Positions 1 to 53,201 of a stretch of DNA of 53,201 bases are shown here, in pieces. The first letter of the stretch is position 1, and each line of letters starts with the position of its first letter. The DNA comes from Bacteroidota bacterium. Its GTDB lineage: Bacteria; Bacteroidota; Bacteroidia; Chitinophagales; Chitinophagaceae. Both the position numbers and the translations under genes were made by a program. The notes under the pieces are model-generated. The model had not been told where the DNA came from. It saw only the letters and a program-made list of their open reading frames with translations, and made no database searches. Location of the stretch: positions 1-53,201 of the forward strand of contig JABDBX010000005.1 in the NCBI GenBank assembly GCA_013288445.1. Reading direction: 5' to 3'.

Positions 1-117
1 ATTGGCACCGCTATCGATATAGTTATACCCGAGCCTTTTGGCAAGCTGTCTTGCGAGCGTGCTTTTGCCGCAGGAGGAAAATCCATCAATTGCCACTATG
101 ATCTTTTGCGAGGACAT
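1..117 (-). CDS. cmk: Cytidylate kinase, N-terminal part (cut by window edge)
   Basis: Reverse-strand frame opening with ATG at 117-115 and running off the left edge, so only 39 codons are visible. The translation begins [20 protein letters not shown] and continues to a YIDSGA segment. The Walker A loop (GFSSCGKST) followed about 20 residues later by YIDSGAM is the usual start of CMP/dCMP kinases, which phosphorylate CMP to CDP in pyrimidine nucleotide metabolism. Other P-loop kinases also carry GxxxxGKS, but the IAIDG...YIDSGA combination is characteristic of Cmk. The C-terminal remainder, with the NMP-binding and LID regions, lies outside the window. Confidence 0.85.
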
Positions 118-363
118 AACGCAAAGTTAGGGGGTTATCGGGTAACTTGGAAATGGGTTGAATAAGGTAGCCGATTAAAAGGTCAATTAGCAGATAGGTG
201 GATAGTCCATGAACATAAGAAAATAATATACTATTAATATATTCGTGGCAGGGTTTTTATATCTTTATTGTTTCTGATAAACCTTGCACAACATCTTTAG
301 TCCAAGATTGCAAACAAGTGCTTTAAACATTCAATTTTTGATTTCTTACAAAATTTATTTACC

Positions 364-1107
364 ATGAAAAAAGGGTTCCTTTACATTATCCTGGTGTGCC
401 TGGTATCTGGCCGGGCGGAGGCGCAATCCTCAAAAATTGATACAGTAGCTGTAGCCATTCTCGACCGAATGAGCGCTATGATCGGCGAGCTTAACTCCTG
501 CAGTGCCACCGTGAAGTCGTGCTACGATGTCAGCAGTAATGAACTAGGCCTGGTAAAACACTCTGATGAGGAGCATGTATATGTAGGCGGCCCAAATAAG
601 CTAATGGTACGGTCTGAGGGGGATAAGGGAAACAGGTACCTGATGTATAATGGCGAAACCCTGAGCTATTATTCCTTAGATAAGAACCGCTACGCGCAAA
701 CGAAAGTGCCTGCCACTGTGATGGAGATGATAGACTATATGAACAAAAACTATGGCATCATTTTTCCAATTGCCGATTTCATGTACCCCGGCTTTGTAGA
801 TGATATACTGGCGGAGGCAAATAACCTGGTAATGCTGGGCATTACAAAGGTTGACGGCAAGGAATGCTTTCACATTGCAGGTACCACGAAAGACAAAACT
901 TTCCAGTTCTGGATAGCGGATGACGCGTTTTACCTGCCGGTAAAAATGGCGATTGTTTATACAAATAAACCGATGAACCCGCAATTTGAAGCGATATACT
1001 CTGATTGGCAGATAAATCCGAGCCTGCCTGCAAGCCTGTTTGAATTTCAGACGCCGCCAAATGCGAAGAAAATAAAACTAACCCCACTTTCCACAGCTAA
1101 AAAATGA
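364..1107 (+). CDS. Exported DUF2092 family protein
   Basis: 247 residues starting with a clear signal peptide (MKKGFLYIILVCLVSGRAEA, cleavage before Q). The mature part has the pattern of DUF2092 predicted periplasmic proteins, which have a LolA/RseB-like fold: a helix with LDRMSAMIGELNS, then strands with the segments VGGPNKLMVRSEG, YNGETLSYYSLDKNRYAQ and IADDAFYLPVKMAIVYTNKP. The related folds bind lipoprotein acyl chains or sense lipoproteins, but the role of this family is not established. It lies 48 bp upstream of the glycine-rich exported gene at 1156 on the same strand, so the two are probably co-transcribed. The start codon is preceded by A/T-rich sequence without a strong Shine-Dalgarno site. 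Confidence 0.7.
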   Translation: MKKGFLYIILVCLVSGRAEAQSSKIDTVAVAILDRMSAMIGELNSCSATVKSCYDVSSNELGLVKHSDEEHVYVGGPNKLMVRSEGDKGNRYLMYNGETLSYYSLDKNRYAQTKVPATVMEMIDYMNKNYGIIFPIADFMYPGFVDDILAEANNLVMLGITKVDGKECFHIAGTTKDKTFQFWIADDAFYLPVKMAIVYTNKPMNPQFEAIYSDWQINPSLPASLFEFQTPPNAKKIKLTPLSTAKK

Positions 1108-1155
1108 TTTCATTCTCTGGCCAAAAATGATTTTCTACTATTAAAAATTTCAGAC

Positions 1156-1947
1156 ATGAAAACCTTCAATAAAATAAAACGTACTCATATCATTTGTATT
1201 TTGTTCCTGCTGGTATGCTACTTCCCCCAAAATACTATGGCACAACGGTTTGGCCATGGCGGTGGTGGTGGTGGCCGCGGAGGCGGTGGCGGGGTACCAA
1301 GAGGCGGTGGTGGCGGTGGCCGGGATGTGGGTCATCCGGTGCAGGTATCAGGCCCCAGGGGGGGCTTTAATGGCGGTGGCCGCAACTTAGGGAACCACGT
1401 TTTCCCAACCCCGGTAGTGCGTTCCGGCCCGGCTTTTGGCATACGTCATAATGAGGGTGTATATCACCACGCTTTCGGCGGTGGCCTGCGCCCTTATGCA
1501 TATCACCCTTATCACCCTTACATATGGGGTCCATACTGGCACCCATTCGGTTTTTTTGCTGCCGCGCTTACTGCAAATGCAATAGCGATCTCCATAGCCA
1601 ACCAGCAGTATTATTATGATAATGGTGTGTATTACCAGCCATCTGGCGGTGGTTATTCGGTCGTTGCCCCGCCGATTGGCGCTGTGGTGAACTACTTGCC
1701 CGCCGGCTACCTGACAGTGCCGATGGATAATGGCTCTTATTTCTATTATGGCGGCGCTTTTTACCTCGACCAGGGCGGGTCTTACCGTGTAGTACCCGCA
1801 CCCATAGGTGCAGTGGTAACCGAGATACCAGAAGGGGCCACCGAACAGGTAATAAACGGAGAGAACTACCTTCTGTACAACAACACTTATTACCTGCCAA
1901 TTTCACAGGATGGGCAGGATGCATATGAGGTGGTGCAGGTAAATTAA
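1156..1947 (+). CDS. Glycine/histidine-rich exported protein, DUF6515-like
   Basis: 263 residues. A signal peptide with hydrophobic core IICILFLLVCYF ends near residue 29 (TMAQ). Residues about 33-75 are a low-complexity tract of Gly with Arg, followed by a His/Tyr/Pro-rich stretch (YAYHPYHPYIWGPYWHP) and a short hydrophobic segment (FFAAALTANAIAIS). The C-terminal half holds two copies of a motif: VVAPPIGAVVNYLPAGY with YYYGGAFYLD, and VVPAPIGAVVTEIPEGA with YLLYNNTYYLP. These repeats resemble DUF6515 proteins. The likely location is periplasmic or cell-surface, and the function is unknown. It follows the DUF2092-like gene by 48 bp, probably in one transcript. The GC-rich Gly tract explains a long antisense open frame, which I treat as an artefact. 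Confidence 0.65.
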   Translation: MKTFNKIKRTHIICILFLLVCYFPQNTMAQRFGHGGGGGGRGGGGGVPRGGGGGGRDVGHPVQVSGPRGGFNGGGRNLGNHVFPTPVVRSGPAFGIRHNEGVYHHAFGGGLRPYAYHPYHPYIWGPYWHPFGFFAAALTANAIAISIANQQYYYDNGVYYQPSGGGYSVVAPPIGAVVNYLPAGYLTVPMDNGSYFYYGGAFYLDQGGSYRVVPAPIGAVVTEIPEGATEQVINGENYLLYNNTYYLPISQDGQDAYEVVQVN

Positions 1948-2480
1948 AAGTAAAAGTAAAAATCCAGCGCGAGTTGCCTGTGTTTCGGAAGTCATATATC
2001 AATAGCCCCTGCTCTTTAGACCGGGGGTTTATTGTTACAGCGCAACACGCCTGTAAACCACCCACAAGTCGTTTTGCACCTACAGAGCAAAGCCATTTTG
2101 TCCTGTTTTACTACAAAGCTTTCGCTCCTAACGGAGCAATCCACATTTAAAAAAAGATATGGCTACATTGTAGCTTTGAAGGAAAGAGGGGCGCGTTACG
2201 CAGGCAAATATGATGCACCAAGTCATTTTAAAGGAGCTTCTGCGAAGTCATGAACTCAACTCTGCCGGTTTTTTCTTCTGGAAAAATGATAAAAGATACA
2301 TTTTGAAAAATAACTTGATTATTGTCAAATTATTTTAATAAATTTATACTGTTAAAAACAGATTTCACTATAACCTGCGTATTTATTTTACCATCCCTTT
2401 TTTATAATATATCGAACGGTACAGGCCTGTAGCCAACTATTTACGGGCGTTTGCAGTAGTTATAAAAGGCGGAGCAGCAA
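1948..2480. other. Intergenic stretch with degenerate repeat-like sequence, no convincing gene
   Basis: No frame here has coding character. A 73-codon open frame at 2032-2253 has a low-complexity translation and no family resemblance. Around 2185-2215 the phrase GCGTTACGCAG next to GAGGGG resembles part of the region at 21560-21590 (GAGGGGAGTGTGTTACGCAG), so this may be a decayed dispersed repeat. The last 200 bases are strongly A/T-rich and probably hold the promoter of the giant gene that follows, but I cannot pick a site with confidence. Confidence 0.4.
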
Positions 2481-2539
2481 ATGAATGCATCAATAAAAAT
2501 ATAACGAAAAAGCTAATACACATATCGCTTTGCCTTTTT

Positions 2540-5500
2540 TTGGTTGCGTTTTGCGATGGCCCAAAAGCGTTTGCCCAGACACTTCTTTCTACGATAGGGG
2601 GATCAGGGATAAACGGGTATTTGGGAGATGGCTCGGGGGCTATCATTGGCGAGATAAATTTTCCAAAATGTGTAGCGGTAGATGGCACAGGCAATATCTA
2701 TGTTGCAGACTATCTCAATCAACGCATACGTAAAATAAATCCATCGGGGATCATCAGCACTTTTGCTGGAACCGGTTCACCCGGTTATTCGGGCGATGGT
2801 AGCGCTGCAACGGCAGCACAGATAACAAATCCGTGGGGCGTAGCAACAGATGCCTATGGCAATGTATATTTCTCAGACAGCACAGTGGTGCGTAAAGTGA
2901 GCGTTGCGGGCATTATCAGCACTGTGGCTGGCACAGGTACTGCGGGCTATAGCGGTGATGGCGGGGCTGCAACTGCCGCTACCTTAAGCGGGGCTGAAGG
3001 GATAACAGTAGATGCTATAGGGAATATTTACATCGCTGAGTATAATAATAATACTATCCGCATGGTGAACACTGCGGGAGTCATCACTACCATTGCCGGA
3101 ACGGGCACGGCTGCAAATTCTGGTGATGGAACTGCGGCAACCGGGGCAAGCTTGTATAACCCGAGGAGTGTGTCTGTTGATAATTACGGGAATATATATA
3201 TTGGCGTTTCAGGGGCAAAAGTGCGAATGATAAATGCCTCGGGTATTATCTCCACCTTTGCCGGTATCGGCTCGCCTGGATATGGCGGAGACGGCAGCCC
3301 AGCAACAGCCGCAACTGTTTGCAGTAAAATAACCTCAGTGTTTGCGGATAATGCGGGAAACGTTTTTATAGCTGATTCCGGCAGGATACGAAAAGTGAAC
3401 GCATCAGGGATAATTTCTACGATAGCGGGAAACGGGACTTCCGGCTTCGGCGGAGACGCTTGCTCTTCAGCAGCAGGCGTTATTTTCAAAACCTCTTATC
3501 TTACCGGTGATGCCTATGGAAGTATCTATTTTTCCACAGACTCAAACTCCCGTATTCGAAGCGTCAGCCATAACGCAGCGCCATTTTTTTTAAATGGCCA
3601 TGTGCAGGGGTTTGGTGTTTGCATAGGTTCGGGAGGCAACCCGCTTAACAATATATTGGCAGTATATGATTCCAATGTAGGGCAAACGGAAACCTATAGC
3701 ATACTCAGGTCGCCTTCAGCGGGCGCACTTACCGGGGTTGGTACAACTACCTCAACCGGGAGTATAGCAACGCCAACCGGTTTATACTATATCCCTGGAA
3801 GTTCCCCAGGGGTTGATACCTTTAAAATACGCGTGGTGGACTGCGTTGGCGCCGCAGATACCACCACTGTGTGTGTCCGGCTCGTTTACTTTCCTTCCTT
3901 CATGACAATAACCGGCCCCACGAATGTTTGTTTAGGTGGAAAAATTTCTCTATGGGATACATTGGGTGGCGGAAACTGGACCAGTAGCAACCCTTTAGTG
4001 GCCCTTGTCGGGTCTTCGTATCCAACAGTAACGGGAGTGTCTTTAGGGTCTGTTACCATTACCTATGGGGCGTATTTAAGTTGCGGCACAGCTACGGTCA
4101 CTGCCACGGTAAATGTTCTGTCAGCACCTGTAGCTATAACGGCCAGTGGGCCGGCCTGCTTAGGCTATTCTACTACACTTATAGACTCCAGTGCAGGCGG
4201 GACATGGACGAGTGCTAACACTTCTATAGCAACAGTTGGTTCCTCAAGTGGCGTAATAAACGCACTAACTATGGGCGCCACAATAATCAGCTACACATTT
4301 CCGAGCGGGTGTTATACCACCACCTATTTAACAGTAAACCCTTTGCCGTCCTTACCCCGCGCTTCTGGAGGAGGGCCGCTCAATGTCTGTGCCGGCGCAT
4401 CTATACTGCTGGCTGATTCAGTAAGCGGGGGTACCTGGAACACTAGCAGTGCAAATGCCACGTTGGGCTTTTTCACGGGAGTATTGACGGGAGTAACGGT
4501 GGGCGTTGCCCCACTTGTATATACATCACCTGCAGGATGCACGCGAAGTGCTATTGCTACGGTAAACCCATCACCTTCTGCTATAATCGGCACGGTAAAT
4601 ATATGTTCCGGCACAACAGCCTCACTAACCGATACTACCAGTGGCGGCACCTGGAGCAGCAGCCATGTTGCCGTAGCCACAGTAGGTACGGCCGGTTCTA
4701 TATCGGGTATTTCTGCGGGGACCGCTACCATCAGCTATATTTCCGCTATCGGCTGCGCTGCTTTGAAAGTTGTTACCATAAACCCATTACCCTCCGTTAT
4801 TACCGGAACTTCTATTTTGTGTGCCGCGCCATCGACTCTTAGCGATACGCTGACAGGCGGGATATGGAGTACCAGCAGCCCGATTCTTTCTATTGGTTCT
4901 TCATCGGGCATTGTAACCGGAACAGCTACCGGAACGGGAACCGTTACCTATACATTGCCTACAAGTTGTTCAATGACAAGACCGGTGAGTGTTAGCCCGG
5001 TGCCATCCGTAATAACCGGCACTGCAATTATGTGTGCTGGATCGACTTCTACGCTCATCGATTCTGTGGCCGGCGGCTCCTGGAGCAGCAGCAATGGCGC
5101 AATTGCCACAGTGGGATCTACTGGTGTAGTTACGGGAGTATCGGGTGGTTCAGCGACCATAACCTATACTCTTCCCACAGGTTGTACAGCCACCCGCGCG
5201 GTGACTATCAATCCTTTACCGGCAACCATAACCGGCACTTTGAATATTTGTTCCGGCACAGGTACACACTTAAGCGATTCCACGAGCGGCGGCTTCTGGA
5301 GCGCCGCCAGTTCGCCGGTAGCTTCTTTGGGCAGTTCGGCGATTGTTACGGGTACGGCGGTTGGTACACTGACGATAACCTATTCATTGCCCACAGGTTG
5401 CCAGAGAATGGTGCAGGTAACCGTGAGCCAGGTGCCATCGGTAATAACCGGGGCCAACCATTTGTGTGTGGGGCAGACGACGCCATTGAGCGACTCTGTG

Positions 5501-8500
5501 GCTGGCGGCATATGGACTTCTGACAATGTCATTATTGCCAATATAGGCTCATCATCGGGCATTGTTTCCGGCATAAATGCAAGTTCGGTTAACATGATCT
5601 ATACGCTACCTTCGGGATGCGCCGCGAGTAAAACGATAACAGTAAATGCCCTACCCTTTCCTATAGTCTCTGCGGCCGGACCAAGCCAGGTCTGCGTAGC
5701 TGCTACGTTGTCTTTAACCGACCCGTCTGCGGGGGGTGCCTGGAGTACTGCGGGGAGCGCTGCCGTTGTGGGTTCAACCGGCACAGTGACCGGGTTGGCA
5801 AGTGGTATCGCTGTTATTTCCTATTCGCTGCCAACTGGTTGCGGCACCTTCACCACAATAACCATTAACGCTAACCCGGCATCAATTACCGGTCCGTCAA
5901 CTATTTGTTTCGGGCTGACCGCCCCATTTGCCGACTCTAGTACAGGGGGTACCTGGGGCAGCAGTAATTATTCAGTAGCTTTTATCGACCTTTCAGGTAT
6001 AGTAACAGGTACGGGAACCGGCCCTGCTACAATCTCCTATACCAATGCCTTCGGGTGCTTTAAAACACTGCCTGTAACGGTGAACCCTGCGCCTGCGGCA
6101 ATAACCGGACCGGCAACAATGTGCGCAGGTGTTACAAACATACTGTATGACGCCGTAAGCGGGGGCGTGTGGAGCGGGGGCGCTACCGGTATTGCAACTG
6201 TGGGGTCCGCAGGTACGGTTACCGGGTCTTCTTCCGGGGTTGCCACGGTATCGTACAGCACTGGTTCTACCTGTGTGGCCACCTTCCAGGTCACCGTCAA
6301 CCGGCTTCCATCAGCAATATACGGAACATCCGCAGCCTGTGTGGGCGGAACTATGATCTTGTATGATACAACCGCCGGAGGTACCTGGAGCATCCCGGTT
6401 AGCGGGATAGCTGCGACAGGCAGCGCTGGAGGTTTGATTACCGGAATTGCCCCTGGAACTACATTGGTCAATTACACTATCGGGGCCACAGGCTGTGCCA
6501 CCGCAATTACTGTTACCGTTCACCCATCGCCCTCTACCATCACGGGAACAATGCATGTTTGTCCGGCTGCCACGGTAACATTGGCAGATACGGCAACCAC
6601 AGGAACCTGGAGTTGCAGTGCAGGCATCCCTTTAGTCGCTTCCATTGGTTCAACTTCAGGTATTGTCACGGGCATATCCCCGGGCGTTACCATCATTACC
6701 TACACATTACCAACTGGCTGCCTTAAAACTGCTTCCCTAACGGTGAACCCCTTGCCTTCTGCTATATCGGGAGCCAGCAGTATATGCCTGGGGCTAACGA
6801 CAACCTATAGCGATCTACCCTTGGGTGGCTTATGGAGCAGAAGCAATACTAATGTCATCATAGGGTCTGCGTCAGGAATACTGACGGGAATGGGGGCGGG
6901 CGTAAGCGTTATCAGCTATACTATTCCCGCAACGGGATGTTATGTTTCCAAAACGGTGACCGTAAATAATTCAGCCGGAAGTATATCAGGCCCATTGCAT
7001 GTATGCCGGGGAGCCAGTATCACTTTAACCAACACTATAAGCGGTGGGGCATGGACCAGCTCAAATACCACAATAGCTACTATCGGGTCTTCTTCAGGGA
7101 TACTGAACGGAATTGCGGCCGGAACTGTATCTATCAATTATTCTGTGGGCGGGGGATGTAATGTAAGCGTTACTGTTACTGTCAATCCATTACCGCCTGC
7201 TATAAATGGTACGCTGCATGTTTGTGCCGGTGCAACAACATCCCTGACCGATAGCACGGGCGGCGGAACATGGGCGACGAGCGGCTTCGCCAGTGTTGGA
7301 ACAGCTACCGGAGTAGTTACGGGCCTTTCAGGCGGGATGGCCACCATCGTTTATACCCTTGCCGGTACCGGATGTGCTACTGCTGCCATTGTTACAATTA
7401 ATCCATCGCCCGCAGCCATGGCCGGGCCTATGGCTGTGTGTATAGGCGCAACAATACACCTGGTAGAGACTTCGACAGGAGGAACGTGGAGTAACAGCAA
7501 CCCGATCGTTGCCTCTTTGGGAACAGCAACAGGGATAGTCACAGGCGGCAGCATAGGTACAACAACTATAGAATATACCTTGCCTACCGGCTGCCAGGCA
7601 ACTGCCACTGTAACTGTGAGTACATCACCTACCGCAATTGCAGGGCCTGCAACGGTTTGTACCGGCGCTACAATGACCCTTACCGATTCGATAGGCGGGG
7701 GCCTATGGAGTAGCAGCAACCCTGCCGTCGCAACTATCGGTTCGCTATCGGGCATTGTTACCGGCCTAACGCCCGGCGGATTTACTACAATCACTTATTC
7801 ATTGGGCACGGGCTGCACGGTGACCCATTTGGTTTCCGTTATTGCACTTCCAGTTGCCATAACGGGGCCAGTCAGTTTATGCGTTGGCGCGAACATTTCT
7901 TTGTCTGACTCAACTGGCGGCGGGGTATGGAATTCACCGGCAACCGGAACAGCAACGATAAGCAGCGCCGGCATTGTACATGGGGTATCGGCGGGTAGCG
8001 CAATAATCTCTTATACATCGGCTTCTACGGGCTGCACACAGACCACAACAATAACAGTAAACCCAAACCCCGGCCCTATTACCGGGCCATCCTCGGTATG
8101 TGTAGGCGCTACTATTGCAGAAACAGATACGTCAGCCGGTGGTGTATGGAGCGAATCGTTGCCGGGATTAACAATTGACCCAGCAGGAACGATAACTGGT
8201 ATTTCAACAGGCGAGCCGGTGATTACTTATACGCTTGGCAGCTGTGCAGTGATGAGAACGATTACCGTTAATTCGGTTGCGGCCATCACCGGCCCAATGG
8301 CGCTGTGTACCGGGGCTATAGTAACACTCGCGGACACGTCAACCGGTGGCGCATGGAGCGTAGCGCCAGGCAGCGTAGTGAGCATTGGGGCAAGTTCGGG
8401 CACTATCACGGTTGGCGCGCTAACAGGCGCAGCAACGATAACTTATACGTCTGGCGCGGGTTGCGTTACTACAGCGACTGTTACTGTAAACGGAGCGCCT

Positions 8501-11215
8501 TTGCCAATAAGCGGGACGGCCCGCGTATGCACCGGCACTACAACCACTTTGACCGATATTACAACTCCCGGATCATGGATTAGCGGAGCCACTGGCATTG
8601 CAACTGTTGACCCATTATCAGGATCAGTTTCCGGCATTGCTTCGGGTGTTGCGCCTATCACTTATTCGCTACCCACCGGATGTATCGTTGTGACTATTGT
8701 AACCGTAATTGCAACACCATCGGCTGTAACAGGAGCCGGTGTTGTATGTGCAGGAGCAAACACACATCTAAGCGATGTTTCCCCAGGAGGGTTCTGGACA
8801 TGCGCTCCAGCTTCCGTTGCAACAACAGGTGCGTCGGGGATTGTGAGTGGTGTTGCTGCGGGTGTAGCTACGGTAAGCTACACAGTAGCAGGGTGTCCTG
8901 CTATTTTTACCGTTACCGTTATCCCGTCCCCATCGCCTGTGTTGGGAACAGCAAAGGTGTGCGACGCACTGACCACTGCACTCACGGACACAACTGCCGG
9001 TGGCGTATGGAGTATTGCGTCCCCAGGTATCGCTTTGGTCGATTCTGTTTCAGGAATTGTTACAGGCGTGAGCGCAGGTATAACAATGGTCACCTATACA
9101 ATGCCCAACGGTTGCATGGCTACAAAATTGCTAACGGCAAATGCTGCCCCGGCGCCCATCACAGGTATGCTCAGCGTATGCCTGTATTCATCGGCGCCAT
9201 TGGGCGACCTCACGGGCAGCGGCATATGGACCTCCAGTGCCCCTGGCACCGCCAGCATTGGTTCCTCCAGCGGCATTATTACAGGACATGCTTTGGGTAC
9301 GGCAACGATCAGTTACAATTCGGCAAGCCCATCGCTTGTTGGTTGCCCGGCGATAATATCAGTGACCGTTAATTCCCTGCCCGGCCCCATAAGTGGCGTA
9401 TTTAATGTCTGTACCGGGGCTACGGACACCTTAACTGACCTTCCCGGAGGTGGTGTTTGGAGCAGTAGTAATGTTCTTGTCGCTACTATTGGTACTGCAA
9501 ACGGTTCGGTTTCTGGTATAGCTCCCGGCACTGCATCTATTGGTTATTCGCTTGGCATTGGCTGCACGGTATATACGACCGTTACAGTTCATCCCGCGCC
9601 ACCGGCGATAACTGGCGCATCCTTTGTCTGTGCCGGCAATACTACCACACTACACGACCCGGCCCCCGGCGGTATATGGAGTTCAGGCGCTACCGGTATT
9701 GCAAGCGTAGGCTCCGCAACGGGCGTTGTATCCGGCCTGTCTGGCGGTACTGCCAATATTAGCTATACCGGCATTACGGGTTGTTCTTCTGTTTACCCGG
9801 TTGCCGTAGTCGCTGTGCCACCGATAGACAGTGCGCACAACTTGTGCGCATACGGGTCAACAATGCACGTATCTGATTCTATGCCCGGCGGCTCATGGAC
9901 CAGCGCGTTGGTGGGGATTTCGCCACTTGGACTTGTGACCAGCTTTGCTGCGGGCCCGGCCACCATCTATTATACGCTTGGCGATGGGTGCTATGCCAGC
10001 GCTACACTAACTGTGTATCCGTTGCCTGCGCCGATAGTAACTATCGGCGGCACAGACCACATTTGCATGGGACCAGCCTTGTCTTTAAGCGATCTGACAC
10101 CGGGCGGGACCTGGAGTAGCAGCAATACCAGTGTTGCAACCGTAGGCGCAACAGGAACAGTAACCACTGTAGGCGGCGGAACGACAAGCGTAATCTATAC
10201 CATTCCGGCAACCGGCTGCTCACAGGCAGTTGCTCTTACGATCGATGTTTTGCCATCAGCGGGAACAATTAGCGGGGCATCAACCCTATGTGCGGGAACC
10301 TCCATTACACTTTCAGATAGTTCGACAGGGGGATCATGGAGTTGTACTAATGCACATGCTGCAATGGTGGCGGGTTCGACTGCGCTGAGCGTGGTTGTAA
10401 CAGGTGTAACGCCCGGCCTGGATTCAATAAAATATTCGTCGGCTAATGCCTGCGGCACTGTTACAGCCACCAAGATCATCACTATAACCACTTTGCCGGA
10501 TGCAGGCACTATTAGTGGTGCAGACAGCATTTGCACCGGTGCGAGCATTACATTCTCAAATACCGTTTCCGGCGGAACATGGAGTGCTGGGAACAGTAAT
10601 GCAACGATTGCGGCGACGGGTACCGTGACAGGTGTTACTCCCGGTACGGATACAATAATGTATAGCGTGAGCAATTCATGCGGCACTAACGAAACTGATC
10701 TTGCAATTACCATCAGCACTCCGCCTGCAATGCCATCGATAAATGGGACCCCGATTGTATGTACGGAATATCCCGACACGCTTACGGCTGTTCCGGGCGG
10801 CGGGGTATGGAGTTGCGTTAATGCGAATGCAACCGTTAATGCCGGTATTGTTGCCGGGGTCGCAACAGGTGTTGATACCATCAGGTATAGCCTTACCAAT
10901 AGCTGCGGAACATCAACTGCAACCTATGGTATTGAGATAGACAAATGTGATTCAAATACAGGAGTGAAACCCCTGACCCCAAAAGCGGAGCCATCTATTT
11001 GGCCTAATCCGGCGAAGGACCAGTTAACGGTTATTAATGCAGTAGGAAGTGATGTGATAATTTACGATGTAGCAGGCAGAAAGGTTATCAGTATTACCTG
11101 CCGGAATAACAAAGAGATCACGGATATATCCGGCCTTACCAATGGGGTTTACTTGGTTGAACTAATTGATCCTACGAACGGAATACGGGTGGTGAAGAAG
11201 TTAGTGAAGGAGTGA
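2540..11215 (+). CDS. Giant surface protein: NHL repeats, about 32 Ig-like repeats, T9SS sorting domain
   Basis: Secreted or cell-surface protein of at least 2891 residues. Residues about 10-330 hold six NHL-type units (pattern GDGSAAT...NPxGVAxDxxGNxYxAD...IRKVNxxGIISTxAGTG), expected to form a beta-propeller. From about residue 430 to 2790 come roughly 32 units of 75-80 residues, each with GGxWSSSNxxIATVGSSSG, xVTGxxxGxATITYT, a cysteine and a VTVNPLP linker; these look like bacterial Ig-like (Big_2-type) domains. The last about 80 residues (PNPAKDQLTV...IYDVAGRKV...GVYLVELI...VVKKLVKE) are a T9SS type A sorting domain, so export through the type IX system and surface anchoring or release is expected. 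The intact frame has only a TTG start at 2540, which would cut the signal peptide in half. The frame is open upstream to 2408 and reads KKLIHISLCLFLVAFCDGPK then AFAQ, a good signal peptide. See the findings for a one-base explanation. An adhesion or matrix role is inference. Confidence 0.85.
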   Translation: MVAFCDGPKAFAQTLLSTIGGSGINGYLGDGSGAIIGEINFPKCVAVDGTGNIYVADYLNQRIRKINPSGIISTFAGTGSPGYSGDGSAATAAQITNPWGVATDAYGNVYFSDSTVVRKVSVAGIISTVAGTGTAGYSGDGGAATAATLSGAEGITVDAIGNIYIAEYNNNTIRMVNTAGVITTIAGTGTAANSGDGTAATGASLYNPRSVSVDNYGNIYIGVSGAKVRMINASGIISTFAGIGSPGYGGDGSPATAATVCSKITSVFADNAGNVFIADSGRIRKVNASGIISTIAGNGTSGFGGDACSSAAGVIFKTSYLTGDAYGSIYFSTDSNSRIRSVSHNAAPFFLNGHVQGFGVCIGSGGNPLNNILAVYDSNVGQTETYSILRSPSAGALTGVGTTTSTGSIATPTGLYYIPGSSPGVDTFKIRVVDCVGAADTTTVCVRLVYFPSFMTITGPTNVCLGGKISLWDTLGGGNWTSSNPLVALVGSSYPTVTGVSLGSVTITYGAYLSCGTATVTATVNVLSAPVAITASGPACLGYSTTLIDSSAGGTWTSANTSIATVGSSSGVINALTMGATIISYTFPSGCYTTTYLTVNPLPSLPRASGGGPLNVCAGASILLADSVSGGTWNTSSANATLGFFTGVLTGVTVGVAPLVYTSPAGCTRSAIATVNPSPSAIIGTVNICSGTTASLTDTTSGGTWSSSHVAVATVGTAGSISGISAGTATISYISAIGCAALKVVTINPLPSVITGTSILCAAPSTLSDTLTGGIWSTSSPILSIGSSSGIVTGTATGTGTVTYTLPTSCSMTRPVSVSPVPSVITGTAIMCAGSTSTLIDSVAGGSWSSSNGAIATVGSTGVVTGVSGGSATITYTLPTGCTATRAVTINPLPATITGTLNICSGTGTHLSDSTSGGFWSAASSPVASLGSSAIVTGTAVGTLTITYSLPTGCQRMVQVTVSQVPSVITGANHLCVGQTTPLSDSVAGGIWTSDNVIIANIGSSSGIVSGINASSVNMIYTLPSGCAASKTITVNALPFPIVSAAGPSQVCVAATLSLTDPSAGGAWSTAGSAAVVGSTGTVTGLASGIAVISYSLPTGCGTFTTITINANPASITGPSTICFGLTAPFADSSTGGTWGSSNYSVAFIDLSGIVTGTGTGPATISYTNAFGCFKTLPVTVNPAPAAITGPATMCAGVTNILYDAVSGGVWSGGATGIATVGSAGTVTGSSSGVATVSYSTGSTCVATFQVTVNRLPSAIYGTSAACVGGTMILYDTTAGGTWSIPVSGIAATGSAGGLITGIAPGTTLVNYTIGATGCATAITVTVHPSPSTITGTMHVCPAATVTLADTATTGTWSCSAGIPLVASIGSTSGIVTGISPGVTIITYTLPTGCLKTASLTVNPLPSAISGASSICLGLTTTYSDLPLGGLWSRSNTNVIIGSASGILTGMGAGVSVISYTIPATGCYVSKTVTVNNSAGSISGPLHVCRGASITLTNTISGGAWTSSNTTIATIGSSSGILNGIAAGTVSINYSVGGGCNVSVTVTVNPLPPAINGTLHVCAGATTSLTDSTGGGTWATSGFASVGTATGVVTGLSGGMATIVYTLAGTGCATAAIVTINPSPAAMAGPMAVCIGATIHLVETSTGGTWSNSNPIVASLGTATGIVTGGSIGTTTIEYTLPTGCQATATVTVSTSPTAIAGPATVCTGATMTLTDSIGGGLWSSSNPAVATIGSLSGIVTGLTPGGFTTITYSLGTGCTVTHLVSVIALPVAITGPVSLCVGANISLSDSTGGGVWNSPATGTATISSAGIVHGVSAGSAIISYTSASTGCTQTTTITVNPNPGPITGPSSVCVGATIAETDTSAGGVWSESLPGLTIDPAGTITGISTGEPVITYTLGSCAVMRTITVNSVAAITGPMALCTGAIVTLADTSTGGAWSVAPGSVVSIGASSGTITVGALTGAATITYTSGAGCVTTATVTVNGAPLPISGTARVCTGTTTTLTDITTPGSWISGATGIATVDPLSGSVSGIASGVAPITYSLPTGCIVVTIVTVIATPSAVTGAGVVCAGANTHLSDVSPGGFWTCAPASVATTGASGIVSGVAAGVATVSYTVAGCPAIFTVTVIPSPSPVLGTAKVCDALTTALTDTTAGGVWSIASPGIALVDSVSGIVTGVSAGITMVTYTMPNGCMATKLLTANAAPAPITGMLSVCLYSSAPLGDLTGSGIWTSSAPGTASIGSSSGIITGHALGTATISYNSASPSLVGCPAIISVTVNSLPGPISGVFNVCTGATDTLTDLPGGGVWSSSNVLVATIGTANGSVSGIAPGTASIGYSLGIGCTVYTTVTVHPAPPAITGASFVCAGNTTTLHDPAPGGIWSSGATGIASVGSATGVVSGLSGGTANISYTGITGCSSVYPVAVVAVPPIDSAHNLCAYGSTMHVSDSMPGGSWTSALVGISPLGLVTSFAAGPATIYYTLGDGCYASATLTVYPLPAPIVTIGGTDHICMGPALSLSDLTPGGTWSSSNTSVATVGATGTVTTVGGGTTSVIYTIPATGCSQAVALTIDVLPSAGTISGASTLCAGTSITLSDSSTGGSWSCTNAHAAMVAGSTALSVVVTGVTPGLDSIKYSSANACGTVTATKIITITTLPDAGTISGADSICTGASITFSNTVSGGTWSAGNSNATIAATGTVTGVTPGTDTIMYSVSNSCGTNETDLAITISTPPAMPSINGTPIVCTEYPDTLTAVPGGGVWSCVNANATVNAGIVAGVATGVDTIRYSLTNSCGTSTATYGIEIDKCDSNTGVKPLTPKAEPSIWPNPAKDQLTVINAVGSDVIIYDVAGRKVISITCRNNKEITDISGLTNGVYLVELIDPTNGIRVVKKLVKE

Positions 11216-11414
11216 TTGGTTCGAGAGTTTTCGAGCGAAAAAATTCTGGCGGAGGAACAATTCACTCATAGTGTTTTTATAACTCTTCCGGCTCACCAAA
11301 CCGAAATATTGAGGCTTACAACCTCAGAACTCCTGCTCCCTCGTAGTCTGATGTGCGGCATTTCTACGATGACATTCGCGAGAAAACCCCGACCCTAAAG
11401 GGAGATGCCACCTA

Positions 11415-11584
11415 AGTGACGATGACAAAATAAATGCCACCATCTGACTTGTTCTTTTCCATTTCTGCTTCGTCCCAATCCCGATAGCTATCGGGATAAA
11501 TAGCTCACTATTCGCGGATTTTGTGCCTTGCATAAACGAAAAATAACTTCGCCATATAGTGGTATTTATTTCGTCAACGTCACT
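11415..11584 (+). mobile_element. MITE-like element, copy 1 (170 bp)
   Basis: Starts AGTGACGATGACAAAATAA and ends with the near-complement TTATTTCGTCAACGTCACT, giving terminal inverted repeats of about 26 bp with a few mismatches. The core (CATCTGACTTGTTCTTTTCC, CTCACTATTCGCGGATTTTG, AAAAATAACTTCGCCATATA) is shared with the copies at 13377, 21217 and 32355. This copy is 11 bp longer because the AAGTCCTT-region of the others is replaced by a perfect 20-bp palindrome (11478-11497). No transposase or plausible ORF lies inside. It sits in the space between two convergent genes. Confidence 0.85.
11478..11497. repeat. Perfect 20-bp palindrome inside MITE copy 1
   Basis: ATCCCGATAG followed directly by CTATCGGGAT. 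Palindromes of this CCCGATAGCTATCGGG type are, from general knowledge, very frequent in many Bacteroidota genomes. Here it interrupts the repeat element relative to the three other copies, which read AAAAGTCCTTAAATAG at the same place. Confidence 0.8.
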
Positions 11585-11884
11585 AATTCGCGAGTTATTA
11601 TTACCATTTCAATCTGCGAATAATTATTTCAAACCGAACGTACAGGTAAGGAGTTCTGAATTTAGTGATTACGGCAGTTTTAGATTTGACAACTTTTGAA
11701 AAGTTGTCAAATCTGTATCGCAACACGTCATTCGCATTTTTTTTCAAAAGGCAGTTCCTCGCAATGACGCGAGTTGAGTATGGTTACTCCCGGTATAGTG
11801 TTATTTTCAAGAGATTGTGCGCAGGGGGTTTGCTGCTGTTGACAATTTTTTTCGCCCAACGCAAAATTGTTTGATGAAAATGTA
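11585..11884. other. Intergenic stretch with degenerate repeats, no gene seen
   Basis: The 300 bases between MITE copy 1 and the end of the minus-strand NHL gene hold a long hairpin (11682-11714) and the phrase TTCCTCGCAATGACGCGAGT at 11755-11774. That phrase recurs in part at 21421 and 21644. A 69-codon open frame at 11665-11874 is built from these repeats and is not a believable gene. Confidence 0.45.
11682..11714. repeat. Long perfect hairpin (16-bp arms)
   Basis: AGATTTGACAACTTTT, one G, then the exact complement AAAAGTTGTCAAATCT. It lies between two convergent T9SS-cargo genes, 170 bp from the stop codon of the minus-strand one. A transcript from either strand would fold, but there is no T-tract on either side, so a simple intrinsic terminator is not obvious. 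This form (GATTTGACAACTTTTGAAAA) resembles a repeat known from many Bacteroidota genomes. Confidence 0.75.
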
Positions 11885-13258
11885 CTACCTGCTCACCACG
11901 ATCTTTTGATTCACAACACCATGAGCGGTTGTTGCTGAAAGGAAATAAAGACCATCGGGTGCGTCAAGTTTTATATCCAGTGACCTATTGGTGAACGTGG
12001 CATTTTCATAAATTTTCTGCCCGGTGATATTCGTAATTACAATAGTTGCTGGTTCCTGAACGGGTGATGAAACTTTTACCGTAAGGGTTCCTTCGTTAGG
12101 GTTTGGATAAACATTGATAGCGGCGCCGGTATTGTTGACTGTGCCGACACCCAATGTACGGCTGGTGTACCGGATACGGTTATTTCCTTCATCAGTGATA
12201 TAGACTCCGGCATTGCCTGCAGATACGGCCAAGCCCTCCGGGAAATAAAGCTCTGCGTCCGTGGTAGGGATGCCGTCTCCATTATAGCCTTCTACTCCAG
12301 AGCCGGCATAAGTAGTAATCATACCCGATGGATGTATCCAGCGTACCCGGGCATTGCCGAGATCAGAAACATATACATTCCCTGAATCGTCAACAGCGAC
12401 GCCGGAAGGCAAATATAAATTAGCAGTTGTTGCAGCAGCACTATCGCCACTATAACCTGCGATGCTGATACCTGCGATTGTTGAAATGTTGCCTGCCATG
12501 TCCACCATGCGAACGTCATGATTTCCGTAGTCGGCAATAAACAGGTTTCCGTAAATGTCAGGCGCCATGTCAACCGGGTGATTTAAGAGCGCAATATTCG
12601 CCGGGCCGCCATCTCCGCCAAAACCGGCCGTCCCTGTGCCCGCATATGTGGTAATAGTTCCTCCCGCATTCACTTTGCGGATACAGTTATTGCCAGAATC
12701 TGCTATATACACATTACCTGCAATATCCACAGCTACCCTTGTAGGGTGATAGAGCATTGCCGAAATGGCCGCACCACCATCACCGCCGTAGCCTTGCATC
12801 CCATTGCCTGCAAAAGTGCTGATGTTGCCGGTAGTAGGATCCACCTTGCGTATGCGCTGGTTATACTGGTCGGCTATATAAATGTTTCCTGCCGCGTCAA
12901 CTGCCACGCCAGTTGGGTTGAATAGTTTTGCACCGGTAGCCGTAGCAAGCGCACCATCTCCACCGAAGCCACCATTCCCGGTGCCAGCTTCAAATCCGCT
13001 CCCGGCAACTGTAGTGATAATACCGTTGCTTACTTTGCGTATTACATTGTTCTGGGCGTCGGCAATATATAAATAACCTGAATCATCTATTGCAATTGCG
13101 CCAGGCCAGTGTATCCTTGCAAGGTCAGGAGCGCCGCCATTGCCGGTATTGCCTTCGGTGCCAATCCCCGCTACAGTAATAATGACCTGTGCGCCGGAGC
13201 GAACTGATAAAGCAAGAAGAAAGCACGAAGCGAAAATAAGGAGTATGTTTCTGCGCAT
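11885..13258 (-). CDS. NHL-repeat secreted protein with T9SS sorting domain
   Basis: 457 residues if translated from ATG 13258-13256 (MRRNILLIFASCFLLALSVR, cleavage after GAQ). The open frame extends 19 codons further upstream, but the internal methionine gives a normal signal peptide, so I prefer it. The mature protein has about seven NHL-type units (pattern VAGTGTxGFGGDGG, NPxGVAVDxxGNIYIADxxNxRIRKV), a predicted six- or seven-bladed beta-propeller. The end (VYPNPNEGTLTVKV...ITGQKIYE...LDAPDGLYFLS...QKIVVSR) is a T9SS type A sorting domain. Its repeats closely match the N-terminal NHL region of the giant protein at 2540, so the two are likely paralogous in part. The gene is flanked by MITE copies 1 and 2 in direct orientation. 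Confidence 0.85.
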   Translation of the reverse strand: MRRNILLIFASCFLLALSVRSGAQVIITVAGIGTEGNTGNGGAPDLARIHWPGAIAIDDSGYLYIADAQNNVIRKVSNGIITTVAGSGFEAGTGNGGFGGDGALATATGAKLFNPTGVAVDAAGNIYIADQYNQRIRKVDPTTGNISTFAGNGMQGYGGDGGAAISAMLYHPTRVAVDIAGNVYIADSGNNCIRKVNAGGTITTYAGTGTAGFGGDGGPANIALLNHPVDMAPDIYGNLFIADYGNHDVRMVDMAGNISTIAGISIAGYSGDSAAATTANLYLPSGVAVDDSGNVYVSDLGNARVRWIHPSGMITTYAGSGVEGYNGDGIPTTDAELYFPEGLAVSAGNAGVYITDEGNNRIRYTSRTLGVGTVNNTGAAINVYPNPNEGTLTVKVSSPVQEPATIVITNITGQKIYENATFTNRSLDIKLDAPDGLYFLSATTAHGVVNQKIVVSR

Positions 13259-13376
13259 AAATTTCTTAGTTTTTGTAAAGGCTTTGATGACCATTTTTGG
13301 CCACCTGTGGAGCAAAATAACAATAATACCCTAATAATGAAAGCTTAAAGGTAAGATAAAAAATAATACAAAAATG

Positions 13377-13535
13377 AGTGACGTTGACAAAATAACTACC
13401 GCCATCTGACTTGTTCTTTTTCATTTCTGATTCGTTGCAAAAGTCCTTAAATAGCGCACTATTCGCGGATTTTGCACCTTGCATAAAAGAAAAATAACTT
13501 CGCCATATACTGGTATTTATTTCGTCAATGTCACT
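13377..13535 (+). mobile_element. MITE-like element, copy 2 (159 bp)
   Basis: Begins AGTGACGTTGACAAAATAA and ends TTATTTCGTCAATGTCACT. Same orientation and core as copy 1, and the same length as copies 3 and 4. It lies 119 bp upstream of the start codon of the minus-strand NHL gene, where it could affect or carry its promoter. No ORF of its own. Confidence 0.85.
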
Positions 13536-13563
13536 AAGAAACCTACCGGTCGGGTAAAGACAA

Positions 13564-13592
13564 AAAAGGCCATCCGGTGCGGATGGCCTTTA
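13564..13592 (-). terminator. Rho-independent terminator of the DUF4402 gene
   Basis: Perfect 9-bp stem GGCCATCCG - GTG - CGGATGGCC at 13568-13588, flanked on the plus strand by AAAAAA before and TTT after. Read on the minus strand it is a GC-rich hairpin followed by six T residues, 30 bp past the stop codon at 13622. Confidence 0.85.
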
Positions 13593-13621
13593 CTTGCAAT
13601 CGACTGTTTATTAAGAGGCGA

Positions 13622-14140
13622 TTAGTTATAATTTACGGTTATTGGAACTGCGGTAGAATTGGTGTAGGCGTTTGGTGCTTGTGCAGCAGATACGGTAAGT
13701 GTAGCGCCTACTGTAAGTGTTTGTGTGCCGCTGCCGCTCAAAGTACCGGTAGCTGATGGAGTGCTGGTGAAAGTACCCATGCTCATGGTATGAGAAGAAC
13801 CATCGGACAATGTAGCTGTAGAAGGCAGTGTGATAGCGTAAGTATATGCTGCTGTACCGGAAACAGTAAAGTTAGCAGCTGCAACAGTACCCTGTGTTGC
13901 TGGAAGCGTAACGCCGCCGGTTGCAGAACGTGTGCTTGCTGGAGCAAGAACTACAGTACCACCAGATGATGGGGAAACTGCGATGTTACCGAAGTTCATG
14001 TTGGTAACTAAAGCGATTGTAATTGGAGTGATGATCGTTGCTGAGGCAGATGCTGTTGCTGTTGCCTGGGCGAAAGAGTTGTTAACTGAACAACCAAGGA
14101 TCATTGATGCTGCTACGAGTACTTTTGCGATGTTTTTCAT
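13622..14140 (-). CDS. Exported DUF4402 domain protein
   Basis: 172 residues from ATG 14140-14138 (MKNIAKVLVAASMILGCSVN, then NSFAQ). The longer open frame upstream is a Lys/Gln/Asn-rich run that reads like untranslated leader. After the signal peptide comes a DUF4402-like pattern: ASATIITPITIALVTNMNFG near the N-terminus, GGVTLPATQGTVAAANFTVS, YAITLPSTATLSDGS and a final AYTNSTAVPITVNYN strand. DUF4402 proteins are small beta-rich exported proteins of unknown function, sometimes compared with pilin-like subunits. It is monocistronic with a strong terminator 30 bp downstream and an unusually A/C-rich leader. High Thr/Ser/Ala content and the T9SS-rich neighbourhood suggest a surface product; that is inference. 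Confidence 0.75.
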   Translation of the reverse strand: MKNIAKVLVAASMILGCSVNNSFAQATATASASATIITPITIALVTNMNFGNIAVSPSSGGTVVLAPASTRSATGGVTLPATQGTVAAANFTVSGTAAYTYAITLPSTATLSDGSSHTMSMGTFTSTPSATGTLSGSGTQTLTVGATLTVSAAQAPNAYTNSTAVPITVNYN

Positions 14141-14579
14141 TTGAGTTTGTTTTTGTTTGTTTGAGATTTGTTTGAGTTTGGAATTTGTTATTTGTTTTTT
14201 GGAATTTAATTCGTTTGTTTGTTTGCATAGTACAATACCAACGGCGTGCCATAATTTTAAATAATTGATAATCAATAGATTGTAAATTTATGATCGTACA
14301 GAAATTCCGGGAGGCGGATAGATTTTCCGAAAAATGGAAATAAATGATGGAATACTGTAGATGGGCTACAAAAGGTATGACCCCTTGTGGCATTAGATAA
14401 GCGATTCTGCCCATAATATATAAGCATAAAAGACCCCCATGTATTCTTTGGCATTTATAAGTCCCTTCCTCTGAACTGATAAACGCAATAATACTTTAAA
14501 ACAAAATTTATTTGTTAATGATTAGTGTTTTATTTTGTTATTCTATAGTTAATATATAGTTTTATGAAAAACATGCCAA
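14141..14579. other. Leader and promoter region of the DUF4402 gene, no gene seen
   Basis: On the minus strand the 90 bases before the DUF4402 start are a repetitive CAAA-rich sequence (CAAACAAACAAAC, CAAATCTCAAACAAAC, CTCAA-ATG) with almost no G, giving an unstructured leader without a Shine-Dalgarno site. The remainder up to the plus-strand ORF at 14580 is A/T-rich and holds nothing recognisable beyond a presumed promoter for that gene. Confidence 0.4.
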
Positions 14580-14786
14580 ATGGAACGCATAGACAAAAAA
14601 GTAGCCGACAGAACCCAGAAATTGCAACAGCGAATAACAACTAAAAAAGCCGCGCTAAACACTGGAAAAAGCAAACAAATAATCAGGCATCAAATAGCTG
14701 TAAAGCCGCTTGAAGCATCATTTGAGGCATACGAAGAGATTTTCTTCGGAGGCACGATAGCAGGGGGTGATTTTTCGAATAACTGA
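14580..14786 (+). CDS. Small protein of unknown function, short relative of the next gene
   Basis: 68 residues, strongly basic N-terminal half (MERIDKKVADRTQKLQQRIT, probably helical) and a C-terminal segment IAVKPLEASFEAYEEIFFGG ending DFSNN. That segment lines up with residues about 40-66 of the protein at 14834 (IIVKPFHASFLPYKQIIFRG...DFS), with about 12 identities over 26 positions by eye. No signal peptide, cysteines or known motif. It could be a 3'-truncated duplicate of the downstream gene, because the homology stops where the frame ends. No family recognised. Confidence 0.45.
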   Translation: MERIDKKVADRTQKLQQRITTKKAALNTGKSKQIIRHQIAVKPLEASFEAYEEIFFGGTIAGGDFSNN

Positions 14787-14833
14787 ACCCACTTTAAAGA
14801 ATTCATCATTCACCTCACGCTAAAAAATATTGT

Positions 14834-15154
14834 ATGGAATTCGTTACCCGCAAATCAGATTGCAAAAGAAACACGGAGGAAGTGCTAATTAAATCTCCAA
14901 AAGAGATCACTAAAAGAGCTTCTATACCAGGCGGCTCAAAATATTGCATTATAGTAAAACCTTTCCACGCCTCGTTTCTGCCATATAAACAAATTATTTT
15001 CCGGGGTGTTACTTTCAGTGATGACTTTTCTATAGAACTTATCAGGAACAATGAACCCCTCATAATAGCAGATAGCAGACATGCCGACACAGCACATAGC
15101 ATAGAGCGAATGATGCATATTGGCAATAGGGCAACCTATAAAATAGAAGCCTGA
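14834..15154 (+). CDS. Small protein of unknown function, tandem relative of the preceding gene
   Basis: 106 residues, basic overall, cytoplasmic by appearance (no signal or membrane segment). The central part IIVKPFHASFLPYKQIIFRG and DDFSIELIRNNEPLIIADS looks like alternating strands and loops. The tail SRHADTAHSIERMMHIGNRA may be helical. It follows its shorter relative by 47 bp on the same strand, with the gap A/T-rich, so a bicistronic unit produced by tandem duplication is the simplest reading. The gene ends 3 bp before the convergent GNAT gene, leaving no room for a separate terminator. I do not recognise a family. Confidence 0.5.
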   Translation: MEFVTRKSDCKRNTEEVLIKSPKEITKRASIPGGSKYCIIVKPFHASFLPYKQIIFRGVTFSDDFSIELIRNNEPLIIADSRHADTAHSIERMMHIGNRATYKIEA

Positions 15155-15157
15155 CCA

Positions 15158-15637
15158 TTACTTAAGTGTCATTTTGAGCAGATTGTACACCGTATCATTA
15201 AACGTGATGGAAAACGGTTCTATGGGTATAAAGTCGAAGCCTGCTTTTTTATAACAGGCAATAGCGGCTGGATTATTATCCCACACATAAAGATCTATGC
15301 GGCTTGCATTAAACCGAAACCGGGATTCGCTTATTAGCAGATCAACAAAATACTTCCCCAACCCCCTTCCCCTTAGCGACTCATCACCAATAAGCAACCG
15401 GCCAAGCCGAACTGAATTATCATCCTGCGGTATTATTTCGCCGAAAGAAAAAGCAACATTAGCCTTGGTATATCCGATGTAAAACCGCCTGTCGGTATGT
15501 TCAGCAGCGTAGGTCATTAACTGATCCAACGTAATAGGATAACAAAATGTGGAACCTCCAAACTGGAACAACATTTCAGGCCCGGTAACCCAGGACTCCA
15601 GCAGGTCAAAATCGGTTGGTTCAAAGGGTTTTAGCAT
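15158..15637 (-). CDS. GNAT family N-acetyltransferase
   Basis: 159 residues with the GNAT layout: an N-terminal helix pair (FEPTDFDLLESWV), central strands with GYTKANVAFSFGEIIP and RLGRLLIGDE, the acetyl-CoA pyrophosphate-binding loop RGRGLGK at residues 89-95, and a C-terminal NPAAIACYKKAGF motif typical of the family. It should transfer an acetyl group from acetyl-CoA to an amine, but the substrate cannot be inferred; RimI/RimJ-like general acetyltransferases are the closest style. Cytoplasmic. The gene converges on the small unknown gene at 14834 with 3 bp between stop codons. Confidence 0.85.
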   Translation of the reverse strand: MLKPFEPTDFDLLESWVTGPEMLFQFGGSTFCYPITLDQLMTYAAEHTDRRFYIGYTKANVAFSFGEIIPQDDNSVRLGRLLIGDESLRGRGLGKYFVDLLISESRFRFNASRIDLYVWDNNPAAIACYKKAGFDFIPIEPFSITFNDTVYNLLKMTLK

Positions 15638-15912
15638 TGCTCCAGCAATAGTTAATACACCTGCAAGTTATGCATCATTTATCGTCGAAACCAAAGGGAA
15701 TAAAAGAAAATTGCGATGAAATGAATTCCAATAAATGGAAAATAATTCCTTGCAGCGGAATAATGGAGTTCGTAACATATCCATAACCAATTGATTTTCA
15801 ATGCAAAAATATTTCAGGCACACAATTTGCCAATATTATCTATTACAGGCTCAAATAAAACTGCCTTTTAAGATCAGTAAATATTTTCTCACACAAACAA
15901 AACAACAATATT

Positions 15913-16296
15913 ATGGAACTGCTGACAATGGATGCCCATAACGTAGTAAACCTTTCAGACCTGGAACTGGAAATACTGAACATAGTATGGCTTATAGGCC
16001 CAAGTTCGGTACGCGAAGTACATGAAGTGCTGGAAAAGACCAACAATGTCCGCTATACGGTTACATTGAGGCTTATGCAAAGTATGCATCACAGGGAACT
16101 GATGGAAAGGGACGAAAGAATGAAGAAGCACATCTATTCCACCACGGTATCAATGGAAGCCATACAGGACCAATTGGTGCAAAGAATGATCAAGAACCTT
16201 TTTGGTGGCTCTTCGACACAGCTTATGAAACACCTGCTCGACCATCATAAGTATAACCAGGAAGAACTGACGGAAATAAGCAAATATTTCGGCTAA
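15913..16296 (+). CDS. BlaI/MecI/CopY-type transcriptional repressor, orphan
   Basis: 127 residues. The winged-helix region is seen in LSDLELEILNIVWLIGPSSV, REVHEVLEKTNNVRYTVTLRLMQSMHHREL and KKHIYSTTV, and the C-terminal helices (QRMIKNLFGGSSTQLMKHLL) match the BlaI/MecI dimerisation part. The family represses by binding palindromic operators and is normally released by cleavage by a partner M56 metalloprotease (BlaR1/MecR1). No such protease follows here; instead there is a 34-residue membrane peptide 54 bp downstream. I did not find an ACTAAA-type palindrome like that of the second BlaI operon (39405-39458) in front of this gene. The target is unknown. Confidence 0.8.
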   Translation: MELLTMDAHNVVNLSDLELEILNIVWLIGPSSVREVHEVLEKTNNVRYTVTLRLMQSMHHRELMERDERMKKHIYSTTVSMEAIQDQLVQRMIKNLFGGSSTQLMKHLLDHHKYNQEELTEISKYFG

Positions 16297-16350
16297 TCAC
16301 ATCTTACCAACAACTTACTAACCAATCACTAACCACTCAAACACAACTTT

Positions 16351-16455
16351 ATGCAAACAGTAGTAAGATTTTTCGTAGGCGCCGCCGTAGTAACGGGCGT
16401 AGTTATCACATCTGTACTCGTACTGATGGGCCTGTGCAGTATGCTTATTTTATAA
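16351..16455 (+). CDS. 34-residue single-pass membrane peptide
   Basis: ATG at 16351, TAA at 16453-16455. The product is MQTVVRFFVG followed by a continuous hydrophobic helix (AAVVTGVVITSVLVLMGLCS) and MLIL. One basic residue precedes the helix, so the N-terminus is probably cytoplasmic. It begins 54 bp after the BlaI-like gene in the same direction, with no terminator between them, and is followed by a terminator hairpin at 16561. The position normally taken by the BlaR1 sensor makes a role in signalling to the repressor conceivable, but nothing in the sequence proves it. The clean transmembrane profile argues against chance. Confidence 0.5.
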   Translation: MQTVVRFFVGAAVVTGVVITSVLVLMGLCSMLIL

Positions 16456-16560
16456 GCAACGGCCGGGGTCGTAACGATAAATGGACTCATTTTCTTGATC
16501 GTAGTTAGTTAAGTTTTTTACAAACCCAAGAACTACCATCACTTTTACGTCTATATTTAT

Positions 16561-16585
16561 AACATGGCTTTGGCCATGTTTTTTT
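16561..16585 (+). terminator. Intrinsic terminator directly abutting the next start codon
   Basis: AACATGGC - TTTG - GCCATGTT (8-bp perfect stem, 4-base loop) followed by five T residues, then ATG of the T9SS gene at 16586 with no gap. It would end the blaI-like/membrane-peptide transcript, or act as an attenuator in the leader of the following gene. Confidence 0.75.
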
Positions 16586-18166
16586 ATGAGACATTTCTTT
16601 GTAACCTTATTGGTTTTCGTGAGCGGAAGCATGGCATTTGCCCAGGCTCCACCAATCGCGTGGCAGCACACCTATGGCGGAAGCGATTATGATATTGCAC
16701 ATGCGGTAATAGCCACCGCCGATGGTGGCTATATTACAGCAGGTGTGAGCTGGTCCGATGATGGTGATGTAACCTATGCAATATTGGCCGGAGATGCTTG
16801 GTTAGTGAAAACTGACTTCTACGGCAACATACAATGGCAAAACAGCTATGGCGGAATAGGTAGCGATGAAGCAGACGCAGTGCGGCAAACAAAGGACCAT
16901 GGTTATATTTTTGCGGGCACCACCTACTCTACCGACTTGCATGGCTATCATGATGAGGGTGACATCCTCGTAGGAAAAACGGACAGCGCCGGTAATTTGC
17001 TTTGGCAAAAGTGTTATGGCGGCTCGAAGGTTGAAATGGGCGCAGATATCCAGCAAACCAGCGATGGGGGCTATATAGTTGTCGGGAACACGGGATCAAT
17101 TGATGGCGATGTAACCGGCTTTCACGGTGGGACTGGCGGAGATGTATGGATCATTAAACTGGATGATACCGGCGGCCTGCAGTGGCAGAGAACCTATGGC
17201 GGAACTGCCTGGGACTATGCCACAAGCGTATTGCAAACGGCAGACAGCGGCTACATGGTAGCCGCGCTAACGATATCAGACAGCGGAGATGTTACCCACC
17301 ACTATGGACTGTATGACGCATGGATACTAAAACTGAAACCAACAGGAGAACTGGTATGGCAAAAGACATATGGTGGCAGCGGGTTTGACGCGGCAAATTG
17401 TATAAGGCAAACTGCAGACGGAGCATTCATTTTTGCCGGCAATACAGCATCCACCGATGGCGATGTGACCTATAACCGGGGCGGACCACTTTATATGGGC
17501 GCGGTATTATACGGAGATTTCTGGGTGGTAAAGATAGACGACACTGGCGCTATCATCTGGCAACAAACTTATGGCGGTACCGGTGACGAAGAAGGCAACT
17601 CGCTTGCGCTGACCCTTGACGGCGGATATGTGGTAACCGGCTGGACAGAATCGAATGATGACCAGGTGACAGGCTACCGCGACTCTACCGACATTTGGGT
17701 GTTGAAAATAGATGACACAGGGGCACTACAATGGCAGGAAACGCTCGGCGGCACCCAATCTGATATTGCATATAGTATTTTACAGAGTGCTGATAGCAGT
17801 TATCTGGTTGCAGGGCGTACCACTTCTTTTAATGGTGATGTAACCTATAATCACGGGCTCCAGGATTACTGGCTGGTGAAGCTGGGCAAAAAGGTGAATG
17901 CTACACCCCTGATCAATGCGCCTGATGCAATTGAGGTTTACCCGACCGTTACTGATGGCAATGTGCAGGTGGTCTTACCGCTGCTAAATGAAGATGCCAT
18001 TTTCTCAATGACTAATATGTTAGGGCAAAAAGTGAATCTGGCAATTAGTTCGACGGGACAGATTTACACTATTCAGATCGACAGAAGCGCACCAGAGGGC
18101 ATGTACGTGCTGCAGGTAAACCGCTCAGGGGTATTAAGCAGCTTCAAGATTTTGCTAAAGAAATAA
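16586..18166 (+). CDS. Secreted repeat protein with T9SS sorting domain
   Basis: 526 residues. The signal peptide MRHFFVTLLVFVSGSMAFAQ is followed by seven or eight units of 50-60 residues with the pattern WQxxYGGSxxDxAxxVxxTxDGGYIxAGxTxSxDGDVT...DxWxVKLDxTGxxxWQ. These resemble the beta-propeller-like repeats common in Bacteroidota secreted proteins. The last about 75 residues (VYPTVTDGNVQVVL...ITNMLGQKV-like MTNMLGQKVNLA...PEGMYVLQVN...FKILLKK) form a T9SS type A sorting domain. The ATG follows directly on a terminator-like hairpin, so the ribosome site is sequestered or absent. Convergent with the next gene with only 4 bp between stop codons. The biological role is unknown; surface display or release is expected. 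Confidence 0.85.
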   Translation: MRHFFVTLLVFVSGSMAFAQAPPIAWQHTYGGSDYDIAHAVIATADGGYITAGVSWSDDGDVTYAILAGDAWLVKTDFYGNIQWQNSYGGIGSDEADAVRQTKDHGYIFAGTTYSTDLHGYHDEGDILVGKTDSAGNLLWQKCYGGSKVEMGADIQQTSDGGYIVVGNTGSIDGDVTGFHGGTGGDVWIIKLDDTGGLQWQRTYGGTAWDYATSVLQTADSGYMVAALTISDSGDVTHHYGLYDAWILKLKPTGELVWQKTYGGSGFDAANCIRQTADGAFIFAGNTASTDGDVTYNRGGPLYMGAVLYGDFWVVKIDDTGAIIWQQTYGGTGDEEGNSLALTLDGGYVVTGWTESNDDQVTGYRDSTDIWVLKIDDTGALQWQETLGGTQSDIAYSILQSADSSYLVAGRTTSFNGDVTYNHGLQDYWLVKLGKKVNATPLINAPDAIEVYPTVTDGNVQVVLPLLNEDAIFSMTNMLGQKVNLAISSTGQIYTIQIDRSAPEGMYVLQVNRSGVLSSFKILLKK

Positions 18167-18170
18167 CTGT

Positions 18171-18932
18171 TCACTCCACATCTATCCTTACCCTTCTCAG
18201 ATCGCTTCCGGTATCTGCATCGCTAAGATATAGTTCAGCATTAGCCAACAGACCTTTTGCGGTTATTATTCCGGCGTTGTATTGCTGTATATCCGCAAGG
18301 CGTGCCACCAACGTGAGGCAATACGGCGTTATAGCCACTGGGGGCGCACCCTCACGGGCATCTTTGCAACCATAATAAATACTCAATCCTACGTACTTTA
18401 TGTCATTGTCTTTAAACTCGTCGAGCGCTTTGAGCGATGGCAAAAGACAGTTTTCCAGGGCGAACTTTGTAATCCTTTTTTCAGTCGTTTTGCCCAGGTT
18501 ATAGGCGTCTCCATCTTTAACAGCGCTTATATACAATGCCGTTGCTGTATCATTATACATGCAGAACCTGTAAGGGTTAACTGAGTACAGAAAGCTGGTA
18601 GCAACACTTGTTTTATTGGTAGTGGTAAGGAAGAAATGCCTGAGCGGGTTGAATTGCTTCATCAAAACCTGGTCCGAATAAAGACGTACACCGTGCATGG
18701 AGTCAATGTATTTTTCTATGTCCAGTATTATTGAGTTCACGTCGTGTTCTAATGAGTTGTCCTTGTAATTCCTGGTAAACAACTCCACGCTACCCTGCCC
18801 TTCTGTGATGCACTTTTTTATATCGACCAGGTCATTTTTGGGTGGCTCTTTTTTGGCAAGAGGTTTCCTTTCCTGTGCATTTGCTTGCGAGCATGCAAGC
18901 ATAAACATAGCCACTAACAGTAGTCGATTCAT
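18171..18932 (-). CDS. Exported protein of unknown function
   Basis: 253 residues from ATG 18932-18930 (MNRLLLVAMFMLACSQANAQ signal peptide; the 41 upstream codons are in frame but look like leader). The Cys in LACSQ could be a lipobox variant, but the ANAQ-E site fits ordinary signal peptidase better. The mature part has a Lys/Pro-rich linker, then mixed alpha/beta sequence with IKKCITEGQGSVELF, LEHDVNSIILDIEKYIDSMH, KYVGLSIYYGCKDAREGA and PYCLTLVARLADIQQYNAGI. Four or five scattered cysteines. No known domain recognised. Convergent with the T9SS gene at 16586, and divergent from the gene at 19092 with a 159-bp shared upstream region. Confidence 0.6.
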   Translation of the reverse strand: MNRLLLVAMFMLACSQANAQERKPLAKKEPPKNDLVDIKKCITEGQGSVELFTRNYKDNSLEHDVNSIILDIEKYIDSMHGVRLYSDQVLMKQFNPLRHFFLTTTNKTSVATSFLYSVNPYRFCMYNDTATALYISAVKDGDAYNLGKTTEKRITKFALENCLLPSLKALDEFKDNDIKYVGLSIYYGCKDAREGAPPVAITPYCLTLVARLADIQQYNAGIITAKGLLANAELYLSDADTGSDLRRVRIDVE

Positions 18933-19091
18933 GTACAATTGTTTTATCAAAAATACCAACAATGAAATATTATCTTCAAAAACTATACCAATAATGGAAC
19001 TTTTATAAAACATAGCTTTCATTTCACCTATTAAGACATTAATGAAAATTGTCAATATTTTGTATATTTACTTACCTAATCTTCAATTTTT

Positions 19092-20549
19092 ATGAAAAAA
19101 CCCTTATTTTTTTTGTTGCTTGTTTTATCAGCCGTGCGCGGTTTAGCACAGATCCCTGCTTACGTACCCACAAGCGGATTAGTAGCCTGGTACCCGTTTT
19201 CGGGCAATGCAAATGACAGTAGCGGCTCAGGCATCAATGGCATAGATTCCGGCGCTACGCTGACCACCGACAGGTTTTGCAATGCCAACAGGGCCTATTG
19301 GTTTAACGGCGTAAACAGCTTCATATATGTGCCGCATAATGCAGCCCTCGACCTCACTGCCAGCTTTTCAATTTCGTTCTGGTTTTGCCCCGACTATACC
19401 GGCAGGGTATCCGGGCAAATGAACCACATGATCGTTAAAGGAAGCAATTCCACGAATGAATATTCGATCATTGCCGATGATATAACGACCAAAATAGTGC
19501 GGTTCAATAAACAAGGCGTGCAGGCAATAGCGATTTCGCCCGACACGATTGCAAATAACGTATGGGTAAACATAACAGCAACCTATACTTACCCTGTCGC
19601 AAAATTATATTTAAACGGGATAAGGGTAGATACCGGTATCATTTTGTCTCCCTATATAGCTCATGCTACAGCGCTGTTTATTGGCACAATTGACGGTACA
19701 GTTAGCCCTGATTCTACAAGCCCCTCTCTTGTGACCAAAGGGAAAATGGATGATATAGCGATATACAACCGCGAATTGACCCCTGAGGAAGTAACAGGTT
19801 TGTATGACCACTATAATACATTCTCCGCTGCAACAGTGGCGGGGCCATCTACACTGTGCGTAGGCAGCTCCATAACGTTATCCGGCGCTGCAACCGGCGG
19901 TTCCTGGGTTTCAACCAACAGTCATGCTTCGGTATCATCACCAGGTGTCGTTCTGGGCATCTCTGCTGGAACTGACTTGATCAGTTATGCGGTGACTAAT
20001 AGCTGCGGTACTTATTATGCCACAAAAGAAGTTACCGTTAATCCCGCTCCAAACGCCGGTACAATTTCAGGGCTTGATTCCTTATGTGTTGGCAGTTCCG
20101 CCATATATACAGACACGGCCATAGGCGGTGAATGGAGCAGCAGCAACAGTTCTGTTTCCACAGTAAGTGCAGCTGGAGCAGTAGCTGCGTTAGTCCCGGG
20201 AATAGATACTATCAGCTATACCGTAACAAACTCGGATTTTGGTTGCAGCACTACTACAAGCTTTCCTGTTAAGGTACTGTCTTATTCCGCCTGCGCTGCC
20301 GGCGTAAGAAATACATTTGCCGAAGAAGCTTCCGAAATCAGCATAGTTCCAAATCCGGCTTATAACTCGATAGCCATTACCAGTACCGGTAAAATATTTA
20401 GCTTAAGTGTTTGCAATCTTTTGGGACAGACCGTTTATTCGGGCCAATATGGCTCAGAACATGTACAGGTGGACATAACCGGCCTGCCACCAGGTCTTTA
20501 CATTGCCAGGATAAACGGCACGGAAGTACGGAAGTTTGTTAAGCGATAG
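19092..20549 (+). CDS. LamG-like plus Ig-like secreted protein with T9SS sorting domain
   Basis: 485 residues. The signal peptide (PLFFLLLVLSAVRGLAQ) is followed by a LamG/concanavalin-like jelly roll at residues 28-240, with typical phrases LVAWYPFSGNANDSSGSGIN, SISFWFCPD, VNITATYTYPVAKLYLNGI and GKMDDIAIYNRELTPEEV. Two Ig-like repeats (SGAATGGSWVSTNSHASV and AIGGEWSSSNSSVSTVSAAG) follow, of the same type as in the giant protein at 2540. The last about 75 residues (VPNPAYNSIAI...CNLLGQTVYSG...LPPGLYIARI...RKFVKR) are a T9SS type A domain. LamG modules often bind glycans or proteins, so an adhesive or polysaccharide-binding role is plausible. Confidence 0.85.
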   Translation: MKKPLFFLLLVLSAVRGLAQIPAYVPTSGLVAWYPFSGNANDSSGSGINGIDSGATLTTDRFCNANRAYWFNGVNSFIYVPHNAALDLTASFSISFWFCPDYTGRVSGQMNHMIVKGSNSTNEYSIIADDITTKIVRFNKQGVQAIAISPDTIANNVWVNITATYTYPVAKLYLNGIRVDTGIILSPYIAHATALFIGTIDGTVSPDSTSPSLVTKGKMDDIAIYNRELTPEEVTGLYDHYNTFSAATVAGPSTLCVGSSITLSGAATGGSWVSTNSHASVSSPGVVLGISAGTDLISYAVTNSCGTYYATKEVTVNPAPNAGTISGLDSLCVGSSAIYTDTAIGGEWSSSNSSVSTVSAAGAVAALVPGIDTISYTVTNSDFGCSTTTSFPVKVLSYSACAAGVRNTFAEEASEISIVPNPAYNSIAITSTGKIFSLSVCNLLGQTVYSGQYGSEHVQVDITGLPPGLYIARINGTEVRKFVKR

Positions 20550-20615
20550 CCTCATCCATTGCTCAATAGACTTTATCCCTCCGATAAAGACTACCTTCAA
20601 CGCTGAACAGGATAA

Positions 20616-21209
20616 ATGGAAGCGAAATTTGAAGAGTTGATAGAAGGGTTTATTACGAACAGGATAGGAATTTCAGAAGAGTTTTTAGGGCTTCCCCTCG
20701 CTGCTGCTTTGCAAAAAAATATTCACTTGCTAAAGAACGACAGCAAAATGATAGTGGCAGGCATTGGCAATAGTGCAGTAATAGACAAGGACGACAAAAT
20801 AAGAAGTGATAAGACCTGCTGGCTGGACACAAACAGCAAAAACAGCGCAGAGCTGGAGTTCCTGGATATTATTGCCGAATTTATCAGGCACCTAAACAGA
20901 ACATGCTATACCGGCATCAACGCATGTGAATTTCATTATGCGCTGTATGAGCCTGGCACCTTTTACTCCCGGCATAAAGACCAGCTCAGGAACGACAGCA
21001 ACCGGAAATACTCTATGGTGAGCTACCTCAACGAAAACTGGCTGGAAAGTGATATGGGGCAATTAGTGATACACGAACAGGAAACTACACGGCATATACT
21101 GCCCAGTAATCAAAAGACGGTTTTCTTTCAAAGCGATGTGCTGGAACATGAAGTAGCAGTTTCCAGCCGGGCGCGACTAAGCGTTACCGGCTGGCTTAAA
21201 AGAATCTAA
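20616..21209 (+). CDS. 2OG-Fe(II) oxygenase (prolyl hydroxylase-like)
   Basis: 197 residues, cytoplasmic. The double-stranded beta-helix motif is readable: H120-K-D122 in FYSRHKDQ, a distal H178 in VLEHEVAV and R187 in RARLSVTGW. These correspond to the two His plus Asp that hold iron and the Arg that binds the 2-oxoglutarate C5 carboxylate. The arrangement YEPGTFYSRHKDQ...YSMVSYLNENW...GQLVIH matches the 2OG-Fe(II) oxygenases related to bacterial and eukaryotic prolyl 4-hydroxylases (EGLN/SM-20 type), which may modify a protein residue; the substrate is unknown. It follows the LamG gene by 66 bp on the same strand. MITE copy 3 begins 8 bp after its stop codon. Confidence 0.8.
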   Translation: MEAKFEELIEGFITNRIGISEEFLGLPLAAALQKNIHLLKNDSKMIVAGIGNSAVIDKDDKIRSDKTCWLDTNSKNSAELEFLDIIAEFIRHLNRTCYTGINACEFHYALYEPGTFYSRHKDQLRNDSNRKYSMVSYLNENWLESDMGQLVIHEQETTRHILPSNQKTVFFQSDVLEHEVAVSSRARLSVTGWLKRI

Positions 21210-21216
21210 TGGCTTT

Positions 21217-21375
21217 AGTGACGATAGCGAAATAAATACCACCATCTGACTTGTTCTTTTCCATTTCTGCATCGTCCCAAAAGTCCTTAAATAGCTCACT
21301 ATTCGCGGATTTTGCGCCTCGCATAAAAGAAAAATAACTTCGTCATATAGTGGTATTTTTTTCGCCAACGTCACT
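21217..21375 (+). mobile_element. MITE-like element, copy 3 (159 bp)
   Basis: Begins AGTGACGATAGCGAAATAA and ends TTTTTTCGCCAACGTCACT; same orientation as copies 1 and 2. The core has the same order of blocks (CATCTGACTTGTTCTTTTCC, AAAAGTCCTTAAATAGCTCA, TTCGCGGATTTTGCGCCTCG). It starts 8 bp after the stop codon of the oxygenase gene. Confidence 0.85.
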
Positions 21376-21719
21376 TATTGTTTTACCCGCTCAGTGCATG
21401 GATTTCGTGAGGTTGCTTCGTTCCTCGCAATGACATCTGCTGTATGTGTTTGATAATCATATTTTTGAAAAAATATGCTGGAGACATTTGAGCGACGTAT
21501 GCGCGAGCCGATCACCCCAGATGTATTCGGCAGTCGCCTCATAAATCATCCCCTCTTTGAAAAAAAGAGGGGAGTGTGTTACGCAGCCAAACACGAGAAA
21601 ACCGTGTCCTATTCAAAGAGCTTGTGCGCAGCAAATTGTTTACTCGCAATGACGCGAGTAGCGTGTAGTTACCGTCTGTGAAAATCAAAAGAATCAACTG
21701 AATCAACGGTTCAGACAAC
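21376..21719. other. Intergenic stretch with degenerate repeats, no gene seen
   Basis: Contains TTCCTCGCAATGAC at 21421-21434 (preceded by GAGGTTGCTTCG) and a second TCGCAATGACGCGAGT at 21644-21659. These are forms of a dispersed repeat also seen near 11755. A small CCCCTCTTTG/AAAAAAGAGGGG inverted repeat lies at 21549-21572. A 68-codon open frame (21475-21681) runs through these repeats and is not convincing as a gene. The end of cphA is at 21720. Confidence 0.45.
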
Positions 21720-24341
21720 TTACTCTACCAAACCATCTTCCTTCGCCTTGTATTGCTTTACCTGCTCCAGCGCATCGGGCACTACATCGCTGGTAATGAC
21801 TATGAAGCTGTCTTTCACGGCATGTTCAAATGCGTAGTCTATCGCCAGGCCCTCTTTTCGTATCACTACTATCTTTTTGTTAGGGTCTATGTTGTGTATG
21901 CCCTTCGTCATCAGGTCTATTATCTCCTGCTCGGTACGGCCACGAAGGTTTTTATCCTGGCGGATGATGATCTCATCAAATATTTTAGCAGCGGTTTCAC
22001 CGAGCGAAATAATGTCTTCATCACGACGATCGCCCACCCCGGCTATGATACCTACTTTTACCGACGCTTCTACTGTATTTACAAACTTGCCTATAGCTGT
22101 GAGGCCATGAGTGTTGTGTGCATAGTCAATCATCACCGAGTAGTTACGGAAGTGGAACATATTCATGCGGCCCGGCGTAAGGGCTGGCGACGGCACAAAT
22201 GTTTGCAGCGCCTGGCGTATATCTTCCGTCTTAAAATCCTGAACATAGGTAGCCAGCGTAGCAGCAAGCACATTGGCAATATTGAACTCTGCCATGCCGG
22301 AAAACGTAAGTGGTATATTGCTCACTTTCTCCACCCGTATCTTCCATGTGCCTTTGAGTATGGTTACATATCCATGCTCATAAATGGCCGCAATCCCCCC
22401 TGTGGCGCAATGCTTTTTTATCCGCGCATTGTCTTCGTGAAGCGAGAAGTAGGCCACCTTACACAGCAGGTCTTTGTGCATATCATACACCAGGTCGTCA
22501 TCGGCATTCAGTATGGCGTAGCCTTTTGGAAAAACAGTGTGTGCCGCAACCGCCTTCACTTTAGCCAGCTTCTCTATCGTGTCTATGCCGCCCAGCCCCA
22601 TATGGTCCTCCGCTACGTTGGTAACCACGGCCACATCGCAATTATGAAAACCGAGGCCAGCGCGCAATATGCCGCCACGTGCGCATTCCAGCACAGCATA
22701 GTTCACCGTTGGGTCGCGCAGCACAAACTCGGCCGATACCGGGCCGGTGCAGTCACCCTTCATCATCAGTTGATTCTGTATATACACACCGTCTGTTGTT
22801 GTAAAGCCCACCTTGTAGCCCATCTGCTTTACGATATGCGCTATAAGCCTTGTGGTAGTGGTCTTACCATTGGTACCAGACACAGCAATTATAGGTATGC
22901 GTGCCGATGAACCCGGCGGGTAAAGCATATCTATTACCGGCTCTGCCACATTTCGGGGAAGGCCTTCTGTAGGGTCTAAGTGCATACGGAAGCCCGGTGC
23001 GGCATTCACCTCCAGTACCGCACCACCACTTTCGGTGATGGGTATAGAGAGGTCGCCGGCCATAATATCTATGCCGCAAATATTGAGGCCAATAATACGC
23101 GCTATGCGCTCGCACATGAACACATTTGTAGGGTGCACAAAATCAGTAACATCAGTTGCCGTGCCACCTGTGCTGAGATTGGCGGTGGGTTTTAGCCACA
23201 TTTCTTCTTTGTCTTTCAGCACGGTATCAAGTGTGTATTCCTTCTTGGCCAGCATATCCATAGTAAAGCCGTCTATCTTAATAGCTGTAAGCACCTTTTC
23301 ATGGCCGTAACCCCGCCGAGAATCGCTGTTCACTATGTCTATCAGTTGCTGAATGGTGTGCACGCCATCACCAATAACAGCAGCCGGCGTACGCAAAGCA
23401 GCAGCGACAAACTTATAATTAATGACCAGCACACGGAAGTCAAGCCCAGTAATAAATTTCTCGCAGATAACTGAGCGGCCATAAACCTTGGCGGCTTTTA
23501 ACCCTGCCACCGCATCTTCCCAATTACGGATATTAGTAGTGGCGCCCTTGCCATGATTGCCATTCACCGGCTTGGTAACTATTGGGTAGCCTATTTTGTC
23601 AATGGCGCTCTGCAGGTCTTCTTCGCCATAAACAATACGCCCACGCGGCACAGGTATCTCTGACGCTTCCAGCAGGTTTTTTGTTTCTTCTTTATCGCAG
23701 GCAATCTCTACTGCTATGCTGCTCGTGGTGCTGGCTATAGTAGCCTGAACGCGACACTGGTTAATGCCATAGCCCAACTGCACCAACGAGTGCCTGTTAA
23801 GCCTTATGTATGGTATCTTTCTTTTTATAGCCTCGTCCACAATGGAGCCGGTGCTAGGCCCCAGGCGTTCGTCTTCACGTATCTCGCGCAGGTTCTGAAT
23901 ATCGGCCTCGAGGTCGTAGGGAGCGCCCTCTATTAGCGCTTCCGCTATCTTCACGGCAGCTTTTGCTGTGTATATACCGGCCTTTGCCTCCTGGTAAGAA
24001 AATACTACATGATATACGCCTTCGTCCTGTGTGCCACGTGTACGGCCAAAGCCTGTATCCATTCCCGCCAGGGTTTGCAGTTCCAGCGCAATATGCTCTA
24101 TTACGTGTCCCATCCAGGTACCTTCTTCCACGCGCTTAAAGAAGCCACCTGGCTCACCCTCTGAGCAACGATGCTCATATAACGTAGGCATAAACGCGGA
24201 AAGCCTTTCTAAAAAGCCCGGAATTTTATCTGTAGGCCGCTGCTCCATATCTTCGAGGTCGAGCAGCATCACAATGAGTTTATGCCTGTTTACAGACCAA
24301 TAGTTAGGCCCATTCATTGTTTTTATATCCAGTATTTTCAT
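21720..24341 (-). CDS. cphA: Cyanophycin synthetase
   Basis: 873 residues, the usual length of CphA. The N-terminal domain (MKILDIKTMNGPNYWSVNRH through EDIQNLREIREDERLGPST) is followed by an ATP-grasp domain (about 215-480; phrases GYPIVTKPVNGNHGKGATTN and AVLEVNAAPGFRMHLDPTEG) and a Mur-ligase-like domain with the P-loop SGTNGKTTTTRL near residues 487-498 and a DYAHNTHG motif in its C-terminal third. The enzyme polymerises Asp and Arg, one ATP per bond at each of two sites, into multi-Arg-poly-Asp granules in the cytoplasm. It is divergently arranged with the cyanophycinase gene at 24484, separated by 142 bp, so both can share a control region. The third gene of the pathway follows at 25682. 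The match extends over the whole protein. Confidence 0.95.
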   Translation of the reverse strand: MKILDIKTMNGPNYWSVNRHKLIVMLLDLEDMEQRPTDKIPGFLERLSAFMPTLYEHRCSEGEPGGFFKRVEEGTWMGHVIEHIALELQTLAGMDTGFGRTRGTQDEGVYHVVFSYQEAKAGIYTAKAAVKIAEALIEGAPYDLEADIQNLREIREDERLGPSTGSIVDEAIKRKIPYIRLNRHSLVQLGYGINQCRVQATIASTTSSIAVEIACDKEETKNLLEASEIPVPRGRIVYGEEDLQSAIDKIGYPIVTKPVNGNHGKGATTNIRNWEDAVAGLKAAKVYGRSVICEKFITGLDFRVLVINYKFVAAALRTPAAVIGDGVHTIQQLIDIVNSDSRRGYGHEKVLTAIKIDGFTMDMLAKKEYTLDTVLKDKEEMWLKPTANLSTGGTATDVTDFVHPTNVFMCERIARIIGLNICGIDIMAGDLSIPITESGGAVLEVNAAPGFRMHLDPTEGLPRNVAEPVIDMLYPPGSSARIPIIAVSGTNGKTTTTRLIAHIVKQMGYKVGFTTTDGVYIQNQLMMKGDCTGPVSAEFVLRDPTVNYAVLECARGGILRAGLGFHNCDVAVVTNVAEDHMGLGGIDTIEKLAKVKAVAAHTVFPKGYAILNADDDLVYDMHKDLLCKVAYFSLHEDNARIKKHCATGGIAAIYEHGYVTILKGTWKIRVEKVSNIPLTFSGMAEFNIANVLAATLATYVQDFKTEDIRQALQTFVPSPALTPGRMNMFHFRNYSVMIDYAHNTHGLTAIGKFVNTVEASVKVGIIAGVGDRRDEDIISLGETAAKIFDEIIIRQDKNLRGRTEQEIIDLMTKGIHNIDPNKKIVVIRKEGLAIDYAFEHAVKDSFIVITSDVVPDALEQVKQYKAKEDGLVE

Positions 24342-24483
24342 CCGAGGCTGTATTTTTGCTTATCAAGGTACTGATTTTCAGATGTAAAATGCAACTGCCT
24401 GCAACATAAGTAGCCATAATGGCTATCTCTTTAGGCAAAAAGCCCTAATTTCGCGTTTTATTTTTCTATTAAATTTTAGCAGC

Positions 24484-25359
24484 TTGACATATCCCCTCGG
24501 GCATTTAGTAGCAGTTGGCGGTGCAGAAGATAAAGGAACAGACCTTGAGAAAGGGATACTGGAAAGAAACCGCCTTAATTTTTTTGAGTTAGGTATCCTT
24601 AAAAATATTGTGAGCCTGATAGGTGATGCCGAGCCCCGCGTAGAGGTGATCACCACGGCTTCGTCCATACCCGATGAAGTAGCGCAGAACTATAAAGACG
24701 CGTTTGAAAAGCTTGGCTGCCTGAATGTTGGCCATATGCGCATACGCAACCGCGAAGATGCTGCCCAACCCGACTACATTGAGCGACTGAATAAGTGCAA
24801 CTGCATTATGTTCTCAGGTGGCAACCAACTCCGGCTTTCGTCTATTTTTGGCGGCACAGACTTTCTTGATGCACTTAAACACAGGTATGAGGAAGAAAGC
24901 TTCGTAGTGGCAGGTACCAGCGCAGGCGCGATGGCTATGAGCAGTACCATGATCTACGAAGGCAATGCAGCAATTGCCAGCCTGAAAGGAGAAGTAAAAA
25001 TAACCACTGGACTCGGCCTTTTGCAACATGTGATCATAGACACGCACTTTGATAAGCGCGGCAGGTTCAACAGGCTTGCACAGGGCGTGGCGGCACAGCC
25101 CGGCGCAATAGGTATAGGACTGGGTGAGGACACGGGAGTAATAGTATCACAAGGACGCGAGCTAATGGCCATTGGCTCTGGCAGCGTTGTAATAATAGAC
25201 GGAAAGAACATAGAGTACAACAATATCGCCGATATAGACTTTGGCAAGCCAATATCTGTGGAGAACATCATTGTGCATATAATGTCGAAAGGCGATACCT
25301 ACAACTTAGAGACGAGGAAGTTTGAAGGGGCGGGTATTGAAGTTCATGTAGAGGATTAA
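24484..25359 (+). CDS. cphB: Cyanophycinase (peptidase S51 family)
   Basis: 291 residues. The family start VAVGGAEDKGTDLEKGILER is at residues 9-28, and the nucleophile motif GTSAGAMAMS places the catalytic serine at 146. Further markers are MFSGGNQLRLSSIFGG and IDTHFDKRGRFNRL. CphB hydrolyses cyanophycin to beta-Asp-Arg dipeptides; with no signal peptide it acts in the cytoplasm. The only start that fits the family N-terminus is TTG at 24484. The frame stays open upstream through a sequence without ATG, so a TTG start is my choice. It is divergent from cphA (142-bp gap). Confidence 0.93.
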   Translation: MTYPLGHLVAVGGAEDKGTDLEKGILERNRLNFFELGILKNIVSLIGDAEPRVEVITTASSIPDEVAQNYKDAFEKLGCLNVGHMRIRNREDAAQPDYIERLNKCNCIMFSGGNQLRLSSIFGGTDFLDALKHRYEEESFVVAGTSAGAMAMSSTMIYEGNAAIASLKGEVKITTGLGLLQHVIIDTHFDKRGRFNRLAQGVAAQPGAIGIGLGEDTGVIVSQGRELMAIGSGSVVIIDGKNIEYNNIADIDFGKPISVENIIVHIMSKGDTYNLETRKFEGAGIEVHVED

Positions 25360-25381
25360 CGTCAGTGTATTCGTAACTTTC

Positions 25382-25400
25382 GATGGGCGATGCCCATCGC
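25382..25400. repeat. Small hairpin after cphB
   Basis: CGATGGGC - GAT - GCCCATCG, an 8-bp perfect stem 22 bp after the cphB stop codon. No T-tract follows on the plus strand, so its role as a terminator is uncertain. Confidence 0.5.
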
Positions 25401-25420
25401 TATTGGATTACGCCCTTACA

Positions 25421-25599
25421 GGCAATGTCATTAAGTTAAGGAAAAAGTAGAGTAGAATGATGCAGTTGATAGCATATTCGGGTGAATTCCCCCTTGCGCG
25501 TAGGCCATGTGCGCCGACGAAGGGGGAAAGGGGGATGTCCCGACACGCGCTTGGAAGAAGGCAATACCCCTGACTTGCCCTTAACTTAACGACATTGCC
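25421..25599. mobile_element. Second MITE-like element (179 bp) between cphB and the isoaspartyl peptidase
   Basis: Bounded by inverted repeats: GGCAATGTCATTAAGTTAAGG at 25421-25441 and its complement (one mismatch, 20 of 21) at 25579-25599. The interior holds an inner inverted pair (TTCCCCCTT / AAGGGGGAA around 25487-25527) and no plausible ORF. The ends are unlike those of the 159-bp family. Only one copy is seen in the window, so mobility is inferred from structure alone. Confidence 0.55.
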
Positions 25600-25631
25600 T
25601 TACAGGGCTGGCGGTGCGTAGGTATCGCGTG

Positions 25632-25666
25632 AGGTGTCCCACACCGGAAAAAGGTGTGGGACACCT
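25632..25666 (-). terminator. Strong hairpin after the isoaspartyl peptidase gene
   Basis: Perfect 14-bp stem AGGTGTCCCACACC - 7-base loop - GGTGTGGGACACCT, 16 bp beyond the minus-strand stop codon at 25682. It lacks a flanking T-tract on the minus strand, so it may stabilise the 3' end or act with Rho rather than as a classical intrinsic terminator. Confidence 0.5.
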
Positions 25667-25681
25667 GTCCAATAACATTTC

Positions 25682-26605
25682 TTAGCGGTAGATTAATACC
25701 TCATTTCTTCCCTGGCTGTTACGGCAGGCACGGTACATGCCTTCACTGTTGAATGGCATTTCTATGTTGCCATTTTTATCAAGGGCTATAAGCCCTCCTT
25801 CCCCGCCTATCTTCACCAGCTTATCATACACCACAATATCGCAGGCCTCTTTTAGCGAAAGGCCCTTGTACTCCATAAGGCAGGAGACATCATAGGCTAC
25901 CACGCAACGAATAAACAACTCGCCATGCCCGGTGCAGGATATTGCGCAGGTTTGGTTATTAGCATAGGTCCCGGCGCCAATAACCGGGCTGTCGCCCATG
26001 CGGCCAAACTTCTTGTTGGTCATGCCGCCAGTGCTGGTAGCGGCTGCAAGATTTCCCTCTTTATCTAAAGCAACAGCGCCGACGGTCCCAAATTTTTTAT
26101 CTGAGTGGTCGAGCTGCACTTTATCTTCAAGTAAAGCTTGCTGCCATTGATTATAACGCTGATCTGTATAAAAATAAGCATCATCGCAAAAGGGTAGCTG
26201 CTGCAACTTCGCAAACTGCTCTGCACCCAATCCGCATAGCACCACATGCTCGCTATGATCCATAATAGCCCGCGCCAGCTTCACAGGATTTTTCACATGG
26301 TTTACTCCGCACACTGCGCCAGCTTCCAGTCCCTTGCCATACATAATCGCAGCATCCATTTCATGCCCTCCCACATTATTGAACACCGCTCCCCTACCCG
26401 CATTGAACAAGGGAAAATCTTCCAACGATGCTACAGCCACTTCCACCGCATCGAGGCTGCTACCACCGTCTGCAAGTATCTTGTACCCGGCATCAAGCGC
26501 TTGCTGCAGCCCGGCTTCGTACTGCGCTTGCAGTTCTGGCGTCATAGTGCTGCGGAGAATGGTACCTGCGCCGCCGTGGATGGCTATTGAAATGTTTTGA
26601 GGCAT
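25682..26605 (-). CDS. iaaA: Isoaspartyl peptidase / plant-type L-asparaginase (Ntn hydrolase)
   Basis: 307 residues. It opens with ISIAIHGGAGTI, followed by GGSSLDAVEVAVASLEDFPLFNAGRGAVFN. The autocleavage site is FGTVGAVALD with nucleophile Thr174, then TSTGGMTNKKFGRMGDSPVIGAGTYA and SCTGHGE, all hallmarks of the family. The precursor self-cleaves before Thr174 into alpha and beta subunits. These enzymes split beta-aspartyl dipeptides, including the beta-Asp-Arg released by cyanophycinase, giving free Asp and Arg. Next to cphA and cphB this supplies the last step of cyanophycin recycling. Its first 22 bp overlap the end of the Sel1 gene upstream, so the two are probably one transcript. Confidence 0.93.
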   Translation of the reverse strand: MPQNISIAIHGGAGTILRSTMTPELQAQYEAGLQQALDAGYKILADGGSSLDAVEVAVASLEDFPLFNAGRGAVFNNVGGHEMDAAIMYGKGLEAGAVCGVNHVKNPVKLARAIMDHSEHVVLCGLGAEQFAKLQQLPFCDDAYFYTDQRYNQWQQALLEDKVQLDHSDKKFGTVGAVALDKEGNLAAATSTGGMTNKKFGRMGDSPVIGAGTYANNQTCAISCTGHGELFIRCVVAYDVSCLMEYKGLSLKEACDIVVYDKLVKIGGEGGLIALDKNGNIEMPFNSEGMYRACRNSQGRNEVLIYR

Positions 26606-27231
26606 GTGTTTTTGAATTGTTGATGGTTAAAATAGTTTTTTAACTGGCTTTTAGCCCTTTTATGCCCATATTTACTTGCTTCCTCAAAATAGTGTTTTGC
26701 CCACCGATAAGATTGAGTAACCCCTTCTCCGCACTTAAAGCAAAGGCCTAAATTGTAAAGAGCCTTCGGGTCCTTTTTCCTTGCTGCCCTTTTATACCAG
26801 AATACCGCATTTTCAAAGTCCTTTTTGACACCATTACCATAAAAATAACAGTAGCCTAAATCACGTTGTGCATCAATAAGCCCTTTTAATGCAGCCAATG
26901 AAAACCAATGAACTGCTTTTTTATAATCTTGCTTAACTAGTTCGCCCTCCCTGTAAAAGAAACCGATATTGTATTGACTATCCCTGTGCCCCTGAGCAGC
27001 GGCTTTGAGATAGAACTTAAATGCTTCTTCAGTATTTTTTGTTACACCATTGCCATGGTCGAAACAAGTACCCACATAAAATTGAGCCCTCACGTGTCCT
27101 GCCATTGCCGCTGAATACCATAGCGAAAAAATATGCTCCCAATTTTTCTTCCGCCCTTTTGTTTCAAAAACAAGTTCAAACGCGAATGTGAATCGTCTAT
27201 TTTGTTCTGCTTTGCTAATAGATTTTCTCAT
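26584..27231 (-). CDS. Sel1-like repeat protein
   Basis: 215 residues with four Sel1-type alpha/alpha repeats of about 36 residues from residue 45: AGHVRAQFYVGTCFDHGNGV, GHRDSQYNIGFFYREGELVK, GLIDAQRDLGYCYFYGNGVK and DPKALYNLGLCFKCGEGVTQ, each followed by a YKKAVHWF-type second helix. No signal peptide is visible, so it is probably cytoplasmic. Sel1 repeats bind other proteins and often serve as adaptors; no catalytic motif is present. It is the first gene of a minus-strand pair with iaaA, overlapping its start by 22 bp. A connection with cyanophycin metabolism is suggested only by position. Confidence 0.8.
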   Translation of the reverse strand: MRKSISKAEQNRRFTFAFELVFETKGRKKNWEHIFSLWYSAAMAGHVRAQFYVGTCFDHGNGVTKNTEEAFKFYLKAAAQGHRDSQYNIGFFYREGELVKQDYKKAVHWFSLAALKGLIDAQRDLGYCYFYGNGVKKDFENAVFWYKRAARKKDPKALYNLGLCFKCGEGVTQSYRWAKHYFEEASKYGHKRAKSQLKNYFNHQQFKNTCLKTFQ

Positions 27232-27353
27232 TTCAGATAGCTATTCGTTATAAAAGATAAACTGAACGAAGTACCTTCTCAAAGATAAATAAAAGCAACA
27301 GTCGGCGTCGTTTTCCGATTATATATCCAAGAGATAAATCTTACCTTTATGTT

Positions 27354-27593
27354 ATGGACATTAAGACACTTATCTCCTCTGATCATGAGGTATTGGGCGG
27401 TCAGCCTGTTTTTGCCGGTACCCGCGTACCCGTGGAATCACTTTTTGATCATTTGGAGGCGGGCGTTTCCCTTGATGAGTTTTTAGACGACTTCCCTACA
27501 GTAACCAAGGAACAAGCGATAGGAGTGCTAGATATGGCCAATAAAGTACTTTCCTCAAAAAATATAGAACAACTTTATGCGGCTGTTGCTTGA
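27354..27593 (+). CDS. DUF433 antitoxin
   Basis: 79 residues with the DUF433 signature: ISSDHEVLGGQPVFAGTRVP, VESLFDHLEAGVSLDEFLDD, FPTVTKEQAIGVLDMANKVL. The family is a small winged-helix-like fold that accompanies DUF5615 toxins. Its last 17 bp overlap the first codons of the downstream toxin gene, the usual antitoxin-first translational coupling. The product should bind the toxin and probably the shared promoter. A TACCTTTATG sequence just before the start resembles a Bacteroidota -7 box, so the leader may be very short. Confidence 0.88.
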   Translation: MDIKTLISSDHEVLGGQPVFAGTRVPVESLFDHLEAGVSLDEFLDDFPTVTKEQAIGVLDMANKVLSSKNIEQLYAAVA

Positions 27594-27906
27594 TGAGAAT
27601 TTGCCAAAACGATTAAAAAATGACTTTCCCGAACATGAAATTTTTATTGTTCGTGAAAAAGGATGGAATGGCATTAAAAATGGCGATCTCCTGAAATTAA
27701 TGATCGCAAATGACTTTCAAGCATTATTGACATTCGATAAAAATTTACAGCACCAACAAAATTTCTCAAAATATACAATTGCCGTTTTTGTTTTAAGCGC
27801 CCCAATGAATACGTACAGCGAGCTAACCAAATTATCGCAAAAAGTCCGGGAATATTTGACCCATGATATAATTCCCATTGGTCCGGTCATTATAAAAATA
27901 GACTGA
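27577..27906 (+). CDS. DUF5615 PIN-like toxin
   Basis: 109 residues. It begins MRLLLDENLPKRLKNDFPEH, with acidic residues D6 and E7, and contains ALLTFDKNLQHQQNF, the second acidic motif. These match the DUF5615 (Mut7-C/PIN-like) group of predicted ribonucleases that act as type II toxins. It overlaps the DUF433 gene by 17 bp. Cytoplasmic. The RNA target is unknown. The pair has intact reading frames and may be functional, in contrast to the broken hicA near the right end of the window. Confidence 0.85.
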   Translation: MRLLLDENLPKRLKNDFPEHEIFIVREKGWNGIKNGDLLKLMIANDFQALLTFDKNLQHQQNFSKYTIAVFVLSAPMNTYSELTKLSQKVREYLTHDIIPIGPVIIKID

Positions 27907-27954
27907 TTCCATTAAAATCTATGTCGTCAAGTGAGGACGAGGCAGACATTTAAT

Positions 27955-27993
27955 AAAAAAGGGCTCCAAATGATAAACATCTGAAGCCCTTTC
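27955..27993 (-). terminator. Terminator of the 1368-residue T9SS gene
   Basis: On the minus strand AAAGGGCTTC...GAGCCCTTTTTT: the GGGCT/AGCCC stem extends through a mostly paired GATG/CAT region and ends in six T residues, 24 bp after the stop codon at 28017. The symmetrical A/T flanks may let it also stop the plus-strand toxin transcript. Confidence 0.8.
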
Positions 27994-28016
27994 GGAATTT
28001 CTATTGTCGGTAAGAT

Positions 28017-31000
28017 TTATTGTACCATCAGCTTAACCATGTAGGTATTGGCACCCGAACTTACTTTTACCAGGTACATTCCTGGTACAACATTTTTCAG
28101 GTGGAACTGAACAGGGCTACCGGTGTTTTCAGTCAGCGTATAGGTATCTACAGTTTTCCCGGCAAGATCCGTAACAGATATAGTCGCGTCTTTGATCACT
28201 GTAGGCACCTCCAGGCTGAATACGCCATTTGTAGGGTTTGGATATGCCTTTATCATATCGCTGATTACTGTAGCATTTTGTGTGGCGGCACCGCTTTGCA
28301 TACTGCTGCCTGTACTTGAAGTCCTGCATCCATGATGGTCGTCATCGTCATTACCGGTGCATGAGCCCAGGTAATCGCCACCGGCAAGGTGTGCGGCTAC
28401 ATCTGCGCTATCAACCGATATTGTTGTGCCGTTGTGACATAAGCATATTTTTGGCGCCTGCTGCTGGCCATGCTGGCAATCATTACCAAAGCCAAATCCA
28501 AACCCAAAAGTATTTCCACAACTATTGCCACCATTGCTGTTGGCATCGCAGTTTGTGGTTACGTAATTTATTACCTGTGGTGCGCTTACTGCAAAACAGC
28601 CCTGCGCATCTGTTACGTTTAGTTCGTACGTAGTAGATGAAGTGGGAGAAACAGAAACGGAAGACGTGCCACCGCCACCAGAGCAACCCATTGACGGATA
28701 CCAGCTATAAGAATAGCCGGATGTTCCGCCGGTCACAGAAGCCGTAAGTGTTACCGATTGCGGGCCATAGTTTTGAAAAATAGTGTATGGCGCTTGTCCC
28801 GGTACGGTTGTCACCGGCGAAACGCCGATGCTCGCAGTCAACGGCGCAGGCTGTGTAATGGTATAAGAACCCGATGCCGTGCAGCCATGATGGTCGGTAA
28901 CAGTCAGGGAATAAGTACCTGCTGTTTTATGCAGTATGTTCGCAGATGTAGCCCCTGTACTCCATGAATATGTATAAGGAGAAGTGCCGCCGCTCGTGCC
29001 TATGCCTATACTGCCGGTATTGCTGCCATTGCAGCTAACGTTTATTACACTCGCATCAATGCTCACCGCAGCAGGCTGTGTGATAGTATAGATACCCGTT
29101 GCAGCGCAGCTACCTGCATCGGTAACGGTAAGCGAGTAAGTACCCGCCGCGATACCTGAAATGCCCGATGTAGTAGCGCCGGTACTCCAGGAGTACATGT
29201 AACCCGGAGTGCCGCCGCTAACGCTGGTGGCAATGCTGCCGGTACTGCCGCTATAACAATTCTCATTCGTTTTGGTTGCTGTGACACTCAATGAGGAAAC
29301 ATGAACTTTCACAGTTTGATTAGCAGTTGTGGTGTTACCACTCAGGTCTGTTACCGTCCAGTGAACGGTAGTTGTTCCTGACGGAAATAATGCGGGTGCA
29401 TCGTTGGTTACGCTGGCAACACCGCAATTGTCGGCAGTCACCGGGGTACCGAGGCTAACTGCGGCAGGAACGGAACATACGTTCACAGAAACTGCCGCAG
29501 GAGCCGTAATAGTTGGGTGCTGGGTATCGCTCACAGTCACGTTGAACAGGCGGGTAGCAGTGCCACACGCATTGGTAGCCGTTACCGTAACCGTGGTTAC
29601 GCCGACAGAGAATAACGTACCTGAACTCTGCGAGTAAGTTATTACAGGGGTTGTGCCGGTAGCCGTTACAGCACTATAGGTAACTGTTTTGCCGCAAACA
29701 CCTGTAGTATTGCTTGCAGTAATATCCCCGGTGCATGAAGTTATTGCCGGCGCGGTGCATGAAGTAGAAACAAATGTAGCGCTGATAGTATGGCCCGTAC
29801 TTACCGATGTAAATGTATAGCTGCCAGGAGTACCCACGCTGCTGCCGTCAACCATTACGCTGCTGATATGGTAGCCGCTGCTTGCAGCTATGGTATAGGT
29901 GGCATTGCTGCCAGAACATATATTGGAGGTTCCGGCCGGTGATATAGAGCCATGAGCACCTGCAGATGCGGTAATAGTGTAACTAGGCAGAACGGTAATC
30001 CCTGCAGTTACCGTATTGGAGCAAGCAGCGCTGTTTGTTACCTTGTACGATATCGTAGCAGCACCGGCAGTAACGCCGATCACCGATCCTGATGAACCTA
30101 CACTTGCAATGCTTGTATTACTGCTGCTCCAGGTGCCGCCGGTTGTTCCATCAGTCAACGCAACCGAACTGCCTGCACAAACAGTACCTGCACCAGAAAT
30201 GCCGCTTACAGTAGGGAGGGCCTCGATATCTACAGTAGCGCTTGCCACGCATCCTGAACCGGCATTGTAAGTGATAACCGCAGAGCCAGGGGCAACACCA
30301 GTGACAATACCTGTTGAGCCAACAGTTGCAAGCCCTGTATTACTGCTGCTCCACGTGCCGCCTGTTATGGCGTCACTGAGTGCTGTCGTTGAGCCAACAC
30401 ATACCTGCGGTGTTCCGGTAATGGCATTTGCAACTACTGTGACCGTAAATGTTTGCAGCACGGGCGAGTAGTTGTGGTGGTACATATCTTCTGCGCCAAG
30501 CACTATGGAGTAGGTTCCGGCGTCTGTGTTTGCCGGTGTACCACTAAGAACGGCAGTACCAGTGCCCGTAACTGATAACGTGAGCCACGCAGGTAGCGGC
30601 GCTGCCTGTACAATACCTAAGGTGTCGCCATAAGGTACATCTGCGTCAGTGGCCACTACGTTATAAACATAACCGCTACAAGCTGCCACAGTTGTAACAG
30701 GTGACGATGTAAATACCGGCAGATCGTTTGCAATAAGCGTATAGTGCCGTGTAGTAATGATAGTAGGTGATGAAGATATAGCAGACTGAACCGTGCAATT
30801 ATGCATTCCGAAATCGGCAGGGGTTGGCGTCCATGAGAAAATCGTTTGACCAGGGTTAGCGCCCGTTGTTGGTAAAGTAGGGCTGAATGTACCGCTGGCA
30901 GGAACGGTTGCCGAGAGAATAGAAACATTAGATCCCAATGGGCTTTGTGCTGTTATTGTATCTAAGTGGGCTAAACCAGCCAATATAGAACGAACCGTTC

Positions 31001-32123
31001 CCTCGCCAGGTGTGCTGCCCACAAAGGAAGGAGCAGGCTCCGAAACAACATTAAGAATAACCGAAGTGGTTGTTTGCGCCGAATAATTGTTTGTAGCAAT
31101 GAAGTTCAAAACATTCGAGGTACCGATTTGCGATGCAGAAGGAGTAAACGTGAAGGTTGTACTGGATGGATTGCCGGTTGCAGGCATTGCGGGACTGAAA
31201 TCTGCGGAAGTAATATAGGAATTCAGACCTGAAGCCGACAGGCTCACGGTTGTACCACTACCAGCGTTTACTGCCTTTAAAGGAAATGTAATTGCAGCTC
31301 CGGGTACCACGCTGAAAACAGCTCCATTTGCAGGAGTCACCGAATAGTCGAACGTTGGCGGAGCAGATGCCGATACTATATTGATAAGGAAGTCGAGCTC
31401 AATCTGGTTGCCATTGTTGTCAGTCACTGTCACCATCGCATTGTATTCGGCACCTACTGCCATGCCCAGGGTATTAAATGTTGCTAAACCTGAGCTTGGA
31501 TCAACAGAGAAACCGGTGGGTTCTGTTTCCCCGGCAAGCGCCCCTGTGGTAAGGTCCGGGTAGCCGTAAGTGATCGTTGACCCTGCATCAATGTCTGATG
31601 CGGGGATCGGGAAAGTAGCAGTGGGGTCTCCCTCCGCTACATTAATAATGGCAGGTAAGGAAGAAACGGGTGTGCTTCCCGGTGCGCCTGTGTTGATAAT
31701 AGTATATACATCCCAGTTAGTTGTAGCATTGTTTGCAATGGTTGACAATTTGGAGAAGCCCGTAAATTCTATTTTTGTTGGGGTAGTCGTTTTGTTCAGC
31801 GTCACTGTGGTGGTGCCCGTGCTATTGTCCCATGTGCCCGTGGGGTCAGTAACCGTGGTCATATCCACACTCAGCCCCCCGGTATTGCCGCCACTGATGG
31901 TAAACGGCACAGCGGCAGGGGCTGTGCCTAAACGCCATGATAAGCTAACATTTAGCTGGTAAGTAACGGTGGTTGACGTCTCAGACAACCGGGACGCCGT
32001 TACAAGGCTAAACCTGAAATGGGTGGCACTTGCAGAACCATTTATGAGGAAAAGAATGGCAAAAAGCAGGAACATTGCTTTAACTCCTGTTGACTTAAAA
32101 AATGAAGTAGTTTTCTTTTCCAT
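28017..32123 (-). CDS. Large multidomain secreted protein with T9SS sorting domain
   Basis: 1368 residues. The N-terminal signal (MFLLFAILFLINGSASA) starts after a 16-residue basic lead. Then come a beta-rich domain (ATHFRFSLVTASRL), several cadherin/putative-Ig modules (residues about 150-600), two GGTWSSSNT-type Ig-like repeats, an SYTITASAGAHGSISPAGTS repeat, a HYR-like module (ITAPAAVSVNVCSVP...FPSGTTTVHWTVTDLSGNTT) and two SprB-type repeats (NENCYSGSTGSIATSVSGGT and NVSCNGSNTGSIGIGTSGGT, each ending SYTITQPA or similar). Next is a Cys/His segment (KICLCHNGTTISVDSADVAA, HLAGGDYLGSC) and a final T9SS type A domain (AYPNPTNGVFSLEV...LAGKTVDTYT...PGMYLVKVSS). Such architectures are typical of gliding/adhesion-related surface proteins, but the role here is inferred only. 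Confidence 0.88.
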   Translation of the reverse strand: MEKKTTSFFKSTGVKAMFLLFAILFLINGSASATHFRFSLVTASRLSETSTTVTYQLNVSLSWRLGTAPAAVPFTISGGNTGGLSVDMTTVTDPTGTWDNSTGTTTVTLNKTTTPTKIEFTGFSKLSTIANNATTNWDVYTIINTGAPGSTPVSSLPAIINVAEGDPTATFPIPASDIDAGSTITYGYPDLTTGALAGETEPTGFSVDPSSGLATFNTLGMAVGAEYNAMVTVTDNNGNQIELDFLINIVSASAPPTFDYSVTPANGAVFSVVPGAAITFPLKAVNAGSGTTVSLSASGLNSYITSADFSPAMPATGNPSSTTFTFTPSASQIGTSNVLNFIATNNYSAQTTTSVILNVVSEPAPSFVGSTPGEGTVRSILAGLAHLDTITAQSPLGSNVSILSATVPASGTFSPTLPTTGANPGQTIFSWTPTPADFGMHNCTVQSAISSSPTIITTRHYTLIANDLPVFTSSPVTTVAACSGYVYNVVATDADVPYGDTLGIVQAAPLPAWLTLSVTGTGTAVLSGTPANTDAGTYSIVLGAEDMYHHNYSPVLQTFTVTVVANAITGTPQVCVGSTTALSDAITGGTWSSSNTGLATVGSTGIVTGVAPGSAVITYNAGSGCVASATVDIEALPTVSGISGAGTVCAGSSVALTDGTTGGTWSSSNTSIASVGSSGSVIGVTAGAATISYKVTNSAACSNTVTAGITVLPSYTITASAGAHGSISPAGTSNICSGSNATYTIAASSGYHISSVMVDGSSVGTPGSYTFTSVSTGHTISATFVSTSCTAPAITSCTGDITASNTTGVCGKTVTYSAVTATGTTPVITYSQSSGTLFSVGVTTVTVTATNACGTATRLFNVTVSDTQHPTITAPAAVSVNVCSVPAAVSLGTPVTADNCGVASVTNDAPALFPSGTTTVHWTVTDLSGNTTTANQTVKVHVSSLSVTATKTNENCYSGSTGSIATSVSGGTPGYMYSWSTGATTSGISGIAAGTYSLTVTDAGSCAATGIYTITQPAAVSIDASVINVSCNGSNTGSIGIGTSGGTSPYTYSWSTGATSANILHKTAGTYSLTVTDHHGCTASGSYTITQPAPLTASIGVSPVTTVPGQAPYTIFQNYGPQSVTLTASVTGGTSGYSYSWYPSMGCSGGGGTSSVSVSPTSSTTYELNVTDAQGCFAVSAPQVINYVTTNCDANSNGGNSCGNTFGFGFGFGNDCQHGQQQAPKICLCHNGTTISVDSADVAAHLAGGDYLGSCTGNDDDDHHGCRTSSTGSSMQSGAATQNATVISDMIKAYPNPTNGVFSLEVPTVIKDATISVTDLAGKTVDTYTLTENTGSPVQFHLKNVVPGMYLVKVSSGANTYMVKLMVQ

Positions 32124-32354
32124 AGTTAAAAATTTATCAATAGTATAGTTCTTGAAAATTAATTTATTTGTGCTCTGATTCTCTGCTTTTACTATATTAA
32201 GATGCTAAATAACAGCTTTGCGAAATAGTCATTTTACTAAAAGTTGTAAACCCGTTCGCCACTGTGGTGTATCGTTCCATTTTTGTTGTCAATTAAATAT
32301 TTTTTATCATACATTTAATTTTAATTGCGATAATATAGCATTAACAAGCGGTTT
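32124..32354. promoter_or_regulatory. A/T-rich upstream region of the 1368-residue gene
   Basis: 231 bp of A/T-rich sequence between the start of the large T9SS gene and MITE copy 4. It must hold the gene's promoter, but I cannot assign -33 and -7 boxes with confidence. No ORF or strong hairpin seen. Confidence 0.35.
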
Positions 32355-32513
32355 AGGAACGTTGACAAAATAAAGCACACGATATTGCGAAGTTATTTTT
32401 CTTTTTTACGAGGCGTAAAATCTGCGAATAATGAATTATTTAAAGACTTTTGCAACGAAGTAAAAATGGAAAAGAACAAGTAAGATGGTGTACTTTATTT
32501 TGTCAACGTTCCT
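32355..32513 (-). mobile_element. MITE-like element, copy 4 (159 bp, inverted)
   Basis: Ends AGGAACGTTGACAAAATAAA and TTTATTTTGTCAACGTTCCT are perfect complements over 20 bp. The core is the reverse complement of copies 1-3 (GAACAAGTAAGATGG against CCATCTGACTTGTTC; CGAAGTTATTTTTCTTTTTT against AAAAGAAAAATAACTTCG). The outermost bases are AGGAACG/CGTTCCT instead of AGTGACG/CGTCACT, a change made on both ends at once. Confidence 0.85.
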
Positions 32514-32740
32514 TACTCTTGTGCGTAGTTTAGCATAAGAATAAAGGACGTAAACGATGCCTGATGAATATGAAGATGCGAAGGTAAAAAATGTTTGTTA
32601 ACAATTCATTAATTATTCAATTGTTAAGCAAATAATTTTTTATATAAATTATACGCACGAATAAATTAATGTGAACAGGATACTTTTTTAGATGCAAGAG
32701 CGGAAAATTGCACATCGCAATGACAGGAATGAACTTAACG
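32514..32740. other. Intergenic A/T-rich stretch with one inverted repeat
   Basis: Contains an inverted repeat TTAACAATT (32598-32606) and AATTGTTAA (32619-32627) with a 12-base loop and flanking TTTG/CAAA pairing. A short ATCGCAATGACAGG at 32714-32727 looks like a fragment of the dispersed CGCAATGAC repeat. No gene seen. Confidence 0.4.
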
Positions 32741-32744
32741 AAAA

Positions 32745-32791
32745 ACAAGAAACCCGCCTGCACTTTTCGTGTCAGACGGGTTTCAAAAAAA
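32745..32791 (-). terminator. Terminator of the DUF6089 gene
   Basis: GAAACCCGCCTG (32749-32760) pairs with CAGACGGGTTTC (32773-32784), an 11-of-12-bp stem, with A-rich sequence on both plus-strand sides. On the minus strand the hairpin is followed by CTTGTTTTTCG, 22 bp past the stop codon. Confidence 0.75.
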
Positions 32792-32812
32792 GCTGAAGGA
32801 ATACTAAATAGA

Positions 32813-33673
32813 TTACTGGCGGAAAAAGCCAGGACACTTTGTCTTCAAATACTCCCTTGGATTACCAAGTGAGCGGAAATAAATTGTTGCGGTAATATTT
32901 GCATACCAAAACCAGTCGTTCGACTTACTATCGCCGCGCTGGAAACCATAGCTTGGATTGTTATGATCCCATCCTATGACAGTATTACCACGATAAGACA
33001 TCTGGCGTGCAAGCTTGCCCTTGTATGCCTGCAGTGTATCTAAGTTAACGTATGATTTGCTGACGTCATCAAGATAATCTGTGTTTGTGTATCTGAACCC
33101 GATCTCGCCGGTAAGCATAATTGTTTTACCAATAAAAAACTTGAAGCCGCCACCAAACGGGAAGGCAACATTTACAAGGCTATATTGCTTGCGGTCGGGG
33201 TACATGGGAAGACCTTCGCCTTCTGTGCTCAGCGGACGAAGATAAACCTGGTCTCCATTATCATTCTGGGCATAAGGGTCGAAATAGAATACAGAGATCC
33301 CGCCGAATATATAAGGAGTGGCTTTGCGGCGAAGCACTTCAATAGGTAAAAAATTCACTTCAAGAGCGCCGTGCACTTCAAATAAATGCGTGGCAAAACT
33401 TAGGTTTCGTGCCTGATTAACGGGAATATTGCTAAGGCTATCTGCCGCAGTAAGATTTGTATAGGAAGCGCCCAGTCTCAGCCCTACGTGCGGGCTCATA
33501 AAATACTTGTAAACTATGCCTGCCATAGGCCGATAACCATCGGACGGGAATAACTTAGGCTGCAAGTCGCCGTAGTAATTTGCTACGCCCACAGTGATGC
33601 CTATTTCATGGTGTTCCTGTGCCTGTAAGCAAAGAGGTAGAAACAGAGCTAATGACAGTATAATTCGTTTCAA
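32813..33673 (-). CDS. Outer-membrane beta-barrel protein, DUF6089 family
   Basis: 286 residues. The signal peptide MKRIILSLALFLPLCLQAQ is followed by alternating amphipathic strands: HEIGITVGVANYYGDLQPKL, VYKYFMSPHVGLRLGASYTN, FEVHGALEVNFLPIEVLRRK, TPYIFGGISVFYFDP, FPFGGGFKFFIGKTIMLTGE. The GVANYYGDLQP opening and the PYIFGGISVFYFDP segment match DUF6089, a Bacteroidota outer-membrane family with a predicted eight-strand barrel. The last residues (GFFRQ) do not end in the classic aromatic BAM signal. Function unknown. It is divergent from tyrS with a 186-bp shared upstream region and has its own terminator. Confidence 0.82.
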   Translation of the reverse strand: MKRIILSLALFLPLCLQAQEHHEIGITVGVANYYGDLQPKLFPSDGYRPMAGIVYKYFMSPHVGLRLGASYTNLTAADSLSNIPVNQARNLSFATHLFEVHGALEVNFLPIEVLRRKATPYIFGGISVFYFDPYAQNDNGDQVYLRPLSTEGEGLPMYPDRKQYSLVNVAFPFGGGFKFFIGKTIMLTGEIGFRYTNTDYLDDVSKSYVNLDTLQAYKGKLARQMSYRGNTVIGWDHNNPSYGFQRGDSKSNDWFWYANITATIYFRSLGNPREYLKTKCPGFFRQ

Positions 33674-33859
33674 CGCTTAAATTTTTGTTAAGAAGTACCG
33701 AAAGATAAAAACATTTTTCGGAATAACGAAACAAATAAATGAGTAAAATATGAGAGTACAAAAAAAATGATGAAAAAGACTGCATTATGCAATAATAAAC
33801 AATATATACACAAGGCAAAAACGTTGCGTTATTTTTGCCTTAACAATAAAAAACACACA

Positions 33860-35137
33860 ATGAATTTAATTGCGGAATTAAGAGAAAGGAACCTATTGCA
33901 AGACATTATACCCGGCACCGAAGAACAATTAATAAAAGAAATGACCGCAGGCTATATAGGCTTTGACCCTACTGCCGATAGCCTGCATGTGGGCAACCTC
34001 GTACCCATAACACTGCTTATGCGCCTGCAACGCGCGGGCCATAAGCCCTACGCGCTTGTTGGCGGCGCCACCGGCATGATCGGCGACCCGTCAGGAAAGT
34101 CGCAGGAGCGCAACCTGCTGGATATGGAGAGCATCCAGCACAATTGCGATTGCATACGCAGACAGTTGGGCAAATTCATCGACTTCAACAGTTCCTCGCC
34201 CAATGCTGCCGTTATGGTGAATAACTACGACTGGTTTAAAAACTTTTCTTTTCTTGATTTCATACGCGACATAGGCAAGCACATCTCAGTAAACTACATG
34301 ATGGCTAAGGATTCTGTAAAGAACCGGTTAGAAACGGGCATGTCGTTTACAGAATTTTCTTACCAACTCATACAGGGCTTCGACTTCTTCTATTTATACA
34401 ACAACCACAAAGTGCTGATGCAAGTGGGCGGCGCAGACCAGTGGGGTAACATAGTTACCGGCACCGAGCTCATACGCAGGAAAGGCGGCGGCGATACCTT
34501 TGCTTTTACCTGCAAGCTCATTACCAAGAGCGATGGCAGCAAATTCGGCAAGTCCGAAAGCGGCAATGTATGGCTCGACAGGGAGCGTACTTCCCCGTAC
34601 CAGTTCTACCAGTTCTGGATGAAACTGCCGGATGCCGATGCCGCAAAAATGGCTCTTGTATTTTCTTTTAAGCCGGTAGATGAAATAAAGACATTGATAG
34701 TAGAACACGAAGCAGCGCCGCACCAGCGAAAGCTACAGAAGGCGCTTGCAGAAGAACTGACCATAATGGTACACAGCGAAGAAGACCTTTCCTTTGCAAA
34801 ACAGGCATCGGAAATTCTTTTCGGGCAATCGTCTATTGAGGTGTTACGCTCGCTGAATGAAAAGCAACTGCTGGAAGTAATGGATGGCGTGCCGCAGGTA
34901 ACAAGCACCAAAGCCTCGCTGGCTGAAGGCGCCGATCTTATTTCATTTCTTGCCGACAGTGGCGTATTCCCCTCAAAAGGAGAAGCAAAAAAAATGCTCC
35001 AAAATGGCGGCGTAAGCATCAATAAAGAAAAAGTGACGGGACTCGATTTTAAGCTCAGCGAAGGCCATCTGCTCAATGATAAATACATACTGGTACAAAA
35101 AGGAAAATCGAATTATACACTGGCAATATTTGGGTAG
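33860..35137 (+). CDS. tyrS: Tyrosyl-tRNA synthetase
   Basis: 425 residues from ATG 33860 (MNLIAELRERNLLQDIIPGT); the in-frame extension to 33767 is A/T-rich leader and is not part of the family. Class I signatures are present: the HIGH box as SLHVGNL (residues 41-47), the tyrosine/tRNA region YQLIQGFDFFYLY and GGADQWGNI, and the KMSKS loop as KFGKSESG near residue 234. The C-terminal S4-like RNA-binding domain begins near ISFLADSGVFPSKGEAKKML. The enzyme charges tRNA-Tyr in the cytoplasm. It precedes the Abi-type gene by 111 bp on the same strand. Confidence 0.96.
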   Translation: MNLIAELRERNLLQDIIPGTEEQLIKEMTAGYIGFDPTADSLHVGNLVPITLLMRLQRAGHKPYALVGGATGMIGDPSGKSQERNLLDMESIQHNCDCIRRQLGKFIDFNSSSPNAAVMVNNYDWFKNFSFLDFIRDIGKHISVNYMMAKDSVKNRLETGMSFTEFSYQLIQGFDFFYLYNNHKVLMQVGGADQWGNIVTGTELIRRKGGGDTFAFTCKLITKSDGSKFGKSESGNVWLDRERTSPYQFYQFWMKLPDADAAKMALVFSFKPVDEIKTLIVEHEAAPHQRKLQKALAEELTIMVHSEEDLSFAKQASEILFGQSSIEVLRSLNEKQLLEVMDGVPQVTSTKASLAEGADLISFLADSGVFPSKGEAKKMLQNGGVSINKEKVTGLDFKLSEGHLLNDKYILVQKGKSNYTLAIFG

Positions 35138-35163
35138 AATTTGGAAGAGTGGCTAAACAAAAA

Positions 35164-35226
35164 CCCGGTTTCATCACCAGCATCGAATATCTGGGAGAGG
35201 AAATACCGGGACTGCATAAATGCAGT
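35164..35226 (+). ncRNA. Candidate structured RNA / two-hairpin leader before the Abi-type gene
   Basis: CCCGGT..TTC at 35164-35172 can pair with GAA..ACCGGG at 35200-35210 (a two-base bulge), with an inner CCAG/CTGG pair at 35177-35180 and 35191-35194. A second hairpin, ACTGCA - TAAA - TGCAGT, follows at 35211-35226. The start codon of the HEPN gene is 23 bp further on. No T-tract follows, so these are not simple terminators of tyrS. The call as RNA rests on folding by eye alone. Confidence 0.4.
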
Positions 35227-35248
35227 ACAAAAGTACAAAATATAGTCA

Positions 35249-35899
35249 ATGAACAAGCAATATTTAGAAAAAGTATTTTCTTCCGAAAGAATGAGCAGGT
35301 ATTTCAACCATCATCCAGGAAATGAAACAATAGCAATAAAGCATTACCATGCTAATATTGCTCTTTCTGAAGCATTTTATCCGGTATTATCTGTTTTTGA
35401 AGTTGCATTACGCAACAGCTTGAACAGGGAACTCATTACTATGTTTAATACTCCCGATTGGCACGTACATATCCAGTCAACTCCTGGATTAAAGGATTTG
35501 AATAAAGAAATATCAACCGCACAACGTCAAATTACAAAAAGAGGGGAAAATACTACTGCTTCAAAAGTAGTAGCAGAATTAACTCTTGGTTTTTGGGTTC
35601 GTCTTTTTAACGTAGAATATGAACTCATACTATGGAAAGACCTCCGCCGTGCATTTCCATATATGCCTAAAATAGAAAGAAAAAGGAATCACATTTCAGC
35701 GCCTCTAAACAACATTCGTAATTTCAGGAACAGGGTATATCATAATGAGCCCATTGCATGGAATCTCAAATCTTTAGAAGATATTCACGCTGAGACAATT
35801 TTAGTATTGAGTTGGTTAAATAACCAACTTCCAGATTTCGTTAAAGCAAACGACCGTTTCGCAGAAACTATTAGTAAAATCAAAACAGAATTAATTTAA
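35249..35899 (+). CDS. Abi-type (AbiD/AbiF-like) HEPN protein, probable abortive-infection factor
   Basis: 216 residues, cytoplasmic, helical and basic. The opening YLEKVFSSERMSRYFNHH, the helix ALSEAFYPVLSVFEVALRNS with LNREL, and the C-terminal NIRNFRNRVYHNEPIAW are typical of Abi_2-like proteins. R160 and H165 in RNRVYH give the Rx4H motif of HEPN ribonucleases. Family members block phage growth by RNA cleavage or growth arrest when triggered. It follows tyrS in the same direction, but the 111-bp gap can fold into two hairpins and the gene is probably independently controlled. Downstream it converges with kdtA 28 bp away. No second defence gene is adjacent. Confidence 0.75.
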   Translation: MNKQYLEKVFSSERMSRYFNHHPGNETIAIKHYHANIALSEAFYPVLSVFEVALRNSLNRELITMFNTPDWHVHIQSTPGLKDLNKEISTAQRQITKRGENTTASKVVAELTLGFWVRLFNVEYELILWKDLRRAFPYMPKIERKRNHISAPLNNIRNFRNRVYHNEPIAWNLKSLEDIHAETILVLSWLNNQLPDFVKANDRFAETISKIKTELI

Positions 35900-35927
35900 G
35901 AACCGGCTCTACATAACATGATACACC

Positions 35928-37184
35928 TCAATCTAACCAGCACCCTGTTTTTATGCAATCCATAATTTTCCCTGTTGCTCCGGTATGTTGCTGCATAAAG
36001 GTTTTGAGCGCGACACTTTTTTCATTCCGGAATGGTGCATCAGTGATGAGTTTCTCGAGGATGGCGCTGCATTCTGCAGCATTCCCTACCGGGAATACAT
36101 ACCCAAGCGTTGCCAGTTCTTTAGCTTCTACAAACTTTTCATAAACAGGGCCGAAGATAACCGGCAGGCCAAATACTGCAGGCTCCAGTACATTATGTAT
36201 GCCCCCCTTCTGAAACCCTCCCCCGATGAACGCTATATCGCCATAGGCAAACAGGCGGGACAGCATACCGATATTGTTGATGATGAGTATTTGCCGCTCC
36301 TGGCCTGTGGTTTCCGCATCCAGGTCTGAGAATAGAACGGGTTCATTATTAAAAAGTTGTCGGATATGCTTTATGTGTGCTTCATCAATTTCGTGCGGTG
36401 CAATAATTAGCTTCCAGTTTGCGGGAAGCAGTGGCAGGCATTCCTTCAGCACATCTTCATCTCCTGGCCATGTGCTACCGGCAATAAGTATTTTATTGTC
36501 GCCTTTAAATCTTTCTATTGCAGGTATAGCGCTTGCATTCCGGGCAATGGTCGCTACCCTATCAAACCGCGTATCTCCCGAAACGATCACATTTTTATCA
36601 AACCCTATTATAGCAATTAATTGTTTGGAAATTTCATCTTGCAAGAAAAAGAAGGTGAAACATTTAAGCATATTACGGAACAGACCGCCATACCACTTAA
36701 AGAAGACCTGGCCATCCCGGAATGCCCCGGAAACAAGGAACACCGGAATGTTGCAGCGTTTCAACTGCCGGAGATAATGATACCAGAATTCGTACTTCAC
36801 AAAAAGGACAATTGACGGCTGTGTCAATTCCACAAATTGCCGCGCGTTCCGCTTGCTGTCCATTGGCAGGTAAAAGATATAGTCAACAATATCTTTTGCT
36901 TTACAAGCTTCGTAACCTGATGGTGAAAAGAAAGTAACTATTGTTTTGTATGCCGGGTATTGTTGTTTCAGCGCTTCCAACAGGGGTTTTGCCTGCTCAA
37001 ATTCCCCTAATGACGAGCAGTGTATCCAAATCCGCTTTTCACTGGTTTTTAAAGTATTAGCAATGTGCTGCTGCCAGTCCTTTCTTCCCGCTACCCACTT
37101 ACGCGCCTTGTCATTAAACAGGGCATATATCCTGATGGCATAGGAATAGAGGTAAAGTGCAAGATTGTAGGCTAATAATTGCAT
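35928..37184 (-). CDS. kdtA: 3-deoxy-D-manno-octulosonic acid (Kdo) transferase
   Basis: 418 residues. The N-terminal hydrophobic anchor (LLAYNLALYLYSYAIRIYAL) is followed by the GT-B fold: IWIHCSSLGEFEQAKPLLEA, FFSPSGYEACKAKDIVDYIF, SIVLFVKYEFWYHYLRQLKR and VSGDTRFDRVATIA. The nucleotide-sugar domain carries IAGSTWPGDEDVL, IGGGFQKGGIHNVLEPAVFG and LPVIFGPVYEKFVEAKEL. These are standard WaaA/KdtA motifs. The enzyme adds Kdo from CMP-Kdo to lipid IVA on the inner face of the cytoplasmic membrane, an essential step in lipopolysaccharide core synthesis. It is the last gene of the darB-darA-kdtA set, 19 bp after darA. Confidence 0.92.
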   Translation of the reverse strand: MQLLAYNLALYLYSYAIRIYALFNDKARKWVAGRKDWQQHIANTLKTSEKRIWIHCSSLGEFEQAKPLLEALKQQYPAYKTIVTFFSPSGYEACKAKDIVDYIFYLPMDSKRNARQFVELTQPSIVLFVKYEFWYHYLRQLKRCNIPVFLVSGAFRDGQVFFKWYGGLFRNMLKCFTFFFLQDEISKQLIAIIGFDKNVIVSGDTRFDRVATIARNASAIPAIERFKGDNKILIAGSTWPGDEDVLKECLPLLPANWKLIIAPHEIDEAHIKHIRQLFNNEPVLFSDLDAETTGQERQILIINNIGMLSRLFAYGDIAFIGGGFQKGGIHNVLEPAVFGLPVIFGPVYEKFVEAKELATLGYVFPVGNAAECSAILEKLITDAPFRNEKSVALKTFMQQHTGATGKIMDCIKTGCWLD

Positions 37185-37203
37185 ATACTGCGTTTAAAAC
37201 TGG

Positions 37204-38130
37204 TCAGATACGCCCCTTTTCATACTGAAGATGCCTGAAGTAGTCCACATCTTTTTGCAGCGTATGCCGTTTCATCACCCGTTTCAGCAATGCCGTGAAG
37301 GAAGAGAACGGAGACAAAATAAAAATGGCCACCAAAAGCAGGTTCTTAAACATCATTACCCTTTTTGCTCGTTCGGGATCGCCAGGGCCGCCTTTTTCGC
37401 GGATGAACTTAGCCCAGAACCTGAAATTCTTAATGCCCCGCTGCTCCAGTATCACCAGGCCGGGATTAAGCATTACCGCCCCTTGAAAAAGCAATTCCCT
37501 GTGCAGGTCTATCAGATTATTTTCCTGAAAATGCTTATAAATAATAAAGCCAAAACGCCGGGCGCCGGCTATATCCACATCTTGCACACCGGCAGCGGGA
37601 AGCATACCCGACGCCGCCTTCTGCCCTTTGAACGACCAACGGATAACCGTTAAAAGAGAAATAAGGTTAGTATTACTGTCGGAAAGTACGATGTTACCTA
37701 CCAGGTGGGCATTCACCCCACTGAGATAGCCTTTAACCTTCTCCTGGGCATGTAGCCACATATTGCGGCAGCCAACTACGGTAACGACAGGTTTATCCTT
37801 GAAAATACGGATAAATTCACTTTGTAGAAAAGCAGTTGTGGGCTGGGAAGGATTAAGGAACCACGGCTGGTAACCAAAAATGATGAGGTCGTATTCCTTC
37901 TTAAAAATATCGGCGGGCAGCGGTTTAATAGCTGCCGGCAGGTGCTCCACGGTTTCGGGCATAGCATCAAAAAACTGCAATGCCGTCCAGGGAAAGGGAA
38001 ACGGTTTTACCGGCTCTATTACAGCGTAGTCAATATCCACCTTATCAGCAATGCCTGATGTGATGCTGTCTAATATTTGCCGTAGCTGTCCTGTTTGGGT
38101 AAAATAAAGCACCAGTATCCGTGGCCTCAT
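37204..38130 (-). CDS. darA: DarA-type dialkylresorcinol condensing enzyme
   Basis: 308 residues from ATG 38130-38128 (MRPRILVLYFTQTGQLRQIL); the 19 codons upstream in the same frame overlap darB and are probably not translated. Family features are the flavodoxin-like start LVLYFTQTGQ, PFPFPWTALQFFDAMPETVE, FGYQPWFLNPSQPTTAFLQS and GCRNMWLHAQEKVKGYL. In characterised clusters DarA works with DarB to join two fatty-acid-derived chains into a cyclohexanedione that becomes a 2,5-dialkylresorcinol, the head group of flexirubin-type pigments and a signalling molecule. Here no aromatase, arylpolyene or acyltransferase genes accompany it. It lies 13 bp after darB and 19 bp before kdtA. Confidence 0.85.
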   Translation of the reverse strand: MRPRILVLYFTQTGQLRQILDSITSGIADKVDIDYAVIEPVKPFPFPWTALQFFDAMPETVEHLPAAIKPLPADIFKKEYDLIIFGYQPWFLNPSQPTTAFLQSEFIRIFKDKPVVTVVGCRNMWLHAQEKVKGYLSGVNAHLVGNIVLSDSNTNLISLLTVIRWSFKGQKAASGMLPAAGVQDVDIAGARRFGFIIYKHFQENNLIDLHRELLFQGAVMLNPGLVILEQRGIKNFRFWAKFIREKGGPGDPERAKRVMMFKNLLLVAIFILSPFSSFTALLKRVMKRHTLQKDVDYFRHLQYEKGRI

Positions 38131-38143
38131 TGATATAGAAAGA

Positions 38144-39307
38144 TTAAACCACCGCAAGATACATATAAGTGTAAGTAAAACGCGCACTTTCTGGCACCAT
38201 TACCAGCAGCCGGTCACCTTTTTTCAGCCTGCCGCTGTGAAACAACTCCTCTAGCATAAGATAGGGCGATGCACTACCTACATTGCCTACGCGCGTAAGG
38301 TTATAAAACCATTTGTCGGCAGGAATATCCATCCCTATGCCATGCATATATTCCATCATCTCCTTTTTGAAATATTCGCTGGACATGTGTGGCAGATAAT
38401 AATCAACATCAGCAGCGGTTAGATTATGCTTTCCCATCAGTTCGCGAAGAAAATCTCCGCCCTTTTTTATGATATGCTCGCCCAGCAACCGGGTATCCTG
38501 CTTCAGCGCAAAAACACTTTTGTCGCCCCATTCTGCTATATCCATATCATTCCAACCTATAAGGGAGCCATCCTCCTCTTTTACTGCGCCTGCATACATG
38601 CAGGTTTCCAGTTCGTTCGCGAAGGAGGTTATCTCAATCCATTCTATTTTCAGCGATAATCCATTTTCTGAAGGCTTATTTTGCAATAAGGCAGCCCCAG
38701 CGCCATCACTGAGCATCCACCGCAGGAAATCTTTTTCAAATGCTAAGTAAGGATCTTTGTCCAGGTTTTTCCAACTATCCGCCTCGGCCTGGTAGCGCGA
38801 TGCCAGCGCCCATGCCGAAAACCGCTCCGACCCACAGGCCACAGCCGTACCGGCCTCACCAGCAGCCACGGTCATACACGCATATTTCAGCGCCTGCATA
38901 CTGCTGCAGCATGACCCTGAAGCCGAAACGATCTCCACATTACTTATACCTAGCTCACCATGCACCATTGAGGCGTGAGAGGGAAGTATTTGTTCGGGAG
39001 AAGATGTGCCGGTGGCCAATACCTGGAGATCGCTAATTGGCAACCGATCATCAAATAGCCCTTTAATGGCCGTAGCCGCTAATTGCTGGTTTGTATGTGT
39101 GCGTTTGCCGTCCTTTATAGCGTAAAATCGTGTCTTTATGCCGTTATTCCGCAACACTATTGACCGGGCACGCGATGGTTTTCCATTGACCATGCCCAGC
39201 ACCGCTTCCATCTCCTCGTTAGAGACCGGCGCATTTGGCAGATATTTCGAAAGCCTTGTGATATAAACTGGATTCACTAATAAATTTTTGGGTTGTAAAA
39301 ATAACAT
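38144..39307 (-). CDS. darB: DarB-type beta-ketoacyl-ACP synthase (KAS III-like)
   Basis: 387 residues with thiolase fold. The catalytic triad is visible: Cys in SASGSCCSSMQAL (C133, possibly C134), His in DYYLPHMSSEYFKK and Asn in NLTRVGNVGSASPYLMLEEL. The segment MLSDGAGAALLQ is typical of the family. The N-terminal region (VYITRLSKYLPNAPVSNEEM) matches the DarB subgroup. DarB condenses an activated acyl chain and supplies the partner for DarA. It is the first gene of the operon. Its upstream region (163 bp) is shared with the divergent blaI gene and contains three tandem BlaI-type operators, so its promoter might be affected by that repressor. Confidence 0.88.
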   Translation of the reverse strand: MLFLQPKNLLVNPVYITRLSKYLPNAPVSNEEMEAVLGMVNGKPSRARSIVLRNNGIKTRFYAIKDGKRTHTNQQLAATAIKGLFDDRLPISDLQVLATGTSSPEQILPSHASMVHGELGISNVEIVSASGSCCSSMQALKYACMTVAAGEAGTAVACGSERFSAWALASRYQAEADSWKNLDKDPYLAFEKDFLRWMLSDGAGAALLQNKPSENGLSLKIEWIEITSFANELETCMYAGAVKEEDGSLIGWNDMDIAEWGDKSVFALKQDTRLLGEHIIKKGGDFLRELMGKHNLTAADVDYYLPHMSSEYFKKEMMEYMHGIGMDIPADKWFYNLTRVGNVGSASPYLMLEELFHSGRLKKGDRLLVMVPESARFTYTYMYLAVV

Positions 39308-39404
39308 AAATCAGGCGCTTTGCGACTACAGTATGTTTTAATAGTATATGGTCTTTATACTTACGCTATAAAAATTGTTCCAACTGTTGTTTTGCAGCGT
39401 ATTA

Positions 39405-39458
39405 ACTAAATATTTAGTTTTAAAACTAAAACATTAGTACATTTACTAAAAATATAGT
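39405..39458. promoter_or_regulatory. Three tandem BlaI-type operators, 20-bp period
   Basis: Three 14-bp dyads start at 39405 (ACTAAATATTTAGT, perfect), 39425 (ACTAAAACATTAGT) and 39445 (ACTAAAAATATAGT), each exactly 20 bp after the last. The junction of the first two also forms an 18-bp perfect palindrome, TTTAGTTTTAAAACTAAA, at 39413-39430. BlaI/MecI repressors are known to bind short dyads. The 20-bp step places dimers on nearly the same DNA face. The array ends 12 bp before the blaI start. Confidence 0.8.
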
Positions 39459-39470
39459 TAAACTAGTCTT

Positions 39471-39851
39471 ATGAAGTCAATATTTAAGCCACTCACAAAA
39501 GCCGAAGAAGAAATAATGCAGGTTCTATGGAAGCTCGAAAAAGCATTTGTAAAACACGTAGTGGATGAATTGCCAGACCCTAAGCCGCACTACAATACGG
39601 TAAGCACCATTATAAAAATTCTTGCGGATAAAGGGTTTGTGGCCCATGAGTCTTTTGGAAAATCGAATCGATACTACCCGCTGGTGAGGAAAGAAGACTA
39701 CACAAAACGGTCAATGAAACAATTTGTGAAAGGATATTTTGAAGGGTCCTATACCAATATGTTTTCGTTTTTTGCAAAAGAAAAAGACATAAGCATCGAG
39801 GACCTGGAAAGCATACTGAAAGAATTGAAAAGCAATAATCCTAAAAAATGA
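39471..39851 (+). CDS. blaI: BlaI/MecI/CopY-type repressor of the M56-TlpA operon
   Basis: 126 residues. The winged helix reads LTKAEEEIMQVLWKLEKAFV, KHVVDELPDPKPHYNTVSTI, IKILADKGFVAHESFGKSNR and YYPLVRKEDY, followed by the dimerisation helices MKQFVKGYFEGSYTNMFSFF and DISIEDLESILKELK. In the known systems the repressor blocks its own operon until the partner M56 membrane metalloprotease, sensing a cell-envelope signal, leads to its cleavage. Its stop codon overlaps the start of the M56 gene (ATGA), so the two are translationally coupled. Three dyads of the expected kind lie immediately upstream. The symbol is given for the family only; a link to beta-lactams is not shown by any gene here. 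Confidence 0.88.
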   Translation: MKSIFKPLTKAEEEIMQVLWKLEKAFVKHVVDELPDPKPHYNTVSTIIKILADKGFVAHESFGKSNRYYPLVRKEDYTKRSMKQFVKGYFEGSYTNMFSFFAKEKDISIEDLESILKELKSNNPKK

Positions 39852-41317
39852 CCTCTATGCTTTACTTATCTCAGATAACCGCCTATTCAGCTTTGCTATA
39901 TGCTGTGTACTTATTCGTGCTAAAGAACAAAGCGTCCAACAACTGGAACAGAATGTATTTATTAATGTGTGCGGCACTACCGGTGATCATACCTTTTATA
40001 AAAATTGCCGGGGTGAGGCGTTCTCTGCCAATTAGCCCATCTGTAATAAACATTTCATTGCCACAGGTAACCATATTTTCGCAACGACAGGCGGTGACCA
40101 CCCAGCCTATAAACTGGAGCAATATTATTTTGATTTCTTACTTATTGGTATCCGCAGCCATTTTGATAGTGACATTGTTGCAGTTTATTTCTTTCCGGCG
40201 GTTCGTTCGGCGAAACAAAAATGAAATGGTGGATGGAGTAAAAGTTATGATTGGCACAAAAGCCGGGCCGGGTAGTTTCGGGAACTGTATATTTCTACCT
40301 GACAAAACAATTGACCCGGTAATTTTTGAGCACGAGCTTGCGCACATCAAATTGAAGCATAGTGCAGACGTTGTATTTATACGCCTAATGCAAATTGCAT
40401 TTTGGCCAAATGCAATACTATATGCAATAGGACGGGAACTGAAAATAGTTCATGAATTTCAGGCAGATGCTTATGCCGTAAAAAACAAAGACGCCTATGT
40501 AAACACCTTGCTAAATGGGGCATTCAACACCAACAGATTTGCTTTGTCCCACACCTTCTTTTACCACGCATTGAAACGAAGGATAATGATGTTGCGAAAC
40601 GATCCAATGAATAGCCAAAAATTGCGAATTGCCATCATGAAAACCTGTTCATGTGCCATCTTGCTACTTGCAGGCGTAGTGTATATCCAAAGCTGCAAAC
40701 AACCCGACAAGCCGATGGCTGATAATATAATATTCGTTTTCAAGCCCGTAGCCGATTCAAACGATTGCAAAGTTGTAGCGGAGCGATGTGATCTTCCGAA
40801 ACCTGTCGTTTATAAACGTACCACCTATGACAAATGGCCACCAAAAGATCCTTCCAACATTGCCGAGGTGCCCTGCGAATCGCACGATGAGAAAGACCTG
40901 GAAGCGGTGAGCTATTGCGAATATACATTTTACCATGACACAACTATGGCCAATGGAAAAGTTGTTGTCAATAAACGTAAACTTTACCATTTAGTAAAGT
41001 CACTTGACAAAGCGCCCAAACCAACTATTGATATTGGAAAATTCTTACACGACAACCTGGCCTATCCCGAGGCTGCACTGAAGAAGAATATAGAAGGCAG
41101 AGTGAAGGTCAGACTGGTAGTTGACTATAAGGGCAAGATATGGCCGGCGGAAATTTTGGAATCACCTGATTCTTCATTGTCTGCGGAGGCGCTGAGGGTG
41201 ATAAAGAAGATGCCCAAATGGGAGCCGGGAAAACGTGATGGCGAAGACGTTTCCGTTTTCTATACCTTGCCAATATTATTTGTACTCGGCACCAATTCTG
41301 AAACACTAAATAGATGA
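39848..41317 (+). CDS. BlaR1-like M56 metalloprotease with C-terminal TonB domain
   Basis: 489 residues. Four transmembrane segments are suggested: near residues 5-25, 33-53 (MYLLMCAALPVIIPFIKIAG), 91-116 (IILISYLLVSAAILIVTLLQ) and about 262-280 (CSCAILLLAGVVYIQSC). The zinc motif H162ELAH166 in FEHELAHIKLKHSADVVFIR and a downstream HEFQADAYAV match peptidase M56. After the last membrane segment comes a periplasmic stretch and a TonB C-terminal domain (LAYPEAALKKNIEGRVKVRL...PAEILESPDSSLSAEALRVI...PKWEPGKRDG). M56 proteins cleave or signal to BlaI-type repressors; the TonB-like tail may contact outer-membrane or peptidoglycan partners. Start and stop overlap both neighbours by 4 bp. Confidence 0.9.
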   Translation: MTSMLYLSQITAYSALLYAVYLFVLKNKASNNWNRMYLLMCAALPVIIPFIKIAGVRRSLPISPSVINISLPQVTIFSQRQAVTTQPINWSNIILISYLLVSAAILIVTLLQFISFRRFVRRNKNEMVDGVKVMIGTKAGPGSFGNCIFLPDKTIDPVIFEHELAHIKLKHSADVVFIRLMQIAFWPNAILYAIGRELKIVHEFQADAYAVKNKDAYVNTLLNGAFNTNRFALSHTFFYHALKRRIMMLRNDPMNSQKLRIAIMKTCSCAILLLAGVVYIQSCKQPDKPMADNIIFVFKPVADSNDCKVVAERCDLPKPVVYKRTTYDKWPPKDPSNIAEVPCESHDEKDLEAVSYCEYTFYHDTTMANGKVVVNKRKLYHLVKSLDKAPKPTIDIGKFLHDNLAYPEAALKKNIEGRVKVRLVVDYKGKIWPAEILESPDSSLSAEALRVIKKMPKWEPGKRDGEDVSVFYTLPILFVLGTNSETLNR

Positions 41318-42735
41318 AACTGATCTTCCCCCTACTGCTCGCCTGCTGCAGTACCGCTTACGGCAAAGAAAACGTAACGATACACGGCAAGGTAACGCAC
41401 CGCATTTCTGACAGCATACTGGTATCGCCTTCCATAACCCAGATAGCCTACCAGCCAATAAACTACTATGCAAGATTAGACAAGGAAGGAAACTTCAGCG
41501 TAACGCTGACGGTGCCGGAAGGCTTTACGCATGTGCAAATCACACACGGCAACCAGGAAACCGAAGTGTATGTTCAGCCCGGCGCAGACCTCACACTAAC
41601 GATCGACGCAAGCAACTTTGACAGCTCGCTGCATTATGAAGGCAATGGAAAAGAACTGGCCAACTTTATGGCGAAGCATATGCTGGCAACCCCTACCATG
41701 AAGAAGATTTCCATACAGGGGCAAATGTTTTTTGGAAAAGAGCAACCGGCGTTTAAGGAAGAATTAAAGAAACTGGAGGACAAAGAACTGGATTTTCTGC
41801 GGGCAAACAGTGCCGGGCTACCCACCGGGTTCAGTGATTATTTCAAAGCCAGCCAGCGCTACGAAGTATATAGCGTAATGGCCAAGTACCCTTCTTTTCA
41901 TGAAATGGCAAAACAAAAGACGATGGGTGTAAAAAACATACCTAAAGAAAACTATGCTATAATAGGCGATATTCCGGAGGCATTTAACGATGATTATATA
42001 AACATGCCTGCCTACTATGCCTATGTCACCAATGTGTTCTACCTGCAAATTTTTAAGGACCGGGCAGAACTTAACGTGCCTGATTCGGTAGCCTGGCCGG
42101 GAGATACAACCCTTACTATGGCCTACGAACGTATGCCGCCTAAAACAGCGGAGTTTTACGCGGGTAGCCGTATATACAGCGACACAAAAAAGAAGCCGAT
42201 GGAACTGATAGATCGTGAATTTGCAACCTTCAAAAAACACTTCCCCGACAGGAAGGGCGATATGGAAATAATAGAACACGCCATAGCATTCAAGAAAACA
42301 ATAGCAAACGGAAAACCGGAGGTGGACTTTGATATAACTACACCCGAAGGCAAAACGATGAAGCTGTCTGAACTTAAAGGGAATGTGGTCTATATAGATT
42401 TCTGGTCGAGGGGGTGCGTAGGTTGCATTGCAGAAATGGGCGCATCGAAAAAAGTGCGCGAACATTTTAAGGATAAACCAGTCCGCTTCGTATATGTATC
42501 CCTTGACCCGGAAGAAACCATATGGAAAGAGGCGATAAAAGATTTTGACATTGACGGCATTAACACCCACGTGGACCAGCGGTTCGAATCAGACATTGTA
42601 AAAAAGTATGGATTTTATGGTATCCCCGCTTACTTCATGGTGGATAAGAATGGCAACTTCGCCCATGCCGATGACATAGCCCGCCCCGGAAGCACCGAAA
42701 AGCTTATAGGACAGATAGAAAAACTGTTGGAATAG
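41314..42735 (+). CDS. TlpA-like thioredoxin-fold exported protein
   Basis: 473 residues. Signal peptide (LIFPLLLACCSTAYGKE), then a beta-rich N-terminal domain (residues 22-110; ARLDKEGNFSVTLTVPEGFT, VYVQPGADLTLTIDASNFDS) like those that precede TlpA domains in Bacteroidota, a helical middle part and a thioredoxin domain from about 345 (FDITTPEGKTMKLSELKGNV, VYIDFWSRGCVGCIAEMGAS, YGFYGIPAYFMVDKNGNFAH). The redox pair is C368-V-G-C371 in WSRGCVGC. The cis-proline in GIPAYFMV is present. It probably reduces or isomerises disulfides in the periplasm. Overlap of 4 bp with the M56 gene places it under the same BlaI control, which suggests a stress-response output. Confidence 0.85.
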   Translation: MKLIFPLLLACCSTAYGKENVTIHGKVTHRISDSILVSPSITQIAYQPINYYARLDKEGNFSVTLTVPEGFTHVQITHGNQETEVYVQPGADLTLTIDASNFDSSLHYEGNGKELANFMAKHMLATPTMKKISIQGQMFFGKEQPAFKEELKKLEDKELDFLRANSAGLPTGFSDYFKASQRYEVYSVMAKYPSFHEMAKQKTMGVKNIPKENYAIIGDIPEAFNDDYINMPAYYAYVTNVFYLQIFKDRAELNVPDSVAWPGDTTLTMAYERMPPKTAEFYAGSRIYSDTKKKPMELIDREFATFKKHFPDRKGDMEIIEHAIAFKKTIANGKPEVDFDITTPEGKTMKLSELKGNVVYIDFWSRGCVGCIAEMGASKKVREHFKDKPVRFVYVSLDPEETIWKEAIKDFDIDGINTHVDQRFESDIVKKYGFYGIPAYFMVDKNGNFAHADDIARPGSTEKLIGQIEKLLE

Positions 42736-42785
42736 GCGATAATCAATTAGAATTTGTAGTAAATTTGGGTAACAATTGTGCTGCT

Positions 42786-42941
42786 ATGAGTACCGCAGAA
42801 ATTAAAGAAGAAGATTGGTGGGACAAAATAAGCAATGACGAAAAAGACGCCATTGAAACCGGGTTGAAAGAAATGGAAGAAGGTAAAACTATTCCTCATG
42901 AAGTAGTAATGAAAAAATATAGTACATGGCTGGTAAAATAG
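42786..42941 (+). CDS. Small antitoxin-like protein (51 residues), no toxin beside it
   Basis: ATG 42786, TAG 42939-42941. The product is acidic and helical: MSTAEIKEEDWWDKISNDEK, DAIETGLKEMEEGKTIPHEV and VMKKYSTWLVK. This resembles short addiction-module antitoxins of Bacteroidota, in which ISxxEKxAIExGLxxxxxGKxxPHxxVxxKYxxWL is a repeated pattern and a RelE-type toxin normally follows. Here the next gene encodes a different small nuclease-like protein at 43010, so this antitoxin is either an orphan or has been paired anew. A TAAATTTG hexamer-like box 17 bp upstream may be its -7 element. Too short for most automated calls. Confidence 0.6.
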   Translation: MSTAEIKEEDWWDKISNDEKDAIETGLKEMEEGKTIPHEVVMKKYSTWLVK

Positions 42942-43009
42942 TTTGTTTAAAAAATGATCAAATGATATTACGATAGCAACTTCTATTTATATTCTAAAAT
43001 TTATGAAAG

Positions 43010-43327
43010 TTGGACCTTGCAATTTCTAAAAATGGAATACCAATACGGTTAACAAGTGAACGATGGCAACATATCACGACAGGGCATTCTGAGATAGCTG
43101 ACTATTATTATGAAATTCTTGATGCTGTTGAATCACCCGAAATAATTTATGAAGGAAATAACAATGCAAAAATAGCAGTAAAAGAATTTTATGAAAAAGC
43201 ACCCAAATTTATTGTGGTGGTTTATAAAGAAACAAATGAAAACGATGGATTTATTTTGACAGCGTATTTTTCAGACAAGAAGCAAGAATTTCAAAAGAAA
43301 CGGATTTTATGGAAACAGCATATTTAG
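43010..43327 (+). CDS. Small nuclease-like protein (PBECR-type fold?), candidate toxin
   Basis: 105 residues. The pattern IPIRLTSERWQHITTGHSEI...SPEIIYEGNNNAKIAVKEFY...KFIVVVYKET-ENDGFILTAYFSDKK resembles the phage-type Barnase-EndoU-ColicinE5/D-RelE-like (PBECR) group, in which the RLTxERWxHI helix and VVVYKE strand are conserved. An RNase-type toxin role is possible. The intact frame has only TTG (43010) as a start, because a TGA lies at 43004. An ATG at 43003 would join the frame and give MKVDLAISKNG if one of the two G residues at 43012-43013 were absent. It overlaps the DUF2283 gene by 19 bp. Confidence 0.6.
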   Translation: MDLAISKNGIPIRLTSERWQHITTGHSEIADYYYEILDAVESPEIIYEGNNNAKIAVKEFYEKAPKFIVVVYKETNENDGFILTAYFSDKKQEFQKKRILWKQHI

Positions 43328-43533
43328 AAGAGATCAACGTAGCATTGCCGTATTTTTTAAAACATAAAACGGTTTGGTCTTCTTACGATGAGGAAGCTGA
43401 TATTTTATATTTGCACTTTAAAAAGCCGAACCATGCTGATAATGCTGAAATGACAGAAGATGAGGTCATTATTCGGTATGAGGACAAGGAAATTATCGGC
43501 GTGACTATTCTGAACGCCAGCCAACGAAAATAA
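43309..43533 (+). CDS. DUF2283 family protein, candidate antitoxin
   Basis: 74 residues; the region SSYDEEADILYLHFKKPNHA DN... EVIIRYEDKEIIGVTILNAS gives the DUF2283 pattern (YDxxADxLYxxF followed by an acidic turn and a final GxTILNAS strand). These small proteins are often found beside DUF4258 or RelE-like partners and are thought to form toxin-antitoxin-like pairs. It overlaps the preceding nuclease-like gene by 19 bp, the order being toxin first. Cytoplasmic. An ATG at 43309 fits; no Shine-Dalgarno site is visible inside the overlap. Confidence 0.7.
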   Translation: METAYLEEINVALPYFLKHKTVWSSYDEEADILYLHFKKPNHADNAEMTEDEVIIRYEDKEIIGVTILNASQRK

Positions 43534-43623
43534 TTGCACAATTGAGCAATTAAGGAATTATCCATTTTCTATTTAACGACACCATTGAGCCATTGAGCAA
43601 TCAAGCCATTCAGCCATTAATAT

Positions 43624-43631
43624 TATCTTTG
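43624..43631 (+). promoter_or_regulatory. -7 box of trpS (TANNTTTG type)
   Basis: TATCTTTG lies 4 bp before the ATG of trpS. It matches the Bacteroidota -7 consensus TANNTTTG, so transcription would begin at or next to the start codon and the mRNA would be nearly leaderless. A matching -33 box at the usual distance is not clear. Confidence 0.55.
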
Positions 43632-43635
43632 CGCA

Positions 43636-44631
43636 ATGAGTAAGGAAATTGTAGTGAGCGGCATCCGCTCTACAGGGCATTTGCACCTCGGTAATTATTT
43701 CGGCGCTATCCAGAATTATGTAAAGATGCAGGATGGGTATAACTGCTATTTTTTTGTAGCTGATTATCATTCCCTGACCACCCACCCGGACCCCAAAGAT
43801 CTTAGAGAAAATGTATTCCGTGTGCTGGCAGAGAATATTGCCAGCGGCCTTGACCCAGAAAAGGTGGCCTTATACGCCCAGAGCGACGTACCGGAGATAC
43901 CAGAACTATACCTGATGCTGAATATGCTTGCCTATAAAGGTGAACTGGAAAAGGTACCCACCTTTAAAGATAAAGTGCGCCAGCAACCCGATAATGTAAA
44001 TGCCGGGCTGCTTACCTACCCGGTATTGATGGCGTCTGATATTCTTATCCATAAAGCTGTAAAAGTACCGGTGGGAAAAGACCAGGAGCAACACCTGGAA
44101 ATGGCGCGTAATTTCGCACAGCGGTTCAACATGCGGTACGGCGACTACTTCCCCGAGCCACAGGTATTCCGGTTCAACCACGATGCTGTGAAAATCATGG
44201 CCCTTGATGGTAGCGGCAAAATGAGCAAGAGTGAAAATGTGAACGCCACCATTTTCCTTAGTGACGATGACGACACAATAAAGAAGAAGATAATGAAGGC
44301 TAAAACGGATGCGGGCCCAACAGAACCCAATGCAGCTATGCCCGACTATATCCAGAACCTCTTCCTGCTGATGCACCTTAGCTCCAGGCCCGAGGTGGTG
44401 GACATATACCGCAGCCAATACAACAACTGCAACATACGCTATGGCGATATGAAGAAGCAACTGGCCGAAGACATGGCAGCATTTGTGCGCCCCATCCGCG
44501 AGCGTGCTGTGGAGCTACAAAAAGATGAGGCTGCCCTTAGAAAAATACTTAAAGAAGGCGCAGAGAAAGCCCGGGCAAGTGCATCGCAGACCATTTCGGG
44601 GGCAAGGAAGCTGATTGGGATCAATTATTAA
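43636..44631 (+). CDS. trpS: Tryptophanyl-tRNA synthetase
   Basis: 331 residues, standard for bacterial TrpS. The HIGH box is read as GHLHLGNYFGAIQNYVKM (residues 13-30), the tryptophan pocket and linker as NCYFFVADYHSLTTHPDPKD, YPVLMASDILIHKAVKVPVG and KDQEQHLEMARNFAQRFN, and the KMSKS loop as LDGSGKMSKSENVNATIFLS. The enzyme charges tRNA-Trp in the cytoplasm. The ATG follows directly on a TATCTTTG box. The sequence before it contains a run of imperfect CATTGAGC/CAATCAAGCC repeats (about 43575-43618). Confidence 0.96.
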   Translation: MSKEIVVSGIRSTGHLHLGNYFGAIQNYVKMQDGYNCYFFVADYHSLTTHPDPKDLRENVFRVLAENIASGLDPEKVALYAQSDVPEIPELYLMLNMLAYKGELEKVPTFKDKVRQQPDNVNAGLLTYPVLMASDILIHKAVKVPVGKDQEQHLEMARNFAQRFNMRYGDYFPEPQVFRFNHDAVKIMALDGSGKMSKSENVNATIFLSDDDDTIKKKIMKAKTDAGPTEPNAAMPDYIQNLFLLMHLSSRPEVVDIYRSQYNNCNIRYGDMKKQLAEDMAAFVRPIRERAVELQKDEAALRKILKEGAEKARASASQTISGARKLIGINY

Positions 44632-44714
44632 CCCCGAACTCCTAAGAGCGTCGCTTTAGAATATACTTTCAGCTATGGAGTTGCTATTCAAACAAACGTC
44701 AATTCTTCCTATAA

Positions 44715-45182
44715 ATGATTAAAATGGAAGGAAGAAGGAAAATATCTATAGCTCTTTGTCTTTTTCTCACTATTGCACCACTTCTTGGTTCGTGCATACA
44801 TGACGAAACTGTTGGGGAGTTTGTAGGGAACTTAACCCCTTATATCGGCTTAACTATATCTCAGGTGGATGGGATGCCATTCGCAGATGCATTTGGCGCG
44901 TTATTTGCCTTAATTTTCTTTATTTTTGGAGCAACAAGCTTGATTGTTTTTGCCGCAACAAAATTCAGAAATACAACCGGGTTAAAAGCATTCCTTGTAA
45001 TTACTGTTGTTTATTGCGGGTCGCGTGGAATAAGTGGGTTAATTTTTCTATTGTTTGGGTCAACCGATATCAACACGAAAGTTTTCATTGCCGCAGCAAT
45101 TTTCTCTGATTTTGGTTGGGCTTTTTTTTGCTATTGGGCGGGTAAAAACATCGACAAAGCCGTTTTAAAAACAGCAGGTTGA
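44715..45182 (+). CDS. Four-helix membrane protein of unknown function
   Basis: 155 residues with four hydrophobic segments: KISIALCLFLTIAPLLGSC (residues 9-27, which could also be a lipoprotein signal ending in GSC), FGALFALIFFIFGATSLIVF (about 60-79), LKAFLVITVVYCGSRGISGL with IFLLFG, and VFIAAAIFSDFGWAFFCYWA near the end. Charged loops are short. A second in-frame ATG at 44724 is an equally good start. No family recognised. It follows trpS by 83 bp but probably has its own promoter. Confidence 0.5.
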   Translation: MIKMEGRRKISIALCLFLTIAPLLGSCIHDETVGEFVGNLTPYIGLTISQVDGMPFADAFGALFALIFFIFGATSLIVFAATKFRNTTGLKAFLVITVVYCGSRGISGLIFLLFGSTDINTKVFIAAAIFSDFGWAFFCYWAGKNIDKAVLKTAG

Positions 45183-45301
45183 CAATACCATAATTTATTT
45201 TTTATTTGTTAAAGATGATTAAGTAACGCAAAAAATAGTATATTTGGTTAGCCAAGCACTTGATCGCGTTATGTAGCAATTGATCCTTTAACTGTGAAAA
45301 T

Positions 45302-45901
45302 ATGAAGCAAATATTTGTCTTTGTATGGTTATCGCTTTTATTTACCGGTATCGGAGGCTTATTCTGGTATAACGAATGGAAATTCAGTTTACCAACGCCG
45401 GTGCCGGTATGTTATCATGCCATAGATCCCGGCACACACATTGATCTTTCCCATAGTTTGGCAAATACCGGGGACCGGCCGGTTTTTATACATTTCTTTA
45501 ACCCGGCATGTCCCTGTTCCCGTTTCAATATCCCTCACTTCAAATCACTGGTAAAACGATATGGAGATACTATATCCTTTGCTGTAGTGGTATTGAGCAA
45601 GGATAAAAAATACACCGTCAACGACATACGCGAGAAATTTGACCTCGACATCCCAATACTATTTGATTCCTCCATTGCCACCGCGTGCGGAGTTTACTCC
45701 ACGCCGCAAGCGGTGCTGCTTGATGCCCGCCACAACCTGTATTACAGGGGCAACTATAATAAGAGCCGTTACTGCACCGACAAGAACAGCAACTATGCCC
45801 AGATGGCCATTGATACCTTGTTAAATAATATTGCACACCCCGTTTTCAGCGCATATGCCCTCAAAGCCTATGGCTGTGAATTGCCAGTTTGCACTAAATG
45901 A
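45302..45901 (+). CDS. Membrane-anchored thioredoxin-like protein
   Basis: 199 residues. One N-terminal membrane segment (IFVFVWLSLLFTGIGGLFWY) and a periplasmic thioredoxin-like domain with PVFIHFFNPACPCSRFNIPH; the CPC motif and CSRFN sequence suit the DUF6436-type/TlpA-like group rather than a canonical CxxC reductase. Further landmarks are YGDTISFAVVVLSKDKKY, DIPILFDSSIATACGVYSTP and QAVLLDARHNLYYRGNYNKS (conserved cis-Pro in STPQAV). It overlaps the histidine kinase gene by 4 bp (ATGA), so the two are translationally coupled and the domain may sense or alter the redox state relevant to the kinase. Confidence 0.7.
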   Translation: MKQIFVFVWLSLLFTGIGGLFWYNEWKFSLPTPVPVCYHAIDPGTHIDLSHSLANTGDRPVFIHFFNPACPCSRFNIPHFKSLVKRYGDTISFAVVVLSKDKKYTVNDIREKFDLDIPILFDSSIATACGVYSTPQAVLLDARHNLYYRGNYNKSRYCTDKNSNYAQMAIDTLLNNIAHPVFSAYALKAYGCELPVCTK

Positions 45902-47655
45902 CACTTATGGAAAGTCGAAAATTTCTACAACGGAAAGAAGCGCCGGTAATGCACATCGACGCATTCCTGGTGCAGATTAAAAACAAGTCGGACAAATTGA
46001 TGGACTATTTTCTTGCATGTTATTTTATTGCCGGATTGTTGCTGTCATTCTTTTATGATACCTGGACCATTGGCGTCGGAGTAGGCTCCCTGTCCCTGAT
46101 CGCTTATTATTCAGTGAAGTTTGCATTGCCAAACTCAAACCTGTACCAATATGTACTTAGCGTGGTACTGGGCATTTTTATGGCCCAGTATATCTACCAG
46201 ATGCACGGGCTATTTGAGATGCACTTTATTGCATTTATTGGCAGTACCATACTTATCACTTATCAAAACTGGAAACTACAGATACCACTGGCCCTGGTAG
46301 TAATTGTGCACCATGCGTTATTTGGGTATCTCCAATACATCGGCGACACCCATATTTATTTTACCCAGTTGGATTACATGACTCTGCAAACTTTTGCAAT
46401 ACATGGATTTCTTGCCACGGTGATATTTTACATCTGCGGCTTATGGGCCTATCATTTTAAAAAATACAGCGAGCGGCACATACAGCAAACATTTGAAATG
46501 GGGCGCCTGCAGGAAGAAAAACTACAAAAAGAAGCGATAGCCCGGATAAGCGAAAACTTAAAGATCACCAATGCCCAATTGACGGAGGCCCAACGAATGG
46601 CAAATATCGGGAACTGGACATGGGATACTAAAAATAACCAGGTACACCGATCAGACGAGATCTATAATATTTTTGAAAGGACGCGGGAGGAACTGGATTC
46701 AACCCCTGAAAGTTACCTGGAGTGCATTCATCCTGATGAGCGTGAAGACATAGAAAAATTAGTGCAGAAAAGCGTGTCGGCGCATGAACCATTTTCCTAT
46801 GAGGCAAGGATAGTAATGCCGGATAAAAACATAAAAACAATTTTTGTACAGGGGAAACCTGTTAAAGATGAACGGGAACAAAATATAAAAATACACGGCA
46901 CTATACAGGATATTACGGGCCGGAAAAAACATGAACGGGAACTTGAGGAATCAAATAATGAATTGCGGAAGTCGAACCAGGAACTGGACAAGTTTGTTTA
47001 CAGTGTATCGCACGATCTACGTGCCCCGCTTCTTTCTATGCAAGGCATTGTTGACATAACAGGCGAAGAAACGAATGAAGAATTGACGGCACTGCACATG
47101 AAAATGTTGCAGGGCAGTATAGGCCGGCTGGACCATTTTATTGGCGAGATACTCACCTACTCACGGAATGCGCGGGGAGAGGTGAATGCAATAAATATCG
47201 ACTTTAAGCAAGTGATACAAGAGGTGATCAGTGATCTGCAATACATGGGAAGTGAAGAAAAGCAAGTAAGCATTTCGGTTAACATCGAGCAGAGCGGGCA
47301 TTTTTTTACTGACCAGAACCGCTTCAGGGTAGTAATGAATAACCTCATTTCAAATGCCATCCGGTACCGTAATACAGGTGTTGCAGAATCATACGTTAAG
47401 ATCAACGGACATTCAAATGAAACAACAACATTGATAGAAGTTGAAGATAACGGGATCGGCATTCCTAAAGAATGCCACCAGAAGATCTACGATATGTTTT
47501 ACCGTGTTTCAGAAAAATCAGATGGCTCAGGACTTGGGTTATATATCGTGAAGGAAACCATTGAAAAATTACAGGGGGATATCCGCTTTGAATCACAGCT
47601 TGGTGTGGGCACAAAATTCACCCTTAAACTTCCTAATTTAACTAATCTCCAATAA
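45898..47655 (+). CDS. PAS-domain sensor histidine kinase
   Basis: 585 residues. Five or six membrane segments occupy residues 38-190 (for example YFLACYFIAGLLLSFFYDTW, YVLSVVLGIFMAQYIYQMHG and LATVIFYICGLWAYHF). A coiled-coil (RLQEEKLQKEAIARISENLK) leads into a PAS domain (MANIGNWTWDTKNNQVHRSD to IQDITGRKKHE). The HisKA helix has phosphoacceptor H372 in VYSVSHDLRAPLLSM. The ATPase part has the N box NNLISNAIRYRN, G1 EVEDNGIGIPKE and G2 SDGSGLGLYIVKETI. It should autophosphorylate on H372 and pass phosphate to the response regulator encoded 2 bp downstream. The start overlaps the upstream thioredoxin-like gene by 4 bp; an internal ATG at 45907 is an alternative. Confidence 0.92.
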   Translation: MTLMESRKFLQRKEAPVMHIDAFLVQIKNKSDKLMDYFLACYFIAGLLLSFFYDTWTIGVGVGSLSLIAYYSVKFALPNSNLYQYVLSVVLGIFMAQYIYQMHGLFEMHFIAFIGSTILITYQNWKLQIPLALVVIVHHALFGYLQYIGDTHIYFTQLDYMTLQTFAIHGFLATVIFYICGLWAYHFKKYSERHIQQTFEMGRLQEEKLQKEAIARISENLKITNAQLTEAQRMANIGNWTWDTKNNQVHRSDEIYNIFERTREELDSTPESYLECIHPDEREDIEKLVQKSVSAHEPFSYEARIVMPDKNIKTIFVQGKPVKDEREQNIKIHGTIQDITGRKKHERELEESNNELRKSNQELDKFVYSVSHDLRAPLLSMQGIVDITGEETNEELTALHMKMLQGSIGRLDHFIGEILTYSRNARGEVNAINIDFKQVIQEVISDLQYMGSEEKQVSISVNIEQSGHFFTDQNRFRVVMNNLISNAIRYRNTGVAESYVKINGHSNETTTLIEVEDNGIGIPKECHQKIYDMFYRVSEKSDGSGLGLYIVKETIEKLQGDIRFESQLGVGTKFTLKLPNLTNLQ

Positions 47656-47657
47656 TA

Positions 47658-48083
47658 ATGGGCGCACAAAATTCCACCTTTAAACGGGTAATGATCGTAG
47701 ATGACACGAAGATAGACCGGTATCTTGCAGCCTATGTGATGCAAAAAAACAATTTTGCTGTGGAGATCATAGAATATGATATGGCGGCAAAAGCGCTGGA
47801 TTTTTTTCAAACAAACAAAGACAACCCGGAAGTTTTTCCCGAGATCATCATATTGGATATCCGCATGCCTCAAATGGATGGTTTTGAATTCCTGGAGCGA
47901 ATATCACTGCTGCCGGAATTCATTAACAACAGTTGCTGTATTGTAATGCTTTCTTCCTCTCTGAGCCCGGCAGACCATGACAGGGCCAACAACAACCCGA
48001 TTGTAAAAAAATTCATAAACAAGCCGTTGGATAAAGACAATCTGAAAGAAATAAAGGAATTGTACCAAAACTCACGCAGCTAA
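47658..48083 (+). CDS. Single-domain response regulator (receiver only)
   Basis: 141 residues, one CheY-like receiver and no output domain. The acidic pocket is VMIVDDTKIDRYL, the phosphoacceptor is D67 in EIIILDIRMPQMDGFEFLER, and conserved Lys122 is in KKFINKPLDKDNLKEI. CCIVMLSSSLSP supplies the Ser/Thr. The gene begins 2 bp after the kinase stop codon, so it is the cognate partner. With no DNA-binding domain it likely controls a protein by contact, or passes phosphate onward. Cytoplasmic. Confidence 0.92.
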   Translation: MGAQNSTFKRVMIVDDTKIDRYLAAYVMQKNNFAVEIIEYDMAAKALDFFQTNKDNPEVFPEIIILDIRMPQMDGFEFLERISLLPEFINNSCCIVMLSSSLSPADHDRANNNPIVKKFINKPLDKDNLKEIKELYQNSRS

Positions 48084-48149
48084 AGAACGCCCACTAAATG
48101 CACCTATTACAACGCTGCAATTGAAATGAAACCTTTTGTGTGTCAGGTA

Positions 48150-48181
48150 TTTGCACAGACGGGCGGATGCACTTATCTTTG
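48150..48181 (+). promoter_or_regulatory. Promoter of the deoxynucleoside kinase gene
   Basis: TTTG at 48150-48153 and TATCTTTG at 48174-48181, separated by 20 bp. This fits the Bacteroidota -33 TTTG / -7 TANNTTTG promoter form. Transcription would begin near 48188, about 75 bp before the start codon. Confidence 0.6.
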
Positions 48182-48261
48182 AATTTAAAAGAACGATTTC
48201 TTATCTTACCGCTGTCAATTCTGTTTTTACTTTTTAGTTTTACTTTTTTACTTGTTCCAGC

Positions 48262-48906
48262 ATGCCTTCAAAATCTACTACAAAACATATAGCCATTGCC
48301 GGCAACATCGGGTCGGGCAAAACTACCCTTACCGGTATGCTGGCGAAGCATTACAAATGGCTGCCGCATTTTGAGGACGTAGAGCACAACCCCTACCTGG
48401 TGGATTTTTATGAGGATATGCCCCGCTGGTCGTTCAACCTGCAGATATACTTCCTCAACAACCGTATAAAGAACCTCATAGAGATACACGCAGGAAAGGA
48501 ATCCGTGATACAGGACCGTACCATTTATGAAGATGCTTACATCTTTGCCCCAAACCTTTTTGATATGGGATTGATGACCAAGCGCGATTTTGAAAATTAT
48601 ACGTCCTTCTTCCAGAACCTGAAGACACTGATAAAACCACCAGACCTGCTTATTTACCTAAAAGCATCAATTCCCACACTGGTTGACCAGATACAAAAAC
48701 GTGGCCGCGAGTACGAAGAGAACATCAGGCTCGATTACCTGAAAAGGCTGAACGGTTTTTATAACAAGTGGATAGACAAATACACTGATGGCCCGCTGCT
48801 GGTAATAGATGTGGACAATTGTAAATTCCCCGATAAGGAAGAAGACTTTGCCGATGTGGTGCGCCAGATAGACGCACAAATACATGGGTTATTTAGTAAG
48901 AAGTAA
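48262..48906 (+). CDS. Deoxynucleoside kinase (dGK/dCK family)
   Basis: 214 residues. The P-loop IAGNIGSGKTTLTGMLAKHY sits at residues 12-31, followed by HFEDVEHNPYLVDFYEDMPR with WSFNLQIYFLNNRIKNL, the ERS-like motif QDRTIYEDAYIFA (the DRT variant), PPDLLIYLKASIPTLVDQIQ and the LID-like KRGREYEENIRLDYLKRLNG. These match bacterial deoxyadenosine/deoxyguanosine kinases, which salvage purine deoxynucleosides in the cytoplasm using ATP. Substrate preference between dA, dG and dC cannot be told by eye. It stands alone with its own promoter. Confidence 0.9.
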   Translation: MPSKSTTKHIAIAGNIGSGKTTLTGMLAKHYKWLPHFEDVEHNPYLVDFYEDMPRWSFNLQIYFLNNRIKNLIEIHAGKESVIQDRTIYEDAYIFAPNLFDMGLMTKRDFENYTSFFQNLKTLIKPPDLLIYLKASIPTLVDQIQKRGREYEENIRLDYLKRLNGFYNKWIDKYTDGPLLVIDVDNCKFPDKEEDFADVVRQIDAQIHGLFSKK

Positions 48907-49074
48907 GATTCTTTTCTGTTATCGCCATGAAAATCCACCGTAGGACTCCTTTGCTATGATCGCAGGTTGACAAGTATATTTCCATAAAAGTACGTTTTGG
49001 CATGGTCTTAGTTACCAATACATAAGAATAATGCGTTAATTTGCTGTAGGCCATAAACCGATGGCATAAAAAAC

Positions 49075-51627
49075 ATGTCTGGCCTGAGATACTTTACTAC
49101 ACTCATTTTTACCCTACTGTCCCTTCACGTTCTTGCAGGAGTGTTGAAAGGAAAAGTTGTGGATGAGCATGGCGCACAACTGCCTTATGCTACCTTATAT
49201 CTTGCCGGCACTACGCTTGGGACAACAGCCAATAGCAACGGTGATTTTGAGCTAACAATGGCCCCTGGGCTTTACAAAGTCGTTTGCCAATACATGGGAT
49301 ATGAGCAAGCCTCATTTAATATCTCATTCACAGGCAATGAATTGGTAGAACATAAATTTGTATTGAAACAACAGAGCCTCGATATGACCGAGGTAGTGGT
49401 ATCCGCCTCCACCGAAGACCCTGCCTACGACATAATACGAAGCGCTATAGAAAAACGACAATTCCATCTCAACCAGGTGAGATCATTCCAGAGCTCTATT
49501 TATTTCAAAGGTGTAGGCCGCTCGCGAAAAATGCCGGAAAAATTCCTGGGTCAAAAAGTAAAGGACGAAACAGATAATATTGACAGCCTTGGTTCGGGCG
49601 TATTGTACCTGGCTGAGGAAGAAGCAGATTATTATTCGGATGGAGACAACGAGAAAACCGTTATCCATTCTGTGCATGAAAGCGGCAACCAGGGCGGGCT
49701 GGGCTTCTCACGATTCCCTCCGGTGATCACATTTTACAACAATAACGTGAATGTGCTGGGTAAGGACTCACGGGGCTTTGTATCACCGGTTGGCGACAGG
49801 GCGCTGCTCTATTATAAGTACAAACTCCTCGGCCAGTTCGATGACCACGGACATACCATTTATAAAATAAGAGTTACGCAAAGAAGAAATTTTGAGCCAT
49901 GCTTTAACGGCATCATTTACATTGTGGACAGCGAATGGGCCATTCATAGCCTGAACATGACCCTGACAAAACAATCTGGCCTGGACCAACTCGACACACT
50001 GAAAATTGACCAGGTATTCTTGCCCATGGAGAAAGATAATTGGGTAATAAAGAATCAGGTGTTATACCTGGCCATAAACCTGCTGGGATTTGATATTACA
50101 GCAGATGGTGTGGCTGTTTATAACAACCAAAAGGTAAACGAAGCCATCCCTGATTCCATTTTCGGCAGTCGCGCTTCGAGCGAGTACGATAAGACTGCCA
50201 ATAAAAAAGATACCTCGTACTGGACAGGAAACCGGCCCATTCCTTTGGAAAAAGATGAGAGAAGAGATTTTGTTGTGAAGGATAGTTTGGTGAAAAAATT
50301 CAGTGACCCGGCGCATCTCGATTCACTACGGCGAAACGGAAATAAATTCAAACCCCTAAAACTGCTGCTTAGCGGCTTTACCTTCAACGGCCCACAGTAT
50401 AGGGACAAATATTCCACTAACTCTGTGTTGCTGGGTCTCACTACACCAAATATGCTCAACTACAACATAGTGGAAGGCTACAACATAGCCCCCAAGCTAT
50501 CTTACAGGCATATGATAGATACCGGGAAACTATTGTTTGCCGACCTGGCTATGCGGTATGGGTTCAGCAATACGCACTTTAACTCGGTTGCCCGCATATA
50601 CTACCTGGACCAGGACCGGGCCTGGCTAAACCGTACATGGGTGTACGGCATAGAAGGCGGCAAATATGTCTATCAGTACAATCCCGAAAACCCGGTACTA
50701 CCGTGGTTCAACACTTACTCCGCTTTGCTATACCGGCAAAACGATCTGAAAATTTATGAACGTTGGGATGCCGCCGCAGTAGTGGCGCGAAACTATGGCA
50801 ACGGGCTGAAATGGATAGTAAGGGCCGCATACCAGCAACGCCTGCCCCTTCAGAATACCACCGACTATAGTTTCTTTAAAGGCGACAATGGGGGCTATGC
50901 ATCCAACACCCCACCAAACCTGGTGCAGGCAGCTACCGCCTGGGTGAAAAATGATGCAGCCATACTACATGCATCGGTTTCTTACAAACCGGTGTTCACT
51001 TACACCCAATACCCCGATTTCAAAGTGGCCAATGGCAGTTCGTGGCCATTGTTCTCCTTTACTTATGATAAAGGCATACCGGGCATAGTTAACAGCGTAT
51101 CTAACTTCGACAAATGGCGCTTCTCCATACAAAACGATGTTAGTCTTCATTTGCTGGGCCTGCTTAAATATCACTTTGCCTGCGGCGGCTTTTTAAACAG
51201 CGCATACGTTTCTATTCCCGATCTTATGCACCTGTATGGCGATAGGGGCATAGGCTATGCAGCTCCCTATCTGCAAAGCTTCCAGTTCGCCCAATACTAC
51301 GAATTCAGCAATAAAGCCCCGCTTTATGGCGAGGGGCATATAGAATACCACCTCAATGGACTGCTTAGTAATAAGATCCCGTTGCTCAGGCAGGCAAGGT
51401 ATTATTTATTGTTTGGCAGCAATGCCTTTTACTCCAGCCAGAGCAATTATTATGCCGAAGCCTTTGTAGGGATAGACAATATTGGCTGGAAGCTGGTGCG
51501 CACGGTAAGGCTGGACTTCGTGCAATCCTGGGACAGCCATATGAGCCACAACTCAGGCTTCCGGTTCTCATTTGCATTGCCAGGGTCAACACCAACAAAC
51601 ACCAACCTGATGCAAAGTGAATGGTAG
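49075..51627 (+). CDS. Outer-membrane protein with CarboxypepD_reg-like domain, DUF5686 family
   Basis: 850 residues. Signal peptide FTTLIFTLLSLHVLAG, then a carboxypeptidase-regulatory-like beta-sandwich (GVLKGKVVDEHGAQLPYATL, YLAGTTLGTTANSNGDFELT, PGLYKVVCQYMGYEQASFNI), the DUF5686 core (DPAYDIIRSAIEKRQFHLNQ, FQSSIYFKGVGRSRKMPEKF, PVGDRALLYYKYKLLGQFDD, VDSEWAIHSLNMTLTK) and a long C-terminal beta-barrel-like region. The family resembles TonB-dependent-receptor-like or surface-assembly proteins of Bacteroidota, with unknown role. No plug domain is seen. It stands alone. The last residues (NTNLMQSEW) end in an aromatic W, which suits barrel insertion. Confidence 0.8.
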   Translation: MSGLRYFTTLIFTLLSLHVLAGVLKGKVVDEHGAQLPYATLYLAGTTLGTTANSNGDFELTMAPGLYKVVCQYMGYEQASFNISFTGNELVEHKFVLKQQSLDMTEVVVSASTEDPAYDIIRSAIEKRQFHLNQVRSFQSSIYFKGVGRSRKMPEKFLGQKVKDETDNIDSLGSGVLYLAEEEADYYSDGDNEKTVIHSVHESGNQGGLGFSRFPPVITFYNNNVNVLGKDSRGFVSPVGDRALLYYKYKLLGQFDDHGHTIYKIRVTQRRNFEPCFNGIIYIVDSEWAIHSLNMTLTKQSGLDQLDTLKIDQVFLPMEKDNWVIKNQVLYLAINLLGFDITADGVAVYNNQKVNEAIPDSIFGSRASSEYDKTANKKDTSYWTGNRPIPLEKDERRDFVVKDSLVKKFSDPAHLDSLRRNGNKFKPLKLLLSGFTFNGPQYRDKYSTNSVLLGLTTPNMLNYNIVEGYNIAPKLSYRHMIDTGKLLFADLAMRYGFSNTHFNSVARIYYLDQDRAWLNRTWVYGIEGGKYVYQYNPENPVLPWFNTYSALLYRQNDLKIYERWDAAAVVARNYGNGLKWIVRAAYQQRLPLQNTTDYSFFKGDNGGYASNTPPNLVQAATAWVKNDAAILHASVSYKPVFTYTQYPDFKVANGSSWPLFSFTYDKGIPGIVNSVSNFDKWRFSIQNDVSLHLLGLLKYHFACGGFLNSAYVSIPDLMHLYGDRGIGYAAPYLQSFQFAQYYEFSNKAPLYGEGHIEYHLNGLLSNKIPLLRQARYYLLFGSNAFYSSQSNYYAEAFVGIDNIGWKLVRTVRLDFVQSWDSHMSHNSGFRFSFALPGSTPTNTNLMQSEW

Positions 51628-51640
51628 GAGGAGCCTCCCT

Positions 51641-52051
51641 TTACGCTACTAATTTTACCTTACCAAGTTCTGCGGCCAATACATGAATTGCATCTTCTAT
51701 TTTTTTTGCCTGTTCTGCGGAGGGGTATTTTAAACCCGTTTTGTAGTGATTCAATAGCGTTCTGTTTATGCCTATCTTACCAGCTATGGCAGATAAATTT
51801 AGATAATTAAAAGTTTCAAAAAAGGCAACGAGATCGTATTTCAAGTCGTAAGTTACATAGGCCCAGTCTATTCTGTTCCATGCTTTGTCATGCTTGCCTT
51901 CATTCGCCACATAGTCACCTGCCAATTCTTTTAAGTTCGCGATCACTTCGTCAATTGTGCCCCCACAGGGCGTGGGCATCCAGCCTTTGCCATCTGTTCT
52001 CCCCCATAGCATTCCTTCACTCTTTTCTATTATCAGTTCTATCTTTTTCAT
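51641..52051 (-). CDS. hicB: HicB-type antitoxin with C-terminal helix-turn-helix
   Basis: 136 residues, intact. The N-terminal HicB fold reads IELIIEKSEGMLWGRTDGKG with WMPTPCGGTIDEVIANLKEL, which takes the place of the usual partly degraded RNase H-like domain. The C-terminal part (LSAIAGKIGINRTLLNHYKT, GLKYPSAEQAKKIEDAIHVL) is a Xre-type HTH. HicB binds HicA and represses the operon. It follows a broken hicA (52090-52275) by 38 bp on the same strand, and a palindrome at 52293 lies upstream of both. With the toxin broken, it may persist as a repressor or protect against related toxins. Confidence 0.8.
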   Translation of the reverse strand: MKKIELIIEKSEGMLWGRTDGKGWMPTPCGGTIDEVIANLKELAGDYVANEGKHDKAWNRIDWAYVTYDLKYDLVAFFETFNYLNLSAIAGKIGINRTLLNHYKTGLKYPSAEQAKKIEDAIHVLAAELGKVKLVA

Positions 52052-52089
52052 TTTTACCTCATTTTTAAATTAAAGAACGCCCCAATACC

Positions 52090-52275
52090 CTATTTTAGCC
52101 CTACTTTTTTGAGGATTGCATTGGCCGTACCACTTGCAACTTCTTTCGAACCATGATCGGGAACAGGCAGCGAATAGATTTAGTCTTTGTGAACAAATAT
52201 TTTATGGCTCCCTTTCTGCCTCACTTCCACCCATCCCGCTGCTTTTATTCGCCGTACTAACTCGCTGGATTTCAT
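52090..52275 (-). pseudogene. hicA: hicA toxin gene interrupted by an in-frame stop codon
   Basis: Reading the minus strand from ATG 52275-52273, the translation MKSSELVRRIKAAGWVEVRQ, KGSHKIFVHKD is an excellent HicA start, with the catalytic His in GSH (residue 24). Codon 32 (52182-52180) is TAA. After it the same frame continues IYSLPVPDHGSKEVASGTAN, AILKKVGLK, the rest of a full-length HicA, and ends at TAG (52092-52090). The 61-codon total equals the usual HicA length, so a single base change created the stop. The truncated 31-residue product would lack the rest of the double-stranded-RNA-binding-like fold. Placed before hicB in the expected order. Confidence 0.85.
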
Positions 52276-52292
52276 TGCAAGAGTTTCACAAA

Positions 52293-52310
52293 TGTATCAA
52301 ATTTGATACA
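52293..52310. promoter_or_regulatory. hicAB operator palindrome
   Basis: TGTATCAAATTTGATACA is a perfect 18-bp palindrome 17 bp before the hicA start codon. HicB antitoxins with a C-terminal HTH are known to bind palindromes near the hicA start; this is the natural target here. It is also within the upstream region of the divergent gene at 52386. Confidence 0.7.
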
Positions 52311-52385
52311 ATTTGCAATAACTGCCGCGCCAACAAATAATTATTGTATATTTAAAGTGAAAATGCATCCATTAAATTCCTCGTT

Positions 52386-52922
52386 ATGAAAATCACTTGT
52401 TTGCTACTTTGTTTTACGCTGCTACAAACTGCACATGGTCAGGATTTTTGTAGCCTGGTGAAAAAAGAAGTCTCGCCAGATAAAACTATTTTCGACTTTT
52501 CATCCCCTTACGACCAGGCGAATGTTCCTCCAATAAGGGTCTCAAGAAACTACGTACTCAACGAGGATAACCCTTCTGATAATTTCTTTATCATCTTCCA
52601 GATAACCGGTGATCTCGACAACATTTATAAAAAAGCGCCAGATGGCAGCCAGGTGGAAAAGGAAGAACAAAAATTGAGAGTAGAATTTGAGGACAAGACT
52701 ATATTCGTTGACGATACCATAAAAATAAGTCATGACTTTACGAACGACAAAACACAGGCCATCCGGTATGTTTTTTACCCGCTCACCGAAGGAACACTGA
52801 AAAACTTCACGACAAAAAAAATTGCGAAGTTCAGCCTTGCCGGCTACGAGCAACCGTTACAACCAGACAGCGCAAATGCAGTGATGCACTATGTGGACTG
52901 CATTAGGGCAGCGAAAAAGTGA
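52386..52922 (+). CDS. Exported protein of unknown function
   Basis: 178 residues with a signal peptide (MKITCLLLCFTLLQTAHGQ). The mature part (DFCSLVKKEVSPDKTIFDFS, SPYDQANVPPIRVSRNYVLN, DNFFIIFQITGDLDNIYKKA, EFEDKTIFVDDTIKISHDFT, RYVFYPLTEGTLKNFTTKKI, ANAVMHYVDCIRAAKK) has two Cys and is mixed alpha/beta. No family recognised; it is probably periplasmic. It is divergent from hicAB, with the operator palindrome 76 bp before its start, so it may respond to the HicB repressor. Next on the same strand, 36 bp later, is the antitoxin-like gene at 52959. Confidence 0.55.
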   Translation: MKITCLLLCFTLLQTAHGQDFCSLVKKEVSPDKTIFDFSSPYDQANVPPIRVSRNYVLNEDNPSDNFFIIFQITGDLDNIYKKAPDGSQVEKEEQKLRVEFEDKTIFVDDTIKISHDFTNDKTQAIRYVFYPLTEGTLKNFTTKKIAKFSLAGYEQPLQPDSANAVMHYVDCIRAAKK

Positions 52923-52958
52923 CGATAAAGAATTCCCAAAAATCCATAAATTTGAAGA

Positions 52959-53177
52959 ATGAAAATTGCCCTTCAATATGTAAATGATGTAAATGGTCAC
53001 ACCCAAGCCATTCAGTTACCTGTGGCTGAATGGAAAAAAGTGCTCGCTAAGTTGAAAAAATATGAGCAGGCCCTTAAATTAAAGTCAGATTTAAAAGAGG
53101 CTATTGAACAAGTAAGGATACTTAAAGCGGCCAACGGGAAAAAACAAACCCTTAACGACTTCCTCAATGAGCTTTAA
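52959..53177 (+). CDS. Antitoxin-like small protein
   Basis: 72 residues, helical and basic in the C-terminal half. IALQYVNDVNGHTQAIQLPV and AEWKKVLAKLKKYEQALKLK followed by a KLKSDLKEAIEQVRILKAAN segment are typical of Bacteroidota antitoxins of type II modules (Phd/YefM-like in position), whose RelE/ParE toxin normally follows within a few bases. Here the next ATG (53166) opens only nine codons before a TAA, so no toxin is visible before the window ends. It may be an orphan antitoxin or the toxin may be lost. Family assignment is tentative. Confidence 0.55.
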   Translation: MKIALQYVNDVNGHTQAIQLPVAEWKKVLAKLKKYEQALKLKSDLKEAIEQVRILKAANGKKQTLNDFLNEL

Positions 53178-53201
53178 CCCAAAAGTCGCAGCCTAACTTT
53201 G

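Follow-up and report, generated by a model that had tools for sequence, protein, structure and literature searches.

A predicted small RNA gene divergent from an Abi_2-like HEPN gene in the Bacteroidota: a putative abiF-like RNA antitoxin

Type III toxin–antitoxin systems (ToxIN and its kin) rely on a tandem-repeat RNA antitoxin that binds the toxin protein. PD-T4-5-like proteins have, to our knowledge, so far been classed as single-gene defence. The closest described counterparts of the locus presented here are the AbiF proteins and their RNAs. The C. difficile RNA RCd22 is reported to be co-transcribed with abiF by read-through, from the same strand, and to neutralise AbiFCd by direct binding, for which it needs its stems (PMC12373285). 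Similarly, AbiFr has been described as an RNA partner that binds PbAbiF and holds it inactive, and the root of Cas13 has been proposed to lie in AbiF and its RNA antitoxin. PD-T4-5 is described as a plasmid-borne anti-phage system of E. coli, of Abi and toxin–antitoxin-like character and distantly related to AbiF/D (Vassallo et al., 2022; PMC9519451); the main text of that report does not mention a non-coding RNA, a small RNA or an antitoxin RNA. Among the open-access titles and abstracts searched, none reports an RNA divergent from the gene of a PD-T4-5-like or Abi_2 protein, and Weinberg (2017) and Zilberzwige-Tal (2025) may describe such RNAs.

The window, by which we mean the whole 53,201-nt stretch of DNA that was analysed (contig JABDBX010000005.1, from a member of the Chitinophagaceae), carries a HEPN gene downstream of tyrS. 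The tyrS gene ends at 35137 and is followed by an intergenic gap of 111 bp (35138–35248), the same length as given in the preliminary description of this DNA, and then by the HEPN ORF. Residues 160–165 of the ORF read RNRVYH, the Rx4H motif (R160, H165) to which that description had drawn attention; R160, N161 and H165 do not vary among the 13 homologues of alignment A1 or the 24 rows of alignment A5. The features of the locus are listed here with their coordinates in the window.

35249..35899, plus strand: HEPN/Abi_2-like ORF, putative RNase toxin, 216 aa, with the catalytic-type motif R160..H165
35157..35222, minus strand: predicted small RNA gene, type 1a, putative RNA antitoxin, ~60–66 nt, with a 5' end probably near 35222
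35228..35235, minus strand: -7 box of Bacteroidetes type, TACTTTTG, matching TAnnTTTG
35254..35256, minus strand: possible -33 element TTG, 18 nt from the -7 box and within the start of the HEPN ORF, presumed from the promoter consensus
35205..35210, minus strand: 5' strand of stem P1, CCCGGU, from the type 1 alignment
35164..35169, minus strand: 3' strand of stem P1, ACCGGG, from the type 1 alignment
35195..35202, minus strand: conserved core UUCCUCUC between P1 and P2, which shares its CCUCU with the Rfam abiF consensus
35191..35194, minus strand: 5' strand of stem P2, CCAG; three of its four pairs change on both sides among 13 type 1 rows
35177..35180, minus strand: 3' strand of stem P2, CUGG, from the type 1 alignment
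35170..35175, minus strand: GAUGAA, 3' side of the internal loop, six columns that never vary among the 13 type 1 rows
35159..35163, minus strand: U-tract directly after the 3' strand of P1, a probable intrinsic terminator judging from the sequence

The window protein matches Pfam Abi_2 at 21.9 bits (E 2.4e-4), which is under the 25.6-bit gathering cut-off, and the PADLOC profile PD-T4-5 (PDLC04038) at E 8.2e-15, in a library that gives no curated cut-off. At E <= 0.01, Pfam Abi_2 and PADLOC PD-T4-5 each match the whole of A5 (24 members), and AbiD matches 21 of them. When A1 was compared with the AbiF of phage phiC2 by hhalign, the probability was 21% and E was 0.001. An AlphaFold2 model of the window protein, built on A5 (24 sequences), has a pLDDT of 94.8. 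Foldseek alone returned no match to this predicted fold at E <= 0.001. VIA-align, applied to Foldseek's list, placed 8vz6_A, a chain of the ncRNA-bound PbAbiF dimer, at Z 13.0 (rmsd 3.6 over 203 residues, 11% identity), a value that alone proves little since helical models without a clear Foldseek match typically reach a best Z of 14; families that VIA-align did not list may match the fold as well. The 8vz6_A match spans the whole protein and stands apart from the other rows, the next of which has Z 6.1, and the same chain also tops, weakly, a profile search (E 0.067, the next and unrelated chain having E 0.11). On the strength of these profiles and models, the window protein is predicted to be a HEPN protein of the Abi_2 superfamily, belonging to a PD-T4-5-like clade and having an AbiF-like fold.

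Folded as plus-strand RNA, the 111-bp gap reaches -26.9 kcal/mol, compared with -17.1 +/- 2.8 for shuffled sequences (z -3.51, with none of 200 shuffles as good). The minus-strand RNA folded alone is only moderately more stable than its shuffles (z -1.87, 7 of 200 as good). A tRNA-like remnant, brought to mind by the resemblance of GGAAGAGTGGC to a D-arm, was considered and discarded: neither ARAGORN, searching for tRNAs, nor Rfam at its gathering score gave any match in the window.

Of 60 related genomes, 13 contain homologues of the protein, that of the window among them, and three loci were found in the genome-contig collection; profile A1 reached 37 of 396 genomes of the order. We compared the upstream regions of 41 distinct loci. 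Dropped before counting were 3' fragments (L003, L017, L018), duplicates (L007, L023, L024, L045) and split frames (L049–L051), and matches for which no locus was made also stand outside the 41. A core of the CCUCU, CCCUG, CCCCUG or CCGCUG type, sought as fixed patterns, lies upstream of the HEPN ORF in 40 of these 41 loci; at L002 it reads UUCUUCUCCC. The sole locus lacking the core patterns, L046, has by eye a looser hairpin in which a GCCGCUG core is readable. By their core and loop letters the RNAs fall into subtypes 1a (n = 7, including the window), 1b (n = 6), 2 (n = 11), 3 (n = 14) and 4 (n = 2), with one of the 41 unassigned. At one type 4 locus (L022) two copies of the hairpin stand in tandem before the HEPN ORF, which recalls the pair of abiF motifs in RCd22. 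Four loci (L005, L001, L010, L042) have an in-frame stop in the HEPN ORF together with an intact RNA; in L001, from Rufibacter ruber CCM 8646, the stop is close to the end of the ORF.

Alignments were built for types 1, 2 and 3, which comprise 38 of the 41 loci. The type 1 stems are paired in 98.5% of 130 cells, and 7 of 10 pairs have changed on both sides; covariation is 0.529, compared with 0.218 in shuffled and at most 0.196 in slid alignments. The corresponding values are 93.9% of 132 cells, 7 of 12 pairs and 0.305 (0.159 shuffled, at most 0.083 slid) for type 2, and 98.2% of 166 cells, 7 of 12 pairs and 0.517 (0.242 shuffled, at most 0.093 slid) for type 3. These figures come from structures drawn on the same alignments that were scored, and related sequences are counted repeatedly in them, so that the events are not independent; the slid controls preserve the relatedness among sequences. 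A count of further pair types was not above the shuffles, which were as high in 83 of 500 cases for type 1 and in 292 of 500 for type 3. Stem P2 illustrates the changes most directly, CCAG/CUGG in subtype 1a being replaced by UCCC/GGGA in subtype 1b with zero unpaired cells in the helix. The hairpin at 35164–35210, which the preliminary description had recognised by its inner CCAG/CTGG pair, is the conserved part of the gap. For the small hairpin that it placed beside this one (35211–35226), a comparable stem is absent, by eye, from the 12 other type 1 sequences. Homologues lacking any conserved structure in the gap had been named there as evidence that would speak against an RNA; in so far as that comparison was run, the element is present at all but one of the 41 loci and its stems covary.

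The strand of the RNA could be read from the pairs that are not of Watson–Crick type. Such cells on the minus strand comprise 27 G-U, 2 A-C and 11 others, and on the plus strand each of the 27 G-U pairs would become an A-C mismatch, which favours the minus strand. The sequence TAnnTTTG, which we take to be the Bacteroidetes-type -7 consensus and on which our naming of the box at 35228..35235 is based, occurs exactly within the 26 nt before the core in 34 of 40 loci, compared with 118 of 11,504 control windows of the same loci, tiled over both strands with the element included. In 20 of the 34 loci the box begins exactly 27 nt before the core. The motif was first noticed in the first 18 loci, where 16 are exact; 18 of the 22 later loci with a core are exact as well. 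Five of the six loci lacking the exact box have TAnnTTTA and one has CATCTTTG. A T-rich stretch follows P1 in types 1, 2 and 4, and in most type 3 loci a distinct GC hairpin with its T-run can be made out by eye farther downstream. The absence of a T-tract had been asserted for the window locus, mistakenly: read on the minus strand, TTTTTGTTT (35163–35155) comes directly after the hairpin, which can therefore act as an intrinsic terminator of a minus-strand RNA. The wobble bias, the -7 box and the T-rich end or terminator together make a divergent small RNA gene the best reading of the element, on the strand opposite to that which the preliminary description had assumed. From these comparisons, we consider it practically certain that the RNA element and its assignment to the minus strand are real.

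These observations bear on two simpler accounts of the gap. The first is that it forms a plus-strand leader, a cis-regulator of the HEPN mRNA; this agrees with the folding of the hairpin on the plus strand also (z -3.51 for the 111-nt gap), but would turn the 27 G-U pairs into A-C mismatches and leave the promoter box and the T-rich end on the wrong strand. The second is that an ordinary bidirectional terminator separates tyrS from the next gene, for which a GC hairpin with a minus-strand T-tract would be suitable; against this, the letters of the internal loop are conserved, the promoter box stands at a nearly fixed distance, and most type 3 loci have, by eye, a separate terminator downstream. 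We rejected both on the strand and covariation evidence. A leader, including the translation-controlling one envisaged earlier, is in our estimate highly improbable, and to a plain terminator we attach practically no weight.

We then placed the RNA subtypes on a protein tree with 63 rows, of which 56 are of the window's kind and 7 are AbiF proper; 49 rows bear one of six labels, namely the five RNA subtypes and AbiF, and 14 rows are unlabelled. The partial genes L002 and L021 were excluded, one long row (L296) was flagged, and the labels of one viral and three plasmid rows were set by eye. On this quick tree the labels require 6 changes, where the minimum is 5 and the shuffled mean is 29.3, and none of 200 shuffles was as low; the five RNA subtypes alone require 5. 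Single genomes may contain several subtypes (3, 1b and 4 in G001; 1a and 2 in G031), indicating that the RNA follows the toxin and not the species. The RNA–toxin pair thus seems, from these sequences, to move as one unit. Sequence comparison establishes in this way the RNA element, its strand, its structure and its co-diversification with the toxin.

RNA models for type 1 (R1) and type 3 (R2), each used to search 298 genomes at E <= 0.001, gave 11 and 17 matches respectively. Half of the 28 are training rows and were recovered by construction, among them the window, a training row of R1 in which the model covers 35157–35216 (76.1 bits, E 3.7e-19). A HEPN sequence adjoins 18 of the 28 matches, always on the opposite strand. 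Among the 14 non-training matches, four have HEPN remains beside them, as fragments (L057, L066, L074) or in two frames (L068), and ten have none (L054, L058–L062, L075–L078). Three of these ten score below 34 bits (L059, L077, L078), and L058 lies 161 nt from a contig end at which a toxin could be cut off. One of the ten, an orphan type 1b RNA (L060), is in the window's own genome (C64:11533–11586, minus strand, 61.3 bits); the 3 kb read there contain no HEPN match. At L066 (G037:C122) the type 3 RNA is intact and the HEPN gene is cut after ~40 residues and runs into other coding sequence, as would be expected of a decayed toxin whose RNA has been retained.

The association is therefore asymmetric: nearly every toxin locus has the RNA, but the RNA also occurs by itself or next to a broken toxin. 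Decay of the toxin beside its antitoxin would be expected to produce orphan RNAs, yet they may leave room for another function. One could suppose that the element is a small RNA of mobile elements in its own right, with some other target, and is often just carried along with the HEPN gene, as the 10 of 14 non-training matches that lack an adjoining HEPN gene might suggest (L058 at its contig end and L060 in the window's genome included). Such independence fits poorly with an RNA subtype that tracks the toxin phylogeny, or with the presence of the RNA in 40 of 41 toxin loci at a nearly fixed promoter-to-core geometry. Moreover, L057, L066 and L074 retain toxin fragments, and the orphans may be remnants. 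We regard an independent RNA as very unlikely.

A type 3-like RNA at L076 (1501–1546, plus strand) has its own terminator-like hairpin, and a different ORF (842–1411, minus strand) starts 90 nt away. This ORF holds LRNALLHSF, an HEPN-like RNxxxH motif; it has one implausible weak Pfam match and no PADLOC match. To judge from the sequence, the L076 RNA may serve a second HEPN family.

An empty-site comparison, in which 22 same-genus tyrS loci were scanned with R1, gave no clean empty site. The element follows tyrS in two of the 22 (the window and G022), and a third match (L086) has 12 bits and E 0.53. Among the same-genus loci, of which up to 1.5 kb downstream was read, kdtA lies downstream of tyrS only in the window.

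We propose that the locus is a two-part, toxin–antitoxin-like module in which a plus-strand HEPN RNase would be accompanied by a minus-strand RNA of ~60–66 nt encoded directly before its gene. The small RNA would extend from its own promoter to its own terminator and would fold into two stems, P1 and P2, with the conserved core in the internal loop between them. It most likely binds the HEPN dimer and holds the dimer inactive, as in the pairs RCd22/AbiFCd and AbiFr/PbAbiF. The -7 box of the window is separated from the toxin ATG by 13 nt; across the 41 loci this distance ranges from 7 to 122 nt, the gap being measured to the start of the match in the five that have no assigned ATG. With 13 nt between box and ATG, the toxin mRNA would probably be made by read-through from upstream, and the RNA would be transcribed from its own promoter. 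TAnnTTTG stands on the plus strand between box and start in 4 of the 41 loci, and 6 others have it in the RNA region or up to 100 nt past it; at most loci, therefore, no separate promoter of this type is seen for the toxin. If an infecting phage halted transcription or removed the RNA, the RNase could then be freed and the cell arrested. We infer that the RNA is transcribed, that it binds and neutralises the protein, that the protein is an RNase and that the module serves in defence.

The same arrangement would also allow type I-like antisense control, in which the minus-strand RNA, without binding protein, pairs with the 5' UTR of toxin mRNA made by read-through. The RNA is indeed antisense to the region that a tyrS read-through mRNA would carry, and both the 13-nt spacing between box and ATG and the presence of a plus-strand TAnnTTTG in the box-to-start gap at only 4 of 41 loci are in keeping with it. 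Nevertheless, conserved unpaired core letters and covarying stems are seen, neither of which antisense pairing needs; the RNA subtype follows the toxin tree; and the relatives RCd22 and AbiFr are reported to bind protein. We consider antisense control, the main rival, to be unlikely; it may act additionally, and the two modes may coexist. By analogy with AbiF, the RNA is in our view quite probably an abiF-like antitoxin that binds and restrains the HEPN RNase. The preliminary description had offered an RNA partner that either guides or restrains the nuclease; restraint is the best-supported option, guidance finds no support, and its notion of a system of one gene plus an RNA fits the locus anatomy.

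With tblastn (E <= 0.001), the protein was found in 705 of 72,556 plasmid records and in 7 of 50,697 phage records. Plasmid and phage-contig loci were read by eye. On this reading, 8 of the first 12 plasmid loci (L277–L280, L282, L284, L285, L287) have a divergent RNA whose core is of the CCUC type, among which those of Aeromonas hydrophila and Pantoea agglomerans have type 1a cores. It is not clearly seen by eye in the other four (L281, L283, L286, L288), of which L286, an E. coli PD-T4-5 homologue (6.6e-30), has hairpins upstream. Two plasmid loci from Escherichia fergusonii and Klebsiella (L298, L299) encode longer Abi proteins and have a divergent TTGACG promoter-like pair with a 17-nt spacer and a terminator-like hairpin in front. 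Their divergent sigma-70-like boxes have 3 mismatches of 12, a plus-strand pair in L299 is closer (2 mismatches), and the RNA core differs.

Among 44 phage-contig loci, R1 or R2 reached E <= 0.001 in one (L131). Related hairpins can be seen by eye in phage contigs such as L111, L112, L113, L115, L116 and L125, and no RNA was recognisable by eye in 11 near-identical phage-contig loci (L136–L145 and L153) or in L123, L126 and L130. Viral scans with the type 1 RNA patterns gave no matches, and one with a type 3 pattern that was too loose gave at least 120 stretches. DNA like that of L127 had no near match in E. coli genomes.

We also compared the RNA with the abiF RNA family of Rfam, RF03085. Phage phiC2 has its Rfam abiF RNA at 27065–27100, on the same strand as abiF (37.6 bits). 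Two of eight AbiF-proper plasmid loci (L290, L293) have an RF03085 match on the gene's strand, at 36.5 and 32.1 bits, both below the 37-bit cut-off, and in the others a co-directional hairpin can at most be guessed by eye; recognised abiF RNAs are thus found at 3 of 9 AbiF-proper loci, all three on the strand of the gene. RF03085 was absent from the matches up to E 10 in 35130–35260 and was likewise unmatched in 14 loci including the window's. The Rfam listing for 35130–35260 has PsrR1 over the RNA (12.3 bits, E 4.7) and cHP (E 7.8), both far below cut-off. Direct membership of RF03085 was rejected, there being no match at the window locus. RF03085 was also unmatched in 198 genomes of the window's phylum, which is no proof of absence, as the controls gave no match either. 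Conversely, R2 did not recognise the phiC2 abiF RNA, its best match there (8.8 bits) being an AT-rich hairpin elsewhere. The abiF consensus, CCCGCCAAGCCUCU..GCUCAAAUCGGCGGG, has AGCCUCU in common with type 3 and with two type 2 RNAs (L013, L014), and only CCUCU with the type 1 RNA of the window. For the phage-contig RNA L111, the minus strand gives a match of 17.2 bits to the abiF core (E 0.68), but the unrelated sok has a lower E (0.35) among the matches listed; a link of L111 to abiF is suggestive only.

These comparisons lead to a wider conjecture, which we advance tentatively and think somewhat more apt to fail than to hold. PD-T4-5-like proteins would be one half of a widespread two-part system with a divergent abiF-like RNA antitoxin, extending from Bacteroidota to Gammaproteobacteria; they would form a sister lineage of the Cas13-ancestor AbiF in which the RNA has switched strand, and orphan RNAs would immunise genomes or mobile elements as anti-toxins. 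If so, one-gene entries in defence databases omit half of the system, and if PD-T4-5-like proteins generally need an RNA, constructs made without the upstream region would be toxic or misleading. The RNA types, at least three of them covarying and co-diversified with the toxin, would provide a natural series of matched RNA–protein pairs in which to follow the evolution of RNA recognition.

The module resembles known systems to different degrees. It shares with PD-T4-5 the PADLOC profile, matched by the window protein and by every member of A5; that system is presented in its original report as a gene (PMC9519451), unlike the module in the window. If our reading of the RNA holds, an RNA antitoxin adjoining an RNase toxin would be a feature in common with type III systems, from which the locus differs in its single hairpin copy (two in L022), its divergent RNA and the HEPN fold of its toxin. 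The predicted fold aligns over 203 residues with that of PbAbiF, of the ancestor class of Cas13, whose HEPN dimer is described as bound by the RNA AbiFr (PDB 8vz6), although sequence identity is 11%. With AbiF–RCd22 and RF03085 it has in common an Rx4H HEPN protein of the Abi_2 group and, directly upstream, a structured RNA with its own promoter and terminator and a CCUCU-core hairpin. In contrast to AbiF–RCd22, where the RNA is on the same strand, the window RNA is divergent; RF03085 does not match it, and the toxin has 216 aa compared with 287 aa. We conclude that the RNA of the window is a variant of the AbiF-RNA kind rather than a new kind, lying outside RF03085 as modelled and not co-directional with its gene.
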